From the NCBI RefSeq assembly GCF_030499575.1, contig NZ_JASTLC010000001.1:9138001-9202000 (forward strand): a stretch of DNA of 64,000 nucleotides, read 5' to 3'. Of the stretch, positions 1-64,000 are shown piece by piece. Within the stretch, counting starts at the first letter, position 1. The number at the start of each line of letters is the position of its first letter. Both the position numbers and the translations under genes were made by a program. A model generated the notes under the pieces. It was not told the origin of the DNA. It saw only the letters and a program-made list of their open reading frames with translations, and searched no databases. The stretch is from Streptomyces sp. DG2A-72 (lineage in GTDB: Bacteria; Actinomycetota; Actinomycetes; Streptomycetales; Streptomycetaceae).

Positions 1-39
1 CAACGCACCCGCAGCTCCCCACGGCCCCCGACGGAGTCG

Positions 40-2421
40 TCAGCGCCGACCGTTTTTCGGATCGACCAGCCCCGCCCGGCGAAGAGCATCGGCCATCGCG
101 CTGTTGCCCGGCGGGGGCGTCTGGCGCGAGCCGCCACCGCCGCCTCCCCGGCCCTGGCGCTGCTGCGGAGGACGTCCGCCGCGCTGTCGCCGCTCGCCGC
201 CCTCGCCCTGCCCGCCGCCCTGCGGAGCCGCCGCCTCGTCGTCCAGCCGCAGCGTCAGGGAGATCCGCTTGCGCGGAATGTCGACGTCCAGGACCTTCAC
301 CTTGACGATGTCGCCGGGCTTGACCACATCCCGCGGATCCTTGACGAACGTCTTCGACATCGCGGACACATGCACCAGCCCGTCCTGGTGCACACCGACG
401 TCGACGAACGCCCCGAAGGCCGCCACGTTCGTCACGACCCCTTCGAGGACCATCCCCGAGGACAGGTCGGAGATCTTCTCGACGCCCTCCTTGAAGGTGG
501 CGGTCTTGAACGCGGGCCGCGGGTCGCGCCCCGGCTTCTCCAGCTCCTTGAGGATGTCGGTGACGGTCGGCAGACCGAAGGTCTCGTCGACGAACTCCTG
601 CGGCTTCAGCGACCGCAGCACAGCCGTGTTGCCGACGAGCGAGGCCACCTCCTGACCGGACGTCTTCACCATCCGCCGTACGACCGGATAGGCCTCGGGG
701 TGAACGCTCGACGCGTCCAACGGGTCGTCGCCGCCCCGGATCCGCAGGAAGCCCGCGCACTGCTCGTACGCCTTCGGACCGAGCCGCGCCACGCCCTTCA
801 GCTCGGACCTCGACTTGAACGGGCCGTTGGCGTCACGGTGCGACACGATGTTCTCGGCGAGCCCGGAAGAGATACCGGACACGCGTGCGAGGAGCGGCGC
901 GGAGGCCGTGTTGACGTCGACCCCGACGCCGTTGACGCAGTCCTCGACCACCGCGTCCAGCGAGCGCGACAGTTTCACCTCGGACAGGTCGTGCTGGTAC
1001 TGGCCGACACCGATCGACTTCGGATCGATCTTCACCAGCTCGGCCAGCGGGTCCTGGAGCCGGCGCGCGATCGACACCGCACCGCGCAGCGACACGTCCA
1101 TGTCCGGCAGCTCCTGCGAGGCGAAGGCGGAGGCCGAGTACACGGAGGCGCCCGCCTCGGACACCATCACCTTGGTGAGCTTCAACTCCGGGTGCTTGGT
1201 GATGAGTTCACCGGCGAGCTTGTCGGTCTCCCGGGACGCCGTGCCGTTGCCGATCGCGATCAGCTCGACCGCGTGCTCCTTCGCCAGCCGCGCCAGCTTG
1301 GCGATCGCCTCGTCCCACCGGTTCGCCGGGACGTGCGGGTGGATCACGTCGGTCGCCACGACCTTGCCCGTCGCGTCGACGACGGCGACCTTCACGCCCG
1401 TACGGAAGCCCGGGTCCAGCCCCAGCGTCGCGCGCGTGCCGGCCGGGGCGGCGAGCAGGAGGTCGCGCAGGTTGGCGGCGAACACGTTGACCGCCTCGTC
1501 CTCGGCGGCCGTACGCAGCCGAAGGCGCAGGTCGAGGCCGAGGTGGACGAGGATGCGGGTGCGCCAGGCCCAGCGGACCGTGTCCGTGAGCCACTTGTCG
1601 GCGGGACGGCCGCGATCGGTGACGCCGAATTTCGAGGCGACCATCCCCTCGTACGACGACGGCCCGTCCGTGGGCTCCTCCGGCTCCAGGACGAGGTCGA
1701 GGACCTCCTCCTTCTCGCCGCGCAGCATGGCGAGGATCCGGTGCGAGGGCAGTTCGGTGAACGGCTCGGCGAAGTCGAAGTAGTCGGAGAACTTGGCGCC
1801 CGCCTCCTCCTTGCCCTCCCGCACCTTGGCGGCCAGCCGTCCGCGCACCCACATGCGCTCGCGCAGCTCGCCGATCAGGTCGGCGTCCTCCGAGAACCGC
1901 TCGGTGAGGATCGCCCGCGCGCCGTCCAGGGCGGCCTGCGGATCGGCGACTCCCTTGTCCGCGTCGACGAACGCCGCCGCCGCGGCCAGCGGCTCGATCG
2001 TCGGATCGCCGAGCAGGCCCTCCGCGAGCGGCTCCAGACCGGCCTCACGCGCGATCTGCGCCTTCGTCCGCCGCTTCGGCTTGTAGGGCAGGTAGATGTC
2101 CTCGAGCCGCGCCTTGGTCTCGGCGCCGCGGATCTGTGCCTCCAACTCGTCGGTGAGCTTGCCCTGCTCGCGCACCGAGTCGAGGATCGCCGCCCGCCGC
2201 TCCTCCAGCTCCCGCAGATAGCGCAGCCGCTCCTCGAGCGTGCGCAGCTGCGCATCGTCGAGCATCTCGGTCGCTTCCTTGCGGTAGCGGGCGATGAAGG
2301 GCACCGTCGAACCGCCGTCGAGCAACTCCACGGCAGCCTTGACCTGCCGCTCCCGTACGCCGAGCTCCTCGGCGATCCTGCCTTCGATGGACCCTGCTTC
2401 GAGGGACCCGGGTGTCGTCAC
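40..2421 (-). CDS. tex: Tex-family transcription accessory protein (S1 RNA-binding)
   Basis: A 793-residue cytoplasmic nucleic-acid-binding protein of the Tex family, whose members bind RNA and are thought to assist transcription. Visible parts in order: a helical Tex N-terminal domain containing [14 protein letters not shown], a YqgF/RNase H-like domain opening with [18 protein letters not shown], helix-hairpin-helix motifs ([15 protein letters not shown]), and a C-terminal S1 domain ([19 protein letters not shown]). A Gly/Arg/Gln-rich tail follows. The length is normal for the family. I chose GTG at 2421 because GAAGG lies just upstream and the conserved sequence begins there; an ATG at 2499 would add 26 Cys/Arg-rich residues that do not look like Tex. 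The gene stands alone with its 3' end at the window edge. Confidence 0.93.
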
Positions 2422-2542
2422 GATCCCGTACCGCCTTCTCACTGAGGTTGCGCGGCAATTGTGGCAGGTGACACCGACAATCGGGGATCGGGTCGGCACC
2501 CCGGCCCTGTCGAGGCGGGCGCGAGGTCCTCAGCGGGCGACA

Positions 2543-2674
2543 TCAGACCCGGCGTCGCCGGGTACCGCCCGAGGCGCCGCCCAGGAGCCGGGCCAGCGCC
2601 CGGAAGGGCAGCGTCACCACGGTGGCGATCGCCCCACCGATCTGTCGCAACACGTCTGCAATCGCACGGAGCAT
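2543..2674 (-). CDS. Small basic hypothetical protein (43 aa)
   Basis: A very short gene upstream of tex on the same strand. The ATG at 2674 sits 6 nt after a strong AAAGGGG ribosome binding site, which decides the start; an in-frame ATG at 2680 touches the binding site and is unlikely. The product begins MLRAIADVLRQIGGAIATVV, continues LPFRALARLLGGASGG and ends in RRRRV: one amphipathic or membrane-associating helix followed by a basic tail. I recall similar short Streptomyces proteins with an LPFRALARL core but know no function for them. The good ribosome binding site and the non-random helix support it being real. Confidence 0.55.
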   Translation of the reverse strand: MLRAIADVLRQIGGAIATVVTLPFRALARLLGGASGGTRRRRV

Positions 2675-2756
2675 GAGCATCCCCTTTCTCTTCCGGCCCC
2701 GGTGGCCGGGAAAGACCGAGTACCTCGCCCAGGTCACACCATGCGCCGCGGCCGGC

Positions 2757-3626
2757 TCAGCCCTTGCCGAACAGATCCCCGGGGAACGCCCCGGCGGCGA
2801 CCACGGCGCGGGCGAACCCGGTTGCCAGCTCCGTCAGCCGCTCCACGCCCTCGGCTCCCAGGTGCTCGTAGGGCGCATGGTCCAGCCGGTCGGTCTCCTG
2901 CTCGATCTCCGCCCGGAGCGCGACGCCCTGCTCGGTCAGCTCGCCCGCCGCGTCCAGCAGCCCGCGCTCGCGCAGCCGTACCTTCGCCGCGTCCCACTCC
3001 TCCTGGCGCCAGCCACGCGTGCCGAACACCCACTTCGGCCTGAAGCCCTTGCCGGTCGCCGTGTGGGTCACCAGCGCCTCCAGACCGTCGAGCCCGGCCG
3101 ACACCAGCACGGCGAGATGCCCGTCGCCCCGGTGCTCGCGCAGCAGCGTCGCCGCGTGCCAGTACGCCAGATGCGGTTCCTCGGGCACCGGCAGGTCGGC
3201 ATGCGCGGCGTACAGCGGCCGGGCGCCGCGCGTACAGGCCTCGGCCGCCCGCAGCGCGAGACGCGCGGCCTCCGCCATCTCCGGCGAGGTCACCACCTGC
3301 TCACCCAGGAGGCGGCGCAGCGCGGAATCGACCCCACGCGCGCGTGCCGCCAGAACGGCGTCGGGTGAGGCGATCGACCACACCGCGGGCACATGCCGGG
3401 CCACCAGCTCGTACTTGTAGTTGTAGAACGCCGCCGCCACCGTCCCGGGCCCCACCGGACCCAGCGCGGCCGCCCGCACGGCGAAGTTGACGGCCCTCGG
3501 GTCCGTGACCCCGAGCGCGCCCAGCTCCTTGCCGACCTCGGGTGCGAAGTAGTGCGTGGAGTGCAGGGCGTTGAGCGCGTTGTGGCAGCGCCGACCGGCG
3601 CGCGGATCGATGGTGGCAGTAGTCAT
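2757..3626 (-). CDS. SCO6745-family protein (MarR-like HTH fold suspected)
   Basis: A 289-residue cytoplasmic protein resembling the Streptomyces SCO6745 family. The middle is helical and rich in Ala and Arg (FYNYKYELVARHVPAVWSIA, then HLAYWHAATLLREHRGDGH). A C-terminal segment (WDAAKVRLRERGLLDAAGEL followed by TEQGVALRAEIEQETDRL) has the helix spacing of a winged helix, as in MarR-type proteins. The start at ATG 3626 (MTTATIDPRAGRRCHNALNA) matches the family start as I remember it; longer readings back to 3728 add an unrelated basic segment. It is transcribed divergently from the GlxA-type regulator, and a TetR-like palindrome (3639-3652) lies just upstream. Biochemical role unknown. Confidence 0.72.
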   Translation of the reverse strand: MTTATIDPRAGRRCHNALNALHSTHYFAPEVGKELGALGVTDPRAVNFAVRAAALGPVGPGTVAAAFYNYKYELVARHVPAVWSIASPDAVLAARARGVDSALRRLLGEQVVTSPEMAEAARLALRAAEACTRGARPLYAAHADLPVPEEPHLAYWHAATLLREHRGDGHLAVLVSAGLDGLEALVTHTATGKGFRPKWVFGTRGWRQEEWDAAKVRLRERGLLDAAGELTEQGVALRAEIEQETDRLDHAPYEHLGAEGVERLTELATGFARAVVAAGAFPGDLFGKG

Positions 3627-3638
3627 GCCGCGAACATT

Positions 3639-3652
3639 ACTGACCGGTCGGT
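3639..3652. promoter_or_regulatory. Near-perfect palindrome, candidate TetR-type operator
   Basis: ACTGACCGGTCGGT is a 14-bp inverted repeat with one mismatched pair. It lies 13 bp upstream of the SCO6745-like start at 3626 and about 90 bp upstream of the divergent GlxA-type gene. Its size and GACCGGTC core resemble TetR-family operators. No TetR gene is adjacent, so any binding protein would act from elsewhere. Confidence 0.35.
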
Positions 3653-3739
3653 TCGTGCTCCACAGCCCCCTGATCCAGGGCAGGAAAGGTGGGGAACTCG
3701 TCATTGCGGCCATCCCCCGGCTCGCCAAGAATCGGAGGC

Positions 3740-4699
3740 ATGGCGCAGCGAACCGTTCTCGTCGTCCTCTTCGACGGCGTGCAGAGCCTCGATGTCATCG
3801 GCCCGGTGGAGGTCTTCGCGGGGGCCGAGAAACACACGCCGGGGACGTACCGCATCCGTACGGCCTCCCTGGACGGCTCCCCCGTGCGCACCTCCAGCGG
3901 CCTGACCCTCGTACCGGACGGGGCCCTGGACGCCGTACCCGACCCGCACACCCTCCTCGTCCCCGGCGGCCAGGGCACCCGCCGCCCAAACGCGCATCTC
4001 ACCGACTGGCTGCGCGACCACGGCCCGCGCGCCGAACGCCTGGTCTCCGTCTGCACCGGGGCGATCCTGCTCGCCGAGGCGGGCCTCCTGGACGGCCGCC
4101 GCGCCACGACCCACTGGGCGTACGCCGACAAGCTGGCCTGCGACCACCCGGCCGTGCGGGTCGACGCCGACCCCATCTACATCCGCGACGGGCAGGTCTC
4201 CACGTCGGCGGGCGTCACCTCGGGCATCGACCTCGCGCTCGCCCTGGTCGAGGAGGACCTGGGACGTGAGGTGGCCCTGACGATCGCCCGTCACCTGGTG
4301 GTCTTCCTGCGCCGCCCGGGAAACCAGGCCCAGTTCAGCGCCCAGCTCGCCGCCCAGACCGCACAGCGCGAACCGCTCCGCGAAGTCCAGCAGTGGATCA
4401 CCGAGCATCCGGACGCCGATCTGACCGTCGAGTCACTGGCCGCCCGTGCCCGCCTCTCGCCCCGCCACTTCGCCCGCGCCTTCCAGGCCGAGACCGGCAT
4501 GACCCCAGGCCGGTACGTCGACCGCGTGCGCCTCGAACACGCCCGCCGCCTGCTGGAGGACACGCGCGACGGCATCGAGGAGATCTCCCGCACCAGCGGC
4601 TACGGCACCCCCGAGGCCATGCGGCGCGCCTTCGTGAAGTCCCTGGGGACGGCCCCGGCCGAATACCGCCGCCGCTTCCGCCCCGCCCCCGCCCCTTGA
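3740..4699 (+). CDS. GlxA-family transcriptional regulator (DJ-1/PfpI + AraC HTH)
   Basis: A 319-residue two-domain regulator. Residues about 5-165 form a DJ-1/PfpI (class I amidotransferase-like) domain: TVLVVLFDGVQSLDVIGPVE, LLVPGG and the nucleophile-elbow motif SVCTGAILLAEAGLL. Residues about 215-310 form an AraC-type double helix-turn-helix (LTVESLAARARLSPRHFARA, then GTAPAEYRRRF). Known relatives use the amidotransferase domain as a sensor. The ATG at 3740 gives the usual family start MAQRTVLVV, but GGAGG is only 1 nt away; a GTG at 3689 is the alternative. It is followed 21 bp later by a stand-alone DJ-1/PfpI protein, which it probably controls. Confidence 0.88.
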   Translation: MAQRTVLVVLFDGVQSLDVIGPVEVFAGAEKHTPGTYRIRTASLDGSPVRTSSGLTLVPDGALDAVPDPHTLLVPGGQGTRRPNAHLTDWLRDHGPRAERLVSVCTGAILLAEAGLLDGRRATTHWAYADKLACDHPAVRVDADPIYIRDGQVSTSAGVTSGIDLALALVEEDLGREVALTIARHLVVFLRRPGNQAQFSAQLAAQTAQREPLREVQQWITEHPDADLTVESLAARARLSPRHFARAFQAETGMTPGRYVDRVRLEHARRLLEDTRDGIEEISRTSGYGTPEAMRRAFVKSLGTAPAEYRRRFRPAPAP

Positions 4700-4720
4700 A
4701 CGCCCGCCGAAAGGAAACCG

Positions 4721-5356
4721 ATGCAGATCGCCCTGGTCGTGTTCGACCGGTTCACCGCCCTCGACGCCGTCGGCCCCTACGAGATCCTGTCCCGCACGCC
4801 GGACGCGGAGACCGTCTTCGTCGCCAAGGAGGCCGGGCCCGTCCGCTCGGACAACGGAGCCCTCGCGCTCAGCGCCGACCAGGCGCTGGCCGAGGTGCCC
4901 AGTCCCGACATCGTGGTGGTGGCCGGCGGTCCCGGCCAGAGCGCGCTGATGGAGGACAAGCAACTGCTGGACTGGCTGCGCGCGGTCGATGCCACCAGCA
5001 CCTGGACCACCTCCGTGTGCACGGGCTCCCTGCTGCTCGCCGCCGCCGGACTCCTCCGGGGCCGCCGGGCGACCTCGCACTGGCTGGCTCTGGAGCAGCT
5101 GAAGCGGTTCGGCGCCGAACCGACGGGGGAGCGGGTCGTCCTGGACGGCAAGTACGTCACCGCGGCCGGCGTCTCGTCCGGCATCGACATGGCGCTCACC
5201 CTGCTCGGGCGCATCGCAGGTGACGACCACGCCCAAGCCGTACAACTGGCCACGGAGTACGACCCTCAGCCGCCCTACGACGCCGGGTCACCGCAGAAGG
5301 CGCCCGCGCACATCGTCGACGCCCTCCGCTCGCGCAGCCGGTTCATCGTGACGTAG
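4721..5356 (+). CDS. DJ-1/PfpI family protein (isonitrile hydratase-like)
   Basis: A 211-residue single-domain DJ-1/PfpI protein with MQIALVVFDRFTALDAVGPY at the N-terminus, the IVVVAGGPGQSALM loop and a nucleophile elbow SVCTGSLLLAAAGLL whose Cys would be catalytic. The GRRATSHWLALEQLKRFGA and TAAGVSSGIDMALTL segments are typical of the subgroup that includes isonitrile hydratase (InhA). The substrate cannot be told from sequence. GAAAGGAAAC precedes the ATG. It lies 21 bp after the GlxA-type regulator, probably in one transcript, and its 3' end overlaps the convergent enoyl-CoA hydratase gene by 14 bp. Confidence 0.85.
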   Translation: MQIALVVFDRFTALDAVGPYEILSRTPDAETVFVAKEAGPVRSDNGALALSADQALAEVPSPDIVVVAGGPGQSALMEDKQLLDWLRAVDATSTWTTSVCTGSLLLAAAGLLRGRRATSHWLALEQLKRFGAEPTGERVVLDGKYVTAAGVSSGIDMALTLLGRIAGDDHAQAVQLATEYDPQPPYDAGSPQKAPAHIVDALRSRSRFIVT

Positions 5357-6092
5357 TCCAGGTGAAGCGCGGCGGCCTGCGCTCCAGGAACGCGGCGACG
5401 CCCTCCGCGGTGTTGCCGCTGCCGCGCGCCTGCTCGGCCCAGTGGGTGTCCCGGTCGGTGCGCCCGTTCGCGAACTCCTTCGCCGCGGCCTGCGTCAGCT
5501 GGGAGCGGGAGACCAGGATCCGGGCGAACTCCGCGACCCGCTTGTCGAGTCCGCCCTCGGGCAGCACCTCGTCGACCAGACCGGTGCGCAGCGCCCGCTC
5601 CGCGTCGATCAACTCGCCCGAGAACAGCAGGTACTTGGCCGTCGCCGGACCCACCAGCGACACCAACCTCCGGGTGGAGGACGCCGGATACACGATCCCC
5701 AGCTTCGCCGGCGTCACCCCGAACAGCGCGCCCTCCTCGGCGAACCGCAGATCACAGGCCGCCGCGAGCTGCGAGCCACCACCCACACAGTGCCCGCGAA
5801 CCGCCGCCAGCGTCGGCTTCGGAAACGCGGCAAGCGCCTCCTCCGCGCCCACCGCGAGCCCCTGCGCCTCGTCCGGCGACCCCCGGAGCGTGGAGATGTC
5901 GGCGCCCGCACAGAACGTCCCGCCCTCACCGGTCAGCACCAGGGCCCGTACGTCCGGGTCGGCGGCCAGCCGGTCGAGCAGCGGCGGCAGCGACCGCCAC
6001 ATGTCGGCGGTCATGGCGTTGCGCTTGGCCGGATGACGGATGACGACGGTGGCCACCGAGTCGGTGACACCGTGCAGCAGCTGCGGCTCCAT
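5343..6092 (-). CDS. Enoyl-CoA hydratase/isomerase family protein
   Basis: A 249-residue crotonase-fold enzyme acting on acyl-CoA substrates in the cytoplasm. Visible signatures: HPAKRNAMTADMWRSL near the N-terminus, the CoA/oxyanion-hole segment GTFCAGADISTL, and VRGHCVGGGSQLAAACDLRF followed by FGVTPAKLGIVYP. The C-terminal helices contain FANGRTDRDTHWAEQARGS. The Glu pair of classical hydratases is not clearly conserved, so isomerase or other crotonase activity is possible. The start at ATG 6092 gives MEPQLLHGVTDSVATVVIRH; the longer frame to 6191 adds unrelated Cys-rich sequence. It is convergent with the DJ-1/PfpI gene. Confidence 0.87.
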   Translation of the reverse strand: MEPQLLHGVTDSVATVVIRHPAKRNAMTADMWRSLPPLLDRLAADPDVRALVLTGEGGTFCAGADISTLRGSPDEAQGLAVGAEEALAAFPKPTLAAVRGHCVGGGSQLAAACDLRFAEEGALFGVTPAKLGIVYPASSTRRLVSLVGPATAKYLLFSGELIDAERALRTGLVDEVLPEGGLDKRVAEFARILVSRSQLTQAAAKEFANGRTDRDTHWAEQARGSGNTAEGVAAFLERRPPRFTWTTSR

Positions 6093-6288
6093 GCGCCGGA
6101 TGCTATCCGCCCCCGCCGAACTCCGACTCAAACCCGTACAACCCGAATAGTTCGTGAAGTCCGCACAAGAGGGACAGGAGCAGTCCCACAACTGACCGTG
6201 TCATACGCCAACGATCAGAACCGCTCGATACCAGCTGACTTCTGTTCAGTCCTCCGGGCCGCAGCGACCGGGTGCCAACACTCGAGGT

Positions 6289-6834
6289 GTGGTGACAATC
6301 GAGCGCAAGGGTGGCGACCGGACCATGGAGAATCACGGGCGTGGGCCCGGCCCACGCCCAGACGGCGGCACGGAGGGACCCTTCGGCAGCCCGCCACCCG
6401 ATCCGCTGCCGTACGAGGGGGTCTGGCGGTTCACCGCACCGGCTGTCGACGTGTCGGTCCCGCAGGCCCGGCACGCCGTGCGGGACCTGCTGTTCCGTCA
6501 GGGCGTGCCGGTCTCGGACGACCTGGTCCAGGGCCTGCTGCTGATCGTCTCGGAGCTGGTCACGAACGCCGTCCGGCATGCGGCGCTGCTGTCGCCGATG
6601 CTCGCCGTGGAGGTCGCCGTGGGCGCCGAGTGGGTGCGGGTGTCGGTGGAGGACAGCCACCCCTACCGCCCCACCGCCCTGGAGGCCGACCACGGCCAGA
6701 CCGGCGGCCGGGGGCTGCTGCTGGTGCGCGAGATCGCCCGGGAGGCGGGCGGGGTGTGCGACGTCGAGCACACCGCGAGCGGCGGCAAGGTGATCTGGGC
6801 CGCCCTGCCGCTCACCCCCGTGCGCGCGCTGTAA
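6289..6834 (+). CDS. HATPase_c ATP-binding protein (anti-sigma-kinase-like)
   Basis: A 181-residue protein with a Gly/Pro-rich N-terminal tail and a GHKL/HATPase_c domain of the anti-sigma-factor kinase type that is abundant in Streptomyces. The N box is LLLIVSELVTNAVRHA, the acidic box VSVEDSHPY and the glycine box GGRGLLLVREIAREAG. These single-domain ATPases usually bind or phosphorylate anti-anti-sigma factors; none is adjacent here. The start is GTG at 6289 or the next codon (GTG 6292); an ATG at 6325 is possible because the first residues are not conserved. It is convergent with idi, with only 6 bp between the stops. Confidence 0.85.
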   Translation: MVTIERKGGDRTMENHGRGPGPRPDGGTEGPFGSPPPDPLPYEGVWRFTAPAVDVSVPQARHAVRDLLFRQGVPVSDDLVQGLLLIVSELVTNAVRHAALLSPMLAVEVAVGAEWVRVSVEDSHPYRPTALEADHGQTGGRGLLLVREIAREAGGVCDVEHTASGGKVIWAALPLTPVRAL

Positions 6835-6840
6835 TCCCGC

Positions 6841-7434
6841 TCACCAGCCGGCCGACGGGCCCGTCAGCTCCCTGACCGCGGGACGTGCCGCGTCCAGCAC
6901 GGTCATGAACCAGGAGGAGAACACGTCCTTCGCGTGCCGCTCCGCCAGCTCGGCGGGGGTCACGAAGGCCGTCGCGCCGACCTCCCCCGGGTCGGGCCGC
7001 AGCGGCGCCTGCACCATGCCGACGAAGAGGTGGTTGTACTCCTGCTCCACCAGGCCCGACGCCGGGTCCGGGTGGTTGTAGCGGACCGTGCCCGCCTCGG
7101 CGAGCAGCGAGGGCGAGGCGCCCAGCTCCTCGTACGTCCGCCGGGCCGCCGCCGCGAAGGGGGCCTCGCCCGGGTAGGGGTGGCCGCAGCAGGTGTTGGA
7201 CCACACGCCGGGGGAGTGGTACTTGCCCAGCGCCCGCTGCTGGAGCAGCAGCCGGCCGTGGTCGTCGAAGAGGAACACGGAGAAGGCGCGGTGCAGCTGC
7301 CCCGGCGGCTGATGGGCGGCGAGCTTCTCCGCGGTGCCGATCGTCACGCCCTTCTCGTCGACCAGTTCCAGCAAGATCGCGTCCGCGGTGCCGTTCGACG
7401 AGCTGTGCGTCGCGGTGGCAGGTGTGATCGGCAT
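6841..7434 (-). CDS. idi: Isopentenyl-diphosphate delta-isomerase, type I
   Basis: Interconverts isopentenyl and dimethylallyl diphosphate. The 197-residue product has the Nudix-fold type I signatures: the active-site Cys in WSNTCCGHPYPGE, the metal-binding Nudix segment AAARRTYEELGA and the catalytic Glu region GLVEQEYNHLFVG. The ATG at 7434 is favoured because GAAGG lies 6 nt upstream; earlier in-frame ATGs at 7440 and beyond lie in or before this site. It is not in the hopanoid operon but lies about 9 kb from it and would balance the precursor pool made by the IspG and Dxs encoded there. Confidence 0.95.
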   Translation of the reverse strand: MPITPATATHSSSNGTADAILLELVDEKGVTIGTAEKLAAHQPPGQLHRAFSVFLFDDHGRLLLQQRALGKYHSPGVWSNTCCGHPYPGEAPFAAAARRTYEELGASPSLLAEAGTVRYNHPDPASGLVEQEYNHLFVGMVQAPLRPDPGEVGATAFVTPAELAERHAKDVFSSWFMTVLDAARPAVRELTGPSAGW

Positions 7435-7642
7435 ACCCATCCTTCGCATCGGTCTTCGCGCCCCAAGTGTGCCGTACGAATCCGGCACTCCCGGCACTTC
7501 GCAGTACGCCCGCATGTCCGCGCCGGGCGCGGGCCGCGGCCGTCGCCGGCCGGAGTCCGGGAGAGGGGCCCGGTTGTTGATCGTGCCCGGTGTCCCGAGC
7601 GGAGAACCGTCCCGGTGGGGCTGTGAGAGGGAGGACGCAACC

Positions 7643-7728
7643 GCGCGCCGGACCGATGCGCTCCATGTGCGCCGGTTGCAAATGCGCTGCACGCGCGCCG
7701 GTTGCGGATGTGCTGCACGCGCGCCGGT
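7643..7728. repeat. About 3.3 tandem copies of a 26-bp repeat
   Basis: Two clear 26-bp copies (7669-7694 and 7695-7720) share GCGCCGGTTGC and CTGCACGC. A degenerate copy precedes them from about 7643, and a partial GCGCCGGT follows at 7721. The array ends at the stop codon of the CDF transporter gene (7730) and fills part of the roughly 295-bp gap upstream of idi; nothing else is recognisable in that gap. Confidence 0.7.
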
Positions 7729-7729
7729 C

Positions 7730-8668
7730 TCAGTGGCAGAGTCGTGCCTCGTGCTCCGCGTGCCCGCGGGGCTCCAGCTGGAAGGTGCAGTGCTCGACGT
7801 CGAAGTGGTCGCCGAGGCAGCCCTGGAGCTCGTGCAGCATCTTCTCGTGGCCGATCGCGCTCAACACCTCGGAGCGCACGACGACGTGCACGGACAGGAC
7901 CGGCATGCCGGAGGTGATCGTCCAGGCGTGCAGGTCGTGGACGTCCTGGACGCCGTCGAGGGCCAGTATGTGCGCCCGTACCTCCGCCATGTCGACGTCC
8001 TTGGGGGCCGACTCCAGCAGGACGTCGAGGGTCTCGCGCAGCAGCTTCATGGTACGGGGCACGATCATCAGGCCGATGACCAGCGAGGCGATCGGGTCGG
8101 CGGCCTGCCAGCCCGTGGTGAGGATCACGGCCGCGGAGATCAGCACCGCGACCGAGCCCAGCGCGTCCGCCGCCACCTCCAGGAACGCGCCGCGCACGTT
8201 CAGGCTCTCCTTCTGCCCGCGCATCAGCAGCGTCAGCGACACCAGGTTCGCGACCAGACCGATCAGACCGAACACGATCATCGGGCCGCCCTCGGTGCCG
8301 GCCGGCGTGAAGAACCGCTGGATCGCCTCGAACAGGACATAGCCGCCGACCCCGAGCAGCAGCAGACAGTTGGCGAGGGCGGCGAGGATCTCGGCGCGGG
8401 CGTACCCGAAGGTGCGGTTGCCGGTGGCCGGGCGGCCCGAGAAGTGGATCGCGAGGAGGGCCATGCCGAGGCCCAGCGCATCCGTCGCCATGTGCGCCGC
8501 GTCCGCGACGAGGGCGAGCGAATCGGCGACGACGCCGCCGACGATCTCGACCACCATGACGCCGAGCGTGATCGACAGCGCGACGCGCAGCCTGCCGCGG
8601 TACGCAGCTGTCGCCGTACCGCCGGCGGGTGCGCCGTGCGCATGCCCGTGATCGTGCCCAGCCCCCAT
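7730..8668 (-). CDS. Cation diffusion facilitator family metal exporter (CzcD-like)
   Basis: A 312-residue integral membrane antiporter that exports divalent metals, probably zinc, cadmium or cobalt. The N-terminus is His-rich (HDHGHAHG). Six hydrophobic segments follow, with the metal-site motifs DAAHMATDALG in helix 2 and EVAADALGSVAV in helix 5. A cytoplasmic C-terminal domain (DGVQDVHDLHAWTITSGMPV) ends with His and Cys residues (HFDVEHC, HAEHEARLCH). AGGAGGG lies about 9 nt before the ATG. Upstream, a hairpin-forming inverted repeat (8762-8790) could be an operator. Confidence 0.92.
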   Translation of the reverse strand: MGAGHDHGHAHGAPAGGTATAAYRGRLRVALSITLGVMVVEIVGGVVADSLALVADAAHMATDALGLGMALLAIHFSGRPATGNRTFGYARAEILAALANCLLLLGVGGYVLFEAIQRFFTPAGTEGGPMIVFGLIGLVANLVSLTLLMRGQKESLNVRGAFLEVAADALGSVAVLISAAVILTTGWQAADPIASLVIGLMIVPRTMKLLRETLDVLLESAPKDVDMAEVRAHILALDGVQDVHDLHAWTITSGMPVLSVHVVVRSEVLSAIGHEKMLHELQGCLGDHFDVEHCTFQLEPRGHAEHEARLCH

Positions 8669-9075
8669 GGCGGCAGCCCTCCTGTGTTCCGTCCGGGATC
8701 ACAGTGAACTACGGGCGGGGGGTATCGGGCAACGCGGCACTGAACACCGTTGTCATATGCCCTGACCTGCGCAAACGAAGTGCAGGTCAGTAGGCCGGCG
8801 ATCGGTCTGAGCCTTGCGTGGCCGTGCGCCGTTCCCTGTCGCGAATATCCGTTCTGCGACCGCGATTTTGTGTGCAGGGCAGGCGATCCCTGATGATGAT
8901 CACGGCAAAGGCGAGGGCAGATCGTGTCGACCGGACCATGAACGATCGGTGAACACGAACTTCCCATCATCCGATAGCCTCTGCCGACATGCCGCCCGCC
9001 TGGTGCATCCAAGGGGCGCCCCCACCACGTACATGACCGGCGCGGAGCGTCGGCATTCCCAGGGAGTGAGTTCGG
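8669..9075. other. Divergent intergenic region (407 bp)
   Basis: Non-coding gap between the CDF exporter and the envelope-glycoconjugate operon. It holds the inverted repeat at 8762-8790 and, near 8950-8980, a weak TGAACA...TAGCCT pair that might be a promoter for the rightward operon, although the spacing is long. I see no other gene or repeat. Confidence 0.4.
8762..8790. promoter_or_regulatory. Perfect 9-bp inverted repeat, candidate operator
   Basis: CTGACCTGC at 8762-8770 is repeated inverted as GCAGGTCAG at 8782-8790 around an 11-nt spacer. It lies between two divergent promoter regions rather than after a gene, so a protein-binding site is more likely than a terminator. Metal-dependent control of the exporter is an inference from position only. 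Confidence 0.4.
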
Positions 9076-10854
9076 TTGTCGACCGCCATCCTCACCGGTC
9101 AGCCGGTCCCCGGATCGTCGATCGAGGGTGATCTGCGGTCGCTCGGCTTCGAGGTGCGGACCGCATCGGACGCCGCCGACGCGGAGACGCTTCTCGCCGA
9201 GGTCCCCGGTGACCAGCGGGTCGCCGTCGTCGACACCCGCTTCGTCGGCCATCTGCACGCCCTGCGTCTCGGCCTCACCGACCCGCGCTTCCCGCTCGCC
9301 GCGATCCCGGGCGCCGTGACCGCCCAGCCCGGCGCCCGTCAGGCGCTGACCCGGGCGATGGCCCGCGAGAACTCCGCCGGCGGCGCACTGCTGGTGGACA
9401 GCTTCGCCGACCGCATCGCCGCCGCCCTCGGCGCCGATGTGCACCGCCCGGACCTCGGCAGCCTCGTGGCCGCCGTCCCCGCCGACCCGCAGGCCCGCAA
9501 CGAGGCACGGCAGGCGGTCGCCGCCATCGACGACGAGGCCGTACGCCTGAAGTCGGCCGTGAAGGCCCGCGACGGCTTCTTCACGACCTTCTGCATCAGC
9601 CCGTACTCGCGCCATCTGGCCCGCTGGTGCGCCCGCCGCGGCCTCACCCCGAACCAGGTCACCACCGCCTCCCTGCTCACCGCGCTCATCGCGGCGGGCT
9701 GCGCGGCCACCGGCACCCGGGGCGGATTCATAGCCGCCGGACTGCTGCTCCTCTTCTCCTTCGTCCTGGACTGCACCGACGGACAGCTCGCCCGCTACTC
9801 CCTGCAGTACTCCACACTCGGCGCCTGGCTCGACGCCACCTTCGACCGGGCCAAGGAGTACGCCTACTACGCGGGCCTCGCGCTCGGAGCGGCCCGCGGC
9901 GGCGACGACGTATGGGCCCTGGCGCTGGGCGCGATGATCCTTCAGACCTGCCGGCACGTCGTCGACTTCTCCTTCAACGAGGCGAACCACGACGCCACCG
10001 CCAACACCAGCCCCACCGCGGCCCTTTCGGGCAAGCTGGACAGCGTCGGCTGGACGGTCTGGGTGCGCCGGATGATCGTCCTGCCGATCGGCGAGCGCTG
10101 GGCGATGATCGCCGTCCTGACGGCGGCCACCACCCCCCGCATCACCTTCTACGCGCTCCTCATCGGCTGCGCCTTCGCGGCGACGTACACCACGGCGGGC
10201 CGCGTGCTGCGATCGCTGACGCGCAAGGCGCAGCGCACGGACCGAGCGGCGCAGGCGCTCGCGGACCTCGCGGACTGCGGTCCGCTCACCGAACTGGTCC
10301 TTCGCGCGGGGCGTGGCACTTATCCCCGTGGTGGTTATTACGCCGCTTTTGCCGGCGGTCTCCTGGTGGTGATCTCCGCCGCACTTTGGGGCGCCGGATG
10401 GCAGACCGTTCTGTGTGCCCTCGCCTATGTCGTCCTGTCCGCCGCCGCCGTCCAGAACCCGCTCAAAGGCGCTCTGGACTGGCTGGTTCCGCCTTTCTTC
10501 CGCGCCGCTGAATACGGGACCGTCCTCATCCTGGCAGCTGAATCAGAGGTGAACGGGGCGCTTCCCGCGGCTTTCTGCCTGGTGGCCGCTGTCGCCTACC
10601 ATCACTACGACACGGTCTATCGCATCCGCGGCAACGCGGGCGCCCCGCCGACGTGGCTGGTGCGGGCGGTCGGGGGGCACGAGGGCCGGACGCTGGTGGT
10701 CGTCGTGCTGGCCGCGCTGCTCACCGGCGCGCAGTTCGAGGTCGCGCTCACGGTCCTGGCCGGGGCCGTCGCCCTGGTGGTGCTCGTCGAGAGCACCCGC
10801 TTCTGGGTGTCCGCCGGGGCACCCGCCGTACACGACGAAGGAGAACCCGCATGA
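9076..10854 (+). CDS. Large membrane CDP-alcohol phosphotransferase (DUF5941-like)
   Basis: A 592-residue membrane enzyme. An N-terminal soluble part (about 170 residues, MSTAILTGQPVPGSSIEGDL onward) resembles an uncharacterised nucleotide-transferase-like domain. The CDP-alcohol phosphatidyltransferase core follows, with the full catalytic signature DCTDGQLARYS, GAWLDATFDRAKEYA, which transfers a phospho-alcohol from a CDP donor. Further hydrophobic segments extend to the C-terminus, longer than the usual roughly 200-residue enzyme. The start is TTG at 9076 after GGGAG. It overlaps the next gene by ATGA. As first gene of the operon it probably makes the membrane-linked phosphoalcohol product; donor and acceptor are unknown. 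Confidence 0.85.
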   Translation: MSTAILTGQPVPGSSIEGDLRSLGFEVRTASDAADAETLLAEVPGDQRVAVVDTRFVGHLHALRLGLTDPRFPLAAIPGAVTAQPGARQALTRAMARENSAGGALLVDSFADRIAAALGADVHRPDLGSLVAAVPADPQARNEARQAVAAIDDEAVRLKSAVKARDGFFTTFCISPYSRHLARWCARRGLTPNQVTTASLLTALIAAGCAATGTRGGFIAAGLLLLFSFVLDCTDGQLARYSLQYSTLGAWLDATFDRAKEYAYYAGLALGAARGGDDVWALALGAMILQTCRHVVDFSFNEANHDATANTSPTAALSGKLDSVGWTVWVRRMIVLPIGERWAMIAVLTAATTPRITFYALLIGCAFAATYTTAGRVLRSLTRKAQRTDRAAQALADLADCGPLTELVLRAGRGTYPRGGYYAAFAGGLLVVISAALWGAGWQTVLCALAYVVLSAAAVQNPLKGALDWLVPPFFRAAEYGTVLILAAESEVNGALPAAFCLVAAVAYHHYDTVYRIRGNAGAPPTWLVRAVGGHEGRTLVVVVLAALLTGAQFEVALTVLAGAVALVVLVESTRFWVSAGAPAVHDEGEPA

Positions 10855-11603
10855 TCGGCCTCGTGCTGGCGGCAGGCGCCGGACGGCGTCTGCGCCCCTA
10901 CACCGACACCTTGCCGAAGGCACTGGTGCCGGTGGGGCCCGCGGGCATCGAGGGCGAACCGACCGTGCTGGACCTCACCCTCGCCAACTTCGCCGAGATC
11001 GGCCTCACCGAGGCCGCGGTCATCGTCGGCTACCGCAAGGAGGCCGTGTACGAGCGCAAGGCGGCCCTCGAAGCGAAGTACGGCCTCACGCTCACGCTCA
11101 TCGACAACGACAAGGCCGAGGAGTGGAACAACGCCTACTCCCTGTGGTGCGGCCGTGATGCCCTCAAGGACGGCGTGATCCTTGCCAACGGCGACACCGT
11201 CCACCCGGTCTCCGTCGAGAAGACGCTGCTCGCCGCCCGCGGTGACGGCAAGAAGATCATCCTGGCCCTCGACAGCGTGAAGTCCCTCGCGGACGAGGAG
11301 ATGAAGGTCGTCGTGGACCCCGAGAAGGGCGTCCAGAAGATCACCAAGCTGATGCACCCCGCCGAGGCCACCGGCGAGTACATCGGCGTCACGCTCATCG
11401 AAGGCGACGCCGCCCCCGAGCTGGCCGACGCGCTGAAGACCGTGTGGGAGACCGACCCGCAGCAGTTCTACGAACACGGCTACCAGGAGCTGGTGAACCG
11501 CGGCTTCCGTATCGACGTGGCGCCGATCGGCGAGGTCGACTGGGTCGAGATCGACAACCACGACGATCTCGCCCGGGGACGGGAGATCGCGTGCCGCTAC
11601 TGA
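10851..11603 (+). CDS. Sugar- or alcohol-phosphate nucleotidyltransferase
   Basis: A 250-residue cytoplasmic NTP-transferase. The nucleotide-binding N-terminus is MIGLVLAAGAGRRLRPYTD with the PKALVPV lysine, followed by ILANGDTVH for metal and substrate binding; the C-terminus has VDWVEIDNHDDLARGRE. It most resembles enzymes that activate a phosphorylated sugar or polyol with CTP or UTP. Placed between two CDP-alcohol transferases and a glycerol-phosphate-dehydrogenase-like gene, it is likely a CTP-dependent cytidylyltransferase supplying the CDP-activated alcohol (inference). ATG at 10851 overlaps the previous stop, and the next gene starts 13 bp before its end. Confidence 0.87.
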   Translation: MIGLVLAAGAGRRLRPYTDTLPKALVPVGPAGIEGEPTVLDLTLANFAEIGLTEAAVIVGYRKEAVYERKAALEAKYGLTLTLIDNDKAEEWNNAYSLWCGRDALKDGVILANGDTVHPVSVEKTLLAARGDGKKIILALDSVKSLADEEMKVVVDPEKGVQKITKLMHPAEATGEYIGVTLIEGDAAPELADALKTVWETDPQQFYEHGYQELVNRGFRIDVAPIGEVDWVEIDNHDDLARGREIACRY

Positions 11604-12652
11604 CCAGGCTCATCCCCTCACCGGTCGTCGTCGACATCCGCCCGGGTGCCCTCGACGACCTGGGCGACGTGCTCGCCGACGAGCGCATCTCGCACTCCGG
11701 CAAGCTCGCCGTCGCGGTCAGCGGCGGCTCCGGCGCCAAGCTGCGTGAGCGCATCGCCCCCTCGCTGCCGGGCGCCACCTGGTACGAGGTGGGCGGCGGC
11801 ACCCTCGACGACGCGATCCGGCTGGCCGCCGAGATGAAGGCCGGCCACTACGACGCGGTCGTCGGGCTCGGCGGCGGCAAGATCATCGACTGTGCCAAGT
11901 TCGCCGCGGCGCGGGTCGGCCTGCCGCTGGTCGCCGTACCGACGAACCTCGCGCACGACGGCCTGTGCTCGCCGGTCGCGACCCTCGACAACGACGCGGG
12001 CCGCGGCTCGTACGGCGTGCCCAACCCGATCGCCGTCGTCATCGACCTGGACGTGATCCGCGAGGCCCCGGCCCGGTTCGTGCGCGCCGGTATCGGCGAC
12101 GCGGTCTCCAACATCTCGGCGATCGCGGACTGGGAACTGGCGGTCCGCGTCAAGGGCGAGAAGATCGACGGCCTCGCCGCGGCCATGGCCCGCCAGGCCG
12201 GCGAGGCCGTGCTCAGGCACCCCGGCGGCATCGGGGACAACGACTTCCTCCAGGTGCTCGCCGAGGCGCTGGTGCTCAGCGGTATCGCCATGTCGGTGTC
12301 GGGCGACTCCCGCCCGTCGTCCGGGGCGTGCCACGAGATCAACCACGCCTTCGACCTGCTTTACCCGCGTCGCGCCGCCGCCCACGGCGAGCAGTGCGGC
12401 CTTGGCGCCGCCTTCGCGATGTGGTTGCGCGGAGCCCACGAGGAGTCGGTCCACATGGCCGAGGTGCTGCGCCGGCACGGACTGCCGGTGCTGCCGGAGG
12501 AGATCGGCTTCACGACCGAGGAGTTCATCAAGGTCGTGGAGTTCGCCCCTCGGACCCGGCCCGGCCGCTACACGATCCTCGAACACCTCGACCTCACCAC
12601 CGACCAGATCAAGGACACCTACGCCGACTATGTCAAGGCCATCGGTAGCTGA
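11591..12652 (+). CDS. Iron-containing alcohol dehydrogenase, glycerol-1-phosphate dehydrogenase-like
   Basis: A 353-residue NAD(P)-dependent dehydrogenase of the glycerol/G1P dehydrogenase and dehydroquinate synthase superfamily. Signs: the dinucleotide-binding GLGGGKIIDCAKFAAARVGLP region, VAVPTNLAHDGLCSPVA, and metal-binding Asp/His residues in ARFVRAGIGDAVSN, SGACHEINHAFDLL and AAAHGEQCGLG. Members such as AraM reduce dihydroxyacetone phosphate to sn-glycerol-1-phosphate. The GTG at 11591 overlaps the preceding stop. In context it should provide the alcohol phosphate activated by the upstream nucleotidyltransferase. Confidence 0.86.
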   Translation: MPLLTRLIPSPVVVDIRPGALDDLGDVLADERISHSGKLAVAVSGGSGAKLRERIAPSLPGATWYEVGGGTLDDAIRLAAEMKAGHYDAVVGLGGGKIIDCAKFAAARVGLPLVAVPTNLAHDGLCSPVATLDNDAGRGSYGVPNPIAVVIDLDVIREAPARFVRAGIGDAVSNISAIADWELAVRVKGEKIDGLAAAMARQAGEAVLRHPGGIGDNDFLQVLAEALVLSGIAMSVSGDSRPSSGACHEINHAFDLLYPRRAAAHGEQCGLGAAFAMWLRGAHEESVHMAEVLRRHGLPVLPEEIGFTTEEFIKVVEFAPRTRPGRYTILEHLDLTTDQIKDTYADYVKAIGS

Positions 12653-13409
12653 ACTCCGCCCGGTCGTGCACCCCGCCGGGGTCAAGGACCGGCGCAGCGG
12701 TGAGCACTGGGCGGGACGCCTCTACATGCGCGAGGTGTCCCTGCGGATCACGCGTTCCCTGGTGAACACCAAGGTCACGCCCAACCAGCTCACGTACCTG
12801 ATGACCCTCTGCGGCGTGCTCGCGGCCCCCGCCCTGCTGGTGCCGGGGATCTCGGGCGCCTTGCTCGGCGTGCTGATGGTCCAGCTCTATCTGCTGCTCG
12901 ACTGCGTCGACGGCGAAGTGGCGCGCTGGAAGCAGCAGTTCTCGCTCGGCGGGGTCTACCTGGACCGGGTCGGTGCCTATCTGTGCGATGCCGCGGTGCT
13001 CGTCGGCTTCGGCCTGCGCGCCGCCGACCTGTGGGGCTCCGGGCGCATCGACTGGCTGTGGGCGTTCCTCGGCACCCTGGCCGCCCTCGGCGCGATCCTG
13101 ATCAAGGCCGAGACCGACCTCGTCGGCGTCGCCCGCCACCAGGGCGGACTGCCGCCCGTCAAGGAGGCCGCGTCCGAGCCGCGTTCCTCCGGCATGGCGC
13201 TGGCCCGCAGGGCCGCCGCGGCGCTGAAGTTCCACCGGCTGGTGCTCGGTATCGAGGCGTCCCTGTTGATCCTGGTCCTGGCCGTTCTGGACGCGATGCG
13301 TGGCGACCTGTTCTTCTCCCGGCTCGGTGTCGCGGTGCTGGCCGGCATCGCGCTTGTGCAGACCCTGCTGCACCTGGTCTCCATCCTCGTGTCGAGCAGG
13401 CTCCGGTGA
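12630..13409 (+). CDS. CDP-alcohol phosphatidyltransferase family membrane protein
   Basis: A 259-residue membrane enzyme, the second of its kind in the operon. The catalytic signature is DCVDGEVARWKQQ followed by GVYLDRVGAYLCDAA, with the usual spacing of the Asp residues; several hydrophobic helices surround it. A short soluble N-terminus (VVHPAGVKDRRSGEHW) precedes NTKVTPNQLTYLM, a conserved approach to the active site. It starts at ATG 12630, inside the previous gene by 23 bp, and its stop overlaps the glycosyltransferase start (GTGA). It probably attaches a phospho-alcohol to a lipid or polymer acceptor; the exact substrates are not evident. Confidence 0.87.
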   Translation: MSRPSVAELRPVVHPAGVKDRRSGEHWAGRLYMREVSLRITRSLVNTKVTPNQLTYLMTLCGVLAAPALLVPGISGALLGVLMVQLYLLLDCVDGEVARWKQQFSLGGVYLDRVGAYLCDAAVLVGFGLRAADLWGSGRIDWLWAFLGTLAALGAILIKAETDLVGVARHQGGLPPVKEAASEPRSSGMALARRAAAALKFHRLVLGIEASLLILVLAVLDAMRGDLFFSRLGVAVLAGIALVQTLLHLVSILVSSRLR

Positions 13410-14290
13410 GCCCCGGGATGAAGGTCGGGGCGGTCATCATCACCATGGGCAACCGCCCCGAGGAGCTCAGGGCCCTGCTCGACTCGGTCGCCAAGCAGGA
13501 CGGTGACCCGGTCGAGGCCGTCGTCGTGGGCAACGGCTCACCCGTCCCCGACGTCCCCGACGGCGTCCGCACGATCGAACTGCCCGAGAACCTCGGCATC
13601 CCCGGCGGCCGCAACGTCGGCATCGAGGCCTTCGGGCCGAGCGGCCGGGATGTCGACATATTGCTCTTCCTCGACGACGACGGCCTGCTCGCCCAGCACG
13701 ACACCGCCGAGCTGTGCCGCCAGGCCTTCGCGGCCGACCCGAAGCTCGGCATCGTCAGCTTCCGCATCGCCGACCCGGACACCGGCGAGACCCAGCGCCG
13801 CCACGTGCCCCGGCTGCGCGCCTCCGACCCGCTGCGCTCCTCCCGGGTCACCACGTTCCTCGGCGGCGCCAACGCCGTACGCACCCAGGTCCTCGCCGAA
13901 GTCGGCGCGCTCCCGGACGAATTCTTCTACGCACACGAGGAAACCGACCTCGCATGGCGGGCCCTCGACGCGGGCTGGATGATCGACTACCGGTCCGACA
14001 TGGTGCTGTACCACCCCACGACCGCGCCCTCGCGGCACGCGGTCTATCACCGCATGGTCGCCCGCAACCGCGTATGGCTCGCCCGCCGCAACCTCCCCGC
14101 GCCCCTGGTCCCCGTCTACCTCGGCGTCTGGATGCTGCTCACCCTGCTGCGCCGCCCCTCGCGGCCCGCGCTCAGGGCGTGGTTCGGCGGATTCCGGGAA
14201 GGCTGGACGACCGAGTGCGGGCCCCGCAGGCCCATGAAGTGGCGTACGGTGTGGCGGCTGACTCGACTGGGCCGACCCCCCGTCATCTGA
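13406..14290 (+). CDS. Family 2-type glycosyltransferase
   Basis: A 294-residue GT-A fold glycosyltransferase. The nucleotide-sugar-binding start is VGAVIITMGNRPEELRALL, with ENLGIPGGRNVGIE and the metal-binding acidic motif LLFLDDDGLL; FLGGANAVRTQVL and DEFFYAHEETDLAWR form the acceptor side, as in rhamnosyl- and galactofuranosyltransferases. The C-terminal segment LVPVYLGVWMLLTLL may associate with the membrane. It is coupled to the upstream CDP-alcohol transferase by GTGA overlap; a Met at 13418 is an alternative start. A 97-bp gap then precedes the ABC exporter genes. It likely adds the sugar part of the product. Confidence 0.88.
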   Translation: MSPGMKVGAVIITMGNRPEELRALLDSVAKQDGDPVEAVVVGNGSPVPDVPDGVRTIELPENLGIPGGRNVGIEAFGPSGRDVDILLFLDDDGLLAQHDTAELCRQAFAADPKLGIVSFRIADPDTGETQRRHVPRLRASDPLRSSRVTTFLGGANAVRTQVLAEVGALPDEFFYAHEETDLAWRALDAGWMIDYRSDMVLYHPTTAPSRHAVYHRMVARNRVWLARRNLPAPLVPVYLGVWMLLTLLRRPSRPALRAWFGGFREGWTTECGPRRPMKWRTVWRLTRLGRPPVI

Positions 14291-14387
14291 CAAGCTCGGT
14301 CCTGAGAGCACCCGGCCGTCACCCACGGCCGCCGGCTCATGCCCTGCCCGCACAGGCTGCGCATCTCGAAGACGAAAGTTTCTTTTG

Positions 14388-15317
14388 GTGAGTGAGACAA
14401 CGCACGACGGTGGAGTCGCGGTGAGCGCGGCTCCGTCGCCCGACGAGCGACTGACCGCGGCCCAGCTCGCCGCGAAGTACGGACTGTCCGTGAGCGGCGC
14501 CCGCCCCTCACTCGTGGAATACGTCCGCCAGCTCTGGGACCGGCGTCACTTCATCCTCGCCTTCTCCCGGGCGAAGCTGACCGCCCAGTACAGCCAGGCG
14601 AAGCTCGGCCAGCTCTGGCAGGTGGTCACCCCGCTGCTGAACGCGGCCGTGTACTTCTTCATCTTCGGCGTCATCCTCGAGGCCGACCGGGGCATGTCCC
14701 GCGAGGTGTACATCCCGTTCCTGGTCACCGGCGTCTTCGTGTTCAGCTTCACACAGAGCTCGGTGCTGGCCGGCGTCCGCGCGATCTCCGGCAACCTCGG
14801 CCTGGTCCGCGCCCTGCACTTCCCGCGCGCCTCGCTGCCGGTGTCCTTCGCGCTCCAGCAGCTTCAGCAGCTGCTCTACTCGATGATCGTGCTGTTCGCG
14901 ATCACCATGGTCTTCGGCAGCTTCCCGGACCTGTCCTGGCCCCTGATCGTCCCGGTGCTCGCCCTGCAGTTCCTCTTCAACACCGGCCTCGCCCTGATCG
15001 TGGCCCGGGCCGGCTCCAAGACCCCGGACCTCGCGCAGCTGATGCCGTTCGTGATGCGTACATGGATGTACGCGTCCGGCGTGATGTACTCCATCCCGAT
15101 CATGCTGGCCGACAAGCCCCAGTGGATCGCCAATGTCCTGCAGTGGAACCCGGCCGCCATCTACCTGGACCTGATGCGCTTCGCGCTCATCGACGGCTAT
15201 GGCTCCGAGAACCTCCCGGACCATGTGTGGGCGGTCGCGCTCGGCTGGTCCGTGCTGCTCGCCGTCGGCGGCTTCGTCTACTTCTGGAAGGCGGAGGAGA
15301 GGTACGGCCGTGGCTGA
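14388..15317 (+). CDS. ABC-2 type polysaccharide/teichoic acid exporter, permease (TagG-like)
   Basis: A 309-residue inner-membrane permease of the TagG/RfbD type that exports lipid-linked glycopolymers. After a cytoplasmic N-terminus (LVEYVRQLWDRRHFILAFSR, then AKLGQLWQVVTPLLNAAVYF) there are six hydrophobic segments. The amphipathic start and QLWQVVTPLL motif are typical of polysaccharide ABC-2 permeases. GTG at 14388 is the likely start, with TTG at 14385 possible. Its stop overlaps the ATPase start by 8 bp, so the two halves are made together and probably export the product of the five upstream enzymes. Confidence 0.9.
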   Translation: MSETTHDGGVAVSAAPSPDERLTAAQLAAKYGLSVSGARPSLVEYVRQLWDRRHFILAFSRAKLTAQYSQAKLGQLWQVVTPLLNAAVYFFIFGVILEADRGMSREVYIPFLVTGVFVFSFTQSSVLAGVRAISGNLGLVRALHFPRASLPVSFALQQLQQLLYSMIVLFAITMVFGSFPDLSWPLIVPVLALQFLFNTGLALIVARAGSKTPDLAQLMPFVMRTWMYASGVMYSIPIMLADKPQWIANVLQWNPAAIYLDLMRFALIDGYGSENLPDHVWAVALGWSVLLAVGGFVYFWKAEERYGRG

Positions 15318-16089
15318 GCACCCGAGGGACGAACGGATCCCCACCGTCATCGCCGACGACCTGCACATCGTCTACCGCGTCAACGGTGCCAAGACCGGCA
15401 AGGGCAGCGCCACGGCAGCGCTCAGCCGCATGCTCAAGCGCGGCGAGGAACGCGGAGTGCGCAAGGTGCACGCCGTGCGAGGCGTGTCCTTCGTCGCCTA
15501 CCGCGGCGAGGCCATCGGTCTGATCGGCTCCAACGGTTCCGGCAAGTCGACGCTGCTGCGCGCCATCGCCGGCCTGCTTCCCGCCGAGAGCGGCAAGGTC
15601 TACACCGACGGCCAGCCCTCCCTGCTCGGGGTGAACGCGGCCCTGATGAACGACCTCACCGGCGAACGGAACGTCATATTGGGCGGGCTCGCCATGGGCA
15701 TGTCCCGCGAGGAGATCAAGGAGCGCTACGAGGAGATCGTCGACTTCTCCGGCATCAATGAGAAGGGCGACTTCATCACCCTGCCCATGCGCACCTACTC
15801 CTCCGGCATGGCGGCCCGGCTGCGCTTCTCCATCGCCGCCGCCAAGGACCACGACGTCCTGATGATCGACGAGGCGCTGGCCACCGGCGACCGCAAATTC
15901 CAGAAGCGCTCCGAGGAACGCATCCGCGAACTGCGCAAGAGCGCGGGCACCGTGTTCCTGGTCAGTCACAACAACAAGTCGATCCGCGACACCTGCAACC
16001 GCGTCCTGTGGCTGGAACGCGGCGAGCTGCGCATGGACGGACCTACCGAAGAGGTCATCAAGGAGTACGAGAAGTTCACGGGCAAGTAG
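15310..16089 (+). CDS. ABC-type polysaccharide/teichoic acid exporter, ATPase (TagH-like)
   Basis: A 259-residue ATP-binding subunit paired with the overlapping permease. Walker A is GLIGSNGSGKSTLLRAIAG, the ABC signature YSSGMAARLRFSI and Walker B DVLMIDEALATGD, followed by the switch His in VFLVSHNNKS. The polysaccharide-export subclass is supported by the long insert before Walker A (RMLKRGEERGVRKVHAVRGV) and the GDRKFQKRSEERI segment. It lacks the long C-terminal carbohydrate-binding domain of some relatives. The GTG at 15310 lies 8 bp inside the permease gene. It is the last gene of the operon. Confidence 0.92.
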   Translation: MAEHPRDERIPTVIADDLHIVYRVNGAKTGKGSATAALSRMLKRGEERGVRKVHAVRGVSFVAYRGEAIGLIGSNGSGKSTLLRAIAGLLPAESGKVYTDGQPSLLGVNAALMNDLTGERNVILGGLAMGMSREEIKERYEEIVDFSGINEKGDFITLPMRTYSSGMAARLRFSIAAAKDHDVLMIDEALATGDRKFQKRSEERIRELRKSAGTVFLVSHNNKSIRDTCNRVLWLERGELRMDGPTEEVIKEYEKFTGK

Positions 16090-16413
16090 TCCACCCGGAC
16101 CCGGGCGAAAAGCCCACCACGCTTCCCAGGGCCTCGCAGGAACCCTTCCGGCGGGGCCCCGCGTCTGCAAAGGAGACGTCAACTTCGGTCGGCCCAAGGA
16201 ATCTTGATGCCAATCGGTGTGTTCTTGTGATGCGCAGGACACCCCGACGGACCCTGTTGCGTTGTACAACGTAAGCTGTACCGGTCCCGATAAGCGGCAA
16301 GTGGGGCGATAGTGCGCGACACTCCACGCCAGGGCAGCCGCGCCGACGACCGGGTGGCGTGTCCGAAATAGTGTGTATTGGGTCGACGGTGTAGAACGGG
16401 AGATGTGACGGCA
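16090..16413. other. Intergenic region with the probable hopanoid-operon promoter
   Basis: A 324-bp non-coding stretch between the exporter and the hopanoid operon. It contains the 12-bp palindrome at 16260-16271 and a GGAAC...CGTCT pair near 16130-16155 whose 18-bp spacing is long for a sigma-E-type promoter. A GTG-initiated version of the leader ORF would start at 16405. I see no terminator of normal shape. Confidence 0.45.
16260..16271. promoter_or_regulatory. 12-bp perfect palindrome upstream of the hopanoid operon
   Basis: CGTTGTACAACG reads the same on both strands and lies about 150 bp before the leader ORF of hpnC. It is a plausible regulator-binding site for the operon; no cognate regulator can be named. 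Confidence 0.35.
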
Positions 16414-16479
16414 ATGGCTACGGAAACTCCCCAGGTCGACGCAGCATGTGCCGTCCCCGCCCCGGGCAGCGAACGGTGA
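16414..16479 (+). CDS. Possible 21-aa leader ORF coupled to hpnC
   Basis: ATG 16414 opens a 21-codon frame (MATETPQVDAACAVPAPGSER) whose TGA at 16477-16479 overlaps the GTG start of hpnC at 16476. An in-frame GTG at 16405 lies just after GGGAG. The exact stop/start overlap repeats the coupling seen throughout the operon and suggests that ribosomes finishing the leader start hpnC. Whether the peptide has any function of its own is unknown; it has no resemblance I recognise. Confidence 0.35.
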   Translation: MATETPQVDAACAVPAPGSER

Positions 16480-17357
16480 CGGGAACCGGCGCCGCGCCGA
16501 CCGGTGATCCGGAGCGCGGCACGCTCGACAAGGCCGCGGACGAGAACTTCCCCGTGGCCCCGTTCTTCCTGCCCAGGGCCTGGCGCGCCGACCTCGTGGC
16601 CGTGTACGGCTTCGCCCGCCTCGTCGACGACATCGGCGACGGCGATCTCGCCCCCGGGGGTGTCGACGCCCGGCTGCTCGGCGTGTCCCCCGCGCAGGCC
16701 GAGGACCGGCTGCTGATGCTGGACGCCTTCGAGGCCGACCTTCACCGCGTGTTCGATTCGACGCCGCGTCACCCGCTGCTGCAGCGCCTCCAGCCGACCG
16801 TCCGGCGCCGCGCGCTGAGCCCGGACCCCTTTCTCGGCCTGATCGCCGCCAACCGCCAGGATCAGCTCGTCTCCCGCTACGAGACCTACGACGACCTCGT
16901 TGCGTACTGCGAACTGTCCGCCAACCCCGTCGGCCGTCTCGTCCTCGCCGTCACCGGCACCGAGACCCCCGAGCGGGTCAGGCGCTCCGACGCGATCTGC
17001 ACGGCCCTGCAGATCGTCGAGCACCTCCAGGACGTTGCCGAGGATTTCGGCCGCGACCGTATCTATCTGCCCGCCGCCGACATGAAACGCTTTCATGTCC
17101 AGGAGGCGGATCTCGCCGCGAAAACCGCGGGCGCATCGGTGCGCGCCCTGGTTGCATACGAGGCGCAACGCGCCCGCGATCTCCTGAATGAAGGCGCCCC
17201 CCTGGTGGGTAGCGTCCACGGCAGGTTGAAGCTGCTGCTCGCAGGGTTCGTGGCGGGGGAAGGGCGGCAATCCATGCGATTGCCGCCGCCGAATACGACG
17301 TACTTCCCGGCCCGCCCGAACCCGGCAAGATCCAGTTGCTGCGTGAGGTGGGCCTGA
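16476..17357 (+). CDS. hpnC: Squalene synthase HpnC (hydroxysqualene synthase), apparent frameshift near the 3' end
   Basis: HpnC converts presqualene diphosphate to hydroxysqualene in the HpnCDE route to squalene. The trans-isoprenyl synthase fold is clear: first Asp-rich motif FARLVDDIGDGDL, second motif QIVEHLQDVAEDFGRDRIYL. The GTG at 16476 overlaps the leader ORF stop; an ATG at 16446 would add 10 residues. As written the frame stops at 17357 with an unnatural end (MRLPPPNTTYFPARPNP). After the five G residues at 17255-17259 the other frame reads GRAAIHAIAAAEYDVLPGPP then EPGKIQLLREVGLTLRGEG, the normal family ending. That frame stops at 17377, overlapping hpnD by GTGA. One G is therefore missing, either by mutation or consensus error. 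Confidence 0.9.
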   Translation: MTGTGAAPTGDPERGTLDKAADENFPVAPFFLPRAWRADLVAVYGFARLVDDIGDGDLAPGGVDARLLGVSPAQAEDRLLMLDAFEADLHRVFDSTPRHPLLQRLQPTVRRRALSPDPFLGLIAANRQDQLVSRYETYDDLVAYCELSANPVGRLVLAVTGTETPERVRRSDAICTALQIVEHLQDVAEDFGRDRIYLPAADMKRFHVQEADLAAKTAGASVRALVAYEAQRARDLLNEGAPLVGSVHGRLKLLLAGFVAGEGRQSMRLPPPNTTYFPARPNPARSSCCVRWA

Positions 17358-17373
17358 CTCTGCGAGGAGAGGG

Positions 17374-18324
17374 GTGATCCGGACCGTGGACTCTCCCACA
17401 CACGTGTCCGCACCGGTACTCGCCGCCTACAGCTACTGCGAGGCCGTCACCGGACAGCAGGCCCGTAACTTCGCCTACGGCATCAGGCTGCTGCCCACGC
17501 ACAAGCGGCGCGCGATGTCGGCGCTGTACTCGTTCTCGCGTCGTGTCGACGACATCGGCGACGGCGCGCTGGCACCCGACGTCAAGGTCGCCAGACTCGA
17601 GGACACCCGGGCGCTGCTGACCCGGATCCGCCAGGACGCGGTCGACGAGGACGACACCGACCCGGTCGCGGTCGCCCTGACCCATGCCGCCGAGCAGTTC
17701 CCGATCCCACTGGGCGGCCTGGACGAGCTCATCGACGGCGTGCTCATGGACGTACGCGGCGAGACCTATGAGACCTGGGACGACCTGAAGGTGTACTGCC
17801 GCTGTGTGGCGGGTGCCATCGGGCGGCTCTCGCTCGGGGTGTTCGGTACGGAGCGGGGGGCGCGTGGCGCCGAGCGCGCGCCGGAGTATGCCGACACGCT
17901 CGGGCTAGCGCTTCAGCTCACCAACATCCTGCGGGACGTCCGCGAGGACGCCGAGGGCGGGCGCACCTATCTACCCGCCGACGACCTGGCCAAGTTCGGC
18001 TGCTCGGCCGGGTTCAGCGGGGCGAAACCGCCGGAGGGCGCCGACTTCGCGGGTCTCGTGCACTTCGAAGTGCGTCGGGCCCGCGCCCTTTTCGCCGAGG
18101 GCTACCGGCTGCTCCCCATGCTCGACCGGCGCAGTGGCGCCTGTGTCGCCGCCATGGCCGGCATCTACCGCCGCCTCCTCGATCGCATCGAGCGCGATCC
18201 GGAGGCGGTGCTGCGTGGCCGGGTCTCGCTGCCCGGGCGAGAGAAGGCGTACGTCGCCGTGCGCGGCCTGTCCGGCCTGGACGCGCGGCATGTGACCCGG
18301 CGGACCGTCAGGAGGCGCGCCTGA
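17374..18324 (+). CDS. hpnD: Presqualene diphosphate synthase HpnD
   Basis: Condenses two farnesyl diphosphates to presqualene diphosphate, the first step of the HpnCDE route. The 316-residue protein has the squalene/phytoene synthase layout: YSFSRRVDDIGDGALAP as first Asp-rich motif, LIDGVLMDVRGETYETWDDL, and NILRDVREDAEGGRTYLPAD as the second. The GTG at 17374 overlaps the restored hpnC stop (GTGA), and its own TGA overlaps the ATG of the small linker ORF (TGATG). The length and both catalytic motifs are intact. Confidence 0.95.
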   Translation: MIRTVDSPTHVSAPVLAAYSYCEAVTGQQARNFAYGIRLLPTHKRRAMSALYSFSRRVDDIGDGALAPDVKVARLEDTRALLTRIRQDAVDEDDTDPVAVALTHAAEQFPIPLGGLDELIDGVLMDVRGETYETWDDLKVYCRCVAGAIGRLSLGVFGTERGARGAERAPEYADTLGLALQLTNILRDVREDAEGGRTYLPADDLAKFGCSAGFSGAKPPEGADFAGLVHFEVRRARALFAEGYRLLPMLDRRSGACVAAMAGIYRRLLDRIERDPEAVLRGRVSLPGREKAYVAVRGLSGLDARHVTRRTVRRRA

Positions 18325-18464
18325 TGGACAAAACGGTCCAAGGTGATTTCAGCGGCGAAAAGTGGCGGGCAACCCTCCGGTGCCGCGCGGCGTCCCTCAC
18401 TGCGACGGCCTGCCATGCACCGTTCAAGCATCGCGGTGGCCGAGCAGGGGGGAGTGCACGATGA
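18324..18464 (+). CDS. 46-aa linker protein between hpnD and hpnE (DUF6380-like)
   Basis: The ATG at 18324 shares its A with the hpnD stop (TGATG), and 46 codons later the TGA at 18462-18464 overlaps the hpnE start (ATGA). The frame therefore exactly bridges a gap that would otherwise be 136 bp of non-coding DNA in a tightly packed operon. The product is basic, with EKWRATLRCRAASLTATACH then APFKHRGGRAGGSAR, and has no hydrophobic segment. I recall short Streptomyces proteins with a TLRxxAASLTATACxAPF core (possibly DUF6380), but no function. A role in translational coupling is as likely as one for the peptide. Confidence 0.55.
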   Translation: MDKTVQGDFSGEKWRATLRCRAASLTATACHAPFKHRGGRAGGSAR

Positions 18465-19891
18465 CCGACGGCTCGCGGACCGAGGAGCCGCTCGCGGACA
18501 TGCCGGGGTCACGCTCCGGGCGGGACGCCGTCGTGGTCGGCGGCGGGCTCGCCGGGATCACCGCCGCGCTCGCGCTCGCCGACGCCGGAGTGCGCGTCAC
18601 CCTGCTCGAAGGCCGGCCGCGCCTGGGCGGGCTCGCCTTCTCCTTCCAGCGCGGCGAGTTGACGGTCGACAACGGACAGCATGTGTATCTGCGCTGCTGC
18701 ACCGCCTACCGCTGGTTCCTCGACCGCATCGAGGGAGCGGCGCTGGCGCCGTTGCAGGATCGTCTCGACGTGCCCGTACTCGATGTCGCCAGGCCCGAGG
18801 GACGGCGGCTCGGCAGGCTGCGGCGCGACGCGCTGCCGGTGCCCCTGCATCTGGGGCGCAGCCTGGCCACGTATCCGCATCTCTCACTCGCCGACCGCGC
18901 CAAGGTCGGGCGGGCCGCGCTCGCGCTCAAGGGGCTGGACCTCGCCGATCCGACCCTGGACACGCAGGACTTCGGCAGCTGGCTGACCGCGCACGGTCAG
19001 TCGGCGCGTGCCGTCGAGGCCCTGTGGGACCTGGTCGGGGTCGCCACCCTCAACGCGGTCGCGGGCGACGCCTCGCTGGGGCTCGCCGCGATGGTGTTCA
19101 AGACCGGTCTGCTGTCCGACCCGGGCGCGGCCGACATCGGCTGGGCGCGCGTCCCGCTGGGGGAACTGCATGACCGGCTGGCCCGCAAGGCGCTCGACTC
19201 CGCGGGCGTGCGTACCGAGGTCCGTACACGAGTCACCTCCATCTCTACTGACGACAACGGGAGCCTGAGCGTTCAGGTTCCCGGCGAGACACTTCGGGCG
19301 GACGCCGTCGTCCTCGCCGTACCCCACCGCGAAGCGCACGATCTGCTGCCCGCCGGAGCCCTCGACGCGCCGGAACGGCTGCTGGAGATCGGCACCGCGC
19401 CGATCCTCAACGTCCATGTCGTGTACGACCGGAAGGTGCTCCACAAGCCCTTCTTCGCGGCCCTCGGCACGCCGGTGCAGTGGGTCTTCGACCGGACCGA
19501 TGCCTCCGGGCTGAAGCAGGGCCAGTACCTGGCGCTGTCGCAGTCGGCGGCGCAGGACGAGATCGACGCACCGGTCGCCGAACTGCGCGAGCGCTATCTG
19601 CCCGAGCTGGAACGGCTGTTGCCCGGCACCCGCGGTGCCGGGGTGACGGACTTCTTCGTGACCAGGGAGCGCACCGCCACGTTCGCTCCCACCCCCGGCG
19701 TCGGACGACTGCGGCCCGGCGCCCGTACCAAGGCCTCCGGCCTCTATCTGGCCGGAGCGTGGACCGCCACGGGGTGGCCCGCGACCATGGAGAGTGCGGT
19801 TCGCAGTGGTGTGAGTGCGGCGGACGCCGTGCTGAGCTCCCTGGGCCGGCCCCGCCCCCGTTATCTCTTCGAAGTCGAGGAGGCGGCCTGA
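18461..19891 (+). CDS. hpnE: Hydroxysqualene dehydroxylase HpnE (FAD-dependent)
   Basis: A 476-residue flavoprotein that reduces hydroxysqualene to squalene, completing the HpnCDE path. An N-terminal FAD-binding Rossmann motif DAVVVGGGLAGITAALALAD and LLEGRPRLGGLAFSF are followed by the amine oxidase/phytoene desaturase-like core. The C-terminal FAD motif GLYLAGAWTATGWPATMESA closes the fold. The start at ATG 18461 has GGGGGAG upstream and lies inside the stop of the linker ORF. It is coupled to the polyprenyl synthase by TGATG at 19889-19893. Confidence 0.94.
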   Translation: MTDGSRTEEPLADMPGSRSGRDAVVVGGGLAGITAALALADAGVRVTLLEGRPRLGGLAFSFQRGELTVDNGQHVYLRCCTAYRWFLDRIEGAALAPLQDRLDVPVLDVARPEGRRLGRLRRDALPVPLHLGRSLATYPHLSLADRAKVGRAALALKGLDLADPTLDTQDFGSWLTAHGQSARAVEALWDLVGVATLNAVAGDASLGLAAMVFKTGLLSDPGAADIGWARVPLGELHDRLARKALDSAGVRTEVRTRVTSISTDDNGSLSVQVPGETLRADAVVLAVPHREAHDLLPAGALDAPERLLEIGTAPILNVHVVYDRKVLHKPFFAALGTPVQWVFDRTDASGLKQGQYLALSQSAAQDEIDAPVAELRERYLPELERLLPGTRGAGVTDFFVTRERTATFAPTPGVGRLRPGARTKASGLYLAGAWTATGWPATMESAVRSGVSAADAVLSSLGRPRPRYLFEVEEAA

Positions 19892-19950
19892 TGCTCCATC
19901 AGCGCGCGGCAGGTCCCCGCACCCCCGGTACCGCAACAAGAGGAGAGACT

Positions 19951-21024
19951 GTGCCCACTGTGCCCCCGGCCTCGACGGCCGCTCGAAGGACCGCGGTGGA
20001 CGTGACCGCGCTCCTGGAGCGCGGCCGGTCCCTGGCCACACCGGTACTGCGGGCGGCGATCGACCGCCTGGCCCCTCCCATGGACACCGTTTCCGCCTAC
20101 CACTTCGGCTGGATCGACGCCCAGGGCAATCCCGCCGACGGTGATGGCGGCAAGGCCGTACGCCCCGCCCTCGCGGTGCTCTCCGCCGAGGTCACCGGCG
20201 CGGCGCCCGAGGCCGGCATCCCCGGAGCGGTCGCCGTCGAACTGGTCCACAACTTCTCCCTGCTGCACGACGACCTGATGGACGGCGACGAACAGCGCCG
20301 GCACCGCGACACCGTCTGGAAGGTGCACGGCCCCGCCCAGGCGATCCTGGTCGGCGACGCCCTGTTCGCCCTGGCCAACGAGGTCCTGCTGGAGCTCGGG
20401 ACCGTCGAGGCCGGCCGCGCCACCCGCCGGCTGACCTCCGCGACCCGCGCCCTCATCGACGGCCAGGCGCAGGACATCTCCTACGAGCACCGCGACCGTG
20501 TCAGCGTCGAGGAGTGCCTGGAGATGGAGGGCAACAAGACCGGCGCCCTGCTCGCCTGCGCCAGCTCCATCGGCGCCGTGCTCGGCGGCGCGGACGACCG
20601 CACCGCCGACACCCTGGAGAAGTACGGCTACCACCTGGGCCTCGCCTTCCAGGCCGTCGACGACCTCCTCGGCATCTGGGGCGACCCGGTCTCCACCGGC
20701 AAGCAGACCTGGAGCGATCTGCGCCAGCGCAAGAAGTCCCTGCCGGTCGTGGCGGCGCTCGCGGGAGGCGGCGCCGCCTCCGAGCGGCTCGGCGAGATCC
20801 TCGCCGCCGACGCCAAGAGCAGTGACTTCGCGAACTTCTCCGAGGAGGAGTTCGCGGCCCGTGCCGCCCTCATCGAGGAGGCGGGCGGGCGCGAGTGGAC
20901 CGCCGAAGAGGCGCGCCGCCAGCACACCATCGCCATCGAAGCCCTCGACGCCATCGAGATGCCCGACCGGGTGCGGGCACAGTTCGCGGCGCTCGCCGAC
21001 TTCGTCGTCGTACGGAAGAGATGA
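19951..21024 (+). CDS. Polyprenyl diphosphate synthase (farnesyl diphosphate synthase-type)
   Basis: A 357-residue trans-prenyltransferase that probably supplies farnesyl diphosphate for HpnD. First Asp-rich motif LLHDDLMDGDEQRRHRDT; second region FQAVDDLLGIWGDPVSTGKQ, which has DDLLG rather than DDxxD, as in several actinobacterial members; the KAVRPALAVL lysine/arginine site is present. Two in-frame starts have good ribosome binding sites: ATG 19891 (GAGGAGG, overlapping the hpnE stop) and GTG 19951 (AGGAG 5 nt away). I prefer GTG 19951 because MPTVPPASTAARRTAVDVTA matches remembered relatives; the longer form adds 20 residues. Confidence 0.9.
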   Translation: MPTVPPASTAARRTAVDVTALLERGRSLATPVLRAAIDRLAPPMDTVSAYHFGWIDAQGNPADGDGGKAVRPALAVLSAEVTGAAPEAGIPGAVAVELVHNFSLLHDDLMDGDEQRRHRDTVWKVHGPAQAILVGDALFALANEVLLELGTVEAGRATRRLTSATRALIDGQAQDISYEHRDRVSVEECLEMEGNKTGALLACASSIGAVLGGADDRTADTLEKYGYHLGLAFQAVDDLLGIWGDPVSTGKQTWSDLRQRKKSLPVVAALAGGGAASERLGEILAADAKSSDFANFSEEEFAARAALIEEAGGREWTAEEARRQHTIAIEALDAIEMPDRVRAQFAALADFVVVRKR

Positions 21025-21140
21025 TCATTATCGGTCGAACAGCCCTCGCGTAGTCGCCGGCCGGTGCTACGGACGCACGAGCACCGGTCGACGGCGGACC
21101 CACAGCAGCACGACTCGTACGACTGCACGAAGGGGAAGCC

Positions 21141-23132
21141 ATGACAGCGACGACCGACGGAAGCACCGGGGCACTGCCGCCCCGAGCAGCCTCGGCCAGC
21201 GAAACACAGATCGACATCCCCCCGGCGGCCGGGGTGCACGAGGCCGCCGTACACGCCATCGGGTGTGCCACCGAGTTCCTGCTCTCCCGGCAGGACACCC
21301 AGGGCTGGTGGAAGGGCGACCTCGAGACGAACGTCACGATGGACGCCGAGGACCTGCTGCTGCGCCAGTTCCTGGGCATCCGCGACGAGGCCACCACGCG
21401 CGCCGCCGCCCTGTTCATCCGCGGCGAGCAGCGCGAGGACGGCGCCTGGGCCACCTTCTACGGCGGACCCGGCGAACTCTCCACCACCATCGAGGCGTAC
21501 GTCGCCCTGCGGCTGGCCGGCGACGCGCCGGACGCGCCGCACATGGCGAAGGCCTCGGCCTGGATCCGCGAGCGGGGCGGCATCGCGGCCTCCCGGGTCT
21601 TCACCCGGATCTGGCTGGCACTGTTCGGCTGGTGGAAGTGGGAGGACCTGCCCGAACTCCCGCCGGAACTCATCTACTTCCCGAAGTGGTTCCCGCTCAA
21701 CATCTACGACTTCGGCTGCTGGGCGCGGCAGACCATCGTCCCGCTGACGATCGTCTCCGCGAAGCGTCCGGTGCGGCCCGCGCCCTTCTCCCTCGACGAA
21801 CTGCACACGGATCCGCGCAACCCGAACCCGGTCAAGCCGCTGTCTCCCGCGGCGAGTTGGGACGGCGTCTTCGAACGGCTCGACAAGGCGCTGCACCAGT
21901 ACCGCAGGTTCGCTCCGCGCGGCCTGCGCAGGGCGGCGATGAACTCCGCCGCCCGCTGGATCATCGAGCGGCAGGAGAACGACGGCTGCTGGGGCGGCAT
22001 CCAGCCGCCCGCCGTGTACTCGGTCATCGCCCTGTACCTGCTCGGCTACGACCTCGAACACCCTGTGATGCGCGAGGGGCTCGCGTCGCTGGACCGTTTC
22101 GCCGTCTGGCGCGAGGACGGGGCGCGGATGATCGAGGCCTGCCAGTCCCCGGTGTGGGACACCTGTCTCGCGGCCATCGCACTCGCCGACGCGGGGGTCC
22201 CCGCCGACCATCCGCAGCTGGTGAAGGCCGCCGACTGGATGCTCGGCGAGCAGATCGTGCGGCCCGGCGACTGGTCGGTGCGCAAGCCCCAACTGCCGCC
22301 CGGCGGCTGGGCGTTCGAGTTCCACAACGACAACTATCCCGACATCGACGACACCGCCGAGGTCGTCCTCGCGCTGCGCCGGATCCGGCACCACGACCCG
22401 GAGCGGGTGGAGAAGGCGATCGGGCGCGGGGTGCGCTGGAACCTCGGGATGCAGTCGAAGAACGGCGCCTGGGGGGCCTTCGACGTCGACAACACCAGCA
22501 TGTTCCCCAACAAGCTGCCGTTCTGCGACTTCGGCGAGGTCATCGACCCGCCGTCCGCGGACGTCACCGCACACGTGGTGGAGATGCTGGCGGTCGAGGG
22601 CTACGCCCATGACCCGCGTACCCGGCGCGGCATCGAGTGGCTGCTCGCCGAACAGGAGCCGGACGGCTCGTGGTTCGGGCGCTGGGGCGTCAACTACATC
22701 TACGGCACGGGGTCCGTGGTGCCCGCGCTGACCGCCGCCGGACTGCCCGGCTCGCATCCGGCGATCCGCCGGGCCGTCGCCTGGCTGGAGTCCGTCCAGA
22801 ACGACGACGGCGGCTGGGGCGAGGACCTGCGCTCGTACCACGACGTGAAGAAGTGGAGCGGCAAGGGCGCCTCCACCGCCTCGCAGACGGCATGGGCGCT
22901 GCTGGCCCTGCTCGCGGCCGGCGAGCAGGACTCCAAGGCCGTCGAGCGCGGCATCGAGTGGCTCGCGAGCGCACAGCGCGAGGACGGCTCCTGGGACGAG
23001 CCGTACTTCACGGGGACCGGCTTCCCGTGGGACTTCTCGATCAACTACCACCTCTACCGGCAGGTCTTCCCGCTCACCGCGCTCGGCCGGTACGTCCACG
23101 GAGAACCGTTCTCCAAGGCCGAGGCGGGCTGA
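21141..23132 (+). CDS. shc: Squalene-hopene cyclase
   Basis: Cyclises squalene to hopene and hopanol at the membrane. The 663-residue protein is a double alpha-alpha barrel with repeated QW motifs (QDTQGWW, QREDGAWATF, QENDGCWGG, QNDDGGWGED, QREDGSWDE). The catalytic acid motif DIDD is at residues 401-404 in NYPDIDDTAEVVLAL. The N-terminal 30 residues are a variable tail. GAAGGGGAAG precedes the ATG. It is separated from the polyprenyl synthase by 116 bp with nothing recognisable, and its TGA overlaps the ATG of hpnG. The length is normal for the family. Confidence 0.97.
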   Translation: MTATTDGSTGALPPRAASASETQIDIPPAAGVHEAAVHAIGCATEFLLSRQDTQGWWKGDLETNVTMDAEDLLLRQFLGIRDEATTRAAALFIRGEQREDGAWATFYGGPGELSTTIEAYVALRLAGDAPDAPHMAKASAWIRERGGIAASRVFTRIWLALFGWWKWEDLPELPPELIYFPKWFPLNIYDFGCWARQTIVPLTIVSAKRPVRPAPFSLDELHTDPRNPNPVKPLSPAASWDGVFERLDKALHQYRRFAPRGLRRAAMNSAARWIIERQENDGCWGGIQPPAVYSVIALYLLGYDLEHPVMREGLASLDRFAVWREDGARMIEACQSPVWDTCLAAIALADAGVPADHPQLVKAADWMLGEQIVRPGDWSVRKPQLPPGGWAFEFHNDNYPDIDDTAEVVLALRRIRHHDPERVEKAIGRGVRWNLGMQSKNGAWGAFDVDNTSMFPNKLPFCDFGEVIDPPSADVTAHVVEMLAVEGYAHDPRTRRGIEWLLAEQEPDGSWFGRWGVNYIYGTGSVVPALTAAGLPGSHPAIRRAVAWLESVQNDDGGWGEDLRSYHDVKKWSGKGASTASQTAWALLALLAAGEQDSKAVERGIEWLASAQREDGSWDEPYFTGTGFPWDFSINYHLYRQVFPLTALGRYVHGEPFSKAEAG

Positions 23133-23773
23133 TGAGCGCCCAGCCCGCCCCCGCCCCGCTGCTGATCGCCTGCGCGCTCGGCATCGAGCACCTTGCCCTG
23201 CGCCTGAGCGATCGCAGTGGCGCGGGCGGGCCGGTCACCGTCCTGCGTACGGGGATGGGGCCCAAGGCGGCGGAGCGATCCGCCGCCCGGGTGCTGGCCG
23301 ACCCGGCGTTCGGCGAGGCCGCCGTGCTCGCGACCGGTTTCTGTGCGGGGCTCGCCCCGGGCATGCACCCCGGCGACCTGGTCGTCGCCGAGGAGACCCG
23401 GGGCCCGGACGGAACCGTTCCGTGCGTCGGGACCGACCTACTGGTCAAGGAACTCGTGCGCGCCGCACCCGGCCGCACCGTCCACACCGGGCCGCTCACC
23501 GGCTCCGACCATGTCGTACGCGGTCAGGAACGGTCCGATCTCCTCGCGACCGGCGCGATCGCGGTCGACATGGAGTCCGCGGCCACGCTCCTGAGCGCCG
23601 TGCGCACGGGCCCGCGCCCGGTTGCGGCCGTCCGGGTGGTCGTGGACGCTCCAGAACATGAACTCGTCCGGATCGGCACATTGCGCGGAGGAATATCGGC
23701 CTTCCGCGTATTGCGCTCCGTTCTTCCTGCTTTCTACGAATGGCACCGTTCTTTGCTGCTCCCCAGGAGGTGA
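23132..23773 (+). CDS. hpnG: Adenosylhopane phosphorylase/nucleosidase HpnG
   Basis: A 213-residue purine-nucleoside phosphorylase-like enzyme that removes adenine from adenosylhopane to give (phospho)ribosylhopane. Family signs are LATGFCAGLAPGMHPGDLVV, the GSDHVV strand and the substrate-binding AIAVDMESAATLLSA with its conserved Met-Glu-Ser. It begins 1 bp inside the shc stop. GC drops slightly in the last 100 bp without a frame change. The end of the gene carries the AGGAGG ribosome binding site of hpnH, 8 nt before that start. Confidence 0.93.
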   Translation: MSAQPAPAPLLIACALGIEHLALRLSDRSGAGGPVTVLRTGMGPKAAERSAARVLADPAFGEAAVLATGFCAGLAPGMHPGDLVVAEETRGPDGTVPCVGTDLLVKELVRAAPGRTVHTGPLTGSDHVVRGQERSDLLATGAIAVDMESAATLLSAVRTGPRPVAAVRVVVDAPEHELVRIGTLRGGISAFRVLRSVLPAFYEWHRSLLLPRR

Positions 23774-23778
23774 GCCAG

Positions 23779-24801
23779 ATGGCCATGCCGCTGCGCCAGT
23801 CCATCAAGGTCGCTACGTATTTGGCTGAACAGAAGCTCCGCAGGCGGGACAAGTTTCCGCTCATCGTCGAGCTGGAACCGCTCTACGCCTGCAATCTCAA
23901 GTGCGAGGGCTGCGGCAAGATCCAGCACCCGGCAGGTGTGCTCAAGCAGCGCATGCCGGTTGCCCAAGCTGTGGGAGCGGTGCTCGAGTCCGGTGCCCCG
24001 ATGGTGTCGATCGCCGGCGGGGAACCCCTGATGCACCCCAAGATCGATGAGATCGTGCGGCAGTTGGTGGCGAGGAAGAAGTACGTCTTCCTGTGCACCA
24101 ACGCCATGCTGCTGCGCAAGAAGATGGACAAGTTCAAGCCCTCGCCGTTCTTCGCCTTCGCGGTGCACATCGACGGGCTGCGCGAGCGGCACGACGAGTC
24201 CGTGGCGAAGGAGGGTGTGTTCGACGAGGCAGTGGAGGCGATCAAGGAGGCCAAGCGGCGCGGCTTCCGCGTCACCACCAACTCGACCTTCTTCAACACC
24301 GACACCCCGCAGACCATCATCGAGGTGCTCAATTACCTCAACGACGACCTCAAGGTCGACGAGATGATGATCTCGCCCGCCTACGCCTACGAGAAGGCCC
24401 CCGACCAGGAGCACTTCCTGGGCGTGGAGCAGACCCGTGAGCTGTTCAAGAAGGCCTTCGCCGGTGGCAACCGGCGCAAGTGGCGGCTCAACCACTCCCC
24501 GCTCTTCCTGGACTTCCTGGAGGGCAAGGTCGACTTCCCGTGCACCGCCTGGGCGATCCCGAACTACTCCCTCTTCGGCTGGCAGCGCCCCTGCTACCTG
24601 ATGAGCGACGGGTACGTCACCACGTACCGGGAGCTGATCGAGGACACCGACTGGGACAAGTACGGCCGCGGCAAGGACCCGCGCTGCGCCAACTGCATGG
24701 CGCACTGCGGCTACGAGCCGACCGCGGTCATGGCCACCATGGGCTCCCTCAAGGAGTCCCTGCGGGCCATGCGCGAGACCGTCGCCGGAAACCGCGAGTG
24801 A
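23779..24801 (+). CDS. hpnH: Adenosylhopane-forming radical SAM protein HpnH
   Basis: Joins hopene to a 5'-deoxyadenosyl group, the first side-chain step. The 340-residue protein has the radical SAM cluster Cys38-Cys42-Cys45 in [15 protein letters not shown], the [11 protein letters not shown]-contact motif, and a Cys-rich C-terminal region ([16 protein letters not shown]) characteristic of HpnH. The ATG at 23779 is fixed by AGGAGG 8 nt upstream and by the family start [20 protein letters not shown]. It lies 5 bp after hpnG and 4 bp before ispG. Confidence 0.96.
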
Positions 24802-24805
24802 CACC

Positions 24806-25963
24806 ATGACCGCCATTTCCTTGGGCGTCCCCGAGGTACCGGTCCGGCCGATCGCGGAGCGCCGTGTCTCACGGCAGATCCAGGTCGGGCCGGTGGCGGT
24901 CGGGGGCGGGGCCCCGGTGTCGGTGCAGTCGATGACGACGACGCGTACGTCGGACATCGGCGCCACCTTGCAGCAGATCGCGGAACTCACCGCGTCCGGC
25001 TGCCAGATCGTCCGCGTCGCCTGCCCCACGCAGGACGACGCGGACGCCCTCGCGACCATCGCCCGCAAGTCGCAGATCCCGGTGATCGCGGACATCCACT
25101 TCCAGCCGAAGTACGTGTTCGCCGCGATCGAGGCCGGCTGTGCGGCCGTACGCGTCAATCCCGGCAACATCAAGCAGTTCGACGACAAGGTGAAGGAGAT
25201 CGCGCGGGCCGCCAAGGACCACGGCACACCGATCCGTATCGGCGTCAACGCGGGCTCTCTCGACCGGCGGCTGCTGCAGAAGTACGGCAAGGCGACGCCG
25301 GAGGCGCTGGTGGAGAGCGCCTTGTGGGAGGCGTCGCTCTTCGAGGAGCACGACTTCCGGGACATCAAGATCTCGGTGAAGCACAACGACCCGGTGGTGA
25401 TGGTCAACGCGTACCGGCTGCTGGCCGAACAGTGCGACTATCCGCTGCACTTGGGCGTCACCGAGGCGGGTCCCGCCTTCCAGGGGACCATCAAGTCGGC
25501 CGTGGCTTTCGGGGCGCTGCTGTCGCGGGGGATCGGTGACACGATCCGGGTGTCCTTGAGCGCTCCGCCCGCCGAGGAGGTCAAGGTCGGCATCCAGATC
25601 CTGGAGTCGCTGGGCTTGAGGCAGCGGCGCCTGGAGATCGTCTCGTGTCCCTCCTGCGGGCGCGCCCAGGTCGACGTGTACAAACTGGCCGACGAGGTCA
25701 CGGCAGGTCTGGAGGGCATGGAAGTGCCGCTGCGGGTGGCCGTGATGGGGTGTGTGGTCAACGGTCCCGGTGAGGCGCGGGAGGCGGACCTGGGGGTCGC
25801 CTCCGGCAACGGCAAGGGGCAGATCTTCGTGAAGGGCGAGGTCATCAGGACCGTGCCCGAGTCGAAGATCGTGGAGACCCTCATCGACGAGGCGATGAAG
25901 ATCGCCGAACAGATGGAACAGGACGGCGTCGAGTCGGGGGAGCCGGCCGTCACCGTGAGCTGA
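24806..25963 (+). CDS. ispG: 4-hydroxy-3-methylbut-2-enyl diphosphate synthase (second copy expected)
   Basis: A MEP-pathway 4Fe-4S enzyme forming HMBPP from methylerythritol cyclodiphosphate. The 385-residue protein has the TIM-barrel half ([52 protein letters not shown]) and the iron-sulphur half with cysteines in [15 protein letters not shown] and [17 protein letters not shown]. Streptomyces usually carry a housekeeping ispG elsewhere, so this is probably a cluster-specific duplicate that raises flux to hopanoids (inference). It sits between hpnH and dxs in one transcript. Confidence 0.95.
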
Positions 25964-25992
25964 ACAGCACGGACCGAAGGGGGCCCGCGAAC

Positions 25993-27885
25993 GTGACGAT
26001 TCTGGAGAGCATCCGGGGACCACGCGACCTGAAGGCACTGTCCGAGGCGCAACTTGGCGAACTGTCCGACGAGATCAGGGAGTTCCTGGTGCACGCCGTG
26101 GCCAGGACCGGCGGTCACCTCGGGCCCAATCTGGGGGTGGTGGAACTCTCCATCGCCCTCCACCGGGTCTTCGAGTCGCCGGTCGACCGCATCGTGTGGG
26201 ACACCGGCCACCAGAGCTACGTACACAAGTTGCTGACAGGGCGTCAGGACTTTTCCAAGCTCCGCGGCAAGGGGGGCCTCTCCGGCTACCCGTCGCGCGA
26301 GGAGTCCGAGCACGACATCGTCGAGAACAGCCACGCCTCCACCGCGCTCGGCTGGGCCGACGGGCTCGCCAAGGCCCGCCAGGTGCAGGGGGACAATGGG
26401 CATGTCGTCGCGGTGATCGGCGACGGCGCGTTGACCGGCGGCATGGCCTGGGAGGCGCTGAACAACATCGCGGCCGCCAAGAACCGGCCGCTGATCATCG
26501 TCGTCAACGACAACGAACGGTCGTACGCCCCCACCATCGGCGGCCTCGCCAACCACCTCGCCACCCTGCGCACCACCGACAGCTACGAACAGGTCCTGGC
26601 CTGGGGCAAGGACGTGCTGCAGCGCACGCCGATCGTCGGCAACACCGTCTACGAGGCACTGCACGGCGCCAAGAAGGGCTTCAAGGACGCGTTCGCGCCG
26701 CAGGGGCTGTTCGAGGACCTGGGCCTGAAGTACGTCGGCCCGATCGACGGACACGACATCGGTGCCGTCGAGTCCGCGCTGCGGCGTGCGAAACGCTTCC
26801 ACGGGCCGGTGCTGGTGCACTGCCTCACCGAGAAGGGGCGCGGCTACGAACCCGCTCTCGCGCACGAGGAGGACCACTTCCACACCGTAGGTGTGATGAA
26901 CCCACTCACCTGCGAGCCGCTCGCGCCGTCCAACGGGCCGTCCTGGACCTCGGTGTTCGGCGAGGAGATCGTCAGGATCGGGGAGGAGCGGGAGGACGTC
27001 GTGGCGATCACGGCGGCCATGCTGCACCCGGTCGGGCTCGGCAAGTTCGCCGCGCGGTTCCCGGACCGGGTCTGGGACGTCGGCATCGCCGAGCAGCACG
27101 CGGCGGTGAGCGCGGCCGGGCTCGCGACCGGCGGACTCCACCCCGTCGTCGCCGTCTACGCCACCTTCCTCAACCGTGCCTTCGACCAGCTCCTGATGGA
27201 CGTCGCCCTGCACCGCTGCGGCGTCACCTTCGTCCTGGACCGGGCCGGTGTGACGGGCGTCGACGGCGCCTCCCACAACGGCATGTGGGACATGTCGATC
27301 CTCCAGGTCGTGCCGGGCCTCAGGATCGCCGCGCCGCGCGACGCCGACCAGCTGCGGGCCCAGCTGCGCGAGGCGGTCGCGGTGGACGACGCGCCGACCC
27401 TCGTACGGTTCCCGAAGGAGTCGGTGGGGCCGTGCGTTCCCGCGGTCGACCGGGTGGGCGGCATCGACGTACTGCACCGCGGAGAGTCGCCGGAGGTCCT
27501 GCTGGTCGCCGTCGGCGTCATGGCGCCCGTCTGCCTGCAAGCCGCCGAGCTGCTTCAGGCGCGCGGCATCGGCTGCACCGTCGTCGACCCGCGGTGGGTC
27601 AAGCCCGTCGACCCGGCGCTCCCCGGTCTCGCCGCCGAGCACCGCCTGGTCGCCGTCGTCGAGGACAACAGCCGCGCGTCCGGGGTCGGAGCGGCGGTCG
27701 CGCTGGCGCTCGGTGACGCCGATGTCGACGTGCCCGTACGGCGGTTCGGCATCCCGGAGCAGTTCCTCGCGCACGCCAAACGCGGCGAGGTGCTCGCCGA
27801 CATCGGCCTCACGCCCGTCGAGGTCGCCGGACGGATCAGCGCGAGCCTGGCCGTCAAGGAGTCAGCCAAGGAGAAACCCGAATGA
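25993..27885 (+). CDS. dxs: 1-deoxy-D-xylulose-5-phosphate synthase
   Basis: The first enzyme of the MEP pathway, thiamine-diphosphate dependent, 630 residues. Visible features are the N-terminal [18 protein letters not shown] and [15 protein letters not shown], the TPP/metal motif [16 protein letters not shown], the pyrimidine-domain [16 protein letters not shown] and a C-terminal transketolase domain. As with ispG, a housekeeping copy probably exists elsewhere and this one serves the hopanoid operon. The start is GTG at 25993 after GAAGGGGG. Its stop overlaps the aminotransferase ATG (ATGA). Confidence 0.96.
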
Positions 27886-29267
27886 CCACGGAGTTCGACC
27901 TCGGCGCACTGCTGGCCGAGCGCGGAGCCGAGCGCTACGAGCTGCACACCAAGTACCTCAACCATCAGCTCCCGCGCATGCTGCACACCATCGGCTTCGA
28001 CAAGGTCTACGAGCGGGCCGAGGGCGCGTACTTCTGGGACGCGGACGGCGACGACTACCTGGACATGCTCGCCGGGTTCGGGGTGATGGGCCTGGGCCGC
28101 CATCACCCCGTCGTCCGCAAGGCGCTGCACGATGTGCTCGACGCACAGCTCGCCGACCTCACCCGCTTCGACTGCCAGCCGCTGCCCGGGCTGCTGGCCG
28201 AGCGGCTGCTCGCGCACAGCCCGCATCTGGACCGGGTGTTCTTCGGCAACAGCGGCACCGAGGCGGTCGAGACCGCGCTGAAGTTCGCCCGCCGCGCCAC
28301 CGGAAAGCCCCGCGTCCTGTACTGCGAGCACTCCTTCCACGGCCTGACCACCGGCTCCCTGTCCGTCAACGGCGAGGACGGCTTCCGTGACGGCTTCGCC
28401 CCGCTGCTGCCCGACACGGCCGTACCGCTCGGTGATCTCGTCGCGCTGGCACGGGAGTTGAAGAAGGGCGACGTCGCCGCCCTGATCGTCGAGCCGATCC
28501 AGGGCAAGGGCGTCCTGGAGCCCCCGCCCGGCTATCTGCGCGCGGCCCAGGACCTGCTGCACAAGCACAAGGCGCTGCTGATCGCGGACGAGGTGCAGAC
28601 CGGGCTCGGCCGGACCGGGGACTTCTACGCCTACCAGCACGAGGACGGCGTCGAACCGGACCTGGTCTGCGTAGCGAAGGCGCTCTCCGGCGGCTATGTG
28701 CCGGTGGGCGCCACGCTCGGCAAGGACTGGATCTTCAAGAAGGTCTACTCGTCGATCGACCGTGTGCTGGTGCACTCGGCGAGCTTCGGATCCAACGCCC
28801 AGGCCATGGCGGCGGGCCTGGCCGTCCTGTCCGTCATGGAGAACGAGCAGATCGTCGCGAACGCCCGGGCCACCGGCGACCTGCTCAGGTCCCGCCTCGC
28901 GGCGCTGGTCGACAAGTACGAGCTGCTCGCCGACGTACGCGGCCGGGGCCTGATGATCGGCATCGAGTTCGGCAGGCCCAGCTCGCTGAAGCTGCGCAGC
29001 CGCTGGACCATGCTGCAGGCCGCGCGCAAGGGCCTGTTCGCGCAGATGGTGGTCGTGCCGCTGCTCCAGCGGCACCGGATCCTCACCCAGGTCTCCGGCG
29101 ACCATCTGGAGGTGATCAAGCTGATCCCGCCGCTGATCGTCGGCGAACGGGAAGTGGACCGGTTCGTCGAGGCCTTCACGGCCGTGATGGACGACGCCCA
29201 CAGCGGCGGCGGTCTGATGTGGGACTTCGGGAAGACGCTGGTCAAGCAGGCGGTGGCCAACCGCTAG
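27882..29267 (+). CDS. Class III aminotransferase of hopanoid side-chain synthesis (HpnO-like)
   Basis: A 461-residue PLP enzyme. Signs of class III transaminases are [20 protein letters not shown], the PLP-contact [17 protein letters not shown] and the Schiff-base lysine in [16 protein letters not shown]. As last gene of the operon it is the natural candidate for converting ribosylhopane to aminobacteriohopanetriol; Streptomyces are known to make that C35 hopanoid. HpnO naming would be by analogy, so no symbol is given. ATG 27882 overlaps the dxs stop by 4 bp. A 16-bp inverted repeat begins 12 bp after the gene. Confidence 0.9.
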
Positions 29268-29279
29268 AAACGGGCGCTT

Positions 29280-29314
29280 TTGCCTATGGGGCAAAGAATT
29301 TGCCCCATAGGCAA
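29280..29314. promoter_or_regulatory. 16-bp perfect inverted repeat after the hopanoid operon (operator and/or terminator)
   Basis: TTGCCTATGGGGCAAA (29280-29295) is repeated inverted at 29299-29314 around the 3-nt spacer GAA. It follows the last hopanoid gene by 12 bp and precedes the broken XRE regulator by 21 bp. The AT-rich ends and symmetry fit an autoregulatory operator of a cupin-type XRE regulator, while the stem could equally end the hopanoid transcript. No U-run follows. Confidence 0.6.
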
Positions 29315-29335
29315 GCCTCCGGCTGAATGGAGGGC

Positions 29336-29845
29336 ATGAGCTCTCCCGACCTGCCCGTCGTGGCGCCGCAGCTCCGAGCCCTGCGGCGTCGTGCCTCCCT
29401 CACCCTGGAGGCCGCGGCGGGCGCCGCCGGGCTGTCGCCCGCACCTCAGCGTGAACGCCGGGAGCGCTCGGTAACTCATCTGATGCGCTCAGTGCATCGT
29501 TGGCGGGCGACAATCAAGTCCCCAACAACCCGAGCGAGTCCCGTACTTGCTCCGGCGGCCGGAAGGGGCGTCGTCGGACAGGCATGACCTGCCAAACTCC
29601 CCGGAGCGATCCAGGGGAGAGTCTCCCGGCTTCCTCTGGGAGAGAACTTCAAGGTACGACCGTGTCCGAACCGATGAGACAGTTGCCAACGGGGACGCGG
29701 CGCGCAGGCACTGCCCGTCCGCGTCCCGTCTCGCGCCCGGCGACAGCGCACTTCGACTCGCTGACCCCGCATCGGATCGCCGCGGAGGACCGCGACGGGC
29801 TGGAGCTTCTGTTCGTCCACACCCTGCTGCAGAGCCCGACGGCCG
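29336..29845 (+). pseudogene. Remnant of an XRE-cupin transcriptional regulator
   Basis: Two recognisable ends of a HTH-cupin regulator survive with a scrambled middle. The start (29336 on) reads MSSPDLPVVAPQLRALRRRA then SLTLEAAAGAAGLSP, the first helices of an XRE domain, but the frame is lost where HLSRLE would be expected. The end (about 29735-29845) reads SAHFDSLTPHRIAAEDRDGL then ELLFVHTLLQSPT, the last strands of a cupin domain, in another frame. Roughly half of the protein, including the recognition helix, is missing. It lies next to its probable operator (29280-29314). Loss of this gene would leave the site without its local regulator. Confidence 0.6.
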
Positions 29846-29941
29846 CGCGCCCTGTGGGTGCGCCTGATCATCTACATCGCGGTCGGGCATGTGTTCGCGG
29901 GCTTCATCTACCTGCTCTTCGAGCTGAGGGCGAAGCAGTAG
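29840..29941 (+). pseudogene. Truncated DUF6126-like small membrane protein
   Basis: The frame ending TAG at 29939-29941 reads RALWVRLIIYIAVGHVFAGF then IYLLFELRAKQ, a single transmembrane helix matching the small DUF6126-type proteins I recall after such XRE regulators. The frame is open only from 29765 and contains no start before a GTG inside the helix (29858), so the N-terminus was lost in the same deletion that damaged the regulator. Function unknown; the gene is probably silent. Confidence 0.5.
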
Positions 29942-29968
29942 ACGTACATCCTCAGTAGGCGTACGCCC

Positions 29969-30766
29969 TCAGTCGAGGAGCCGCTCACACAGCCGCTCGC
30001 GGGTCTCGGGGGTGACTGCGAGGCCGTGTTCCAGGTAGGCGTCGACGCCGCCCCAGGTGGACTCGATGGTCTCGAAGGCCGCGGTGAGGTATTCGGCGCG
30101 GGCGTCGAAGAGGGGGTTGAGCAGTTCCATGACCTCGGGGTAGTAGGCGGAGGCCGCGCTGCTGCTGCGGTGGACCTTGTAGCGGCGGTGCTTGGCGTTC
30201 GACTCCAGGTAGTCCGCCACGATCGCCTCGCGCTCGACGCCCAGGGCGAGCAGCGTCACGGCTATGGAGAGGCCGGCGCGGTCCTTGCCGGCCGCGCAGT
30301 GCATCAGGGCGGGGACGCTGTCCTCGGCGAGCGCGTGCAGCACGCGGGAGTGCTCGGCGGTGCGCTCCTTGATGATCGTGCGGTACGAGGTGATCATCCG
30401 GTGCGCTGCCTTGCCGTCGGCGAGGATCGTGCGCAGCTGGTCGATGTCGCCGTCGCGGACCATCTTCCAGAACTCGGCGCCGTCCGCCGGGTCGGTCAGT
30501 GGGAGGTTCACATTCCGCACGCCGGGCAGCTCGACGTCCGGTCCCTCCAGCTTCTGGTCGGCCGCGTTGCGGAAGTCGAAGACCGTGTGCAGGCCGAGCG
30601 AGCCGAGGAACGCCGCGTCCTCCTCGGTCGCGTGCGCGAGATGCCCGCTGCGGAACAGCACGCCCTGTCGCACCCGTCGTCCGTCCACGGTCGGCAGTCC
30701 GCCCACGTCACGGAAGTTGCGCACTCGGGCCAGCTCCGGCTCGGTCGACGGGATCTGCTGCGTCAC
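29969..30766 (-). CDS. Tyrosine/serine protein phosphatase (PTP superfamily)
   Basis: A 265-residue protein phosphatase of the bacterial Y_phosphatase3 type. The N-terminus has ELARVRNFRDVGGLPTVDGR and GVLFRSGHLAHATEED, and the catalytic P-loop is MHCAAGKDRAGLS, a C-X5-R motif with nucleophile Cys and a phosphate-binding Arg. The C-terminal helical part contains YYPEVMELLNPLFDARAEYL. The start is GTG at 30766, preceded by GGAGGGGAG; longer readings on this strand run antisense through the neighbouring galactosidase gene. The substrate is unknown. It is transcribed away from the alpha-galactosidase gene. Confidence 0.9.
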   Translation of the reverse strand: MTQQIPSTEPELARVRNFRDVGGLPTVDGRRVRQGVLFRSGHLAHATEEDAAFLGSLGLHTVFDFRNAADQKLEGPDVELPGVRNVNLPLTDPADGAEFWKMVRDGDIDQLRTILADGKAAHRMITSYRTIIKERTAEHSRVLHALAEDSVPALMHCAAGKDRAGLSIAVTLLALGVEREAIVADYLESNAKHRRYKVHRSSSAASAYYPEVMELLNPLFDARAEYLTAAFETIESTWGGVDAYLEHGLAVTPETRERLCERLLD

Positions 30767-30937
30767 GGGGGCTCCCCTCCCAGTCGGCTTCGTCGGCGCG
30801 GCTCGTCGACGGGCACGCACTCGACGATACGACATGGATTCCTGGGGCAATGAGTTGTCCACAGGCGTTGTCCCGGGGTTCCCGGACATAGATGATGTTG
30901 GTACTTGAGTGCACCTGTTCGGAACTGTGGAGACGTG

Positions 30938-33007
30938 ATGCTGGAAATTTCCGAGAACGGCCGTACGTGGCTCCTGACCGGGCCGACCAGCGGTTACGCC
31001 ATCCACCTCACCGACGACCACGAGCTGCTGCACCTGCACTGGGGCCCGCGGATCACGCTCGCCGACGCCGAGGCCCTCGCCGTACGTCCGCTGCCGGACT
31101 ACCGGCCCTTCGAGTCCCCGCTCGACGGACGTGAGGAGTACCCCGTCGAGGGCGGCCCCCGCTTCGCCCGGCCCGCCCTCTCCGTACGCACCGAGGAGCG
31201 GCGCGGCACCGAGTGGCGTTTCGAGGCGTACGGGTCCGAGGACGACGCGCTGCGGCTGCGATTCCGCGACGGCGGCCTGGCCGTCACGCTGCACTACCGG
31301 ATGCGCGACGACGTCGTGGAGCGCTGGGTGACCCTCGGCAACGAAGGGCCGGAGGTCGAGCTGCTGCGGGCCGACTCCGCGACCTGGACCCTGCCGGACC
31401 GCGACGGCTGGCGGCTCTCCCAGTTGCACGGCCGCTGGGCCGCGGAGTCCCGGCTCGTGCGCTCCGACCTCACCTACGGTGAGAAGGTCATCGGCAGCCG
31501 CCGCGGACATACCGGACACCAGCACCTGCCCTGGGTCGCGCTGGACACTGATGCGACCGAGGAGCGCGGCGAGGTCTACGGCTGCGCGCTCGGCTGGTCC
31601 GGGTCCTGGCGGATCGCCGTGGCCCAACTCGCCGACGCGCGCGTGCAGATCACCGGCGGCGCCGGACACGACGACTCGGGCCTGCTGCGACTGGCGGCGG
31701 GCGAGTCGTTCACGACGCCCGTCTTCGCCGGACTGTGGAGCGACGGCGGCTACGGCGGGGCGAGCCGCGCTTGGCACGCGTACCAGCGGACGTATGTCAT
31801 TCCGGACGCGGGCGAGGACCGGCCGGTGCTCTTCAACTCCTGGGAGGCCACCGAGTTCGAGATCTCCGAGGAGCAGCAGCGGGCGCTGGCGCGGCGGGCC
31901 GCGGACATGGGCGTGGAGCTGTTCGTGGTCGACGACGGCTGGTTCGGGGCACGGACCAGCGACCGGGCCGGGCTCGGCGACTGGACACCCAACCCCGACC
32001 GCTTCCCCGGCGGGCTCAAGCCGCTCGCGGACCACGTGCACGGCCTCGGTATGCAGTTCGGTATCTGGGTCGAGCCCGAAATGGTCAATCCGGACAGCGA
32101 CCTGTATCGCGCCCACCCCGAATGGGTGCAGCACCAAACCGGGCGCAAGCGGACGGAATTCCGCAATCAGCTCGTACTGAACCTCGCCCGCGACGACGTT
32201 CAGGAGTACCTCTGGGAGCAGCTCGACACGCTCCTCTCCAGCGCCCCGATCGACTATGTGAAGTGGGACTTCAATCGCTGCTTCACCGATGCGGGCTGGC
32301 CGGGAGAGGCGTATCCGCAGCGGTTGTGGGTCGACCATGTGCGTGCGCTGTACGGGCTGTTGGACCGGCTGCGGGACGCGCACCCCGGAGTCGCCTTCGA
32401 GTCCTGCTCGGGCGGCGGCGGCCGGATCGACCTCGGGGTCATGAGCCGTACGGATCAGGTGTGGACCTCGGACAACACCGACCCGCTCGACCGGCTCGCC
32501 ATCCAGCACGGCTTCAGCCAGATCCACCCGGCACGGGTCATGGCCGCGTGGGTCACCGACAGCCCCAACGTCCAGCTCAACGGCCGGGTCAGCTCGCTGC
32601 GCTTCCGGTTCGTGAGCGCCATGGCCGGGGTGCTCGGGGTCGGCGGTGACCTCACCGAGTGGACGGACGACGAGCTGGCCGAGGCCCGGAAGTGGGTGGG
32701 TCTGTACAAGGAGATCCGGCCCCTGGTGCAGCGCGGCGACCTGTATCGGCTGCGGCCCCCGCAGGGCGGGCTGAGTGCGGTGCAGTACGTGCTCGGCGAC
32801 GAGACCGTCGTCCTCGCCTGGCTCGAGGCGCAGCGTTACGGCGAGCCCGTTCCGGCGCTGCGACTGCGCGGCCTCGACCCGACAGCGTCGTATGAATGCC
32901 GCGAAACGGGCGAAGTTCACCGGGGTGCGGTCCTGCTGCATCACGGATTGCGCACAGGGCTACGCGGTGACCTCGATGCGGCAGTTCTCCGGCTGCGTCG
33001 CATCTGA
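30938..33007 (+). CDS. Alpha-galactosidase, glycoside hydrolase family 36
   Basis: Removes alpha-linked galactose from oligosaccharides; no signal peptide is visible, so it is cytoplasmic. The 689-residue product has the N-terminal beta-sandwich (to about residue 300), then a TIM barrel with VLFNSWEATEFEISEEQQRA, LFVVDDGWFGAR and IWVEPEMVNPDSDLY. The predicted nucleophile is Asp444 in YVKWDFNR and the acid/base Asp512 in TSDNTDPLDR, both intact. A small C-terminal domain ends the protein. ATG 30938 is chosen for GGAG 6 nt upstream; TTG at 30905 is the alternative. No sugar transporter is adjacent. Confidence 0.94.
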   Translation: MLEISENGRTWLLTGPTSGYAIHLTDDHELLHLHWGPRITLADAEALAVRPLPDYRPFESPLDGREEYPVEGGPRFARPALSVRTEERRGTEWRFEAYGSEDDALRLRFRDGGLAVTLHYRMRDDVVERWVTLGNEGPEVELLRADSATWTLPDRDGWRLSQLHGRWAAESRLVRSDLTYGEKVIGSRRGHTGHQHLPWVALDTDATEERGEVYGCALGWSGSWRIAVAQLADARVQITGGAGHDDSGLLRLAAGESFTTPVFAGLWSDGGYGGASRAWHAYQRTYVIPDAGEDRPVLFNSWEATEFEISEEQQRALARRAADMGVELFVVDDGWFGARTSDRAGLGDWTPNPDRFPGGLKPLADHVHGLGMQFGIWVEPEMVNPDSDLYRAHPEWVQHQTGRKRTEFRNQLVLNLARDDVQEYLWEQLDTLLSSAPIDYVKWDFNRCFTDAGWPGEAYPQRLWVDHVRALYGLLDRLRDAHPGVAFESCSGGGGRIDLGVMSRTDQVWTSDNTDPLDRLAIQHGFSQIHPARVMAAWVTDSPNVQLNGRVSSLRFRFVSAMAGVLGVGGDLTEWTDDELAEARKWVGLYKEIRPLVQRGDLYRLRPPQGGLSAVQYVLGDETVVLAWLEAQRYGEPVPALRLRGLDPTASYECRETGEVHRGAVLLHHGLRTGLRGDLDAAVLRLRRI

Positions 33008-33257
33008 GCGATCTGTCCGAATTAGGATCTTCATTCCAACTCGCTCTGGGATAAAGCCTCCTGGGGGGAGCTGCGTGAGCAGCGTCATATTCGTGACCGA
33101 GCGTTGTCCGCCATGTTCACGTAATTCACGTGTTTTTCCAGGGGATTGAATCCGTCGGCGGGGGTGGAATTCACGGAGGGTGACTGGGTTTTCTCACAAG
33201 GGATCAAGAGAAACGCACAGCCATGGAACCTCTTGCTTGTCCCTTTGCGTCTTGGTC
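33008..33257. other. Intergenic 5' region before the c-di-AMP riboswitch
   Basis: A 250-bp stretch after the galactosidase gene without recognisable coding sequence. It should hold the promoter of the M23 peptidase transcript, since the riboswitch begins near 33258. No clear -35/-10 pair was identified. Confidence 0.4.
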
Positions 33258-33456
33258 GCTTACGTTCGCCACCAATCCGGACGGACGCCCAATCCTGCCG
33301 CCGCCCGGAGACCGCTCAACTCACCCGTGAACGGCAGGAGCGGGGGACCCACAGGTACAACCGCCTGTTCCGGTCTCCGGAACGGCTAGGGGTTAAGCCG
33401 CCACCGCGCGGCCGGACATCTCCAGTCCGCACCCGACAGCTCACCTCGTAGGCGCC
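33258..33456 (+). promoter_or_regulatory. ydaO/yuaA-type c-di-AMP riboswitch
   Basis: A structured leader directly upstream of the LysM/M23 gene. Conserved pieces in order are CGCCACCAATCCGG near the 5' end, GCAGGAGCGGGGGACCCAC (from about 33334), CTAGGGGTTAAGCCGCC (33386 on), and the hallmark 3' block GACAGCTCACCTCGTAGGCG at 33435-33454. The terminal CGCC/GGCG can close stem P1. In Streptomyces this class commonly precedes cell-wall hydrolase genes and lowers their expression when c-di-AMP is high. The ribosome binding site GGAGAGGA follows at once, at 33456-33463. Confidence 0.88.
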
Positions 33457-33471
33457 GGAGAGGAATTCGCC

Positions 33472-34437
33472 ATGCCCGCGAAGGGTAAGCACCGCCGTCC
33501 CAAGAGCCAGCGCTTCACCCGCTCGATCGTCGTCGCCGGAACCGGTGGCGCCGCGCTCGCCCTGCCGCTCCTGGGGGCCACCGGAGCGCATGCCGCTCCC
33601 GCCAAGTCGGTTTCGGAAAAGGCCGTTCAGTCGGTTCCGAAGACCGAAAAGAAGGCCGCCGAGAAGACCGCCGCCGCGAAGAGTTCGGGTGTGCGGACCT
33701 ATTCGGTGCGGGCCGGTGACTACCTTTCGAAGATCGCCGACGAGCAGAATGTCAGCGGTGGCTGGCAGAAGCTCTACGCGGACAACCGTGAGGCCGTCGG
33801 CTCGGACCCGTCGATGATCCACCCCGGCCTGAAGCTCTCGATCGGCAAGAAGGCCGCGACCGGTTCTTCCAAGCCGTCGTCCTCTTCGTCGGATTCGTCT
33901 CCTTCATCCTCTTCTTCGAAGAAGTCGTCCGGGTCTTCTGATTCATCTGGTTCGTCTGCTTCGGGTTCGTCGAAGTCGTCCTCGAACACGGCGACCACCC
34001 AGTCCTCCGACACCACGAGTACGGCCGGCGGCTTCACCCTCCCTGTGGCCGGTGCCAGGGTCGGTACCCCGTACCGCATGTCGGGCAGCATGTGGTCCAG
34101 TGGCTACCACACCGGCGTCGACTTCGTCGTCCCGACCGGCACCTCGCTCAAGTCCGTGGGTGCGGGCACGGTCGTCTCCGCGGGCTGGGGCGGCGCGTAC
34201 GGCAACCAGGTCGTTGTCAAGCTGGCCGACGGCTACTACGCGCAGTACGCCCACCTGTCCTCGCTCTCCGTCTCCAACGGACAGACCGTGACCGAGGGCC
34301 AGCAGATAGGCCTCTCCGGCGCGACCGGCAACGTGACCGGCCCGCACCTGCACTTCGAGATCCGCACCACCCCGGACTACGGCTCGGACGTCGACCCCGT
34401 CGCCTACCTCCGCTCGAAGGGTGTCTCCGTCAGCTGA
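33472..34437 (+). CDS. Secreted LysM and M23 family peptidoglycan endopeptidase
   Basis: A 321-residue exported cell-wall enzyme. A twin-Arg-poor signal region (SQRFTRSIVVAGTGGAALAL then PLLGATGAHAAPA) suggests cleavage after AHA. A LysM domain follows (YSVRAGDYLSKIADEQNV, IHPGLKLSIG). A long Ser/Lys-rich linker (about residues 125-185) leads to a C-terminal M23 metallopeptidase with zinc ligands in YHTGVDFVVP and TGPHLHFEIR. The start ATG has GGAGAGGA 8 nt upstream. Control by the upstream c-di-AMP riboswitch ties wall remodelling to second-messenger signalling. A strong terminator hairpin follows 28 bp after the stop. Confidence 0.94.
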   Translation: MPAKGKHRRPKSQRFTRSIVVAGTGGAALALPLLGATGAHAAPAKSVSEKAVQSVPKTEKKAAEKTAAAKSSGVRTYSVRAGDYLSKIADEQNVSGGWQKLYADNREAVGSDPSMIHPGLKLSIGKKAATGSSKPSSSSSDSSPSSSSSKKSSGSSDSSGSSASGSSKSSSNTATTQSSDTTSTAGGFTLPVAGARVGTPYRMSGSMWSSGYHTGVDFVVPTGTSLKSVGAGTVVSAGWGGAYGNQVVVKLADGYYAQYAHLSSLSVSNGQTVTEGQQIGLSGATGNVTGPHLHFEIRTTPDYGSDVDPVAYLRSKGVSVS

Positions 34438-34465
34438 CACCCGGCGCCTGAAGCGTCCCCCACGC

Positions 34466-34507
34466 CACCGAAGGCCGGACCCCGATCCCCGGGTCCGGCC
34501 TTCGGTG
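34466..34507 (+). terminator. Strong hairpin terminator after the M23 gene
   Basis: A perfect 17-bp stem (CACCGAAGGCCGGACCC at 34466-34482 with its inverse at 34491-34507) around an 8-nt loop. There is no long U-run, which is common for Streptomyces terminators. It also separates this gene from the convergent azlD remnant. Confidence 0.8.
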
Positions 34508-34525
34508 TTGGCTGTGCGGACCCCC

Positions 34526-34854
34526 TCAGTGCGCGAAGACCGTACTGGCCAGGACCACTGGACAGCGGTGCCGCCGAGGATGCTCAGCAGGGCGTTGCGA
34601 CACCACTGGTGCAGGCCGACGGTGACGGCCAGGGCTGCCGACGGGGGGATCGCGCGCGTGTCGGTGAGGGGCACCTCGCGCAGGCAGTGGACGACCAGGA
34701 TCACCATGACGCCGGCGGGCATACGGGCGCTGAGGTACTGGACGGTCGTACTGGCGCGCAGCGGGGCGAGGGCGGCGAAGGGGAGGGTGCGCAGGGCTCG
34801 GGTGACGGCGGCGGTGACGAGGACGGCGGCTATGGCGTAGGGGGTGTCAGGCAT
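34526..34854 (-). pseudogene. azlD-like branched-chain amino acid exporter subunit, frameshifted
   Basis: The small subunit of an AzlCD-type amino acid exporter. From ATG 34854 it reads MPDTPYAIAAVLVTAAVTRA, RTLPFAALAPL and LHQWCRNALLSILGGTAV, typical AzlD hydrophobic segments. After codons for GGTAV the frame departs into QWSWPVRSSR. The adjacent frame instead continues VVLASTVFAH and stops at 34526-34528, the normal end. One base is missing near 34558-34562 (CCAGTGG where CCACGTGG would restore the frame). It could be a real null mutation or a consensus error. It overlaps the 3' end of azlC. Confidence 0.75.
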
Positions 34855-35386
34855 GGCGTGCCCTCTTGCCGGTCGTGCAGCGGCGGGCCGGCAGTTCTGC
34901 GGTGAACAGGGCGAAGGCGGCGAGGAGCAGTTGGCCCGGGAAGAGGAGCCGCGCGGCCACGGCGCTGAGGAGGGCGAGCGCCGGCGTGGGCAGGTCGTCG
35001 CGCAGCTCCCGGAGAGCATCGAGGGCGAGCACGGTGAACAGGGTGGTCAGAGCGAAGTCCAGGCCGGTGACCCCCTCCGGGAAGAGGGAGCCGAGCAGGG
35101 CTCGGGCGGTTGCGCTTCCGGCCCAGTACAGGTGCATGAGGAACTGCAGCCACAGGATGCGCCGGCCGGCCCAGGACCGGGCCTCCTCCCCGGCGGTCAG
35201 GGCGTACGTCTCGTCGCTGAGTGCGAAGGTGCCGTACGCGGTGCAGGGGGAGGAGAGCGCGTAGAAGACGTGCCGGACGTTCACCATGAAGGCCGTCGTG
35301 GCGATGGACGCCAGGGGAGCGGCCGCGGTGGCCAGGCCGATCAGCAGGAACTCGAACGATCCGCCGTAGATGAGCGCCGCGGACAT
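34847..35386 (-). pseudogene. azlC-like branched-chain amino acid exporter subunit, 5'-truncated
   Basis: The body of an AzlC permease is present from MSAALIYGGSFEFLLIGLA to GQLLLAAFALFTAELPARRC, with ETYALTAGEEARSW and ILWLQFLMHLYWAG. The N-terminal transmembrane segments (about 35-40 residues) that precede ALIYGG in relatives are missing. The sequence upstream of 35386 belongs instead to a divergent Lrp fragment. A further small deletion lies in ALSSPCTAYGTFAL. The exporter is therefore almost certainly non-functional, and the azlD frameshift agrees with relaxed selection. Confidence 0.7.
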
Positions 35387-35609
35387 CGACCCCGAGGCGC
35401 TGAGGCGCGGGCTGGAAGTGCTCATCGACATCGAGACCTACGCCCGGGACCGCAAGATGTTCGAGGAGTTCGAGTCCACCGTGGCCGTCGCCGACCACGC
35501 CGACCAGGCCGCCTACGAAGCCTTCGTCACCGACAAACTCGGCGACCTGCCTGCCGTGCTGCGCCTCGAATCACATCTCACCATGAAGAAGATCAAGGCT
35601 GACGGCTGA
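35370..35609 (+). pseudogene. Lrp/AsnC-family regulator, C-terminal remnant
   Basis: An open frame of 79 codons with the effector-domain pieces LIDIETYARDRKMFEEFEST and QAAYEAFVTDKLGDLPAVLR then LESHLTMKKIKADG, typical of Lrp/AsnC regulators. The N-terminal helix-turn-helix is absent and about 20 residues are missing between the two blocks. Lrp genes are often divergent from azlCD, so the two remnants are what is left of that unit after a deletion centred on about 35380 removed both 5' ends and the shared promoter. Confidence 0.65.
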
Positions 35610-35715
35610 GCATATTCCTGAGTTGGCGAACACTTTAGGAGTGGCTTATCTCACCGTCCGTCAACCCCTTCCTACGGTCGCGTAGCTCACATCCGAAGGT
35701 GAATCATGGGCCGAC

Positions 35716-36534
35716 GTGGCAGACGATTCGAAGAATGACATCAGATCAGTGATCGGGTCGTACGTGGCGGTGGGGGACAGCTTCACCGAGGGCGTCGGCG
35801 ACCCCGGCCCTGACGGGGCGTTCGTCGGCTGGGCCGACCGATTCGCGGTACTGCTCGCGGACCGGAGGCCGGAGGGCGACTTCGAGTACACCAACCTTGC
35901 CGTGCGCGGCAAACTCCTCGACCAGATCGTGGCCGAGCAACTCCCGCGGGCCGTCGAACTCGCCCCGGACCTGGTCTCGTTCTGCGCGGGCGGCAATGAC
36001 ATCATCCGGCCCGGAACCGACCCCGACGAGGTCGCCGAGCGCTTCGAGCGGGCGATCGTCCGGCTCACCTCGGCCGTCGGGACCGTCATGGTGACGACCG
36101 GCTTCGACACCCGGGGCGTCCCGGTGCTGAAGCATCTGCGCGGCAAGATCGCCACCTACAACGGACACGTCCGGGCCGTCGCCGACCGGTACGGCTGCCC
36201 GGTACTCGACCTGTGGTCCCTGAAGACCGTTCAGGACCGGCGGGCCTGGGACGGCGACCGGCTCCACCTCTCGGCCGAGGGGCACACGCGCGTGGCGCTG
36301 CGCGCGGGCCAGGTCCTCGGGCTTGAGGTCCCGGCCGACCCCGAGCAGCCCTGGCCCCCGCTGCCGCCGCGCGGCACTCTCGACGTGCGGCGGGACGACG
36401 TCCACTGGGCGCGCGAGTATCTGGTGCCGTGGATCGGGCGGCGGTTGCGCGGGGAGTCCTCGGGCGACCATGTGACGGCGAAGGGCACGCTGTCGCCGGA
36501 CGACATCAAGGAGCGGATCGCTTCCGTGGCCTGA
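35716..36534 (+). CDS. SGNH/GDSL-family hydrolase
   Basis: A 272-residue esterase/lipase-like hydrolase without a signal peptide. Block I is YVAVGDSFTEGVGD with the nucleophile Ser, block III VSFCAGGNDII with the Asn, and block V WDGDRLHLSAEGH with the catalytic Asp and His. The C-terminus WAREYLVPWIGRRLRG is typical of a cytoplasmic actinobacterial subgroup. The natural substrate is unknown. The start is GTG 35716. It stands alone, followed by the 17-18 bp repeat array. Confidence 0.9.
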   Translation: MADDSKNDIRSVIGSYVAVGDSFTEGVGDPGPDGAFVGWADRFAVLLADRRPEGDFEYTNLAVRGKLLDQIVAEQLPRAVELAPDLVSFCAGGNDIIRPGTDPDEVAERFERAIVRLTSAVGTVMVTTGFDTRGVPVLKHLRGKIATYNGHVRAVADRYGCPVLDLWSLKTVQDRRAWDGDRLHLSAEGHTRVALRAGQVLGLEVPADPEQPWPPLPPRGTLDVRRDDVHWAREYLVPWIGRRLRGESSGDHVTAKGTLSPDDIKERIASVA

Positions 36535-36564
36535 GTCTGTGCTTCAGCGGGGCGGTGGGCGGCC

Positions 36565-36752
36565 GGCTCAGCGCCCCGCCCGGCTCACCGCTCCCGTCCG
36601 GCTCAGCGCCCCGCCTGGCTCACCGCTCCCGTCCGGCTCACCGCTCCCGTCCGGCTCAGCGCCCCGCCTGGCTCACCGCTCCCGTCCGGCTCAGCGCCCC
36701 GCCTGGCTCAGCGCTCCCGTCCGGCTCAGCGCTCCCGCCCGGCTCACCGCCC
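36565..36752. repeat. Eleven tandem copies of a 17-18 bp GGCTCA-containing repeat
   Basis: GGCTCA recurs at 36565, 36582, 36600, 36617, 36635, 36653, 36670, 36688, 36705, 36723 and 36741, a period of 17 or 18 bp. Intervening parts alternate between SCGCCCCGCC and CGCTCCCGTC versions. It fills the gap between the GDSL hydrolase and the TetR gene, and the last copy contains the TetR stop codon. It is probably slippage-prone and of variable length between strains. Confidence 0.85.
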
Positions 36753-37364
36753 CGACGCGGTGAACGCCTCCCGCTCCAGCCCCAGTTCGCGGGCGAGGGC
36801 GTCATCCACCCATTCCTGCGCACGCGCGCGTGACACCGCTCCGGCGTAGGCGGTCATCTGTACGGCGAGTCCGTCGAGGAGGGCCGTGAGGCGCAGGGCC
36901 GCGCCGGTGGGATCCGGGCAGCGGAACTCGCCCGCGGCCACTCCTTCGGAGATGACCTCGGCGATCGCGGCCTTCCACTCCTTGTCGAGGTCCCGGGTGA
37001 CTTCTCGCAGAGCGGGCTCGCGCAGCGCCGCCGCCCAGCCCTCGATCCACAGCCGCCAGCCCTTGGCCTGGCCCGTGGGCGCGTACCACCGCACGGCGGC
37101 CCGAAGCCGGCGCAGCGCTGTCGTACGGCGGCCGAGCAGCCGGCGCAACTGCGCGAGGTCCGCCTCGGCGGCGTGGGTGAAGGCGGCGGCGACGAGCTTC
37201 TCCTTGGTGGAGAAGTGATAGAGCACCAGCGCGTTGCTCACACCCAGTGCCGTGGCCACGTCGGCGATCCGGACGGCCGCCACTCCCCGTGCCTCGATCT
37301 GCTCGATGGCGGCCTTCAGCAGTTCCTCGCGCCGCTCAGCCACGCTCAACCGCACCCTCGCCAC
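36744..37364 (-). CDS. TetR/AcrR-family transcriptional regulator
   Basis: A 206-residue repressor. The N-terminal helix-turn-helix is EARGVAAVRIADVATALGVS then NALVLYHFSTKEKLVAAAF. The C-terminal ligand domain is BetI-like (WRLWIEGWAAALREPALREV, RLTALLDGLAVQMTAYAG). It is the second gene after the Glu/Leu dehydrogenase on the same strand, 36 bp downstream, so it should be made with the enzyme and repress it through the palindrome at 38603-38620 (inference). Its 3' end lies inside the tandem repeat array. Confidence 0.9.
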   Translation of the reverse strand: MARVRLSVAERREELLKAAIEQIEARGVAAVRIADVATALGVSNALVLYHFSTKEKLVAAAFTHAAEADLAQLRRLLGRRTTALRRLRAAVRWYAPTGQAKGWRLWIEGWAAALREPALREVTRDLDKEWKAAIAEVISEGVAAGEFRCPDPTGAALRLTALLDGLAVQMTAYAGAVSRARAQEWVDDALARELGLEREAFTASGR

Positions 37365-37400
37365 GCGCTCACCCTACCCAGAACATGTCAACGGCCCTCG

Positions 37401-38579
37401 TCACCGATACCACCCGAACCGTGCGGCGATCACCGGCAGCCGGTCCGCGACGATGGCATGCGCGGCGGCCCGCGGCGTCGTCCCGTCCGTCTCCGCCCGG
37501 GCCAGCATCAGGCCCACCAGGGCGCGCATCGAACGGCGCGTGTACGCGAACGCCTCGTCCGCGTCCGCGCCGATGTCACCGAACAGCGTCCACCACCACC
37601 AGGCGTTCGTCCCCGAGTTGACGACCACGTCCGGCAGCACGGCGACCCCGCGCGCGGCCAGCAGCTCCTCCGCCTCGGGCAGTACCGGCATATTGGCCGC
37701 CTCGACGATCCAGCGGGCGGTGATCCGCTCCTGGTTCGCGGCGTCGATCGCGTACGAGACCGCCGCCGGCACCAGCACCTCCGCGTCGACGGACAGCCAG
37801 GCGTCGCCCGGCAGTTCCCGGTCACCGGGGCGCAGCACGCCGCGGTCGACGGTCCCGTACGCGTCCCGCGCGGCGAGCAGCGCCTCGACGTCGAGCCCCC
37901 GCGGATTGGCGATCGTGCCCTTGATGTCGGCGACGGCCACGACGGTGAGCCCCGCGCGCGTGAGGAAGCGCGCCGTCGCCCCGCCCATGGTGCCCAGGCC
38001 CTGCACGGCGACCCGCGTTCCGGCGTACGGCACGCTCGCCCGGTCCAGCGCGGCGAGCGCCGACTCGGCGACCCCGCAGCCGCCGACGAGTTCGTCGAGC
38101 CCGATGCCGTCCACGTCGACGGCGAACGCGTCGGCGAGCCGGCGCCGGGCAGCGGCCTCGTCGTCCAGCAGTGGATACATGGCCTGGATCGACGACACGA
38201 GCCCCGCCTCCGCGGCCGCCCGGTCCACCAGGTCCTGGGTGAGCCCTAGATCCTCGCCCGTGGTCCAGAGAGTCTCGATGTACGGCCGCATGGCGCGCAG
38301 GTAGCGCACCAGCAGTCCGTACGCGTCCGGGTCCTGCGGATCGCAGTCGATGCCGCCCTTGGCGCCGCCGAGGGGGACGTACCGGCCCTCGGGGTCGTAG
38401 TGCAGCGCCTCCTTCATGGTCATGCCGCGCGCGAGTGAGGTGACCTCGTCGAGGGTGCAGCCCGCCCGCATCCGCAGACCCCCACTGGACACACCGCGCA
38501 CCAGCCGGTCGACGACCAGAAAGCCCCTCCGCCCGGTGACGTGGTCGGTCCACACGAGCGACATCAGGGGGGTGGTCAT
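37401..38579 (-). CDS. Glu/Leu/Phe/Val dehydrogenase family protein
   Basis: A 392-residue NAD(P)-dependent amino acid dehydrogenase. The catalytic domain has GVSSGGLRMRAGCTLDEVTS, AKGGIDCDPQDPDA and GRYVPLGGAKGG with the active-site Lys; the cofactor domain has VAVQGLGTMGGATARFLTRA and VEAANMPVLPEAEELLAARG. The position of the lysine and the GGAKGG loop fit oxidative deamination of a branched-chain or related amino acid or its analogue, but exact specificity is not readable. It leads a two-gene operon with TetR. An 18-bp palindrome lies 23 bp upstream. Confidence 0.9.
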   Translation of the reverse strand: MTTPLMSLVWTDHVTGRRGFLVVDRLVRGVSSGGLRMRAGCTLDEVTSLARGMTMKEALHYDPEGRYVPLGGAKGGIDCDPQDPDAYGLLVRYLRAMRPYIETLWTTGEDLGLTQDLVDRAAAEAGLVSSIQAMYPLLDDEAAARRRLADAFAVDVDGIGLDELVGGCGVAESALAALDRASVPYAGTRVAVQGLGTMGGATARFLTRAGLTVVAVADIKGTIANPRGLDVEALLAARDAYGTVDRGVLRPGDRELPGDAWLSVDAEVLVPAAVSYAIDAANQERITARWIVEAANMPVLPEAEELLAARGVAVLPDVVVNSGTNAWWWWTLFGDIGADADEAFAYTRRSMRALVGLMLARAETDGTTPRAAAHAIVADRLPVIAARFGWYR

Positions 38580-38602
38580 GCGGGCTCCTCGAGATGAGCG
38601 TT

Positions 38603-38620
38603 ACTGAATGGCCAGTCAGT
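38603..38620. promoter_or_regulatory. 18-bp palindromic TetR-type operator
   Basis: ACTGAATGGCCAGTCAGT is an inverted repeat with a single mismatched pair and ACTGA/TCAGT ends. Its position 23 bp upstream of the dehydrogenase start, in the promoter of the operon that encodes the TetR protein, makes that protein the likely ligand. Confidence 0.65.
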
Positions 38621-38722
38621 ATCGGGATGGGCGCCCGGTCGTGTCAACGAGAAACCGGTTGACGGGCCGGCAGGGCAGCGCGTCATATCGTCGACGGAAG
38701 GCGGAGGGAGCGGGACGAAGCT

Positions 38723-39550
38723 ATGGCTCATGTCGTCGAACTGACCTACTACCCCATCAAGGGGTGCGCCGGGACCTCGCCGGGCGAGGCGCTCGTGACA
38801 CCCGCCGGTCTCGCCCACGACCGCAGCTTCATGGTCGTCAGCGAGGCGGGAGTGTTCCGGACGCAGCGGCGGGATCCGCGGCTGTCGCTCATCCGGCCGG
38901 AGGTCGGCGCCGGAGGGGAGCGGCTGGTGCTGCGGGCGCCGGGGTACGAGGCCGTGCACGTCGACGTGGACGCGTCCGGGGCTCGGCGGCCGGTCGACCT
39001 GTTCGGGAATCCGTATCAGGGGATCGACCAGGGGGACACGGCCGCCGCGTGGCTGTCGGACGTGCTCCGGGCACCCAGCAGACTCGTCCGCGTGCCGCCC
39101 GAGCACGACCGGGTGACCGACGGCCGGACACCGGGTACCTCCGGCTACGCCGACAGCTGCGCACTGCACATGCTCTCCCGCTCCACCCTGGACCTCCTCA
39201 ACGCCAAGGTCGCGGAGCGCGGTGGCAGCCCGCTGTCGCTGGACCGCTTCCGCCCGAACGTCGTCGTCGGCGGCTGGGACGAACCGCACACCGAGGACCG
39301 CGCCCATCGCATCACCCTCGGCGACGCCGAACTGGGCTACGCGAAGCTCGCCGTCCGCTGCGCCGTCACCCTGGTCGACCAGGAGGCCGGGACCAGGGAC
39401 GGCCCGGAACCGCTGCGCACGCTCGCCGGCTATCGCCGGGCAGCCGAGGGCGGAGTCGCGTTCGGCGCGAAGTTCGCGGTGCTGCGGCCCGGCAAGGTGA
39501 CGGTCGGGGACGAGGTGGACGTGCGGGTCTGGGGCGACTCGGAGCTGTAG
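38723..39550 (+). CDS. MOSC domain-containing protein
   Basis: A 275-residue soluble protein of the MOSC (molybdenum cofactor sulphurase C-terminal) superfamily. The N-terminal MOSC beta-barrel domain has VVELTYYPIKGCAGTSPGEA and AGLAHDRSFMVV; the MOSC core has LSLDRFRPNVVVGGWDEPHT, VRCAVTLVDQEAGTRDGPEP and FGAKFAVLRPG. The conserved Cys in AVRCAV is the proposed sulphur or substrate carrier. The role is possibly amidoxime reduction or sulphur transfer, as for related mARC/YcbX-like proteins. ATG 38723 follows a GGAGGGAG site. It is not part of an obvious operon. Confidence 0.9.
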   Translation: MAHVVELTYYPIKGCAGTSPGEALVTPAGLAHDRSFMVVSEAGVFRTQRRDPRLSLIRPEVGAGGERLVLRAPGYEAVHVDVDASGARRPVDLFGNPYQGIDQGDTAAAWLSDVLRAPSRLVRVPPEHDRVTDGRTPGTSGYADSCALHMLSRSTLDLLNAKVAERGGSPLSLDRFRPNVVVGGWDEPHTEDRAHRITLGDAELGYAKLAVRCAVTLVDQEAGTRDGPEPLRTLAGYRRAAEGGVAFGAKFAVLRPGKVTVGDEVDVRVWGDSEL

Positions 39551-39657
39551 TTCCCGCGGGCGGAGGTGGGTGGGACATCGCGCCGTGACCGGGGTGACCC
39601 GGGGTTGTCAGAGGGGCCGCCCATAATGGAAGCCTCAGCGATTCCCCTGGAGGTACC

Positions 39658-40908
39658 GTGACCGGATTCCGTTCCTTGAGCTCCGGGCTCCGCGCACTGC
39701 AGCCCGCGGCCTTCGGCGCGGACCCCAGTGGTGAGCGTCTGGCCCGTATTCGCAGATCGCCCCACTTCAAGGACGGGGTCTTCCTGAATCCCGGCGGCGA
39801 GGCCCGGACCCGGCCCTCCGGCTCGTCCGTGGAGCTTGCGAAGGGTTTCTTCGACAAGGACACCCGCCCCCGCCGCGCCCCACAGGGCACGGTCCCGGTG
39901 CACGCCACCACCCTCGCCGACATCTCCAGGCCGCCCGCCACCGGACTGCGGCTGACCTGGATGGGGCACTCCAGCGTGCTCGCGGAGATAGACGGTCGAC
40001 GCGTGCTGTTCGACCCCGTCTGGGGCGAGCGCTGCTCCCCGTTCGCCTTCGCCGGCCCCAAGCGACTGCACCCGGTACCCATGCCGCTGGCCGCGCTCGG
40101 CCCGGTCGACGTCGTCGTCATCTCGCACGACCACTACGACCACCTGGACATGCCCTCGATCAAGACGCTGGCGGGCACGGACACCCTGTTCGCCGTGCCG
40201 CTCGGTGTCGGCGCCCACCTCGAACACTGGGGTGTCTCCGCGGACCGGCTGCGCGAGCTGGACTGGCACGAGGAGACCAAGGTCGGCGGCCTCACCCTGA
40301 CCGCCACCCCGGCCCGCCACTTCTGCGGCCGCGGACTGCGCAACACCCAGCACACCCTCTGGGCCTCCTGGTCGGTCGCGGGCGAGAACCACCGGATCTA
40401 CCACAGCGGAGACACCGGCTACTTCGAGGGCTTCAAGGACATCGGCGCCGACTACGGCCCCTTCGACGCCACGATGATCCAGATCGGGGCCTACTCCGAG
40501 TTCTGGCCCGACATCCACATGACCCCCGAGGAGGGCATGCGCGCCCATCTGGACCTCCAGGGCGGGACACCCGCCGGGGTGATGCTGCCGATCCACTGGG
40601 CCACCTTCAATCTGGCGATGCACCCCTGGGCGGAACCCGGCGAGGGCACCGTCGCCGCCGCCCGTGCGCAGGGCGCCCGCGTGGCCCTGCCCCGTCCCGG
40701 CGAGCCCTTCGAGCCCACGGCCGAGACCGTGCCGTCCGAGCCCTGGTGGCGAGGGGTGGCCGCGCGTCCGGCGAGCGGATGGCCTGATGCCGAGGCGCCC
40801 GGCGGTGTGGTGGCCGCTGCGGGCGTCGACGTGCCGCCGGAGTCGGCGGGCCGGCCGGAGGACAAGCAGGAGGGCAGCGGCGAGCCGGAGGCTGTTCCGG
40901 CGGGCTGA
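39658..40908 (+). CDS. Metallo-beta-lactamase-fold hydrolase (NAPE-PLD/UlaG-like)
   Basis: A 416-residue cytoplasmic MBL-fold hydrolase. Metal ligands are in VVISHDHYDHLDMPS (the HxHxDH motif), the downstream His in TPARHFCGRG, the Asp in YHSGDTGYFEGF and the late His in PIHWATFNLAM. The LTWMGHSSVLAEIDGRRVLF entry is typical of the NAPE-PLD/UlaG branch. The last 60 residues (after about 355) are an extra acidic, Pro-rich tail. The start is GTG at 39658 with CTGGAGG 5 nt upstream. The substrate is unknown; phosphodiesters or lactones are known for relatives. Confidence 0.9.
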   Translation: MTGFRSLSSGLRALQPAAFGADPSGERLARIRRSPHFKDGVFLNPGGEARTRPSGSSVELAKGFFDKDTRPRRAPQGTVPVHATTLADISRPPATGLRLTWMGHSSVLAEIDGRRVLFDPVWGERCSPFAFAGPKRLHPVPMPLAALGPVDVVVISHDHYDHLDMPSIKTLAGTDTLFAVPLGVGAHLEHWGVSADRLRELDWHEETKVGGLTLTATPARHFCGRGLRNTQHTLWASWSVAGENHRIYHSGDTGYFEGFKDIGADYGPFDATMIQIGAYSEFWPDIHMTPEEGMRAHLDLQGGTPAGVMLPIHWATFNLAMHPWAEPGEGTVAAARAQGARVALPRPGEPFEPTAETVPSEPWWRGVAARPASGWPDAEAPGGVVAAAGVDVPPESAGRPEDKQEGSGEPEAVPAG

Positions 40909-40966
40909 CGCCGCGCACACCTCCTATCCTGAAACCATCGGGGTAGCACGGGAGTTGGGGGCACAC

Positions 40967-41595
40967 GTGGAAGCGGCGCAGGCTCCGGAGGGTGGGGCGG
41001 ACGCCGAGTGAATCCGAGCCGTACGTCCGATTGGCGACGCTGCGCCAACTGCAAGCGGTCCTGGCGGACGTACACACGACCCCGCAGTCTGGCGGAGCCC
41101 CTGCAGACAGTCGCCGACGGCACGGTCACCGCCCTCGGATACGAGGTGGGCAGCCTCCATCTGGTGCGCCCGGACGGCGAACTGGTCGTGGTGGCGGTGG
41201 CCGGCGACGACCGTGGCGTGGAGCGGGCGGGCCGGGTCGGCTCCCGCACCACCTGGGCGCGACGTCTGTCGGCGGGCGAGGAGTGGGGTGACCTGCGCTT
41301 CGTCCCCTACACCGAGGGCCGCCGGCTCGACGGCGACGACCTGCCGCAGTACGGCGACGCGCCCCTGCCCTTCTTCGACGACGAGTGGCACCCCGGTGAC
41401 CGGCTCTTCGCGCCCATGACCGAAGCTCCTGGTGCGCGGATCGGCCCGTCCCGTGAGCTGATCGGCGTGCTGTCCGTGGACCGCCCGCGCAACGGCCGCC
41501 GGCCCGGCGCGTGGGGGCGCGAGGCATTCCAGATGTACGTGTTCCAGGCTGCGATCGCGATCAGCAACGCCCGTCTGCGGGGCAATATGCAACGA
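40967..41595 (+). pseudogene. Broken GAF-domain gene, probably the front of a GAF-PAS-GGDEF protein
   Basis: A GTG at 40967 after GGGAG opens a reading that needs two frame corrections. The first stretch VEAAQAPEGGADAE hits TGA near 41009. The next frame gives SEPYVRLATLRQLQAVLADV then HTTPQ. After an extra base near 41090 the third frame gives LQTVADGTVTALGYEVGSLH, LFAPMTEAPGA and ELIGVLSVDRPRNGRRPG then AWGREAFQMYVFQAAIAISN. These match the N-terminal GAF domain of Streptomyces diguanylate cyclases of the CdgB type as I remember them. Everything after NARLRGNMQRA (PAS, GGDEF) is absent. No cyclase activity can remain. Confidence 0.6.
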
Positions 41596-42366
41596 GCCGG
41601 GTCGGCCGTTCGCCGTCGAGCCGTCGAGCCGTCGACGATGGGGTCGAACTCCTTCTCGTGCTGGAGCACGTGTCCTCCGGTGAAGCGCGCGACAGGGGCC
41701 TGACAGACGGGACTTCGCCCGTTCGAGTCGATCACCATTCTGTACCCGCGCGGTGACAGGGCGCATCGATATGGCCCCGGTGGCGACGGACATCGATACC
41801 GAGCGGGCGTCACGGCGGTCGCATGCCGTCACCATCGGTCATGACGCGGGCGCGGTGCAGCGGGGGTGTGAGGAGCCCGTGAGCGGCTTCCCGAGGGGGC
41901 GGTGTGGGGAGGGGAGCGGCGTGAGGCGGGGCTTTGTGGAGTGGGGGCGCTCCGGCGCCTCGTCCGTTCGCGAACGCTTCTGAACAGGTGTGATCGTTCT
42001 CTTGCCGTTCGTGGGTGGTCTACCGAGGGGCTTATCGGTCTGTCGTACGAAGCCTCATACCAGAGCGGGATGCTCGCCGTGGGACTTTGTCAACTGCCCA
42101 CCGCACCTGGTGTGTAGGCGACTACTGTGAGTGTCCGCTGGGCGACGCAGGGCCGAATTCATCGGTTCTCTCGACCGGCATCGCGATGGCGCATGCCCTG
42201 TGCGCGCAATCCGCGCCGGGGGTGTCGTGTGGATCAGACCGGATCAGGGAGCGGGGCCCGGCACGTGCAGCAGAGAGGCGGCGGACACACCAAGTCCAGG
42301 GAGCCCGGCGGCGGTCACGCGCGAACCCCTGGCAACCAGGCCCGACGGAACAGCACAAGGACACCG
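41596..42366. other. Long non-coding region upstream of the conservon
   Basis: About 770 bp without a supportable gene between the broken GAF gene and cvnA. Short frames here are high-GC noise. The cvn promoter should lie in its right part; the TTGTCAACTG stretch near 42090 is the only -35-like element noted and it lacks a well-spaced -10. I see no repeats or strong hairpins. Confidence 0.4.
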
Positions 42367-45210
42367 ATGTCTCAGCTCCGCGCACCGGCAGCACGCGCAG
42401 AACGCCGCGAGGGCGGCAGGCACGGGCGGCCGGTCGCCCGCCCCGTACCGGCGCTGCCCGAGACGCAGATACGGCCTCAACTCCTGCGTCTCGCTGTGCT
42501 GCCGCCGGTCGCGGTCGCCCTCAGCGCCAGCGCCGCCGTGCTGTTCACCGTCCGCACCACCGGGGCGCAGCCCAGCCTCACCCTGTGGGGAGTGCTCGCC
42601 GGCGCGGTCTCGGTGACCTGCGTCGGGATCGCCATCGCCGCCGTGGCCGCCGACCGCGCCGCCAAGTCCGTGAGCGACCGGCTCGGCGCGATGCGGCGGA
42701 GCAGCGCGCGCGGCGAGGCCGATCTGAAGACCCTCGTCGAGGCGCTGCGGCGCGGCGAAGGACCGCCCAAGCGCAAGCCACGCAGCGGACCCCCCGATGA
42801 CGCCGACGACTTCGAACTGCTCGCCGCCGACCTGGCCCGCGCACACGACGGCGCCGTCACCGCCGTCGTCCAGGCCGCACAGCTGTCCAGTCAGGCGGGC
42901 AGCGAGCAGAAGCTGGAGGTCTTCCTGAACCTCGCCCGGCGCCTCCAGTCGCTGGTGCACCGAGAGATCTCCATCCTCGACGAGCTGGAGAACGAGATCG
43001 AGGACCCCGACCTGCTCAAGGGCCTCTTCCACGTCGACCACCTCGCCACCCGCATCCGGCGCCATGCGGAGAACCTCGCCGTACTGGGCGGCGCCGTGTC
43101 GCGCAGGCAGTGGAGCAACCCGGTCTCCATGACCGAGGTGCTGCGCTCGGCCATCGCCGAGGTCGAGCAGTACTCGCGCGTCAAGCTCGTTCCGCCGATC
43201 GACGGCACTTTGCGCGGACACGCCGTCGCCGACGTGATCCATCTGCTCGCCGAACTCGTGGAGAACGCCACGGTGTTCTCCGCTCCGCACACCCAAGTCC
43301 TGCTGCGCGCCAACCTGGTCACCTCCGGGCTCGCCGTCGAGGTCGAGGACCGCGGACTCGGCATGCCCGTCGGTGAGCAGAGCAAGATGAACGCCCTGCT
43401 CGCCGACCCCGACCAGGTCAATGTCGCCAGCCTGCTCGCCGACGGCCGCATCGGGCTGTTCGTCGTCTCCCAACTCGCCCGGCGGCACGGCATCAACGTC
43501 CGCCTGCAGAACAACATCTACGGCGGTGTCCAGGCCGTACTCGTCGTGCCGCAGGGGTTGTTGGGTACGCATCCGGGCGCCCCGGGAGCCGTACGGCCGC
43601 CGCAGGAAACCGGTGGTGGTGCGGGAGCGGCCGTTCCGCCGCAGCAGCGTCCGCGGTCCGGGCCGGCACCGGCACCCGACGCGGGGCAGCAGCGGGTCGC
43701 GCCCTCGGCGCCGACCGTCGTGCCGCCCCGGCAGGCTCCTCGGGCCGCCGCCCCGATGCCGGACAGCGGCCCGTCGATGCCGCTGCCCGTGCGTGTCCAC
43801 GAGGTACGGCCCAATCCGGCCGAGGCCCTGCCGGGCATCCGGCCCGAGGACCGTCCGCTCGTCGCCGAGAACACGGCCACACCGCCCCTGCCGCGCACCA
43901 GCACCGTCCGCGGCACCATGGGCAAGCCCCAACTGCCCCGGCGTCGGGCCCAGGAACACATCGCCCCCCAGCTCCGCGACGGACCGGCACCACGCCAGGA
44001 CACGGACCACCTCGTCGGCCACGACCCCGGCCTCATGGCGGCCTTCCAGCGCGGCATCGGGCTTGCGGAGGCGCAGCAGCACAGGGAGCCGGGCCACGTG
44101 GGGTCGGGCCACGTGGGGTCGCGCTACATGGAGCCGGGCCACATGGAGTCGGCGCACATGGACTCGGCCCACAGAGACTTCCCGAACAGCAGCGCCTCCC
44201 AGAGCATGGACTCGCCGCACATGGACTCGCCGCACAGGGAGTCCCGGCACACGGACGCCGCACCTCTGGAGACGCCGCGCACGGTGTCCGGACACAGGAA
44301 CTCCGGGCCACACACGGTGTCCGGCTATATGGAACCCGCACACATGGAGTCGGCACACATGGAGTCGGCGCACATGGACTCGGCCCACAGAGACTTCCCG
44401 AACAGCAGCGCCTCCCAGAGCATGGACTCGCCGCACATGGACTCGCCGCACAGGGAGTCCCGGCACACGGACGCCGCACCTCTGGAGACGCCGCGCACGG
44501 TGTCCGGACACAGGAACTCCGGGCCACACACGGTGTCCGGCTATATGGAACCCGCACACATGGAGTCGGCACACATGGAGTCGGCGCACATGGACTCGGC
44601 CCACAGAGACTTCCCGAACAGCAGCGCCTCCCAGAGCATGGACTCGCCGCACATGGACTCGCCGCACAGGGAGTCCCGGCACACGGACGCCGCACCTCTG
44701 GAGACGCCGCGCACGGTGTCCGGACACAGGAACTCCGGGCCACACACGGTGTCCGGCTATATGGAACCCGCACACATGGAGTCGGCACACATGGAGTCGG
44801 CGCACATGGACTCGGCCCACAGAGACTTCCCGAACAGCAGCGCCTCCCAGAGCATGGACTCGCCGCACATGGACTCGCCGCACAGGGAGTCCCGGCACAC
44901 GGACGCCGCACCCTTGGAGACGCCGCGCACGGTGTCCGGACACAGGAACTCCGGGCCACACACGGTGTCCGGCTATATGGAACCCGCACACATGGAGTCG
45001 GCACACATGGAACCGGTGCGCACAGAGCCGACGCGCCTCGCGCCGACCCGACCGGATGCGTCCCACACAGATGCCGAACCCATGACCAGGGCCCACTCCA
45101 TGGACGTACCGCCCATGGATCCGGCCCACACAACGGAGGCGCGCCGCGTGCCGCCCCGCCCGGACCACCCCACCACCACCCGGCACGACGGGAGCGCACC
45201 AGCCGGATGA
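42367..45210 (+). CDS. cvnA: Conservon sensor-kinase-like protein CvnA with a repetitive C-terminus
   Basis: A 947-residue membrane-associated ATPase, the first member of a conservon signalling set. The N-terminus has two hydrophobic helices (PQLLRLAVLPPVAVALSASA; LWGVLAGAVSVTCVGIAIAA) and a helical dimerisation part. A GHKL ATPase domain follows (VIHLLAELVENATVFSAPHT, VEVEDRGLGMPVGEQ, LADGRIGLFVVSQLARRHGI). After about residue 405 comes a Pro-rich, disordered region. From about residue 590 it contains four 72-residue tandem repeats rich in His, Met, Ser and Asp/Glu (HMESAHMDSAHRDFPNSSAS). Most CvnA proteins lack such repeats. ATG 42367 has AAGGA 5 nt upstream; the stop overlaps the next frame. 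Confidence 0.9.
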   Translation: MSQLRAPAARAERREGGRHGRPVARPVPALPETQIRPQLLRLAVLPPVAVALSASAAVLFTVRTTGAQPSLTLWGVLAGAVSVTCVGIAIAAVAADRAAKSVSDRLGAMRRSSARGEADLKTLVEALRRGEGPPKRKPRSGPPDDADDFELLAADLARAHDGAVTAVVQAAQLSSQAGSEQKLEVFLNLARRLQSLVHREISILDELENEIEDPDLLKGLFHVDHLATRIRRHAENLAVLGGAVSRRQWSNPVSMTEVLRSAIAEVEQYSRVKLVPPIDGTLRGHAVADVIHLLAELVENATVFSAPHTQVLLRANLVTSGLAVEVEDRGLGMPVGEQSKMNALLADPDQVNVASLLADGRIGLFVVSQLARRHGINVRLQNNIYGGVQAVLVVPQGLLGTHPGAPGAVRPPQETGGGAGAAVPPQQRPRSGPAPAPDAGQQRVAPSAPTVVPPRQAPRAAAPMPDSGPSMPLPVRVHEVRPNPAEALPGIRPEDRPLVAENTATPPLPRTSTVRGTMGKPQLPRRRAQEHIAPQLRDGPAPRQDTDHLVGHDPGLMAAFQRGIGLAEAQQHREPGHVGSGHVGSRYMEPGHMESAHMDSAHRDFPNSSASQSMDSPHMDSPHRESRHTDAAPLETPRTVSGHRNSGPHTVSGYMEPAHMESAHMESAHMDSAHRDFPNSSASQSMDSPHMDSPHRESRHTDAAPLETPRTVSGHRNSGPHTVSGYMEPAHMESAHMESAHMDSAHRDFPNSSASQSMDSPHMDSPHRESRHTDAAPLETPRTVSGHRNSGPHTVSGYMEPAHMESAHMESAHMDSAHRDFPNSSASQSMDSPHMDSPHRESRHTDAAPLETPRTVSGHRNSGPHTVSGYMEPAHMESAHMEPVRTEPTRLAPTRPDASHTDAEPMTRAHSMDVPPMDPAHTTEARRVPPRPDHPTTTRHDGSAPAG
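44134..45010 (+). repeat. Four tandem 216-bp repeats inside cvnA
   Basis: A 216-bp unit recurs in frame; for example AGAGCATGGA is found at 44201, 44417, 44633 and 44849. A fifth partial copy runs to about 45010. The full copies are almost identical at the DNA level; the fourth differs by CCCTTGGAG for CCTCTGGAG, which is synonymous. Each unit contains finer 15-bp steps of the CACATGGAGTCGGCA type. The near identity implies recent expansion or gene conversion. Confidence 0.93.
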
Positions 45211-45296
45211 CCACCTCCGCAGACACCCCCCTGCCCACCGCCACCCCCACCCCCAGCGCTCCCGCAGACCTTCGTACCTCAAGGAGTCGATCCACC

Positions 45297-45731
45297 ATGG
45301 CGAGCGAAGCGCCGACCGGCCAGGTATCCGATCTCGACTGGCTGATGAGCGGCCTCGTGCAGCGCGTACCGCACACCACCAGCGCGGTACTCCTGTCCTG
45401 CGACGGGCTTGTGAAGTCGGTCCACGGCCTCGACCCGGACAGCGCCGACCACATGGCCGCCCTGGCCTCCGGTCTCTACTCCCTCGGCCGCAGCGCCGGC
45501 GTCCGCTTCGGCGACGGCGGAGACGTCCGCCAGGTCGTCGTCGAACTCGACTCGACCCTGCTGTTCGTGACCACCGCCGGATCCGGCACGTGCCTCGCCG
45601 TGCTGGCCGGCCGTGAGGCCGACGCGGCGGTGCTCGGTTACGAGATGGCGATGCTGGTCAAGAGCGTCCGCCCCTACCTCATGACCGCGCCCCGTCAGCA
45701 CGCCGTCGAATCCACGGCGTTGAGGCCTTGA
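45297..45731 (+). CDS. cvnB: Conservon roadblock/LC7 protein CvnB
   Basis: A 144-residue roadblock/LC7-domain protein, thought to act with CvnD as a GTPase-activating or scaffolding partner. The fold signature is LDWLMSGLVQRVPHTTSAVL then LSCDGLVKSVHGLDPDSADH, followed by QVVVELDSTLLFVTTAGSGT and LGYEMAMLVKSVRPYL. ATG 45297, after AAGGAGT, gives the usual family length. An in-frame ATG at 45207, overlapping the cvnA stop, would add a 30-residue Thr/Pro/Ser-rich leader and may couple translation. It is followed by cvnC with a 4-bp overlap. Confidence 0.92.
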   Translation: MASEAPTGQVSDLDWLMSGLVQRVPHTTSAVLLSCDGLVKSVHGLDPDSADHMAALASGLYSLGRSAGVRFGDGGDVRQVVVELDSTLLFVTTAGSGTCLAVLAGREADAAVLGYEMAMLVKSVRPYLMTAPRQHAVESTALRP

Positions 45732-46105
45732 CCGTGGCGGCGGCCGGCGACGGGCCCTGGCTCGACGACGCGGCCGGACGGCTGGTGCGCCCCTTCACGG
45801 TCAGCAACGGCCGCACCCGACCCACCGTCGCGCTCGACCTCCTGTCGCAGGTGATGGCGACCGGGGCAACCCCCCTCGGCTACCTCGGCCCCGAGCACGC
45901 GCAGGCCCTCGACCTGTGCCGCGCTCCCGTCTCGGTCGCCGAGGTCGCCGCCCATCTGAAGCTGCCGGCGGTGGTCACCAAGGTGCTGCTGTCCGACCTA
46001 GTCGACTGCGGGGCCCTGACCACCAAGCCACCCGAGTTCCACCACAACCCCACTGACCGGGCCCTTCTGGAGGCAGTGCTCGATGGACTACGACGACAGC
46101 TCTGA
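45728..46105 (+). CDS. cvnC: Conservon DUF742 protein CvnC
   Basis: A 125-residue DUF742 protein, the third conservon member, with a winged-helix-like fold. Typical pieces are LVRPFTVSNGRTRPTVALDL, ALDLCRAPVSVAEVAAHLKL and PAVVTKVLLSDLVDCGAL. In other conservons it binds the CvnA-CvnB-CvnD complex. Translation starts at TTG 45728 within the cvnB stop, or at GTG 45734. Its 3' end overlaps the cvnD start by 23 bp. Confidence 0.92.
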   Translation: MTVAAAGDGPWLDDAAGRLVRPFTVSNGRTRPTVALDLLSQVMATGATPLGYLGPEHAQALDLCRAPVSVAEVAAHLKLPAVVTKVLLSDLVDCGALTTKPPEFHHNPTDRALLEAVLDGLRRQL

Positions 46106-46700
46106 CTACGACGACGGCGCCGACCCCTTCCCCACCGCGCTCAAGATCCTGGTGGCGGGAGGGTTCGGGGCCGGCAAGACGACCTTCGTCGGCGCCGTCA
46201 GCGAGATCGCGCCGCTCAGCACGGAGGAGTTGCTCACCACGGTCAGCGCCGCGACCGACAACCTCGACGGGATCGAGAACAAGGTCGAGACGACGGTGGC
46301 CATGGACTTCGGCCGCATCACCCTCGACCCGGAACATGTGCTGTACCTGTTCGGCACACCGGGACAGGAGCGGTTCTGGTTCATGTGGGACGAGCTATCC
46401 GAAGGCGCCCTCGGAGCGATCATCCTCGCCGACACCCGCCGACTGGAGGACTGCTTCGCCGCCGTCGACTTCTTCGAGCAGCGCGGCATGGGCTTCATCG
46501 TCGCGATCAACGAGTTCGACGGCTCCTACCGCTACGACCCCGATGAGGTACGCGCGGCCATCGACCTCGACCCGGAGATCCCCGTCGTGCGCTGCGACGC
46601 CCGGATCTCCAGTTCCGGCGTCCAGACCCTGCTGACCCTCGTACGGCACCTCATCGCCCACGCCCCGGCCTCCGCGCCGAGCCACGGCGCCCACATGTGA
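46083..46700 (+). CDS. cvnD: Conservon small GTPase CvnD
   Basis: A 205-residue Ras-like GTPase that completes the conservon. The P-loop is VAGGFGAGKTTFVGAVSEIA, the switch II region VLYLFGTPGQERFWFMWDEL, the guanine-specificity loop VAINEFDGS (a variant of NKxD) and DARISS a G5-like motif. An acidic start MDYDDSSDYDDGADPF precedes the fold. It should act at the membrane with CvnA, CvnB and CvnC in a switch analogous to eukaryotic G-protein signalling. It is followed 59 bp later by a GAF protein that is probably part of the same transcript. Confidence 0.93.
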   Translation: MDYDDSSDYDDGADPFPTALKILVAGGFGAGKTTFVGAVSEIAPLSTEELLTTVSAATDNLDGIENKVETTVAMDFGRITLDPEHVLYLFGTPGQERFWFMWDELSEGALGAIILADTRRLEDCFAAVDFFEQRGMGFIVAINEFDGSYRYDPDEVRAAIDLDPEIPVVRCDARISSSGVQTLLTLVRHLIAHAPASAPSHGAHM

Positions 46701-46759
46701 TTCCCGCACACGCCACGGAGCCCGCCTATGAGCCATCCCCACAGCGACGGAGTGCGCCG

Positions 46760-47338
46760 ATGAGCTACGACCCGCCGCGCCCGGCAGGTCGTCTGCTGCT
46801 CACGCCCGAGGACAAGGAGGCCCCCGCCCGGGCGGACCGGCTGCGTCGGCTGGGCCTGGGGGAGCGGACGGAGCCCGCCCTCGACGCGTTCGCGGACGGT
46901 CTGGCCGAGCTGACCGCGGCGCCGTACGCCATGGTCAACTTCATCGACGAGAACCGGCAGTTCTTCGCGGGCCTGCATCTCCCCGCCATCGACCCGTTCG
47001 TGAAGGGCGACGGCACCACTCCGGAGTTCGGCCGCGCCCTCCCGCGCGACCATGGGTTCTGCCCCTATGTGGTGGTCCGACGCAAGGCGCTCGTCCTGGA
47101 GGACGTCTGCGACTATCCGCGGTTCGCCGGCAACCCCGTCGTCGACGAGTTCGGCATCCGTTCCTATCTCGGCGCACCGCTCATCGACAGCACGGGCATG
47201 GTGCTCGGCACCATCTGCGTCATCGACGTGGCACCGCGGCCCTGGGGGAAGCCCGGCCTGGAGACCATCAAGTCGGCGGCGGCAGGCCTCGTCGCCCGAC
47301 TCGAACGGCGGGAGGCCGACGGGCTTCCGGTGCTCTGA
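46760..47338 (+). CDS. GAF domain protein accompanying the conservon
   Basis: A 192-residue single GAF-domain protein. The core has [20 protein letters not shown] then [33 protein letters not shown] and [20 protein letters not shown], like GAF sensors that bind small ligands or haem. ATG 46760 follows ACGGAG; the in-frame ATG at 46697 adds a short Pro-rich leader. A GAF protein is a common fifth member of conservons, so a role with CvnA-D is likely. About 180 bp of non-coding sequence follow before tdh. Confidence 0.85.
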
Positions 47339-47522
47339 CGCCAGGTGTCCCGCCCGGCCGCCGCGCGGGTGTGAAGCGGAGCTGCGGCGCGGCTTAAGAA
47401 ATCCTCGATGGACCGGGGATGGTGTCGTACGGCAGATTGCTGGGCGATTCCACCCCTCTCCCTGGATGCGGGCGCCTTCGGCATGCCCGGACCCCGGGGT
47501 CGCACCGTCAGGAGCCGTAGCG

Positions 47523-48548
47523 TTGAAGGCGCTGGTCAAGGAGAAGGCGGAGCCCGGGCTGTGGCTCGCGGACGTCCCCGAGCCCGCCGTGGGACCGGGC
47601 GACGTACTGATCAAGGTGCTGCGCACCGGCATCTGCGGCACCGACCTGCACATCCGGTCCTGGGACGGCTGGGCGCGGCAGGCGATCCGCACACCGCTGG
47701 TCCTCGGGCACGAGTTCGTCGGCGAGGTCGTCGAGACCGGCCGGGACGTCACCGACATCGCGGCCGGCGACCGGGTCAGCGGCGAGGGCCATCTGGTGTG
47801 CGGGAAGTGCCGCAACTGCCTGGCCGGGCGGCGGCATCTGTGCCGGGCCACGATCGGTCTCGGCGTCGGACGGAACGGGGCGTTCGCCGAGTACGTGGCG
47901 CTGCCCGCCGCCAATGTGTGGGTGCACCGTGTGCCCGTGGACCTCGATGTCGCCGCGATCTTCGACCCGTTCGGCAACGCCGTGCACACCGCCCTGTCCT
48001 TCCCGCTGGTCGGCGAGGACGTCCTGATCACGGGCGCCGGCCCGATCGGTCTGATGGCCGCGGCGGTGGCCCGGCACGCCGGTGCGCGCAACGTCGTGAT
48101 CACCGATGTGAGCGAGGAGCGGCTGGACCTCGCCCGCAAGATCGGCGTCAGCCTGGCGCTCAATGTCTCCGAAACGACGATCGCCGCGGGGCAGCGCCGA
48201 CTCGGGCTGCGCGAGGGCTTCGACATCGGCCTGGAGATGTCCGGCCGTCCCGAGGCGCTGCGCGACATGATCGCGAACATGACCCACGGCGGCCGGATCG
48301 CGATGCTCGGCCTGCCGTCCCAGGAGTTCCCGGTCGACTGGGCCCGGATCGTCACGTCGATGATCACCGTCAAGGGCATCTACGGCCGAGAGATGTTCGA
48401 GACCTGGTACGCGATGTCGGTGCTGCTGGAAGGCGGCCTCGACCTCGCGCCCGTCATCACCGGCCGCTACGGCTACCGCGACTTCGAGGCGGCGTTCGCC
48501 GATGCGGCGAGCGGCCGCGGCGGCAAGGTCATCCTCGACTGGACCTAG
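47523..48548 (+). CDS. tdh: L-threonine 3-dehydrogenase
   Basis: A zinc-dependent medium-chain dehydrogenase that oxidises threonine to 2-amino-3-ketobutyrate. The 341-residue product has catalytic-zinc residues in [12 protein letters not shown] and [10 protein letters not shown], the structural zinc cysteines in [16 protein letters not shown], and the NAD-binding [20 protein letters not shown]. The start is TTG at 47523 with AGGAG 8 nt upstream ([15 protein letters not shown]). The kbl gene begins 31 bp downstream, completing the threonine-to-glycine pathway. Confidence 0.95.
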
Positions 48549-48579
48549 TAACTCCCTTACAGCTTCAGGAGCTTCAGCC

Positions 48580-49782
48580 ATGTTCGACTCCGTGCGCGAC
48601 GACCTCCGCGCCACCCTCGACGAGATCCGCGCCGCCGGGCTGCACAAGCCCGAGCGTGTGATCGACACCCCGCAGTCGGCGACCGTGCACGTCAGTGGGG
48701 GCGGCCGGCCCGGTGAGGTGCTCAACTTCTGCGCCAACAACTACCTCGGCCTCGCCGACCACCCGGAGGTCGTGGCCGCCGCTCACGCGGCCCTGGACCG
48801 CTGGGGCTACGGCATGGCCTCCGTGCGCTTCATCTGCGGCACGCAGGAGGTGCACAAGGAGCTGGAGGCACGGCTGTCGGCGTTCCTCGGCCAGGAGGAC
48901 ACGATCCTGTACTCCTCCTGCTTCGACGCCAACGGCGGCGTGTTCGAGACGCTGCTCGGCCCCGAGGACGCGGTCATCTCGGACGCGCTGAACCACGCCT
49001 CGATCATCGACGGCATCCGCCTGTCCAAGGCCCGCCGCTTCCGCTACGCCAACCGCGATCTGGCCGATCTGGAACGGCAGTTGAAGGAGACGCAGTCCGC
49101 CGGGCGCAGGCTGATCGTCACCAACGGCGTCTTCTCCATGGACGGCTATGTGGCCCCGCTGCGCGAGATCTGCGACCTGGCCGACCGCTACGACGCGATG
49201 GTCATGGTCGACGACTCGCACGCCGTCGGCTTCGTCGGCCCCACCGGTCGCGGCACCCCCGAACTGCACGGCGTCATGGACCGCGTCGACATCATCACCG
49301 GCACCCTCGGCAAGGCGCTCGGCGGCGCGTCCGGCGGCTACGTCGCGGCCCGCGCCGAGATCGTCGCCCTGCTGCGCCAGCGCTCACGGCCGTACCTCTT
49401 CTCGAACACGCTCGCCCCGGTGATCGCGGCGGCCTCCCTGAAGGTGCTTGACCTGCTGGAGTCCGCCGACGACCTGAGGGTCCGGCTCGCCGAGAACACC
49501 GCGCTGTTCCGCCGCCGGATGACCGAGGAGGGCTTCGACATCCTCCCCGGCGACCATGCGATCGCCCCCGTCATGATCGGTGACGCCTCCGTCGCCGGGC
49601 GGATGGCGGAGCTGCTGCTGGAGCGCGGGGTGTATGTGATCGGCTTCTCCTACCCGGTCGTACCGCAGGGCCAGGCCCGTATCCGCGTCCAGTTGTCCGC
49701 CGCGCACTCGGCGGCGGATGTGAACGTTGCGGTCGACGCCTTCGTCGCGGTGCGCGCGGACCTGGGAGAATCGGACGCATGA
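48580..49782 (+). CDS. kbl: Glycine C-acetyltransferase (2-amino-3-ketobutyrate CoA ligase)
   Basis: A PLP enzyme splitting aminoketobutyrate to glycine and acetyl-CoA, partner of Tdh. The 400-residue protein shows [57 protein letters not shown] and the PLP-lysine motif [21 protein letters not shown] 48580 has CAGGAG upstream. Its TGA overlaps the ATG of the LysR regulator (ATGA at 49779), so regulator and enzymes may share a transcript. Confidence 0.96.
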
Positions 49783-50681
49783 TCGAGGCGCGGCGGCTCC
49801 ACATCCTCCGTGCGGTGGCCGACCACCGCACGGTGACGGCGGCTGCCGCCGCGCTCTATCTCACCCCCTCCGCCGTCTCCCAGCAGCTGACGGCGCTGGA
49901 GCAGGAGACGGGCCACCGGCTGGTGGAGCGCGGCGCGAAGGGTGTACGGCTCACTCCGGCCGGCGAGATACTGCTCAGCCACACCAACGTCGTCCTCGCC
50001 CAGCTGGAGCGCGCCGAGGCGGAACTGGCCGCGTACAGCTCGGGCGCTGCAGGCACAGTCACCGTCGCCTCCTTCGCGACCGGCATCGCCCTGGTCGTCG
50101 CGCCCGCGGTGGCCCGCCTCGCCGTGACGGCGCCCGGCATCCGCATCCGCGTGCAGGACGCCGAGGGCGACGCCAGCCTGCCGATGGTGCTGGACCGGCA
50201 GGTCGACGTCGCGGTCGCCGTCGAGTACCGCGGGGCGCCGCCCGCCGACGACCCGCGGCTGGCCCATGTGCCGCTGTACGCCGAGCCGTTCGACGCGGTG
50301 GTTCCGGTCAGCCACCGGCTGGCGGACGCCGAGGAGGTCCCGCTGGCGGAGCTGGCCAAGGACCCGTGGATCGGCCCGTACCCCGGCAATCCGTGCCACG
50401 ACGTCGTCGTCCTCGCCTGCGAGAGCGCGGGATTCCAGCCCCGTCTGGAGCACTCCTCGGACGACTTCCGCGCCGTCGTCGCCCTCGCCTCGGCCGACGC
50501 GGGCGTGGCGCTCGTACCCCGTTCCGCACTGCACGGCATGGACCTCACGGGCGTGGTGGTCCGCCCGGTCGACGGGGTCGCGCCCACCCGCCGGGTCTTC
50601 GCGGCCGTACGGCGGGGAGCGGAGGAGCATCCGCTGATCCGTCCGGTGCTGGACGCGTTGGAGGCGGCGGCCCAGGGCTGA
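49779..50681 (+). CDS. LysR-family transcriptional regulator
   Basis: A 300-residue LysR-type regulator. The N-terminal winged helix is [20 protein letters not shown] then [20 protein letters not shown], followed by a periplasmic-binding-like effector domain ([40 protein letters not shown]). The gene begins in the kbl stop codon, unlike most LysR genes, which are divergent from their targets. Threonine catabolism is the obvious candidate pathway, but no operator was identified. Confidence 0.92.
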
Positions 50682-50705
50682 GGGCACTCCGGGTTTCTCG
50701 TATAT

Positions 50706-50718
50706 GGGATAGTATCCC
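50706..50718. promoter_or_regulatory. 13-bp perfect inverted repeat before the XRE-cupin gene
   Basis: GGGATAGTATCCC is symmetric around a central G and ends 4 bp before the ATG at 50723. Its position over the start of an HTH-cupin gene suggests autoregulation. The leader is short, so the site may overlap the -10 element or the transcript start. Confidence 0.6.
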
Positions 50719-50722
50719 GAAT

Positions 50723-51301
50723 ATGAAACACGTGGAAGCCGCGCCCGACCCCGTGGACGCCCGGCTCGGTGCCCGCCTCGCTGAGCTGCGGTCCGAACGG
50801 GGCTGGTCCCTCGGGGAGTTGGCGGAGCGCAGCGGAGTGAGCCGGTCGACGCTGTCCCGTGCCGAGCGCGCGGAGATCAGCCCGACGGCGTCCCTCCTCA
50901 ACCGCCTCTGCGCTGTCTACGGACGGACCATGTCCCAACTGCTCAGCGAGGTCGAGCAGGAGCCCGCGCTGCTGGTGCGGGCTACCGAGCAGCACGTGTG
51001 GGAGGACCGGTCCTCCGGGTTCGTACGGCGTTCCGTGTCCCCGCCGCACGCCGGGCTGCGCGGCGAACTCGTCGAGGGGCGGCTCGCAGCGGGCGCCGAC
51101 ATCGCGTACGACCGGCCGCCCGTGCCGGGACTGGAGCAGCACATCTGGGTGCTGGAGGGGTCCCTGGAGGTGACCGCGCAGGACGTGGAGCACCGGCTCG
51201 ACGCGGGCGACTGTCTGCGGCTGCGGGTGTGGGGGCCGACGCGGTTCCGGTGCGCCGGCGCCGAGGAGGTCCGGTATGTGCTGGCGGTGGTGCTCCCGTG
51301 A
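50723..51301 (+). CDS. XRE-family regulator with C-terminal cupin domain
   Basis: A 192-residue one-component regulator. The helix-turn-helix is LGARLAELRSERGWSLGELA then ERSGVSRSTLSRAERAEISP, and the cupin domain is EQHIWVLEGSLEVTAQDVEH then RLDAGDCLRLR. Such proteins usually sense a small molecule and control a neighbouring gene; here the coupled GNAT acetyltransferase (GTG overlapping its stop) is the natural target. No ribosome binding site is visible ahead of ATG 50723, only the palindrome, so translation could be leaderless. Confidence 0.9.
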   Translation: MKHVEAAPDPVDARLGARLAELRSERGWSLGELAERSGVSRSTLSRAERAEISPTASLLNRLCAVYGRTMSQLLSEVEQEPALLVRATEQHVWEDRSSGFVRRSVSPPHAGLRGELVEGRLAAGADIAYDRPPVPGLEQHIWVLEGSLEVTAQDVEHRLDAGDCLRLRVWGPTRFRCAGAEEVRYVLAVVLP

Positions 51302-51834
51302 ACGTCATGCGCTTGGACGCGGATCAACTGCTCGCGGCGGTCGAGGAGTTGGCCGATCTGCTGACCGGCACCGTGCACTCGGGCGCCTCCATCGGCTTCC
51401 TCGCGCCGCTCGACCGCGCGGCGGCCGTGGCGTGGTGGACGGAGTGGGCCGCCGGAGTCGCCGCCGGGCAGCTCGCGGTGTGGGTCGCACGTGAGGAGGG
51501 CGGCCGGGTGGCCGGCACCGTCAGTCTGGCCTTCCCCGACAAGCCCAACAGCCGTCACCGCGCCGAGCTGGTCAAGCTGATGGTGCACCGGGACGCGCGG
51601 GGGCAGGGCCTTGGCCGTATGCTCCTGGACACCGCAGAAAGGGCGGCAGCCGAAGCGGGCATCACCCTCCTCCACCTCGACACCGAGACCGACAGCCTCG
51701 CCGAACGCCTGTACCGCTCGGCCGGGTGGACCCGGCTCGGCGCGATACCCGACTACGCGGCGAGCCCGGCCGGGGTCCTGCGTCCGACGACCATCTACTT
51801 CAAGCAGGTCGAAGCGACCGCTCTCACCTGCTGA
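51298..51834 (+). CDS. GNAT-family N-acetyltransferase
   Basis: A 178-residue acetyltransferase. The acetyl-CoA site is VKLMVHRDARGQGLGRMLLD, preceded by AGTVSLAFPDKPNSRHRAEL and followed by LLHLDTETDSLAERLYRSAG then WTRLGAIPDYA. The substrate is unknown; the pattern AERLYRSAGW is common in antibiotic- or amino-acid-modifying GNATs. GTG 51298 overlaps the XRE-cupin stop (GTGA), so the two genes are translationally coupled and the regulator probably controls this enzyme. Confidence 0.9.
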   Translation: MNVMRLDADQLLAAVEELADLLTGTVHSGASIGFLAPLDRAAAVAWWTEWAAGVAAGQLAVWVAREEGGRVAGTVSLAFPDKPNSRHRAELVKLMVHRDARGQGLGRMLLDTAERAAAEAGITLLHLDTETDSLAERLYRSAGWTRLGAIPDYAASPAGVLRPTTIYFKQVEATALTC

Positions 51835-51864
51835 ATGTCAGTGGGAGCCGCTACCGTGCGTCCC

Positions 51865-52224
51865 ATGCCGGATGCCGAAGACGTACGACGGATCGCCCTG
51901 TCACTGCCGGACACGACGGAGAAGATCGCCTGGAGCATGCCCACATTCCGGGTCGCGGGGAAGATGTTCGCCACGCTGCCCGAGGAGGAGACCTCCCTCG
52001 CCGTGCGCTGTCCCAAGGAGGAGCGCGATGAACTGGTCCTGGCCGAGCCGGAGAAGTTCTGGATCGCCGAGCACGAGGCGATGTTCGCCTGGGTCCGGGT
52101 CCGGCTCGCGGCGCTGGAGGGCGAGGGGGAGCTGAGGGACATCCTCGCCGACTCCTGGCGCCAGGCCGCGCCGACCCGACTCCTTGAGATCTACCCGGAG
52201 TTGGGGCTGCCGGCCGCGGACTAG
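51865..52224 (+). CDS. MmcQ/YjbR-family protein
   Basis: A 119-residue MmcQ/YjbR-type protein with a DNA-binding-like fold. MPDAEDVRRIALSLPDTTEK, PTFRVAGKMFATLPEEETSL and HEAMFAWVRVRLAALEGEGE then LRDILADSWRQAAPTRLL are typical. The biochemical role of the family is unclear. The start at ATG 51865 matches the family; an ATG at 51835, directly after the GNAT stop, would add 10 residues. A GC-rich hairpin (52246-52262) separates it from the convergent transketolase gene. Confidence 0.85.
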   Translation: MPDAEDVRRIALSLPDTTEKIAWSMPTFRVAGKMFATLPEEETSLAVRCPKEERDELVLAEPEKFWIAEHEAMFAWVRVRLAALEGEGELRDILADSWRQAAPTRLLEIYPELGLPAAD

Positions 52225-52245
52225 GCGCTCCGCCGGCACAGCCCC

Positions 52246-52262
52246 GCGCCCCTTCGGGGCGC
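52246..52262. terminator. Short GC-rich hairpin between convergent genes
   Basis: GCGCCCC, loop TTC, GGGGCGC: a perfect 7-bp stem of the stable TTCG-loop kind, placed in the 69-bp gap between the MmcQ-like gene and the convergent transketolase subunit. It may act in both directions. Confidence 0.55.
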
Positions 52263-52293
52263 TGCCGAACCGCAGCGGACTTCGCCCGACCTC

Positions 52294-53193
52294 TTAGAGG
52301 TCCACGAAACCCGTGATCCGCTTCCGAAGCGACCCGGCGTCCAGGCCGTGCGCGGCGACATGCTCCTCGAAACCGCCGTAGCGCCGCAGCTCACGGCGGC
52401 CGACGCCCAGGCCCAGGACGCGGTGGGGTACGTCGGCCAGCGCGTCGTTCGCGGCGGCGGTCGACGTACCCGCGAGGTAGGGCTCGACGAGAACGACATC
52501 CGTTCCGGCGGCCTCCGTGGCCCGGCGCAGCGAGTCCGCGTCGAAGGGCCGTACGGTCGTCGCGTACAGGACGGTCAGGTCGAGACCCTCGGTGGCGTCC
52601 AGCACGGCGTCGAGCATCGGCCCCACGGCGACGACGACACCGGAGCGGCCCTCGCGGACCGGGACGAAGCGTGCCCCGTCGACCGGGCGTCCGGCCGCGT
52701 TCGACTGGACGGACAGCCGGACGTACACCTTGTCGTCACCGGCGGCGACCGCATGCCGCAGCAGTGTCTCGGCCTCGTCCGGATGCCCCGGCACATGCAC
52801 GGTCCAGCCGTCCAGGGTGTCGAGCAGTGCCACATCGCCCGGCGCCATGTGCGTGTACCCACCGGCCGGCCAGTCGAAGGACGCGGCGGCGCTCACCAGC
52901 ACCGCACCGACGTCCTGATGCCCGAGGTCCAGCTTCACCTGCTCGAAGGGCCGCTCCACGAGAAAGCTGGCGAAGGTGTGCACGATCGGCCGCATCCCGG
53001 TGAGCGCCAGGCCCGCGCCCGCCCCGACCAGGAGCTGCTCGCGGATACCGACGTCGATCACCCGGTCGGGATGCCTGCGCCGCGCCTCCTCGAAACTGTC
53101 CGAGCCGATCACGGCGAGAACGACCGCGACCCGCGGATCCTCGTCGAGCAGCCGCGAGGCGACGGGAGCGAAACGGTCACGCATGGTGTCCAT
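52294..53193 (-). CDS. Transketolase family protein, C-terminal subunit
   Basis: A 299-residue half-transketolase, TPP-dependent as a pair with the upstream gene. Features are PDRVIDVGIREQLLVGAGAG then LALTGMRPIVHTFASFLVER with the conserved Glu, and DVGAVLVSAAASFDWPAGGY. The C-terminal domain contains LDLTVLYATTVRPFDADSLR. Split transketolases are common in actinobacteria and often act in special pathways, so the real substrate may not be a pentose-phosphate sugar. Its partner is encoded 103 bp upstream on the same strand (53297-54004). Confidence 0.9.
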   Translation of the reverse strand: MDTMRDRFAPVASRLLDEDPRVAVVLAVIGSDSFEEARRRHPDRVIDVGIREQLLVGAGAGLALTGMRPIVHTFASFLVERPFEQVKLDLGHQDVGAVLVSAAASFDWPAGGYTHMAPGDVALLDTLDGWTVHVPGHPDEAETLLRHAVAAGDDKVYVRLSVQSNAAGRPVDGARFVPVREGRSGVVVAVGPMLDAVLDATEGLDLTVLYATTVRPFDADSLRRATEAAGTDVVLVEPYLAGTSTAAANDALADVPHRVLGLGVGRRELRRYGGFEEHVAAHGLDAGSLRKRITGFVDL

Positions 53194-53222
53194 GGAGTGC
53201 GAGCCCTTCTGTTGAGATCGGC

Positions 53223-53275
53223 GTGGGGCGTGAGTTCGAAGTGGGGCGTGAGTTCGGCGTGGGCGTGAGTTCGGA
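53223..53275. repeat. Three tandem 17-18 bp GTGAGTTCG repeats
   Basis: GTGGGGCGTGAGTTCGAA (53223-53240), GTGGGGCGTGAGTTCGGC (53241-53258) and a 17-bp version to 53275 lie in the gap between the two transketolase halves. They resemble the 17-18 bp period of the array at 36565 but share no sequence with it. No function is evident. Confidence 0.75.
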
Positions 53276-53296
53276 GCGGGCGTGTGCGGGTGGCGC

Positions 53297-54004
53297 TCAG
53301 GTGTACTTCGGCTCGACGCGGGCCACGACCACGTGCGGGCGGCCCGGGTGCGGGGCGGTGTAGGCGGCGTACAGCGCCTCGTGGTCGCGGCCGTCGACCG
53401 TGACCGCCGACCAGCCCGCGACTTCGAAGCGGGCGGCGATCCCGCCGGGCCGTGCGTATGTGGCGGACGCGTTGTCGATGACGACGGTGTGCAGCCGCTC
53501 CAGACCGGCGGGCCCCGCGAAGGCGATCGCCTCGTGATTGCTGCCCTCGTCCAGCTCGGCGTCTCCGACGAGCGTCCAGACCCGCGGCTCGTCGAGTCCC
53601 TGCGCGCGCAGGCCGAGCGCCGTACCGACGGCGATCGGCAGCCCGTGCCCCAGCGAACCGCTGCCGATCTCCGCCCCCGGCACGAGCACCCGGTCGGGGT
53701 GGTGGCCGAGGGGGGAGTCGTACGAGCCGAAGTCCGGCAGCCAGTCCACGGGCACGAAGCCCTTCGCGGCCAGGACCGCGTAGTACGCCATCGGCCCGTG
53801 CCCCTTGGACAGCAGGAACCGGTCCCGCTCCGGGTCGTCCATCAGCTCCGGGCGCACCCGCAGCACCCGGTCGTAGAGCACCCACAGCGCATCCAGCGTG
53901 GACGTCGCCGCAGGTCCGTGCTTCTCGTCGCCCGACATCAGGCTCATGAGCCGGGGCAGGTCCGCGTAGCTGTGCGTACGCCTGTTCTCCTCGGTGATCG
54001 TCAT
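53297..54004 (-). CDS. Transketolase family protein, N-terminal subunit (TPP-binding)
   Basis: A 235-residue N-terminal half. The TPP-binding motif is WTLVGDAELDEGSNHEAIAF, ending HTVVIDNAS, with LLSKGHGPMAYYAVLA and LGHHPDRVLVPGAEIGSGSL then GHGLPIAVGTALGLRAQG. Together with the downstream subunit it forms a heteromeric transketolase. The start is ATG 54004. The 5' side faces the tRNA-Pro gene, with about 150 bp between them and no other recognisable elements. Confidence 0.9.
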   Translation of the reverse strand: MTITEENRRTHSYADLPRLMSLMSGDEKHGPAATSTLDALWVLYDRVLRVRPELMDDPERDRFLLSKGHGPMAYYAVLAAKGFVPVDWLPDFGSYDSPLGHHPDRVLVPGAEIGSGSLGHGLPIAVGTALGLRAQGLDEPRVWTLVGDAELDEGSNHEAIAFAGPAGLERLHTVVIDNASATYARPGGIAARFEVAGWSAVTVDGRDHEALYAAYTAPHPGRPHVVVARVEPKYT

Positions 54005-54153
54005 ACAGACGATCGTGCAACCTCAACCAAACTTGAGGTCAAGTGCGGCTCGATACGAGGCGCCGCGCATAAACGAGTGCGCGACCATCTACGCAAGTGC
54101 GGTATTGTTTCCATGCGCGTTCGGCCGCGGGAAATCCCAGGTCAGACGGGCAC

Positions 54154-54227
<74 letters not shown>

Positions 54228-54238
54228 CCAGCTTTGAT

Positions 54239-54281
54239 GCAGGTCGGAGGCCGTTCTCTCGTTTTCGGGAGGGCGGCTTTT
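54239..54281 (+). repeat. Left copy of a 43-bp direct repeat next to the tRNA (possible att site)
   Basis: Begins 9 bp after the tRNA CCA. It matches 61246-61288 in 40 of 43 positions, with GCAGGTCGGAGGCCGTT and GGGAGGGCGGCTTTT identical. It can also fold as a hairpin (GCCGTTCTCTC...GGGAGGGCGGC) with a TTTT tail, so it doubles as the tRNA terminator. Confidence 0.7.
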
Positions 54282-54284
54282 CGC

Positions 54285-54960
54285 ATCTTTTTGCGGACGG
54301 CCTTGCGGATGCGGGCGTTGACGCTCTCGATCACGTTCGTGCAGCGGATGACTGTGCGTATCTCGACGTCGAGGGAGAGGAAGGGCACGAACTCGGCCCA
54401 GGCGTCCGACCACAGCTTCACGATCGCCGGACACCTCTGGCCCCAGGACTCCCGGAACTCCAAGAACTGCTCCGTGGCCGCGTCCTCGCCGGGCGCGGTG
54501 CAGAGTCGGTCTCCACGGCCTTGGGAAGGCCCTTGAGCCCCTCGCAGACCAGCACCAACGCATCGTCCAGGCCACGAATTTTCAGCTCGGTGAACACATG
54601 CAGCCAGTACTCCGCGCCCTCGCCGCCGTCGTCGGCCCAGATACCGAGGATGTCGCGGGTGCCGTCCACGGCCACGGCCATCACCACGTGGACCTGACGG
54701 TTCGCGACCTGCCCGTCCCTGATCTTGACGTTGATGGCGTCGACGAACAGGACCGAGTGGACGCGATCGAGCGGCCGATTCAGTGAGGCACTTCGCCGAG
54801 AGCGACAGCACCATTTCGTCGACGCCGGCCAGGCGGGGCTGCCGTTTCTTGACGGTCTGTGGGTTGCGGCTGTTGCCGTTGTTCTTCCCGGCCGGGTCGT
54901 GCTTCTCGTAGCCGACGTGGTCGGTTCGGTCTGCTCGTTCTCCACGGCGGTCTCTGTCAT
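54285..54960 (-). pseudogene. IS256-family transposase remnant
   Basis: Mutator-type transposase fragments. From ATG 54960 the frame reads MTETAVENEQTE. Other frames give HDPAGKNNGNSRN and KRQPRLAGVDEMVLSLSAK. The catalytic core survives as DAINVKIRDGQVANRQVHVV then MAVAVDGTRDILGIWADDGG and EGAEYWLHVFTELKIRGLDD. After a frame change it reads SWGQRCPAIVKLWSDAWAEF then TVIRCTNVIESVNARIRKAV. Several deletions and at least two frameshifts are visible, and the C-terminus ends at the repeat beside the tRNA. No inverted repeats are left, so the element cannot move by itself. Confidence 0.8.
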
Positions 54961-55001
54961 CAGAGGCGTCTCCTTGATCATCAGATCCGCCGTCGATCAG
55001 A

Positions 55002-55514
55002 CACTCCCTTACGTTCACCCTCGTCGGGCTGATGGTGCCGCCCGAGGCATTGGTCATCCCGCTGTACTTCCACCTGCGCAGCGCCGGACTCACCGACTCC
55101 TACTGGGTGTTGATCCTGCCGCAGACCGCGCAGTCCCTCGCCGTCAGCATCTTCTGGACGCGCGACTCCTTCCGATCCGTGCCCACCAGCATCATCGAGG
55201 CGGCGCCTCTGGACGGGGCCTCGGACTGGCGGCTGCTGTGGCGGATCTGGTGCCCACGAGCCGTCCGGCGCTGCTGACGATGGCCATGCCGGTGTTGATG
55301 TGGACCTGGAACGAGTTCCTGCTGGTCGTGATCACCGACGGGAACAAGCGCGCGGCTCCCCTGGGTCTGGCGTTCTTCCAGAGCGAGCACACCACGCAGT
55401 ACTCCCTGCTGGCGGCCGCCTCCACCATCGTCGCCCTGCCGGTCGTCGCCCTGTACGTCTTCCTGCAAACGGCACTTCGTCTGCGGCATGCTCTCCGGAG
55501 CCGTGAAGGGGTGA
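55002..55514 (+). pseudogene. MalG-type carbohydrate ABC permease remnant
   Basis: The C-terminal two thirds of a sugar ABC permease. It starts abruptly at SLTFTLVGLMVPPEALVIPL, continues SIFWTRDSFRSVPTSIIEAA then PLDGASDWRLLWRI (the EAA motif, contact site for the ATPase), then shifts frame to PVLMWTWNEFLLVVITDGNK. A second shift near 55470 restores GMLSGAVKG before the TGA at 55512-55514. The N-terminus is missing where the IS256 fragment begins. The sugar is unknown and the gene is inactive. Confidence 0.75.
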
Positions 55515-55527
55515 GCGGGGCGCGCTG

Positions 55528-55955
55528 TCAGGCGGCGGCCGGGCGCACCAGACGCGTCTCGTGGGCGAAGACCACCGCCTGCACCCGGGCCCGCGCGCCG
55601 ATCTTCGCGAGGATGTGGCTGACGTGGGACTTCACGGTCGTCAGTGTGATGGACAGCCGCTCGCCGAGCTCGGCGTTCGACCAGCCGGAGGCCACGGCGG
55701 TGAGGATGTCGCGTTCGTGATGACGGCGTCCCCGGCGGCCACGATGCGGACGGCGGCGGTCAGTTCCTCGGGTGTCGTCCTGGGCGAGGAAGCCGCCGCC
55801 CGCCGTCGGCGTCGGAGGCGCCGTTGCCCTTGGCGACGACGTCGGGCCGCAGGGCGTTCCTCGCCTCGCCGGCGACGGTCGGATCGGGTTCGGCCGCGAG
55901 GAGCATACGGAGGCCGAGGCGTTGCAGGGACTGGTCATGGACGACGAGTACGGAG
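55528..55955 (-). pseudogene. NarL/LuxR-type response regulator remnant
   Basis: The C-terminal HTH is well preserved: ERDILTAVASGWSNAELGER then LSITLTTVKSHVSHILAKIG and ARVQAVVFAHETRLVRPAAA. Upstream only scraps of the receiver survive in other frames, including VVHDQSLQRLGLRMLLAAEP with RNALRPDVV. The phosphorylation site and most of the receiver domain are deleted. It is a dead gene in the fragment-rich region. Confidence 0.7.
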
Positions 55956-55975
55956 GTCGTGGTGGGCCTCCATCG

Positions 55976-55996
55976 TGAACGAAACCGTTTCGTTCA
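55976..55996. promoter_or_regulatory. 21-bp perfect palindrome, orphan TetR-type operator
   Basis: TGAACGAAAC, central C, GTTTCGTTCA: ten perfect pairs. The sequence has the shape of a strong TetR operator (GAAAC...GTTTC), yet no TetR gene or intact target lies beside it. It sits between the response-regulator remnant and the kinase gene. Confidence 0.5.
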
Positions 55997-56029
55997 TATG
56001 AGGATCGGCGTAGTCCCGTCGCTACCGAA

Positions 56030-56054
56030 CGACACCGTCTCGATTGTGGTGTCG
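56030..56054 (-). terminator. Hairpin downstream of the kinase gene
   Basis: CGACACC at 56030-56036 pairs with GGTGTCG at 56048-56054 across an 11-nt loop. It begins 10 bp after the kinase stop on the minus strand, a plausible terminator; there is no U-run. Confidence 0.4.
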
Positions 56055-56063
56055 ATCACGCGC

Positions 56064-57815
56064 TCAGACGGTTTCGCGCAATGCGGTCCACGTGTCGCGC
56101 CCCACGATGCCGTCGGCGTCGAGCCCCTTGGTGCTCTGGAAGCTCTCTACGGCGGCCGTCGTCCCGGGACCGAACTCGCCGTCGACCCCCGAACTGCCCA
56201 CGTCATAGCCGCGCTTGGTCAGCATGCACTGCGCCTGCAGCACCCGCTTGCCGCTGTCGCCCTCGCGCGTGCGGCCCTTGCCGGCGTAGTAGGTGCAGTC
56301 GGAGATCCACGGCGGGGTCGCGGGCTCGGAGGGCGTGCTGGTCGTGGTGGCGAGGCCGGTCGGCTCGCCGGTCACGGTCGGCCCGGCGGTGGGAGCCGAG
56401 GAGGAGTCGTGCCGCCCGGTGCCTGGCGAGCCCGAGGCGGCAGATGCCGTGGCGGAGGCAGCACTTCTTGACCCGCCGTCGACCCTCCTGCCGGAGGCGG
56501 ACGTGTGCGTGGAGGACGCGGACGCAGTCGGTGCGGCGCCGCCGGGCAGGGAGCCGCCGCTTGTCGTGCCGGAGCCGGGGGAGGCGTCGGAAGTGCGCGG
56601 GCCTTGGCCATCGAGGGCCAGGATCCCCGCGGCCGTCGCACACAGCATGACGCCCGCGGCGACGACGAGCAGCGGCTTTCTGCGGCCCCGGGTGCGGGTC
56701 TCGGCGGGACGTAAGCGCTCCGGCGGATCCGACGGAGCAGCGGGGGCTTCGGCTTCGGGCGCGGCGACCTGCTCCACGGGCCCGGCGGCGACGGCCACTG
56801 GTATGTCCTCGGGGGAGCGCAGGCGAGTCGTCCCGTCGCCCGGCAGACCATCGAGCGCCTCGTACGCCCGCTGCCGGGCCAGCACCCTGCCCGCGAGCGG
56901 CTCGGGCCAGTCGGCCGTCTCGGCGCGGGCCGAGGCGGTGTCGATCAGATGCTGCGGGGTGGGCCGCCGCTCGGGTTCCTTGGCCAGGCAGGCGGACAGC
57001 AAGGCGGCCAGGTCCGCGTCCGCCGCCGCGACCTTGCCCAGCAGCTCTGCGTTCGGCTCCTCGAAGGCCACCCGGTGCATCACGTCGACGCCCGTGCCGT
57101 CGCCGAAGGGGGCGCTTCCGGTCGTCGCGTAGACCAGCGTCGCGCCGAGCGAGAACACGTCCGAGGGCGGCTCACACGTGCCCGTTCGCAGGTGTTCCGG
57201 CGACATGTAGGCCGGGGTGCCCACCCGGTTGCCCGTGCCGGTCAGCGCGCTCGCATCGACGGCCTTCGACAGGCCGAAGTCGATCACGTGGGCGCCGTGG
57301 ACGGACAGCAGCACGTTGGACGGCTTCAGGTCCCGGTGCACGATCCCGACGGCGGCGAGGTCGGCCAGCGCCTGCCCCAGCTCGGCCACCAGCCGCCACA
57401 CCGCGGCGGTCGCCAGGGCGCCGTCCTCGCGTACCGCGTCCGCCAGGTCGAGGCCCGGCAGATACTCGGTGGCCATCCACAGCAGCCGCTCCTGGAAGCC
57501 CGTGCCGCACAGGCGGGGCGTGCGCGCGGTGCGGACCAGGTCGTGCACAGACGCCTCGCGCTCGAACCGGCGCCGAAAGCCCGGGGCGTCCGCGTACTCG
57601 GGCCTGATCACCTTCACTGCGACCAGGCCCGGGCCACCGCCCGCGGGGCGGCCGAGATAGACCCGCCCCATGCCGCCGCTGCCCAGCAGCGCCAGCGGCA
57701 CATAGGGGCCGATGCGGCGCGGGTCGCCCGAGTGCAGGGGTGCGGCGCCGGTCTGCCGCAGTGCCGCGGCCTCGTCCGGCGCCGAGTCCGATGGCACCGG
57801 TCGGTGTTCTGACAC
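56064..57815 (-). CDS. Serine/threonine protein kinase with external peptidoglycan-binding domain
   Basis: A 583-residue membrane receptor kinase. The N-terminal kinase domain has LALLGSGGMGRVYLG, VAVKVIRPEYA, GIVHRDLKPSNVLL, VIDFGLSKAVD and TPAYMSPEHLRTG, all key residues intact. A transmembrane helix (PLLVVAAGVMLCATAAGILA) leads to an outside Ser/Thr/Pro linker and a C-terminal peptidoglycan-binding domain (VDGEFGPGTTAAVESFQSTK then GLDADGIVGRDTW). Most Streptomyces sensor kinases use PASTA repeats, so this wall sensor is different. The start is GTG 57815 (GGGG at 5 nt), giving MSEHRPVPSDSAPDE. It is the largest intact gene in the fragment-rich region. Confidence 0.92.
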   Translation of the reverse strand: MSEHRPVPSDSAPDEAAALRQTGAAPLHSGDPRRIGPYVPLALLGSGGMGRVYLGRPAGGGPGLVAVKVIRPEYADAPGFRRRFEREASVHDLVRTARTPRLCGTGFQERLLWMATEYLPGLDLADAVREDGALATAAVWRLVAELGQALADLAAVGIVHRDLKPSNVLLSVHGAHVIDFGLSKAVDASALTGTGNRVGTPAYMSPEHLRTGTCEPPSDVFSLGATLVYATTGSAPFGDGTGVDVMHRVAFEEPNAELLGKVAAADADLAALLSACLAKEPERRPTPQHLIDTASARAETADWPEPLAGRVLARQRAYEALDGLPGDGTTRLRSPEDIPVAVAAGPVEQVAAPEAEAPAAPSDPPERLRPAETRTRGRRKPLLVVAAGVMLCATAAGILALDGQGPRTSDASPGSGTTSGGSLPGGAAPTASASSTHTSASGRRVDGGSRSAASATASAASGSPGTGRHDSSSAPTAGPTVTGEPTGLATTTSTPSEPATPPWISDCTYYAGKGRTREGDSGKRVLQAQCMLTKRGYDVGSSGVDGEFGPGTTAAVESFQSTKGLDADGIVGRDTWTALRETV

Positions 57816-57912
57816 GTGTCCCCCGAAGTGATGTTCGTCGCATGCCAGTTCGCCCATGAGGGAAAGACGAGGCTAACGCAGCAGCGCCCTGCAGACAGCG
57901 GTTTCGATCAGT

Positions 57913-58503
57913 ATGGGGCCCGGAGGCCGGGGTTCACCGGCGGTGCATGGTCTCCAACGCGGCGGCCGGCACATGAGGGAAGACACCCCGTCGAGGCGCA
58001 GGTGGTGCAGGGCCTCCTCGAGGATCTCCCGGCCGGGAGCACATCGTCATCGGCTTGGGCGTGTGGTTGCCCGCACGGGCCGGGAAGAGGCCGTAGCCCC
58101 ACCACACCGCGACTTCCTGGGCAGCGCGACCACGTATGCGGCGGCCACCCCCAACGACCTGTGGGCGACGCTCCACGCCCCGCGCACCGCGCTTTCCGTC
58201 TCCGCGCTGGAGAACGTGGTCCGGGCGGGCGCCAGACAGAGCGAAGGGATTTCGGTCGCTGAGGACCCGCTGGTCCTCGGTCGTATCGCACTCCATTCCG
58301 AGGAGCGCGGAGATTCCCTCATCGAGGTGGATCCGACCCTCGGGGTATGGAAAGTGAAGAACGCGGAAACGAGGGCTCCCGTCATGACCGTCACGGGCCT
58401 TCGCGGGCCGATCGGAAACGGTTGTCCGCTGCCCTTTCGAATGACACGGTTCAAATGTCGCGGCTCGAATGTCCCAGTGAATTACTCCACTTACCGCTGC
58501 TGA
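57913..58503 (+). CDS. Unrecognised fragment-like ORF (hypothetical)
   Basis: The right two thirds have coding-like third-position GC and read TTYAAATPNDLWATLHAPRT then ALSVSALENVVRAGARQSEG and ISVAEDPLVLGRIALHSEER. The first 70 residues (Arg- and Gly-rich) do not look coding. No ribosome binding site or family is recognisable. It is probably a broken gene whose 5' part was lost; the surrounding 57816-58531 contains nothing else I can name. Confidence 0.3.
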   Translation: MGPGGRGSPAVHGLQRGGRHMREDTPSRRRWCRASSRISRPGAHRHRLGRVVARTGREEAVAPPHRDFLGSATTYAAATPNDLWATLHAPRTALSVSALENVVRAGARQSEGISVAEDPLVLGRIALHSEERGDSLIEVDPTLGVWKVKNAETRAPVMTVTGLRGPIGNGCPLPFRMTRFKCRGSNVPVNYSTYRC

Positions 58504-58531
58504 GAAGAAACAGAAACCAGGGAAGGTAAAG

Positions 58532-58952
58532 ATGTCGAAGCTGCTGGAGAACAAGGCCGTACTGGAGCGCTAATACGAGGAGTTGCCTCAACAAGGGCAA
58601 CCTCGATGTGATCTACGAGGGCGCCGGCGACGGCCACATCAGCCATGGAACGGCCCCGAACGGCAAGGAGGGCGTCGAGCACCTCAAGGAGTGGGTGCGG
58701 CTCCAGCGCGCGTCCTTCCCCGACCTCCACGTGACCGTCGACGACTGGATCCTGGAGGACGACAAGGTCGTCAGCCGGTTCACCGCACGCGGCACCCACA
58801 CCGGGGAGTCCTACGAGGGCGCGCCGGCCATCGGCCGGGAGTTCGCCGTCAGCGGCATCGTGATCGACGCGTTCGACGACGGGAAGATCGTGGAGAGCTG
58901 GTTCTCGCTGGACGGGCTCGAACTCGCCAAGCAGCTGGGCGCCCTGGGATGA
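58532..58952 (+). pseudogene. SnoaL-like ester cyclase gene with early stop and frameshift
   Basis: ATG 58532, after AGGGAAGG, reads MSKLLENKAVLER and meets TAA at 58571, where relatives have Tyr (ERYYEEL). One frame later the protein continues VIYEGAGDGHISHGTAPNGK, PDLHVTVDDWILEDDKVVSR then FTARGTHTGESYEGAPA and GKIVESWFSLDGLELAKQLG. This is a standard SnoaL/NTF2-like ester-cyclase fold. The start and nonsense codon lie in an otherwise intact gene, so inactivation looks recent. Initiation downstream at ATG 58608 would give a truncated fold. Confidence 0.7.
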
Positions 58953-59032
58953 CGGCGTCGGCCCCGGCACCTGGTGGTGCCGGGGTCGGCCGCGTTCCCC
59001 CGGCTCCTCGGCTCGGAGTCCGGTGCCGTTCT

Positions 59033-59515
59033 TCAGTCCTGCCGGCCGGAGCGTACGGCGTACGCGTCGGTGATGGGCTCGGCGTGTGCCTCCGCGTTGC
59101 CGGAGGCGGCGATGGAGTCCAGCGCCCGCTGGAGGACGACGGTGTCCTCCAGGGTGTGGATCTCGGTGATCCTGCCCCACTTCAGATACATGAACTGGGT
59201 CATGATGTTGTCGTAGCGCGTACCGTCGGGCAACGGCCCGCCGACGCGTACGCGGGTCGCCACCTTGGTCAGCCAGGGGCCGCCGGAAATGACGATTTCC
59301 AGCGGCTCGAAACCGGCGTCGGGAATCAGCCTGAAGACCCGCTGCCACCACAGGCTCATCGCTTCGACCGTATGCCGCTCGCCCGAAAGGGCGTGCTCAC
59401 CGTAGAACACGTAGGTGAAATCGGGTGCCAGCGTGTCCACCATGGACTGCCAGTTTCCGGCATTGATGTCGGCAAAAGCTTTACGGAGCTTGGCGGCAAC
59501 GATTCGATGGTACAT
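59033..59515 (-). CDS. SnoaL/NTF2-like family protein
   Basis: A 160-residue NTF2-like alpha-beta cone protein. DINAGNWQSMVDTLAPDFTY then VFYGEHALSGERHTVEAM, WLTKVATRVRVGGPLPDGTR and IMTQFMYLKWGRITEIHTLE match SnoaL-like cyclases or isomerases. The last 30 residues are a less typical acidic tail. ATG 59515 has AAAGGTAG upstream. It is convergent with the broken SnoaL-like gene, so this small region once held two such genes. The substrate is unknown. Confidence 0.82.
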   Translation of the reverse strand: MYHRIVAAKLRKAFADINAGNWQSMVDTLAPDFTYVFYGEHALSGERHTVEAMSLWWQRVFRLIPDAGFEPLEIVISGGPWLTKVATRVRVGGPLPDGTRYDNIMTQFMYLKWGRITEIHTLEDTVVLQRALDSIAASGNAEAHAEPITDAYAVRSGRQD

Positions 59516-59593
59516 AAACTACCTTTCTCGAGCGTATGAGCGGCCTTTTGCTGCAGCCCCCTGAATTTTTTTCCTGTCAACGTCTCAATTGGG

Positions 59594-60034
59594 ATGACGA
59601 CGCCCCTGCCGGTGCTGATCACCGGCTGTTCCTCCGGGATCGGCCGCGCCTGCGCACTGCGGATGCATCGGGCCGGTCTGACCGTGTACGCCACGGCACG
59701 CAGGCCGGAAACCCTGACCGGCCTGGCGGCCGAAGGAATCCGGACGCTGCGCCTGGACGTCACCGACGAAGCGAGCATGCGCGCGGTCGTCGACCTCGGT
59801 CACGCACTGTGGTACGGCTCGCCGGTGATCTCGCTGCGCCCCCTGCAGGACGTCATGGTGCGTCTGACGGCACGCGACCGCACGGTCACCGGGAGCCCCC
59901 CCGCAACCCCGCTCACATCCGCCACCGACACCACCGCCGAAGGCGATGCCGACACTTACGCCGCCAAGGACGCGTCTTCAGCCCGTACGGAAGGGTGCCC
60001 TGCTCACCGTAGTCCAGGCTCTGACACACGGTGA
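59594..60034 (+). pseudogene. Short-chain dehydrogenase, N-terminal remnant
   Basis: Residues 1-68 are a normal SDR start: PVLITGCSSGIGRACALRMH (TGxxxGIG cofactor motif), LTVYATARRPETLTGLAAEG then IRTLRLDVTDEASMRAVVD. After that the sequence no longer resembles an SDR and lacks the YxxxK catalytic motif; the rest of the open frame is probably fortuitous. A deletion after AVVD best explains this. Confidence 0.65.
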
Positions 60035-60171
60035 CGCCACCGATACGTAGACAGTGAGCCTTTTCAGCATGGCCTCTGATCGAGTGACGCTGGTGGTGTG
60101 CGCAACGCACGAGGCGCCCGTGCCGTTGGGGGAGGTGTTCGAAGTCTCAACCCACAGGCACGGGAGCCGCG

Positions 60172-60783
60172 TTGGTTCCGCATTCTGCCGCACTCGACCT
60201 GCCCCACGCCCTGGCCGAGTGGGTCACCATGCTCATCGTCACCCGCGAGGGTGACCGTCGCTGCAAACTCCCGCCGCACCAGCGTGCGCTGGTCGGCCTG
60301 GTGTACCTGCGCCGGCACGACACCCTCGCCCAGATCGCCGCCGGCTTCGGTATCTCGGTGGGCACCGCCCACGCCTGCACCACCACGGTGATCAGCCTGC
60401 TCGCAGAATGTGCACCGGGCCTGCTCAAGGCGCTGCGCGAGACCGATCCCGACTACGTCCTGCTCGACGGCATTCTCGCGGAGTGCGACAGGGTCGGCGA
60501 CAGCCGGGCGGCTGCTGTGGATCTCGCCCGTGCTGCCCGGCCGCGCGCACGACCTCACAGCGGCCCGCACCCACCGGATCATCCGGATCTGCGAACGCCC
60601 AGGGCGTCCCGGTCCTCGCCGACCGCGCCTACACAGGAGCCGGCCCGTGGGTGACGACACCCCTCAGACGCCCGCCGGGCCGTGACCTCACCCCCACCCA
60701 GCAAACCGTCAACCGCGCGCTGTCCGCAGCGCGGGCGCCGGTCGAGCGCGGCATCGCACGACTGAAGTCATGGCTGATCTTCA
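60172..60783 (+). pseudogene. IS5-family transposase remnant
   Basis: A DDE transposase piece starting TTG 60172: [40 protein letters not shown] and [16 protein letters not shown] (helix-turn-helix), then [20 protein letters not shown] with a catalytic Asp. About 24 codons are missing after GDSRA. The remainder reads [20 protein letters not shown] in a shifted frame and [20 protein letters not shown] then ARAPVERGIARLKSW in a third. It ends where the degenerate CRISPR repeats begin, so the 3' end of the element is lost. Confidence 0.8.
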
Positions 60784-60991
60784 TTGGCCCTCGCCGCGGG
60801 TGCTTGGAGCAGAAATGGCAAGGCGCCCTGGGTGAGACGTGCGCAGGACGATCCCCGCGAGTGCGAGGAGCACCGCGTTGTACCGCAGGGCCCGGCGGCC
60901 TCGGGACCATCCCCGCGGGTGCGGGAGCAGAATGTACGCCATGGCGGCACGCATCGCTGCGCGAGGCCATCCCCGCGGGCGCGGAAGGCGG
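60784..60991 (-). CRISPR. Degenerate type I-E-like CRISPR array (four repeats, three spacers)
   Basis: Four 29-bp repeats at 60784, 60845, 60903 and 60963. The best preserved (60903-60931) contains ATCCCCGCGGGTGCGGGAGC, whose complement resembles the GGGGATG-ending I-E repeats of Streptomyces. The others differ by 4-10 bases (for example ATCCCCGCGAGTGCGAGGAG at 60851). The gaps are 32, 29 and 31 bp, the size of I-E spacers. No cas gene is present in the window and a broken IS5 element abuts the first repeat, so this is a decayed, detached fragment. Confidence 0.7.
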
Positions 60992-61245
60992 CGCGGCTTG
61001 GCCTGGCCGATCGAGGAGGCTTGCGCGGTGCGATCGAGCCGCACGAGCTCCGACCTCACGCGCTCGGCGTCACCGCGGCCGACCAACTCCGCGGCACGAC
61101 GCTGCGTCACGGGCCAGAACGCGGTACCACGGCCCGGACCACTGCCCGTCCGCCTTCTGTCGCCAGTGCCGTCGCGGTTCCCCTCGAGGAGCGGAAGGCG
61201 GTGCGTGAGTCGACGAGGCGGTCCTGTCTACCGACTTTGGTTTTC
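60992..61245. other. Non-coding or unrecognised stretch inside the fragment-rich region
   Basis: About 250 bp with no supportable gene on either strand. A short minus-strand frame (AAELVGRGDAERVRSELVRL) has some coding character but no recognisable family. The last 25 bp (CCTGTCTACCGACTTTGG near 61222) resemble the tRNA 3' end in degenerate form. Confidence 0.4.
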
Positions 61246-61288
61246 GCAGGTCGGAGGCCGTTTTCCCGTTTACGGGAGGGCGGCTTTT
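61246..61288 (+). repeat. Right copy of the 43-bp direct repeat (possible att site)
   Basis: Matches 54239-54281 with three mismatches. Unlike the left copy it is not preceded by an intact tRNA, only by a degenerate piece (CCTGTCTACCGAC) recalling the T arm and acceptor end. The pair therefore looks like attL/attR of an element of about 7 kb that used the tRNA-Pro gene, or a duplicated terminator. About 115 bp without genes follow before the methyltransferase stop. Confidence 0.6.
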
Positions 61289-61402
61289 CCCGTTCCCGGA
61301 AGGCTGGTGGTCGCAGGCCGACTGCCGGGTCGGCGGAAGCTCAGTCCGGTGAAGGGGTTATGTGGGGTGCTGTGGGTGCGGGCGCTTGAGCAGGCCCGGT
61401 GC

Positions 61403-62503
61403 TCACAAGTCGGGTGACTGCGGGCTTCGGTTGGCGCTGGTGCCGGTGGACTGGGCAGGGGCCTTCGCGGCGAGGATGCGGTAGGCGTTGCTGTGGCGTG
61501 GCAGCAGCGGGCGGACAGTCAGGTCGAGCAGGAGGCCGGCCGGCAGCGCAGGCAGGGCGAGGAGCAGCGCGGCGGCCCATCGTGCGTGGTCGGTTGTGGT
61601 GGGTGGGCGAGGTACCCAGGGGCGGCGTGGGTCCTGGGCGAGGGTGGAAAGAAGCCTTTTGGCGCCCAACAGAAAGTCCAGTCCAAGGTCGGCTCGTCTG
61701 CGCTCGACGGTCAAGATCGAGAGGCCGTTGGCGGCGAGGGCCTGTTTGAGGTTGCCGACGGGGAACATGTGCAGGTGCTGGGGTTGCACCCACTGTGACC
61801 AGTACTTGCCGAGGAGGCGGGCCCCGGCGCATTCGGGGTCGGGTACCTCGATGAGGAGGTGTCCGCCGGGGGGCAGGACGTGTGCGGCGGCGCGGATCTC
61901 AGCGATCGGGTCGATTGTGTGCTCGAGATAGTGGTGCATGCTCACCACGTCGTAGCGGTGGGTGAGGGTGTCGGCGAGGTCGGGGAACGAGCCTTGGTGA
62001 GCGTCGTCGATCCAGCCACGGCGTTGGGCTTCTCGCACTCCGTCGCCGCGGTCCAGGCCCGCGAAGGTGGTCTGTGGCCAGATCTGCTTGGCGGTGTGGC
62101 AGAAATGCCCGTAGCCCGTGCCGACATCCAGCCAGGCGCGGGGCGTGGTGTATGGCTGGAGCATGCGGGCGCGTCGCTGGTAGAGCTTGCGCATCAAGCT
62201 GAAACCGAACTCGACGCTCTTGGCACCGAGCCCGTCGTAGAGGTCCCGGTAGTAGAACTCAAGGCCGGAGGCGTTCAGTCGGGGGTTCTGAAATATGTGT
62301 CTGCAGTCGCGGCACCGTTCCAGCGTGAACGAACCGGGCTTGGCTTGAATGAAGTCGGGGCTGGTCAGGTGGACTTGAAGGGTCGTTGAGCCGCACCAGG
62401 GGCAGTCAGGGCGGCGCGGCTCCAGAAAGCGGGCCGTTCCGTCGGCGAGGTCGGCCTGGTAGCTGGTTCTCAGGGCGGCTCGCGTGCTGGGCGTGGTCAT
62501 CAC
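61403..62503 (-). CDS. Class I SAM-dependent methyltransferase with N-terminal zinc-binding motif
   Basis: A 366-residue methyltransferase. The N-terminus has a zinc-ribbon-like pair (CPWCG ... CRDC) typical of sugar C-methyltransferase-like proteins. The SAM-binding core is RAWLDVGTGYGHFCHTAKQI, with YDVVSMHHYLEHTIDPIAEI and HVLPPGGHLLIEVPDPECAG. The C-terminus has a hydrophobic stretch (WAAALLLALPALPAGLLLDL), so the protein may sit at the membrane. The probable substrate is a lipid or glycan intermediate. The start is ATG 62503 or 62500. It lies just outside the right copy of the direct repeat. Confidence 0.85.
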   Translation of the reverse strand: MMTTPSTRAALRTSYQADLADGTARFLEPRRPDCPWCGSTTLQVHLTSPDFIQAKPGSFTLERCRDCRHIFQNPRLNASGLEFYYRDLYDGLGAKSVEFGFSLMRKLYQRRARMLQPYTTPRAWLDVGTGYGHFCHTAKQIWPQTTFAGLDRGDGVREAQRRGWIDDAHQGSFPDLADTLTHRYDVVSMHHYLEHTIDPIAEIRAAAHVLPPGGHLLIEVPDPECAGARLLGKYWSQWVQPQHLHMFPVGNLKQALAANGLSILTVERRRADLGLDFLLGAKRLLSTLAQDPRRPWVPRPPTTTDHARWAAALLLALPALPAGLLLDLTVRPLLPRHSNAYRILAAKAPAQSTGTSANRSPQSPDL

Positions 62504-62689
62504 GGCGTCCTCGTCCTTTCCTGGGCCGGCGGATAGCCGGCGCCCAGGGGCCTGTGGATGTCGGTGGGGAAGGGGCTCGTGTTCGTTCTTGGTGTTCTAT
62601 CAGTGGTGCGCGCCGATGTCGGGGCCGAAGTCGGCCAGGGGGTTGGCAGGTTATGGGCGTCGAGGGAGAAGGCGTGAAGGGCCGTTCCG

Positions 62690-63121
62690 TGGTCGCCGGA
62701 GGTGGTGGCGCCGAGGAAGCGCATCGTGGGGTACGCCGTCCTGCGCGAGGCCGGCCTCGACACCCTCCGCGAGCTCAAGGCCATGGTCGACCGCTTCGAT
62801 CTGCGTACCAGCTTTCCCGTCGAGGTACGCACCGCGCCCGCGGACGACATCACCCTCTCCACCGCGTCCGACGCGACAGCGCCTGCATAGCCGTCCACGT
62901 GTACCGCGGAACCCACCCCTTACCGTGAGTACTTCGCAAAAGCGGAGCACATCTTCATGGCGCACGAGGGACGCCCGCACTGGGGCAAACTCCACACCCG
63001 CGACGTCGGCCACTTCGCCGAGGTCTATCCGCGTTTCGCCGAGTTCACCGCGCTGCGCAACCGGCTCGACCCCGACCGGCGCTTCACCAACGCGTACGTG
63101 CGAAGGCTTTTGGGCCACTGA
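62690..63121 (+). pseudogene. D-arabinono-1,4-lactone/alditol oxidase, C-terminal remnant with frameshifts
   Basis: Fragments of the C-terminal half of an FAD-linked ALO-type oxidase in three frames. LDTLRELKAMVDRFDLRTSF then PVEVRTAPADDITLSTAS is interrupted, next comes ACIAVHVYRGT, and then YREYFAKAEHIFMAHEGRPH followed by WGKLHTRDVGHFAEVYPRFA and RLDPDRRFTNAYVRRLLGH. The stop is at 63119-63121. The FAD-binding N-terminal half is absent. At least two indels separate the pieces. Confidence 0.75.
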
Positions 63122-63776
63122 ACCGGATCGGGCGGGCTCCCGGCAGGCAAATTCCGCCGAATCGGCCCCGAGCGCGGCCAGTTGGTAGGGCGGCCACGCC
63201 TCGGGGTTGCCGGTGTCGGCACCCCGGAGACGTCTCGTCATCACAGGTCAGAGGGCATGTCCTCGTCGCCGAGGCAGTCGTGGGAGGTGAATGATCTGTG
63301 GATACGGCTTCAAAGTTTCAGCACAAATTACTCACGTCCCCCTCTCCAGACTGGGTTCGATGGTCTAGATTGACCTTGCTTCACATGCGGGACACGAGGC
63401 GACAAATGATGATCTATAGGTCTGCCGCTGCGAACAACGCATCGCGTTTCCGGCGCCAGACGTGGGGGTGATCAATTTGTGGAGCCCGAGAGGGGCCTTG
63501 GGCGCGGGGAGCATCCGGGGTTTCGACGGGTTCCTGCGCACCTCGAGTGGCCGACAGGACGTACGAGTCTGCTGCCGCCGGGGCGGGTTGTACACGTAGC
63601 GCTGCAGTAGCCGGGATGTCGTGCGCGGGCAGGAGTCGCCCGCGGGGAGGGGAACAGTGCGGCGCGGGGGGCGGGGGGCCTCCCGAGGGGAGGAATCATG
63701 CGGGGGGCGGGGGCCTCCCGGGGGGAGGAACGGTGTTTGGCGACCACGTCGTACCACTGGGGACCGGGGGGGTTCT
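63122..63776. other. Long intergenic region with a G-rich direct repeat
   Basis: About 650 bp without a recognisable gene, upstream of the membrane protein at the window end. It contains two copies of a 33-36 bp G-rich element with GGCCTCCC...GGGAGGA hairpins (about 63663-63730). The promoter of the downstream gene should lie here. The AT-rich part near 63300-63400 has no clear promoter spacing. Confidence 0.45.
63663..63730. repeat. Two direct copies of a G-rich hairpin element
   Basis: GCGGGGGGCGGGGGGCCTCC at 63663 is repeated with small changes from 63699, each followed by a GGGAGGA arm that can pair with CCTCCC. A weaker relative (GGAGGGGAACAGTGC) precedes them. Confidence 0.6.
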
Positions 63777-64000
63777 GTGCGGCAGGGGGGATTAGTCGAC
63801 CCTTTTTCGTCGGCGCGCGGGGGTCTGGCGAGTGGGGCAATCAGCCAGCCCGCGATCGAATGGGAGCAGCGGTACCGCCGTGCCGTGATCACCAGCGACA
63901 CGGTGGCCACCGCCTTGGTGGTGGCGGCGATCGGCAACTTCTTCGGGGCCCGGGACGCGGCCAACTGGCACGAGAAATGGGGAATTCTCGCATTCTGTAC
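63777..64000 (+). CDS. Probable polyprenyl glycosylphosphotransferase (5' end only)
   Basis: An open frame runs from GTG 63777 past the window end. It reads MRQGGLVDPFSSARGGLASG, then PAIEWEQRYRRAVITSDTVA then TALVVAAIGNFFGARDAANW and HEKWGILAF, with the first hydrophobic segment starting near residue 42. This matches the N-terminus of exopolysaccharide sugar transferases (undecaprenyl-phosphate glycosylphosphotransferases) that I remember from Streptomyces. The catalytic domain is outside the window, so the call rests on the N-terminus only; the start could lie upstream. Confidence 0.6.
   Translation, partial: MRQGGLVDPFSSARGGLASGAISQPAIEWEQRYRRAVITSDTVATALVVAAIGNFFGARDAANWHEKWGILAFC

Follow-up and report, generated by a model that had tools for sequence, protein, structure and literature searches.

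A conserved seven-gene Streptomyces operon as a candidate route to a glycerol-phosphate envelope polymer without TagD

The window analysed here, a stretch of 64,000 nucleotides from Streptomyces sp. DG2A-72, carries seven tightly packed genes on the forward strand. Gene A (9076-10854, TTG start, 592 aa) matches the Pfam families CDP-OH_P_transf and DUF5941, the latter (PF19365) at 10240..10851, residues 389-592. Gene B (10851-11603, 250 aa; NTP_transferase) is a LicC/IPCT-like nucleotidyltransferase and gene C (11591-12652, GTG start, 353 aa; Fe-ADH_2/Fe-ADH) resembles sn-glycerol-1-phosphate dehydrogenase (G1PDH). Gene D (12630-13409, 259 aa; CDP-OH_P_transf) is a homologue of six-TM-type CDP-alcohol phosphotransferases and is followed by a GT2 glycosyltransferase, gene E (13418-14290, 290 aa; Glycos_transf_2). 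A TagG/Wzm-type ABC-2 permease, gene F (14388-15317, or from a TTG at 14385; 309 aa; ABC2_membrane), and a TagH/Wzt-type ABC ATPase, gene G (15310-16089, 259 aa; ABC_tran), complete the set. Overlaps of 4 bp (A/B), 13 bp (B/C), 23 bp (C/D) and 8 bp (F/G) and gaps of 8 bp (D-E) and about 95 bp (E-F) agree with the seven overlapping or near-adjacent genes described in a sequence-only reading of the same DNA. A promoter and terminator scan over 8660-16500 found neither type of site. We take the operon genes to be those numbered SCO6752-6757 in S. coelicolor.

Gene order is strongly conserved in the genus. The series A-B-C-D-E-F-G-HpnC-HpnD is collinear in 22/22 sampled Streptomyces, and its recurrence in all 21 genomes besides the window indicates that the arrangement is not due to chance. 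This confirms the gene set described in the sequence-only reading. Among 80 named loci (79 from Streptomyces and one filed as Kitasatospora), 71 carry the full series. Of the nine incomplete loci, L056, L057 and L084 lack F or G inside the locus, and the other six extend to the end of their contig. B and C sit side by side in 59 of the 60 loci compared.

B and C are the proposed source of CDP-glycerol. B shows LicC/IPCT-type nucleotide-binding and catalytic motifs, with LAAGxGxRL...PK and NGDTxHP each conserved in 136/137 loci and E[VI]DxxxDL in 137/137. Its best PDB matches are 1jyk (LicC), 4jd0 and 6pd1. B has no match to PF01467 or TIGR01518, the TagD families, and matches NTP_transferase families instead. 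The predicted model of B reached a pLDDT of 49 and was not used. We propose B as a CTP:glycerol-1-phosphate cytidylyltransferase. By profile scores and PDB matches, C is closer to G1PDH (EgsA/AraM) than to glycerol dehydrogenase, scoring 246.1 bits against NF002022 (G1PDH; equivalog cut-off 413 bits) versus 94 bits against glycerol dehydrogenase. PDB structures of G1PDH match C at 133-153 bits versus 75 bits for 1kq3, and 3ce9, named a glycerol dehydrogenase, matches at 146 bits. The residues D170 (140/141 loci), H248 and H265 (both 141/141) are presumably the Asp, His and His metal ligands of G1PDH. C would produce sn-glycerol-1-phosphate, of the sn-1 hand, from DHAP.

Gene A combines a soluble domain (residues 1-165), a CDP-alcohol phosphotransferase domain (166-385) and the DUF5941 membrane module (386-592). 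Many Streptosporangiaceae loci encode DUF5941 in a gene of its own adjacent to A. The soluble domain is probably a degenerate nucleotidyltransferase. PF12804 matched exactly at its cut-off in one (P0141) of three A relatives tested, and profile comparison of the domain with the family of gene B gave probabilities of 3.2% and 1.8%. The TTG start is kept in 72 of the 74 loci where a start could be placed. The signature DxxDGxxAR(8)GxxxDxxxD is intact in 114/115 loci, the exception being L130, for which no motif was obtained. The predicted model, built from 56 sequences, 44 of them without DUF5941, has extra C-terminal helices at 420-580 within DUF5941, amounting to 3-4 additional transmembrane helices. 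It aligns with the eukaryotic choline phosphotransferases CHPT1/CEPT1 as far as residue 590-592 and, through DUF5941, spans their whole fold. This extent suggests a lipid as the acceptor of gene A. Shared features would be a soluble CDP-alcohol donor and six core helices followed by a C-terminal helical module, whereas the identity between bacterial A and the eukaryotic enzymes is 11-12%. Foldseek ranked Af2299 first for the A model, with CHPT1 only at E 0.08. Af2299 and Af DIPP synthase are also the best PDB sequence matches of A and D and share the domain order of A, a cytidylyltransferase-like N-terminal domain preceding the phosphotransferase. A differs from them by the presence of DUF5941 and by a short N-terminal domain modeled with low confidence. 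Af2299 uses CDP-glycerol and does not process lipids (PMC4634129). Characterized prokaryotic CDP-alcohol phosphotransferases show a six-helix, soluble-acceptor architecture (PMC4634129, 2015). If A does act on lipids, it would represent a CDP-alcohol transferase of bacteria that uses a lipid as acceptor, a counterpart of choline phosphotransferases.

The expectation of two CDP-alcohol transferases holds for family membership and for the intact signature of A, but not for two working enzymes. In D, the fourth signature Asp is replaced by Ala in the window and in 100/101 Streptomyces overall, and by His in 27/28 other loci and in 20/20 loci of a further set. Judged by its signature, D lacks the catalytic base of CDP-alcohol phosphotransferases, and a D-to-N change at the fourth Asp nearly abolishes the activity of a PIP synthase (PMC4634129). 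The D-E pair recurs as a module in other actinobacterial teichoic loci and might serve a linkage or priming step. D-type genes occur in 27 genomes without B-C, with three such loci being ribitol-type clusters (L199, L202, L203), and DUF5941 occurs in 13 genomes without B-C among the 246 sampled. A and D thus need not use the product of B and C. Beside A or D in genomes lacking B-C, other CDP-alcohol sources were TagD in G221 only and IspD-SDR in three loci, with no such source recognized in the rest. An anti-correlation of D with TagA, expected if D-E replaced TagA, was not seen, TagA being present in 20/81 genomes with D versus 38/165 without (p 0.87). D and its relatives, which lack the base by nature, raise a further question about the operon.

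G is nearest to TagH by NCBIfam and has no C-terminal glycan-binding domain. Paralogues of F (67% identical) and G (83% identical) lie at L153:5795-6637 and L153:6630-7412, respectively. Across 246 genomes of the class, 61 have B or C and 185 have neither. TagF-type polymerases occur in 58/61 of the former versus 36/185 of the latter, and TagD at >=100 bits (at least 100) in 0/61 versus 18/185, all counts ignoring kinship. The genome of the window has no TagD or TagA match at E 1e-10, a separate ribitol-type cluster (L183), and one TagF match, a TarF-like polymerase 5 Mb from the operon. TagA is unmatched in 19/22 Streptomyces, and the TagD family matches seven Streptomyces with B-C weakly, at 59-66 bits against a cut-off of 165. 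The association with TagF has exceptions in both directions. Three of the 61 B-C genomes lack TagF, one being a Streptomyces (G243) with the whole operon, and 25 of the 36 TagF genomes without B-C also lack a strong TagD, so TagF does not depend on a known CDP-glycerol source. In other families, B-C lies in loci of teichoic-acid type with LCP and GDPD genes as neighbors, and in L146 it is accompanied by a co-oriented TarF-like gene. Together with the TagF co-occurrence, these loci narrow the originally proposed envelope glycoconjugate to a polymer of teichoic type or a precursor of one.

From the observed gene content, conservation, pairing, co-occurrence, motifs and loss of the base in D, we infer the chemical steps, their stereochemistry, the lipid acceptor of A, the polymer and the role of D. 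We consider it fairly probable that the operon serves the synthesis and export of a teichoic-type envelope polymer of glycerol phosphate, or of the lipid-linked precursor of such a polymer, with B-C replacing TagD. C would convert DHAP to sn-glycerol-1-phosphate, as in the archaeal-type route, and B would join it with CTP to CDP-glycerol of the opposite hand to the TagD product. If B and C yield CDP-glycerol, they would replace TagD. A, which has a choline-phosphotransferase-like extra membrane module, might transfer glycerol phosphate from the soluble donor to a lipid acceptor, and D, with its base missing, and E might provide a linkage or priming step. The TarF-like polymerase encoded elsewhere would extend the chain, and F/G would export the product. 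The sequence-only reading of CDP-activation of glycerol phosphate, phospho-transfer, glycosylation and TagGH-type export is favored by sequence, neighborhood and co-occurrence. A more specific version, which we regard as possible but doubtful, is a lipid-anchored polyglycerolphosphate that Streptomyces and relatives build inside the cell from CDP-sn-1-glycerol, primed or anchored by A. This would be a lipoteichoic acid made without LtaS and with the sn-glycerol-1-phosphate hand, D being a base-less linkage or scaffold component.

Such a pathway could explain glycerol teichoic acids in Streptomyces without the usual enzyme, TagD. According to PMC3196553, Streptomyces have glycerol wall and lipoteichoic acids, and the route is left open as LtaS has no clear orthologue. 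B-C is a specific candidate for supplying CDP-glycerol in the absence of TagD and, if the proposal is correct, would bring the archaeal hand of glycerol phosphate into a bacterial envelope. Counting against it, the polymers of S. coelicolor named in PMC7831098 are teichulosonic acid and a diglycosylphosphate, both without glycerol phosphate. The region is not entirely undescribed. A 2026 synteny paper already links crtB, tagH, tagG, araM, a CDP-alcohol transferase, a GT2 and a nucleotidyltransferase to teichoic acid, based on annotation only (PMC13118837). Little else on the operon was found in the open-licence literature, where SCO6753 is named in one unrelated paper.

The proposed route resembles the TagD/TarF wall teichoic acid pathway of the B. 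subtilis type in its CDP-glycerol precursor and TagGH export, in having a TagF/TarF-type polymerase elsewhere in the genome and in the LCP ligases beside related loci. It differs in that TagD and TagA are missing, B and C stand in, and C implies sn-glycerol-1-phosphate. Unlike in a canonical operon, TagA, TagB/TagF and TagD are not among the seven genes, nor is TagO, and no complete teichoic or inositol pathway of a known kind that uses this enzyme set, the finding that would have contradicted the sequence-only reading, was recovered. The pneumococcal gtp1-gtp2-gtp3 genes make CDP-2-glycerol, an unusual CDP-glycerol. They are similar in pairing a dehydrogenase with a nucleotidyltransferase, a likeness in annotation, but produce another position isomer and include a kinase (gtp3) absent here. 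The AraM-PcrB and archaeal G1P lipid pathways share the G1P dehydrogenase. PcrB/GGGP synthase was rejected as the user of G1P, being found in 0/246 genomes at E 1e-10.

Other products were weighed against a teichoic-type polymer. B-C might supply CDP-glycerol for a small phospholipid or phosphoglycolipid, with A acting on a diacylglycerol-type lipid, E glycosylating and F/G flipping the product. The predicted CEPT-like architecture of A and the lack of a polymerase gene in the operon would fit, as would G243 and the f14 genomes G098 and G160, which have B-C and no PF04464 match. The prevalence of TagF among B-C genomes, the TagG/TagH-type exporters and the LCP and GDPD neighbors in other families argue otherwise, and we consider a non-polymeric product unlikely. 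The same TagF co-occurrence and the co-oriented TarF-like gene in L146 make it improbable that B-C glycerol phosphate decorates glycan side groups on a non-teichoic backbone, with A and D as membrane transferases. B-C does adjoin GlfT2 and a Wzm/Wzt-like pair in L127 and lies near GT4 genes in L113, and in PMC3493582 the pneumococcal capsule genes gtp1/gtp2 carry the annotations glycerol-2-phosphate dehydrogenase and nucleotidyltransferase.

A pathway for inositol or another polyol phosphate, in which an IPCT/DIPP-synthase-like B activates inositol-1-phosphate for transfer by A and D, is quite improbable. NF041135, NF040950 and NF045883 give weak matches to A, D or B and UniRef names for A relatives include DIPP synthase, yet IPCT, DIPPS and PIPS equivalog scores all fall far below their curated cut-offs (e.g., 63 against 180 and 53 against 170 bits), and such a pathway would not explain why B is so strictly paired with a G1PDH-like enzyme. 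Hopanoid side-chain modification is the least credible function, with a very slim chance of being correct. HpnC and HpnD adjoin the operon downstream in 22/22 Streptomyces but in 0/38 loci of other families, and a tie to the hopanoid genes is therefore not supported. Between G and HpnC lie 356 bp without a gene, and in L169 HpnC is shifted by some 3.5 kb.

The seven-gene operon (9076-16089, plus strand, neighbours mostly overlapping) most plausibly serves synthesis of the teichoic type, with CDP-glycerol supplied by a route that is archaeal in type and probably mirror-image, a reading we hold with somewhat better than even confidence. Family scans bore out the list of parts proposed in the sequence-only reading; the genes encode a CDP-alcohol phosphotransferase with DUF5941 (A), a LicC/IPCT-like nucleotidyltransferase (B), a protein like sn-glycerol-1-phosphate (G1P) dehydrogenases (C), a second CDP-alcohol phosphotransferase homologue (D), a GT2 glycosyltransferase (E) and a TagG/TagH-type ABC exporter (F and G). 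A lipid-directed transferase resembling eukaryotic choline/ethanolamine phosphotransferases is probably among the products, at roughly even confidence. The operon opens with a TTG codon, shared by 72 of 74 loci. The window covers positions 9138001-9202000 on a contig of 10.3 Mb, the whole genome measuring 10.58 Mb, and relatives with 89-94% identity are Streptomyces. A divergent cation-efflux gene upstream (window 7730-8668, minus strand) is kept in many sampled Streptomyces.

The closest relatives of C are G1P dehydrogenases, and D170, H248 and H265 are retained, with a score below the curated equivalog cut-off. B retains the nucleotidyltransferase motifs, and its best solved relatives are the CTP:phosphocholine enzyme LicC (45 bits, residues 3-111) and 4jd0 (27 bits). 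Among 246 genomes sampled at class level, B and C each occur in 60 and together in 59; the two genomes not sharing both are contig-end cases (G084, with a fragment of B at the edge, and G097). At 59 of the 60 loci examined (the window, 21 other Streptomyces and 38 others) the two genes are immediate neighbours in the same orientation, the exception being G079 with about 10 kb between them on the same strand. Because this pairing is so strict, the product of C is likely the substrate of B. PcrB is the known bacterial user of G1P. It was found in none of the 246 genomes, with B. subtilis and archaeal controls positive.

Of the 61 genomes with B or C, 58 encode a TagF-type protein, versus 36 of the 185 without (Fisher p 1.8e-27). 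TagD matches of at least 100 bits are present in none of those 61 versus 18 of the 185 (p 0.008); both tests are uncorrected for phylogeny. Both B-C genomes of family f5 carry TagF, and the listed f5 genomes lacking B-C (G004, G032, G050, G083) are absent from the TagF set. In locus L146, B, C, TagG, TagH and TagF share one strand, and this TagF is closer to the glycerol-type TarF (257 bits) than to the ribitol-type TarL (96 bits). There is, however, counter-evidence. Strong TagD is also missing from 25 of the 36 TagF genomes without B-C, so other CDP-alcohols must serve there; seven B-C Streptomyces have weak TagD-family matches (59-66 bits), and three B-C genomes lack TagF. The DG2A-72 genome itself has no TagD match, and its only strong TagF is nearer TarF (155 bits) than TarL (62 bits), about 9.5 kb from a second TagG/TagH pair 67/83% identical to F/G. 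A separate ribitol-type cluster (L183:5148-13037) encodes a TarS-linker GT2, a weak TagF-like protein, a PhoD phosphatase and an IspD-SDR fusion scoring above the ribitol-5-phosphate cytidylyltransferase cut-off. CDP-ribitol thus has its own source, and for CDP-glycerol no candidate other than B-C was found in this genome.

D has lost the catalytic base, a loss visible in the protein sequence. In a PIP synthase, a D-to-N change at this fourth signature Asp nearly abolishes activity (PMC4634129). All but one of 101 Streptomyces have Ala at this position, whereas 27 of 28 other loci have His, as do all 20 further D loci. D spreads more broadly than B-C, in 81 of 246 genomes (27 without B-C), and does not follow TagA across them. 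E adjoins D in 15 of the 20 further loci, whose settings include three IspD-SDR ribitol clusters and a TagD cluster (G221, the only TagD over cut-off). As D extends beyond B-C into TagD and ribitol clusters, D-E is a general actinobacterial teichoic module tied to no single alditol; linkage or priming is our guess for its step.

The order A-G followed by the hopanoid genes HpnC-HpnD is kept in 22 of 22 Streptomyces, and HpnC/HpnD were found in none of the 38 loci outside the genus, several of which are short or contig-cut. Counts in these 38 are therefore lower bounds: D in at least 28, E 26, F 20, G 22, DUF5941 20, LCP ligase 26, GDPD 17, IspD-SDR fusion 21 and TagF 3. The largest non-Streptomyces group (f17) is Streptosporangiaceae by its relatives' names, and f28 is Motilibacter. 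Three draft Streptomyces loci lack exactly one exporter gene with neighbours intact (G in L057 and L084, F in L056), which may reflect real loss or a gene collapsed onto the paralogous TagGH pair during assembly.

PMC13118837 includes this synteny among duplicated orphan clusters and labels it teichoic-acid associated by annotation. For S. hygroscopicus, the available text of PMC3196553 describes a polyglycerolphosphate lipoteichoic acid and a wall teichoic acid that are almost identical, reports no LtaS orthologue, proposes a shared route for both polymers and nowhere mentions 'sn-glycero'. L057, from another strain of that species, has A-F, with G not found beside them. The S. coelicolor polymers named in PMC7831098, teichulosonic acid and a diglycosylphosphate, are both without glycerol phosphate, which argues against a universal glycerol polymer. 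No publication proposing B-C as a CDP-glycerol source was found in the open-licence literature.

Elsewhere, in two Streptomyces genomes, a second B-C pair (L150:8802-10603, G163) and a second copy of C alone (L151:9379-10506, G133) each lie between an RNase E/G gene and ribosomal L21-Obg, the latter about 6-9 kb from two TagF matches. In family f26, B-C immediately precedes GlfT2 and a TagG/TagH-like pair, all in the same orientation (L127:5455-11254). The window also holds a c-di-AMP riboswitch (ydaO/yuaA, 33303-33467, 59 bits) and a tRNA-Pro (GGG) at 54154-54230.
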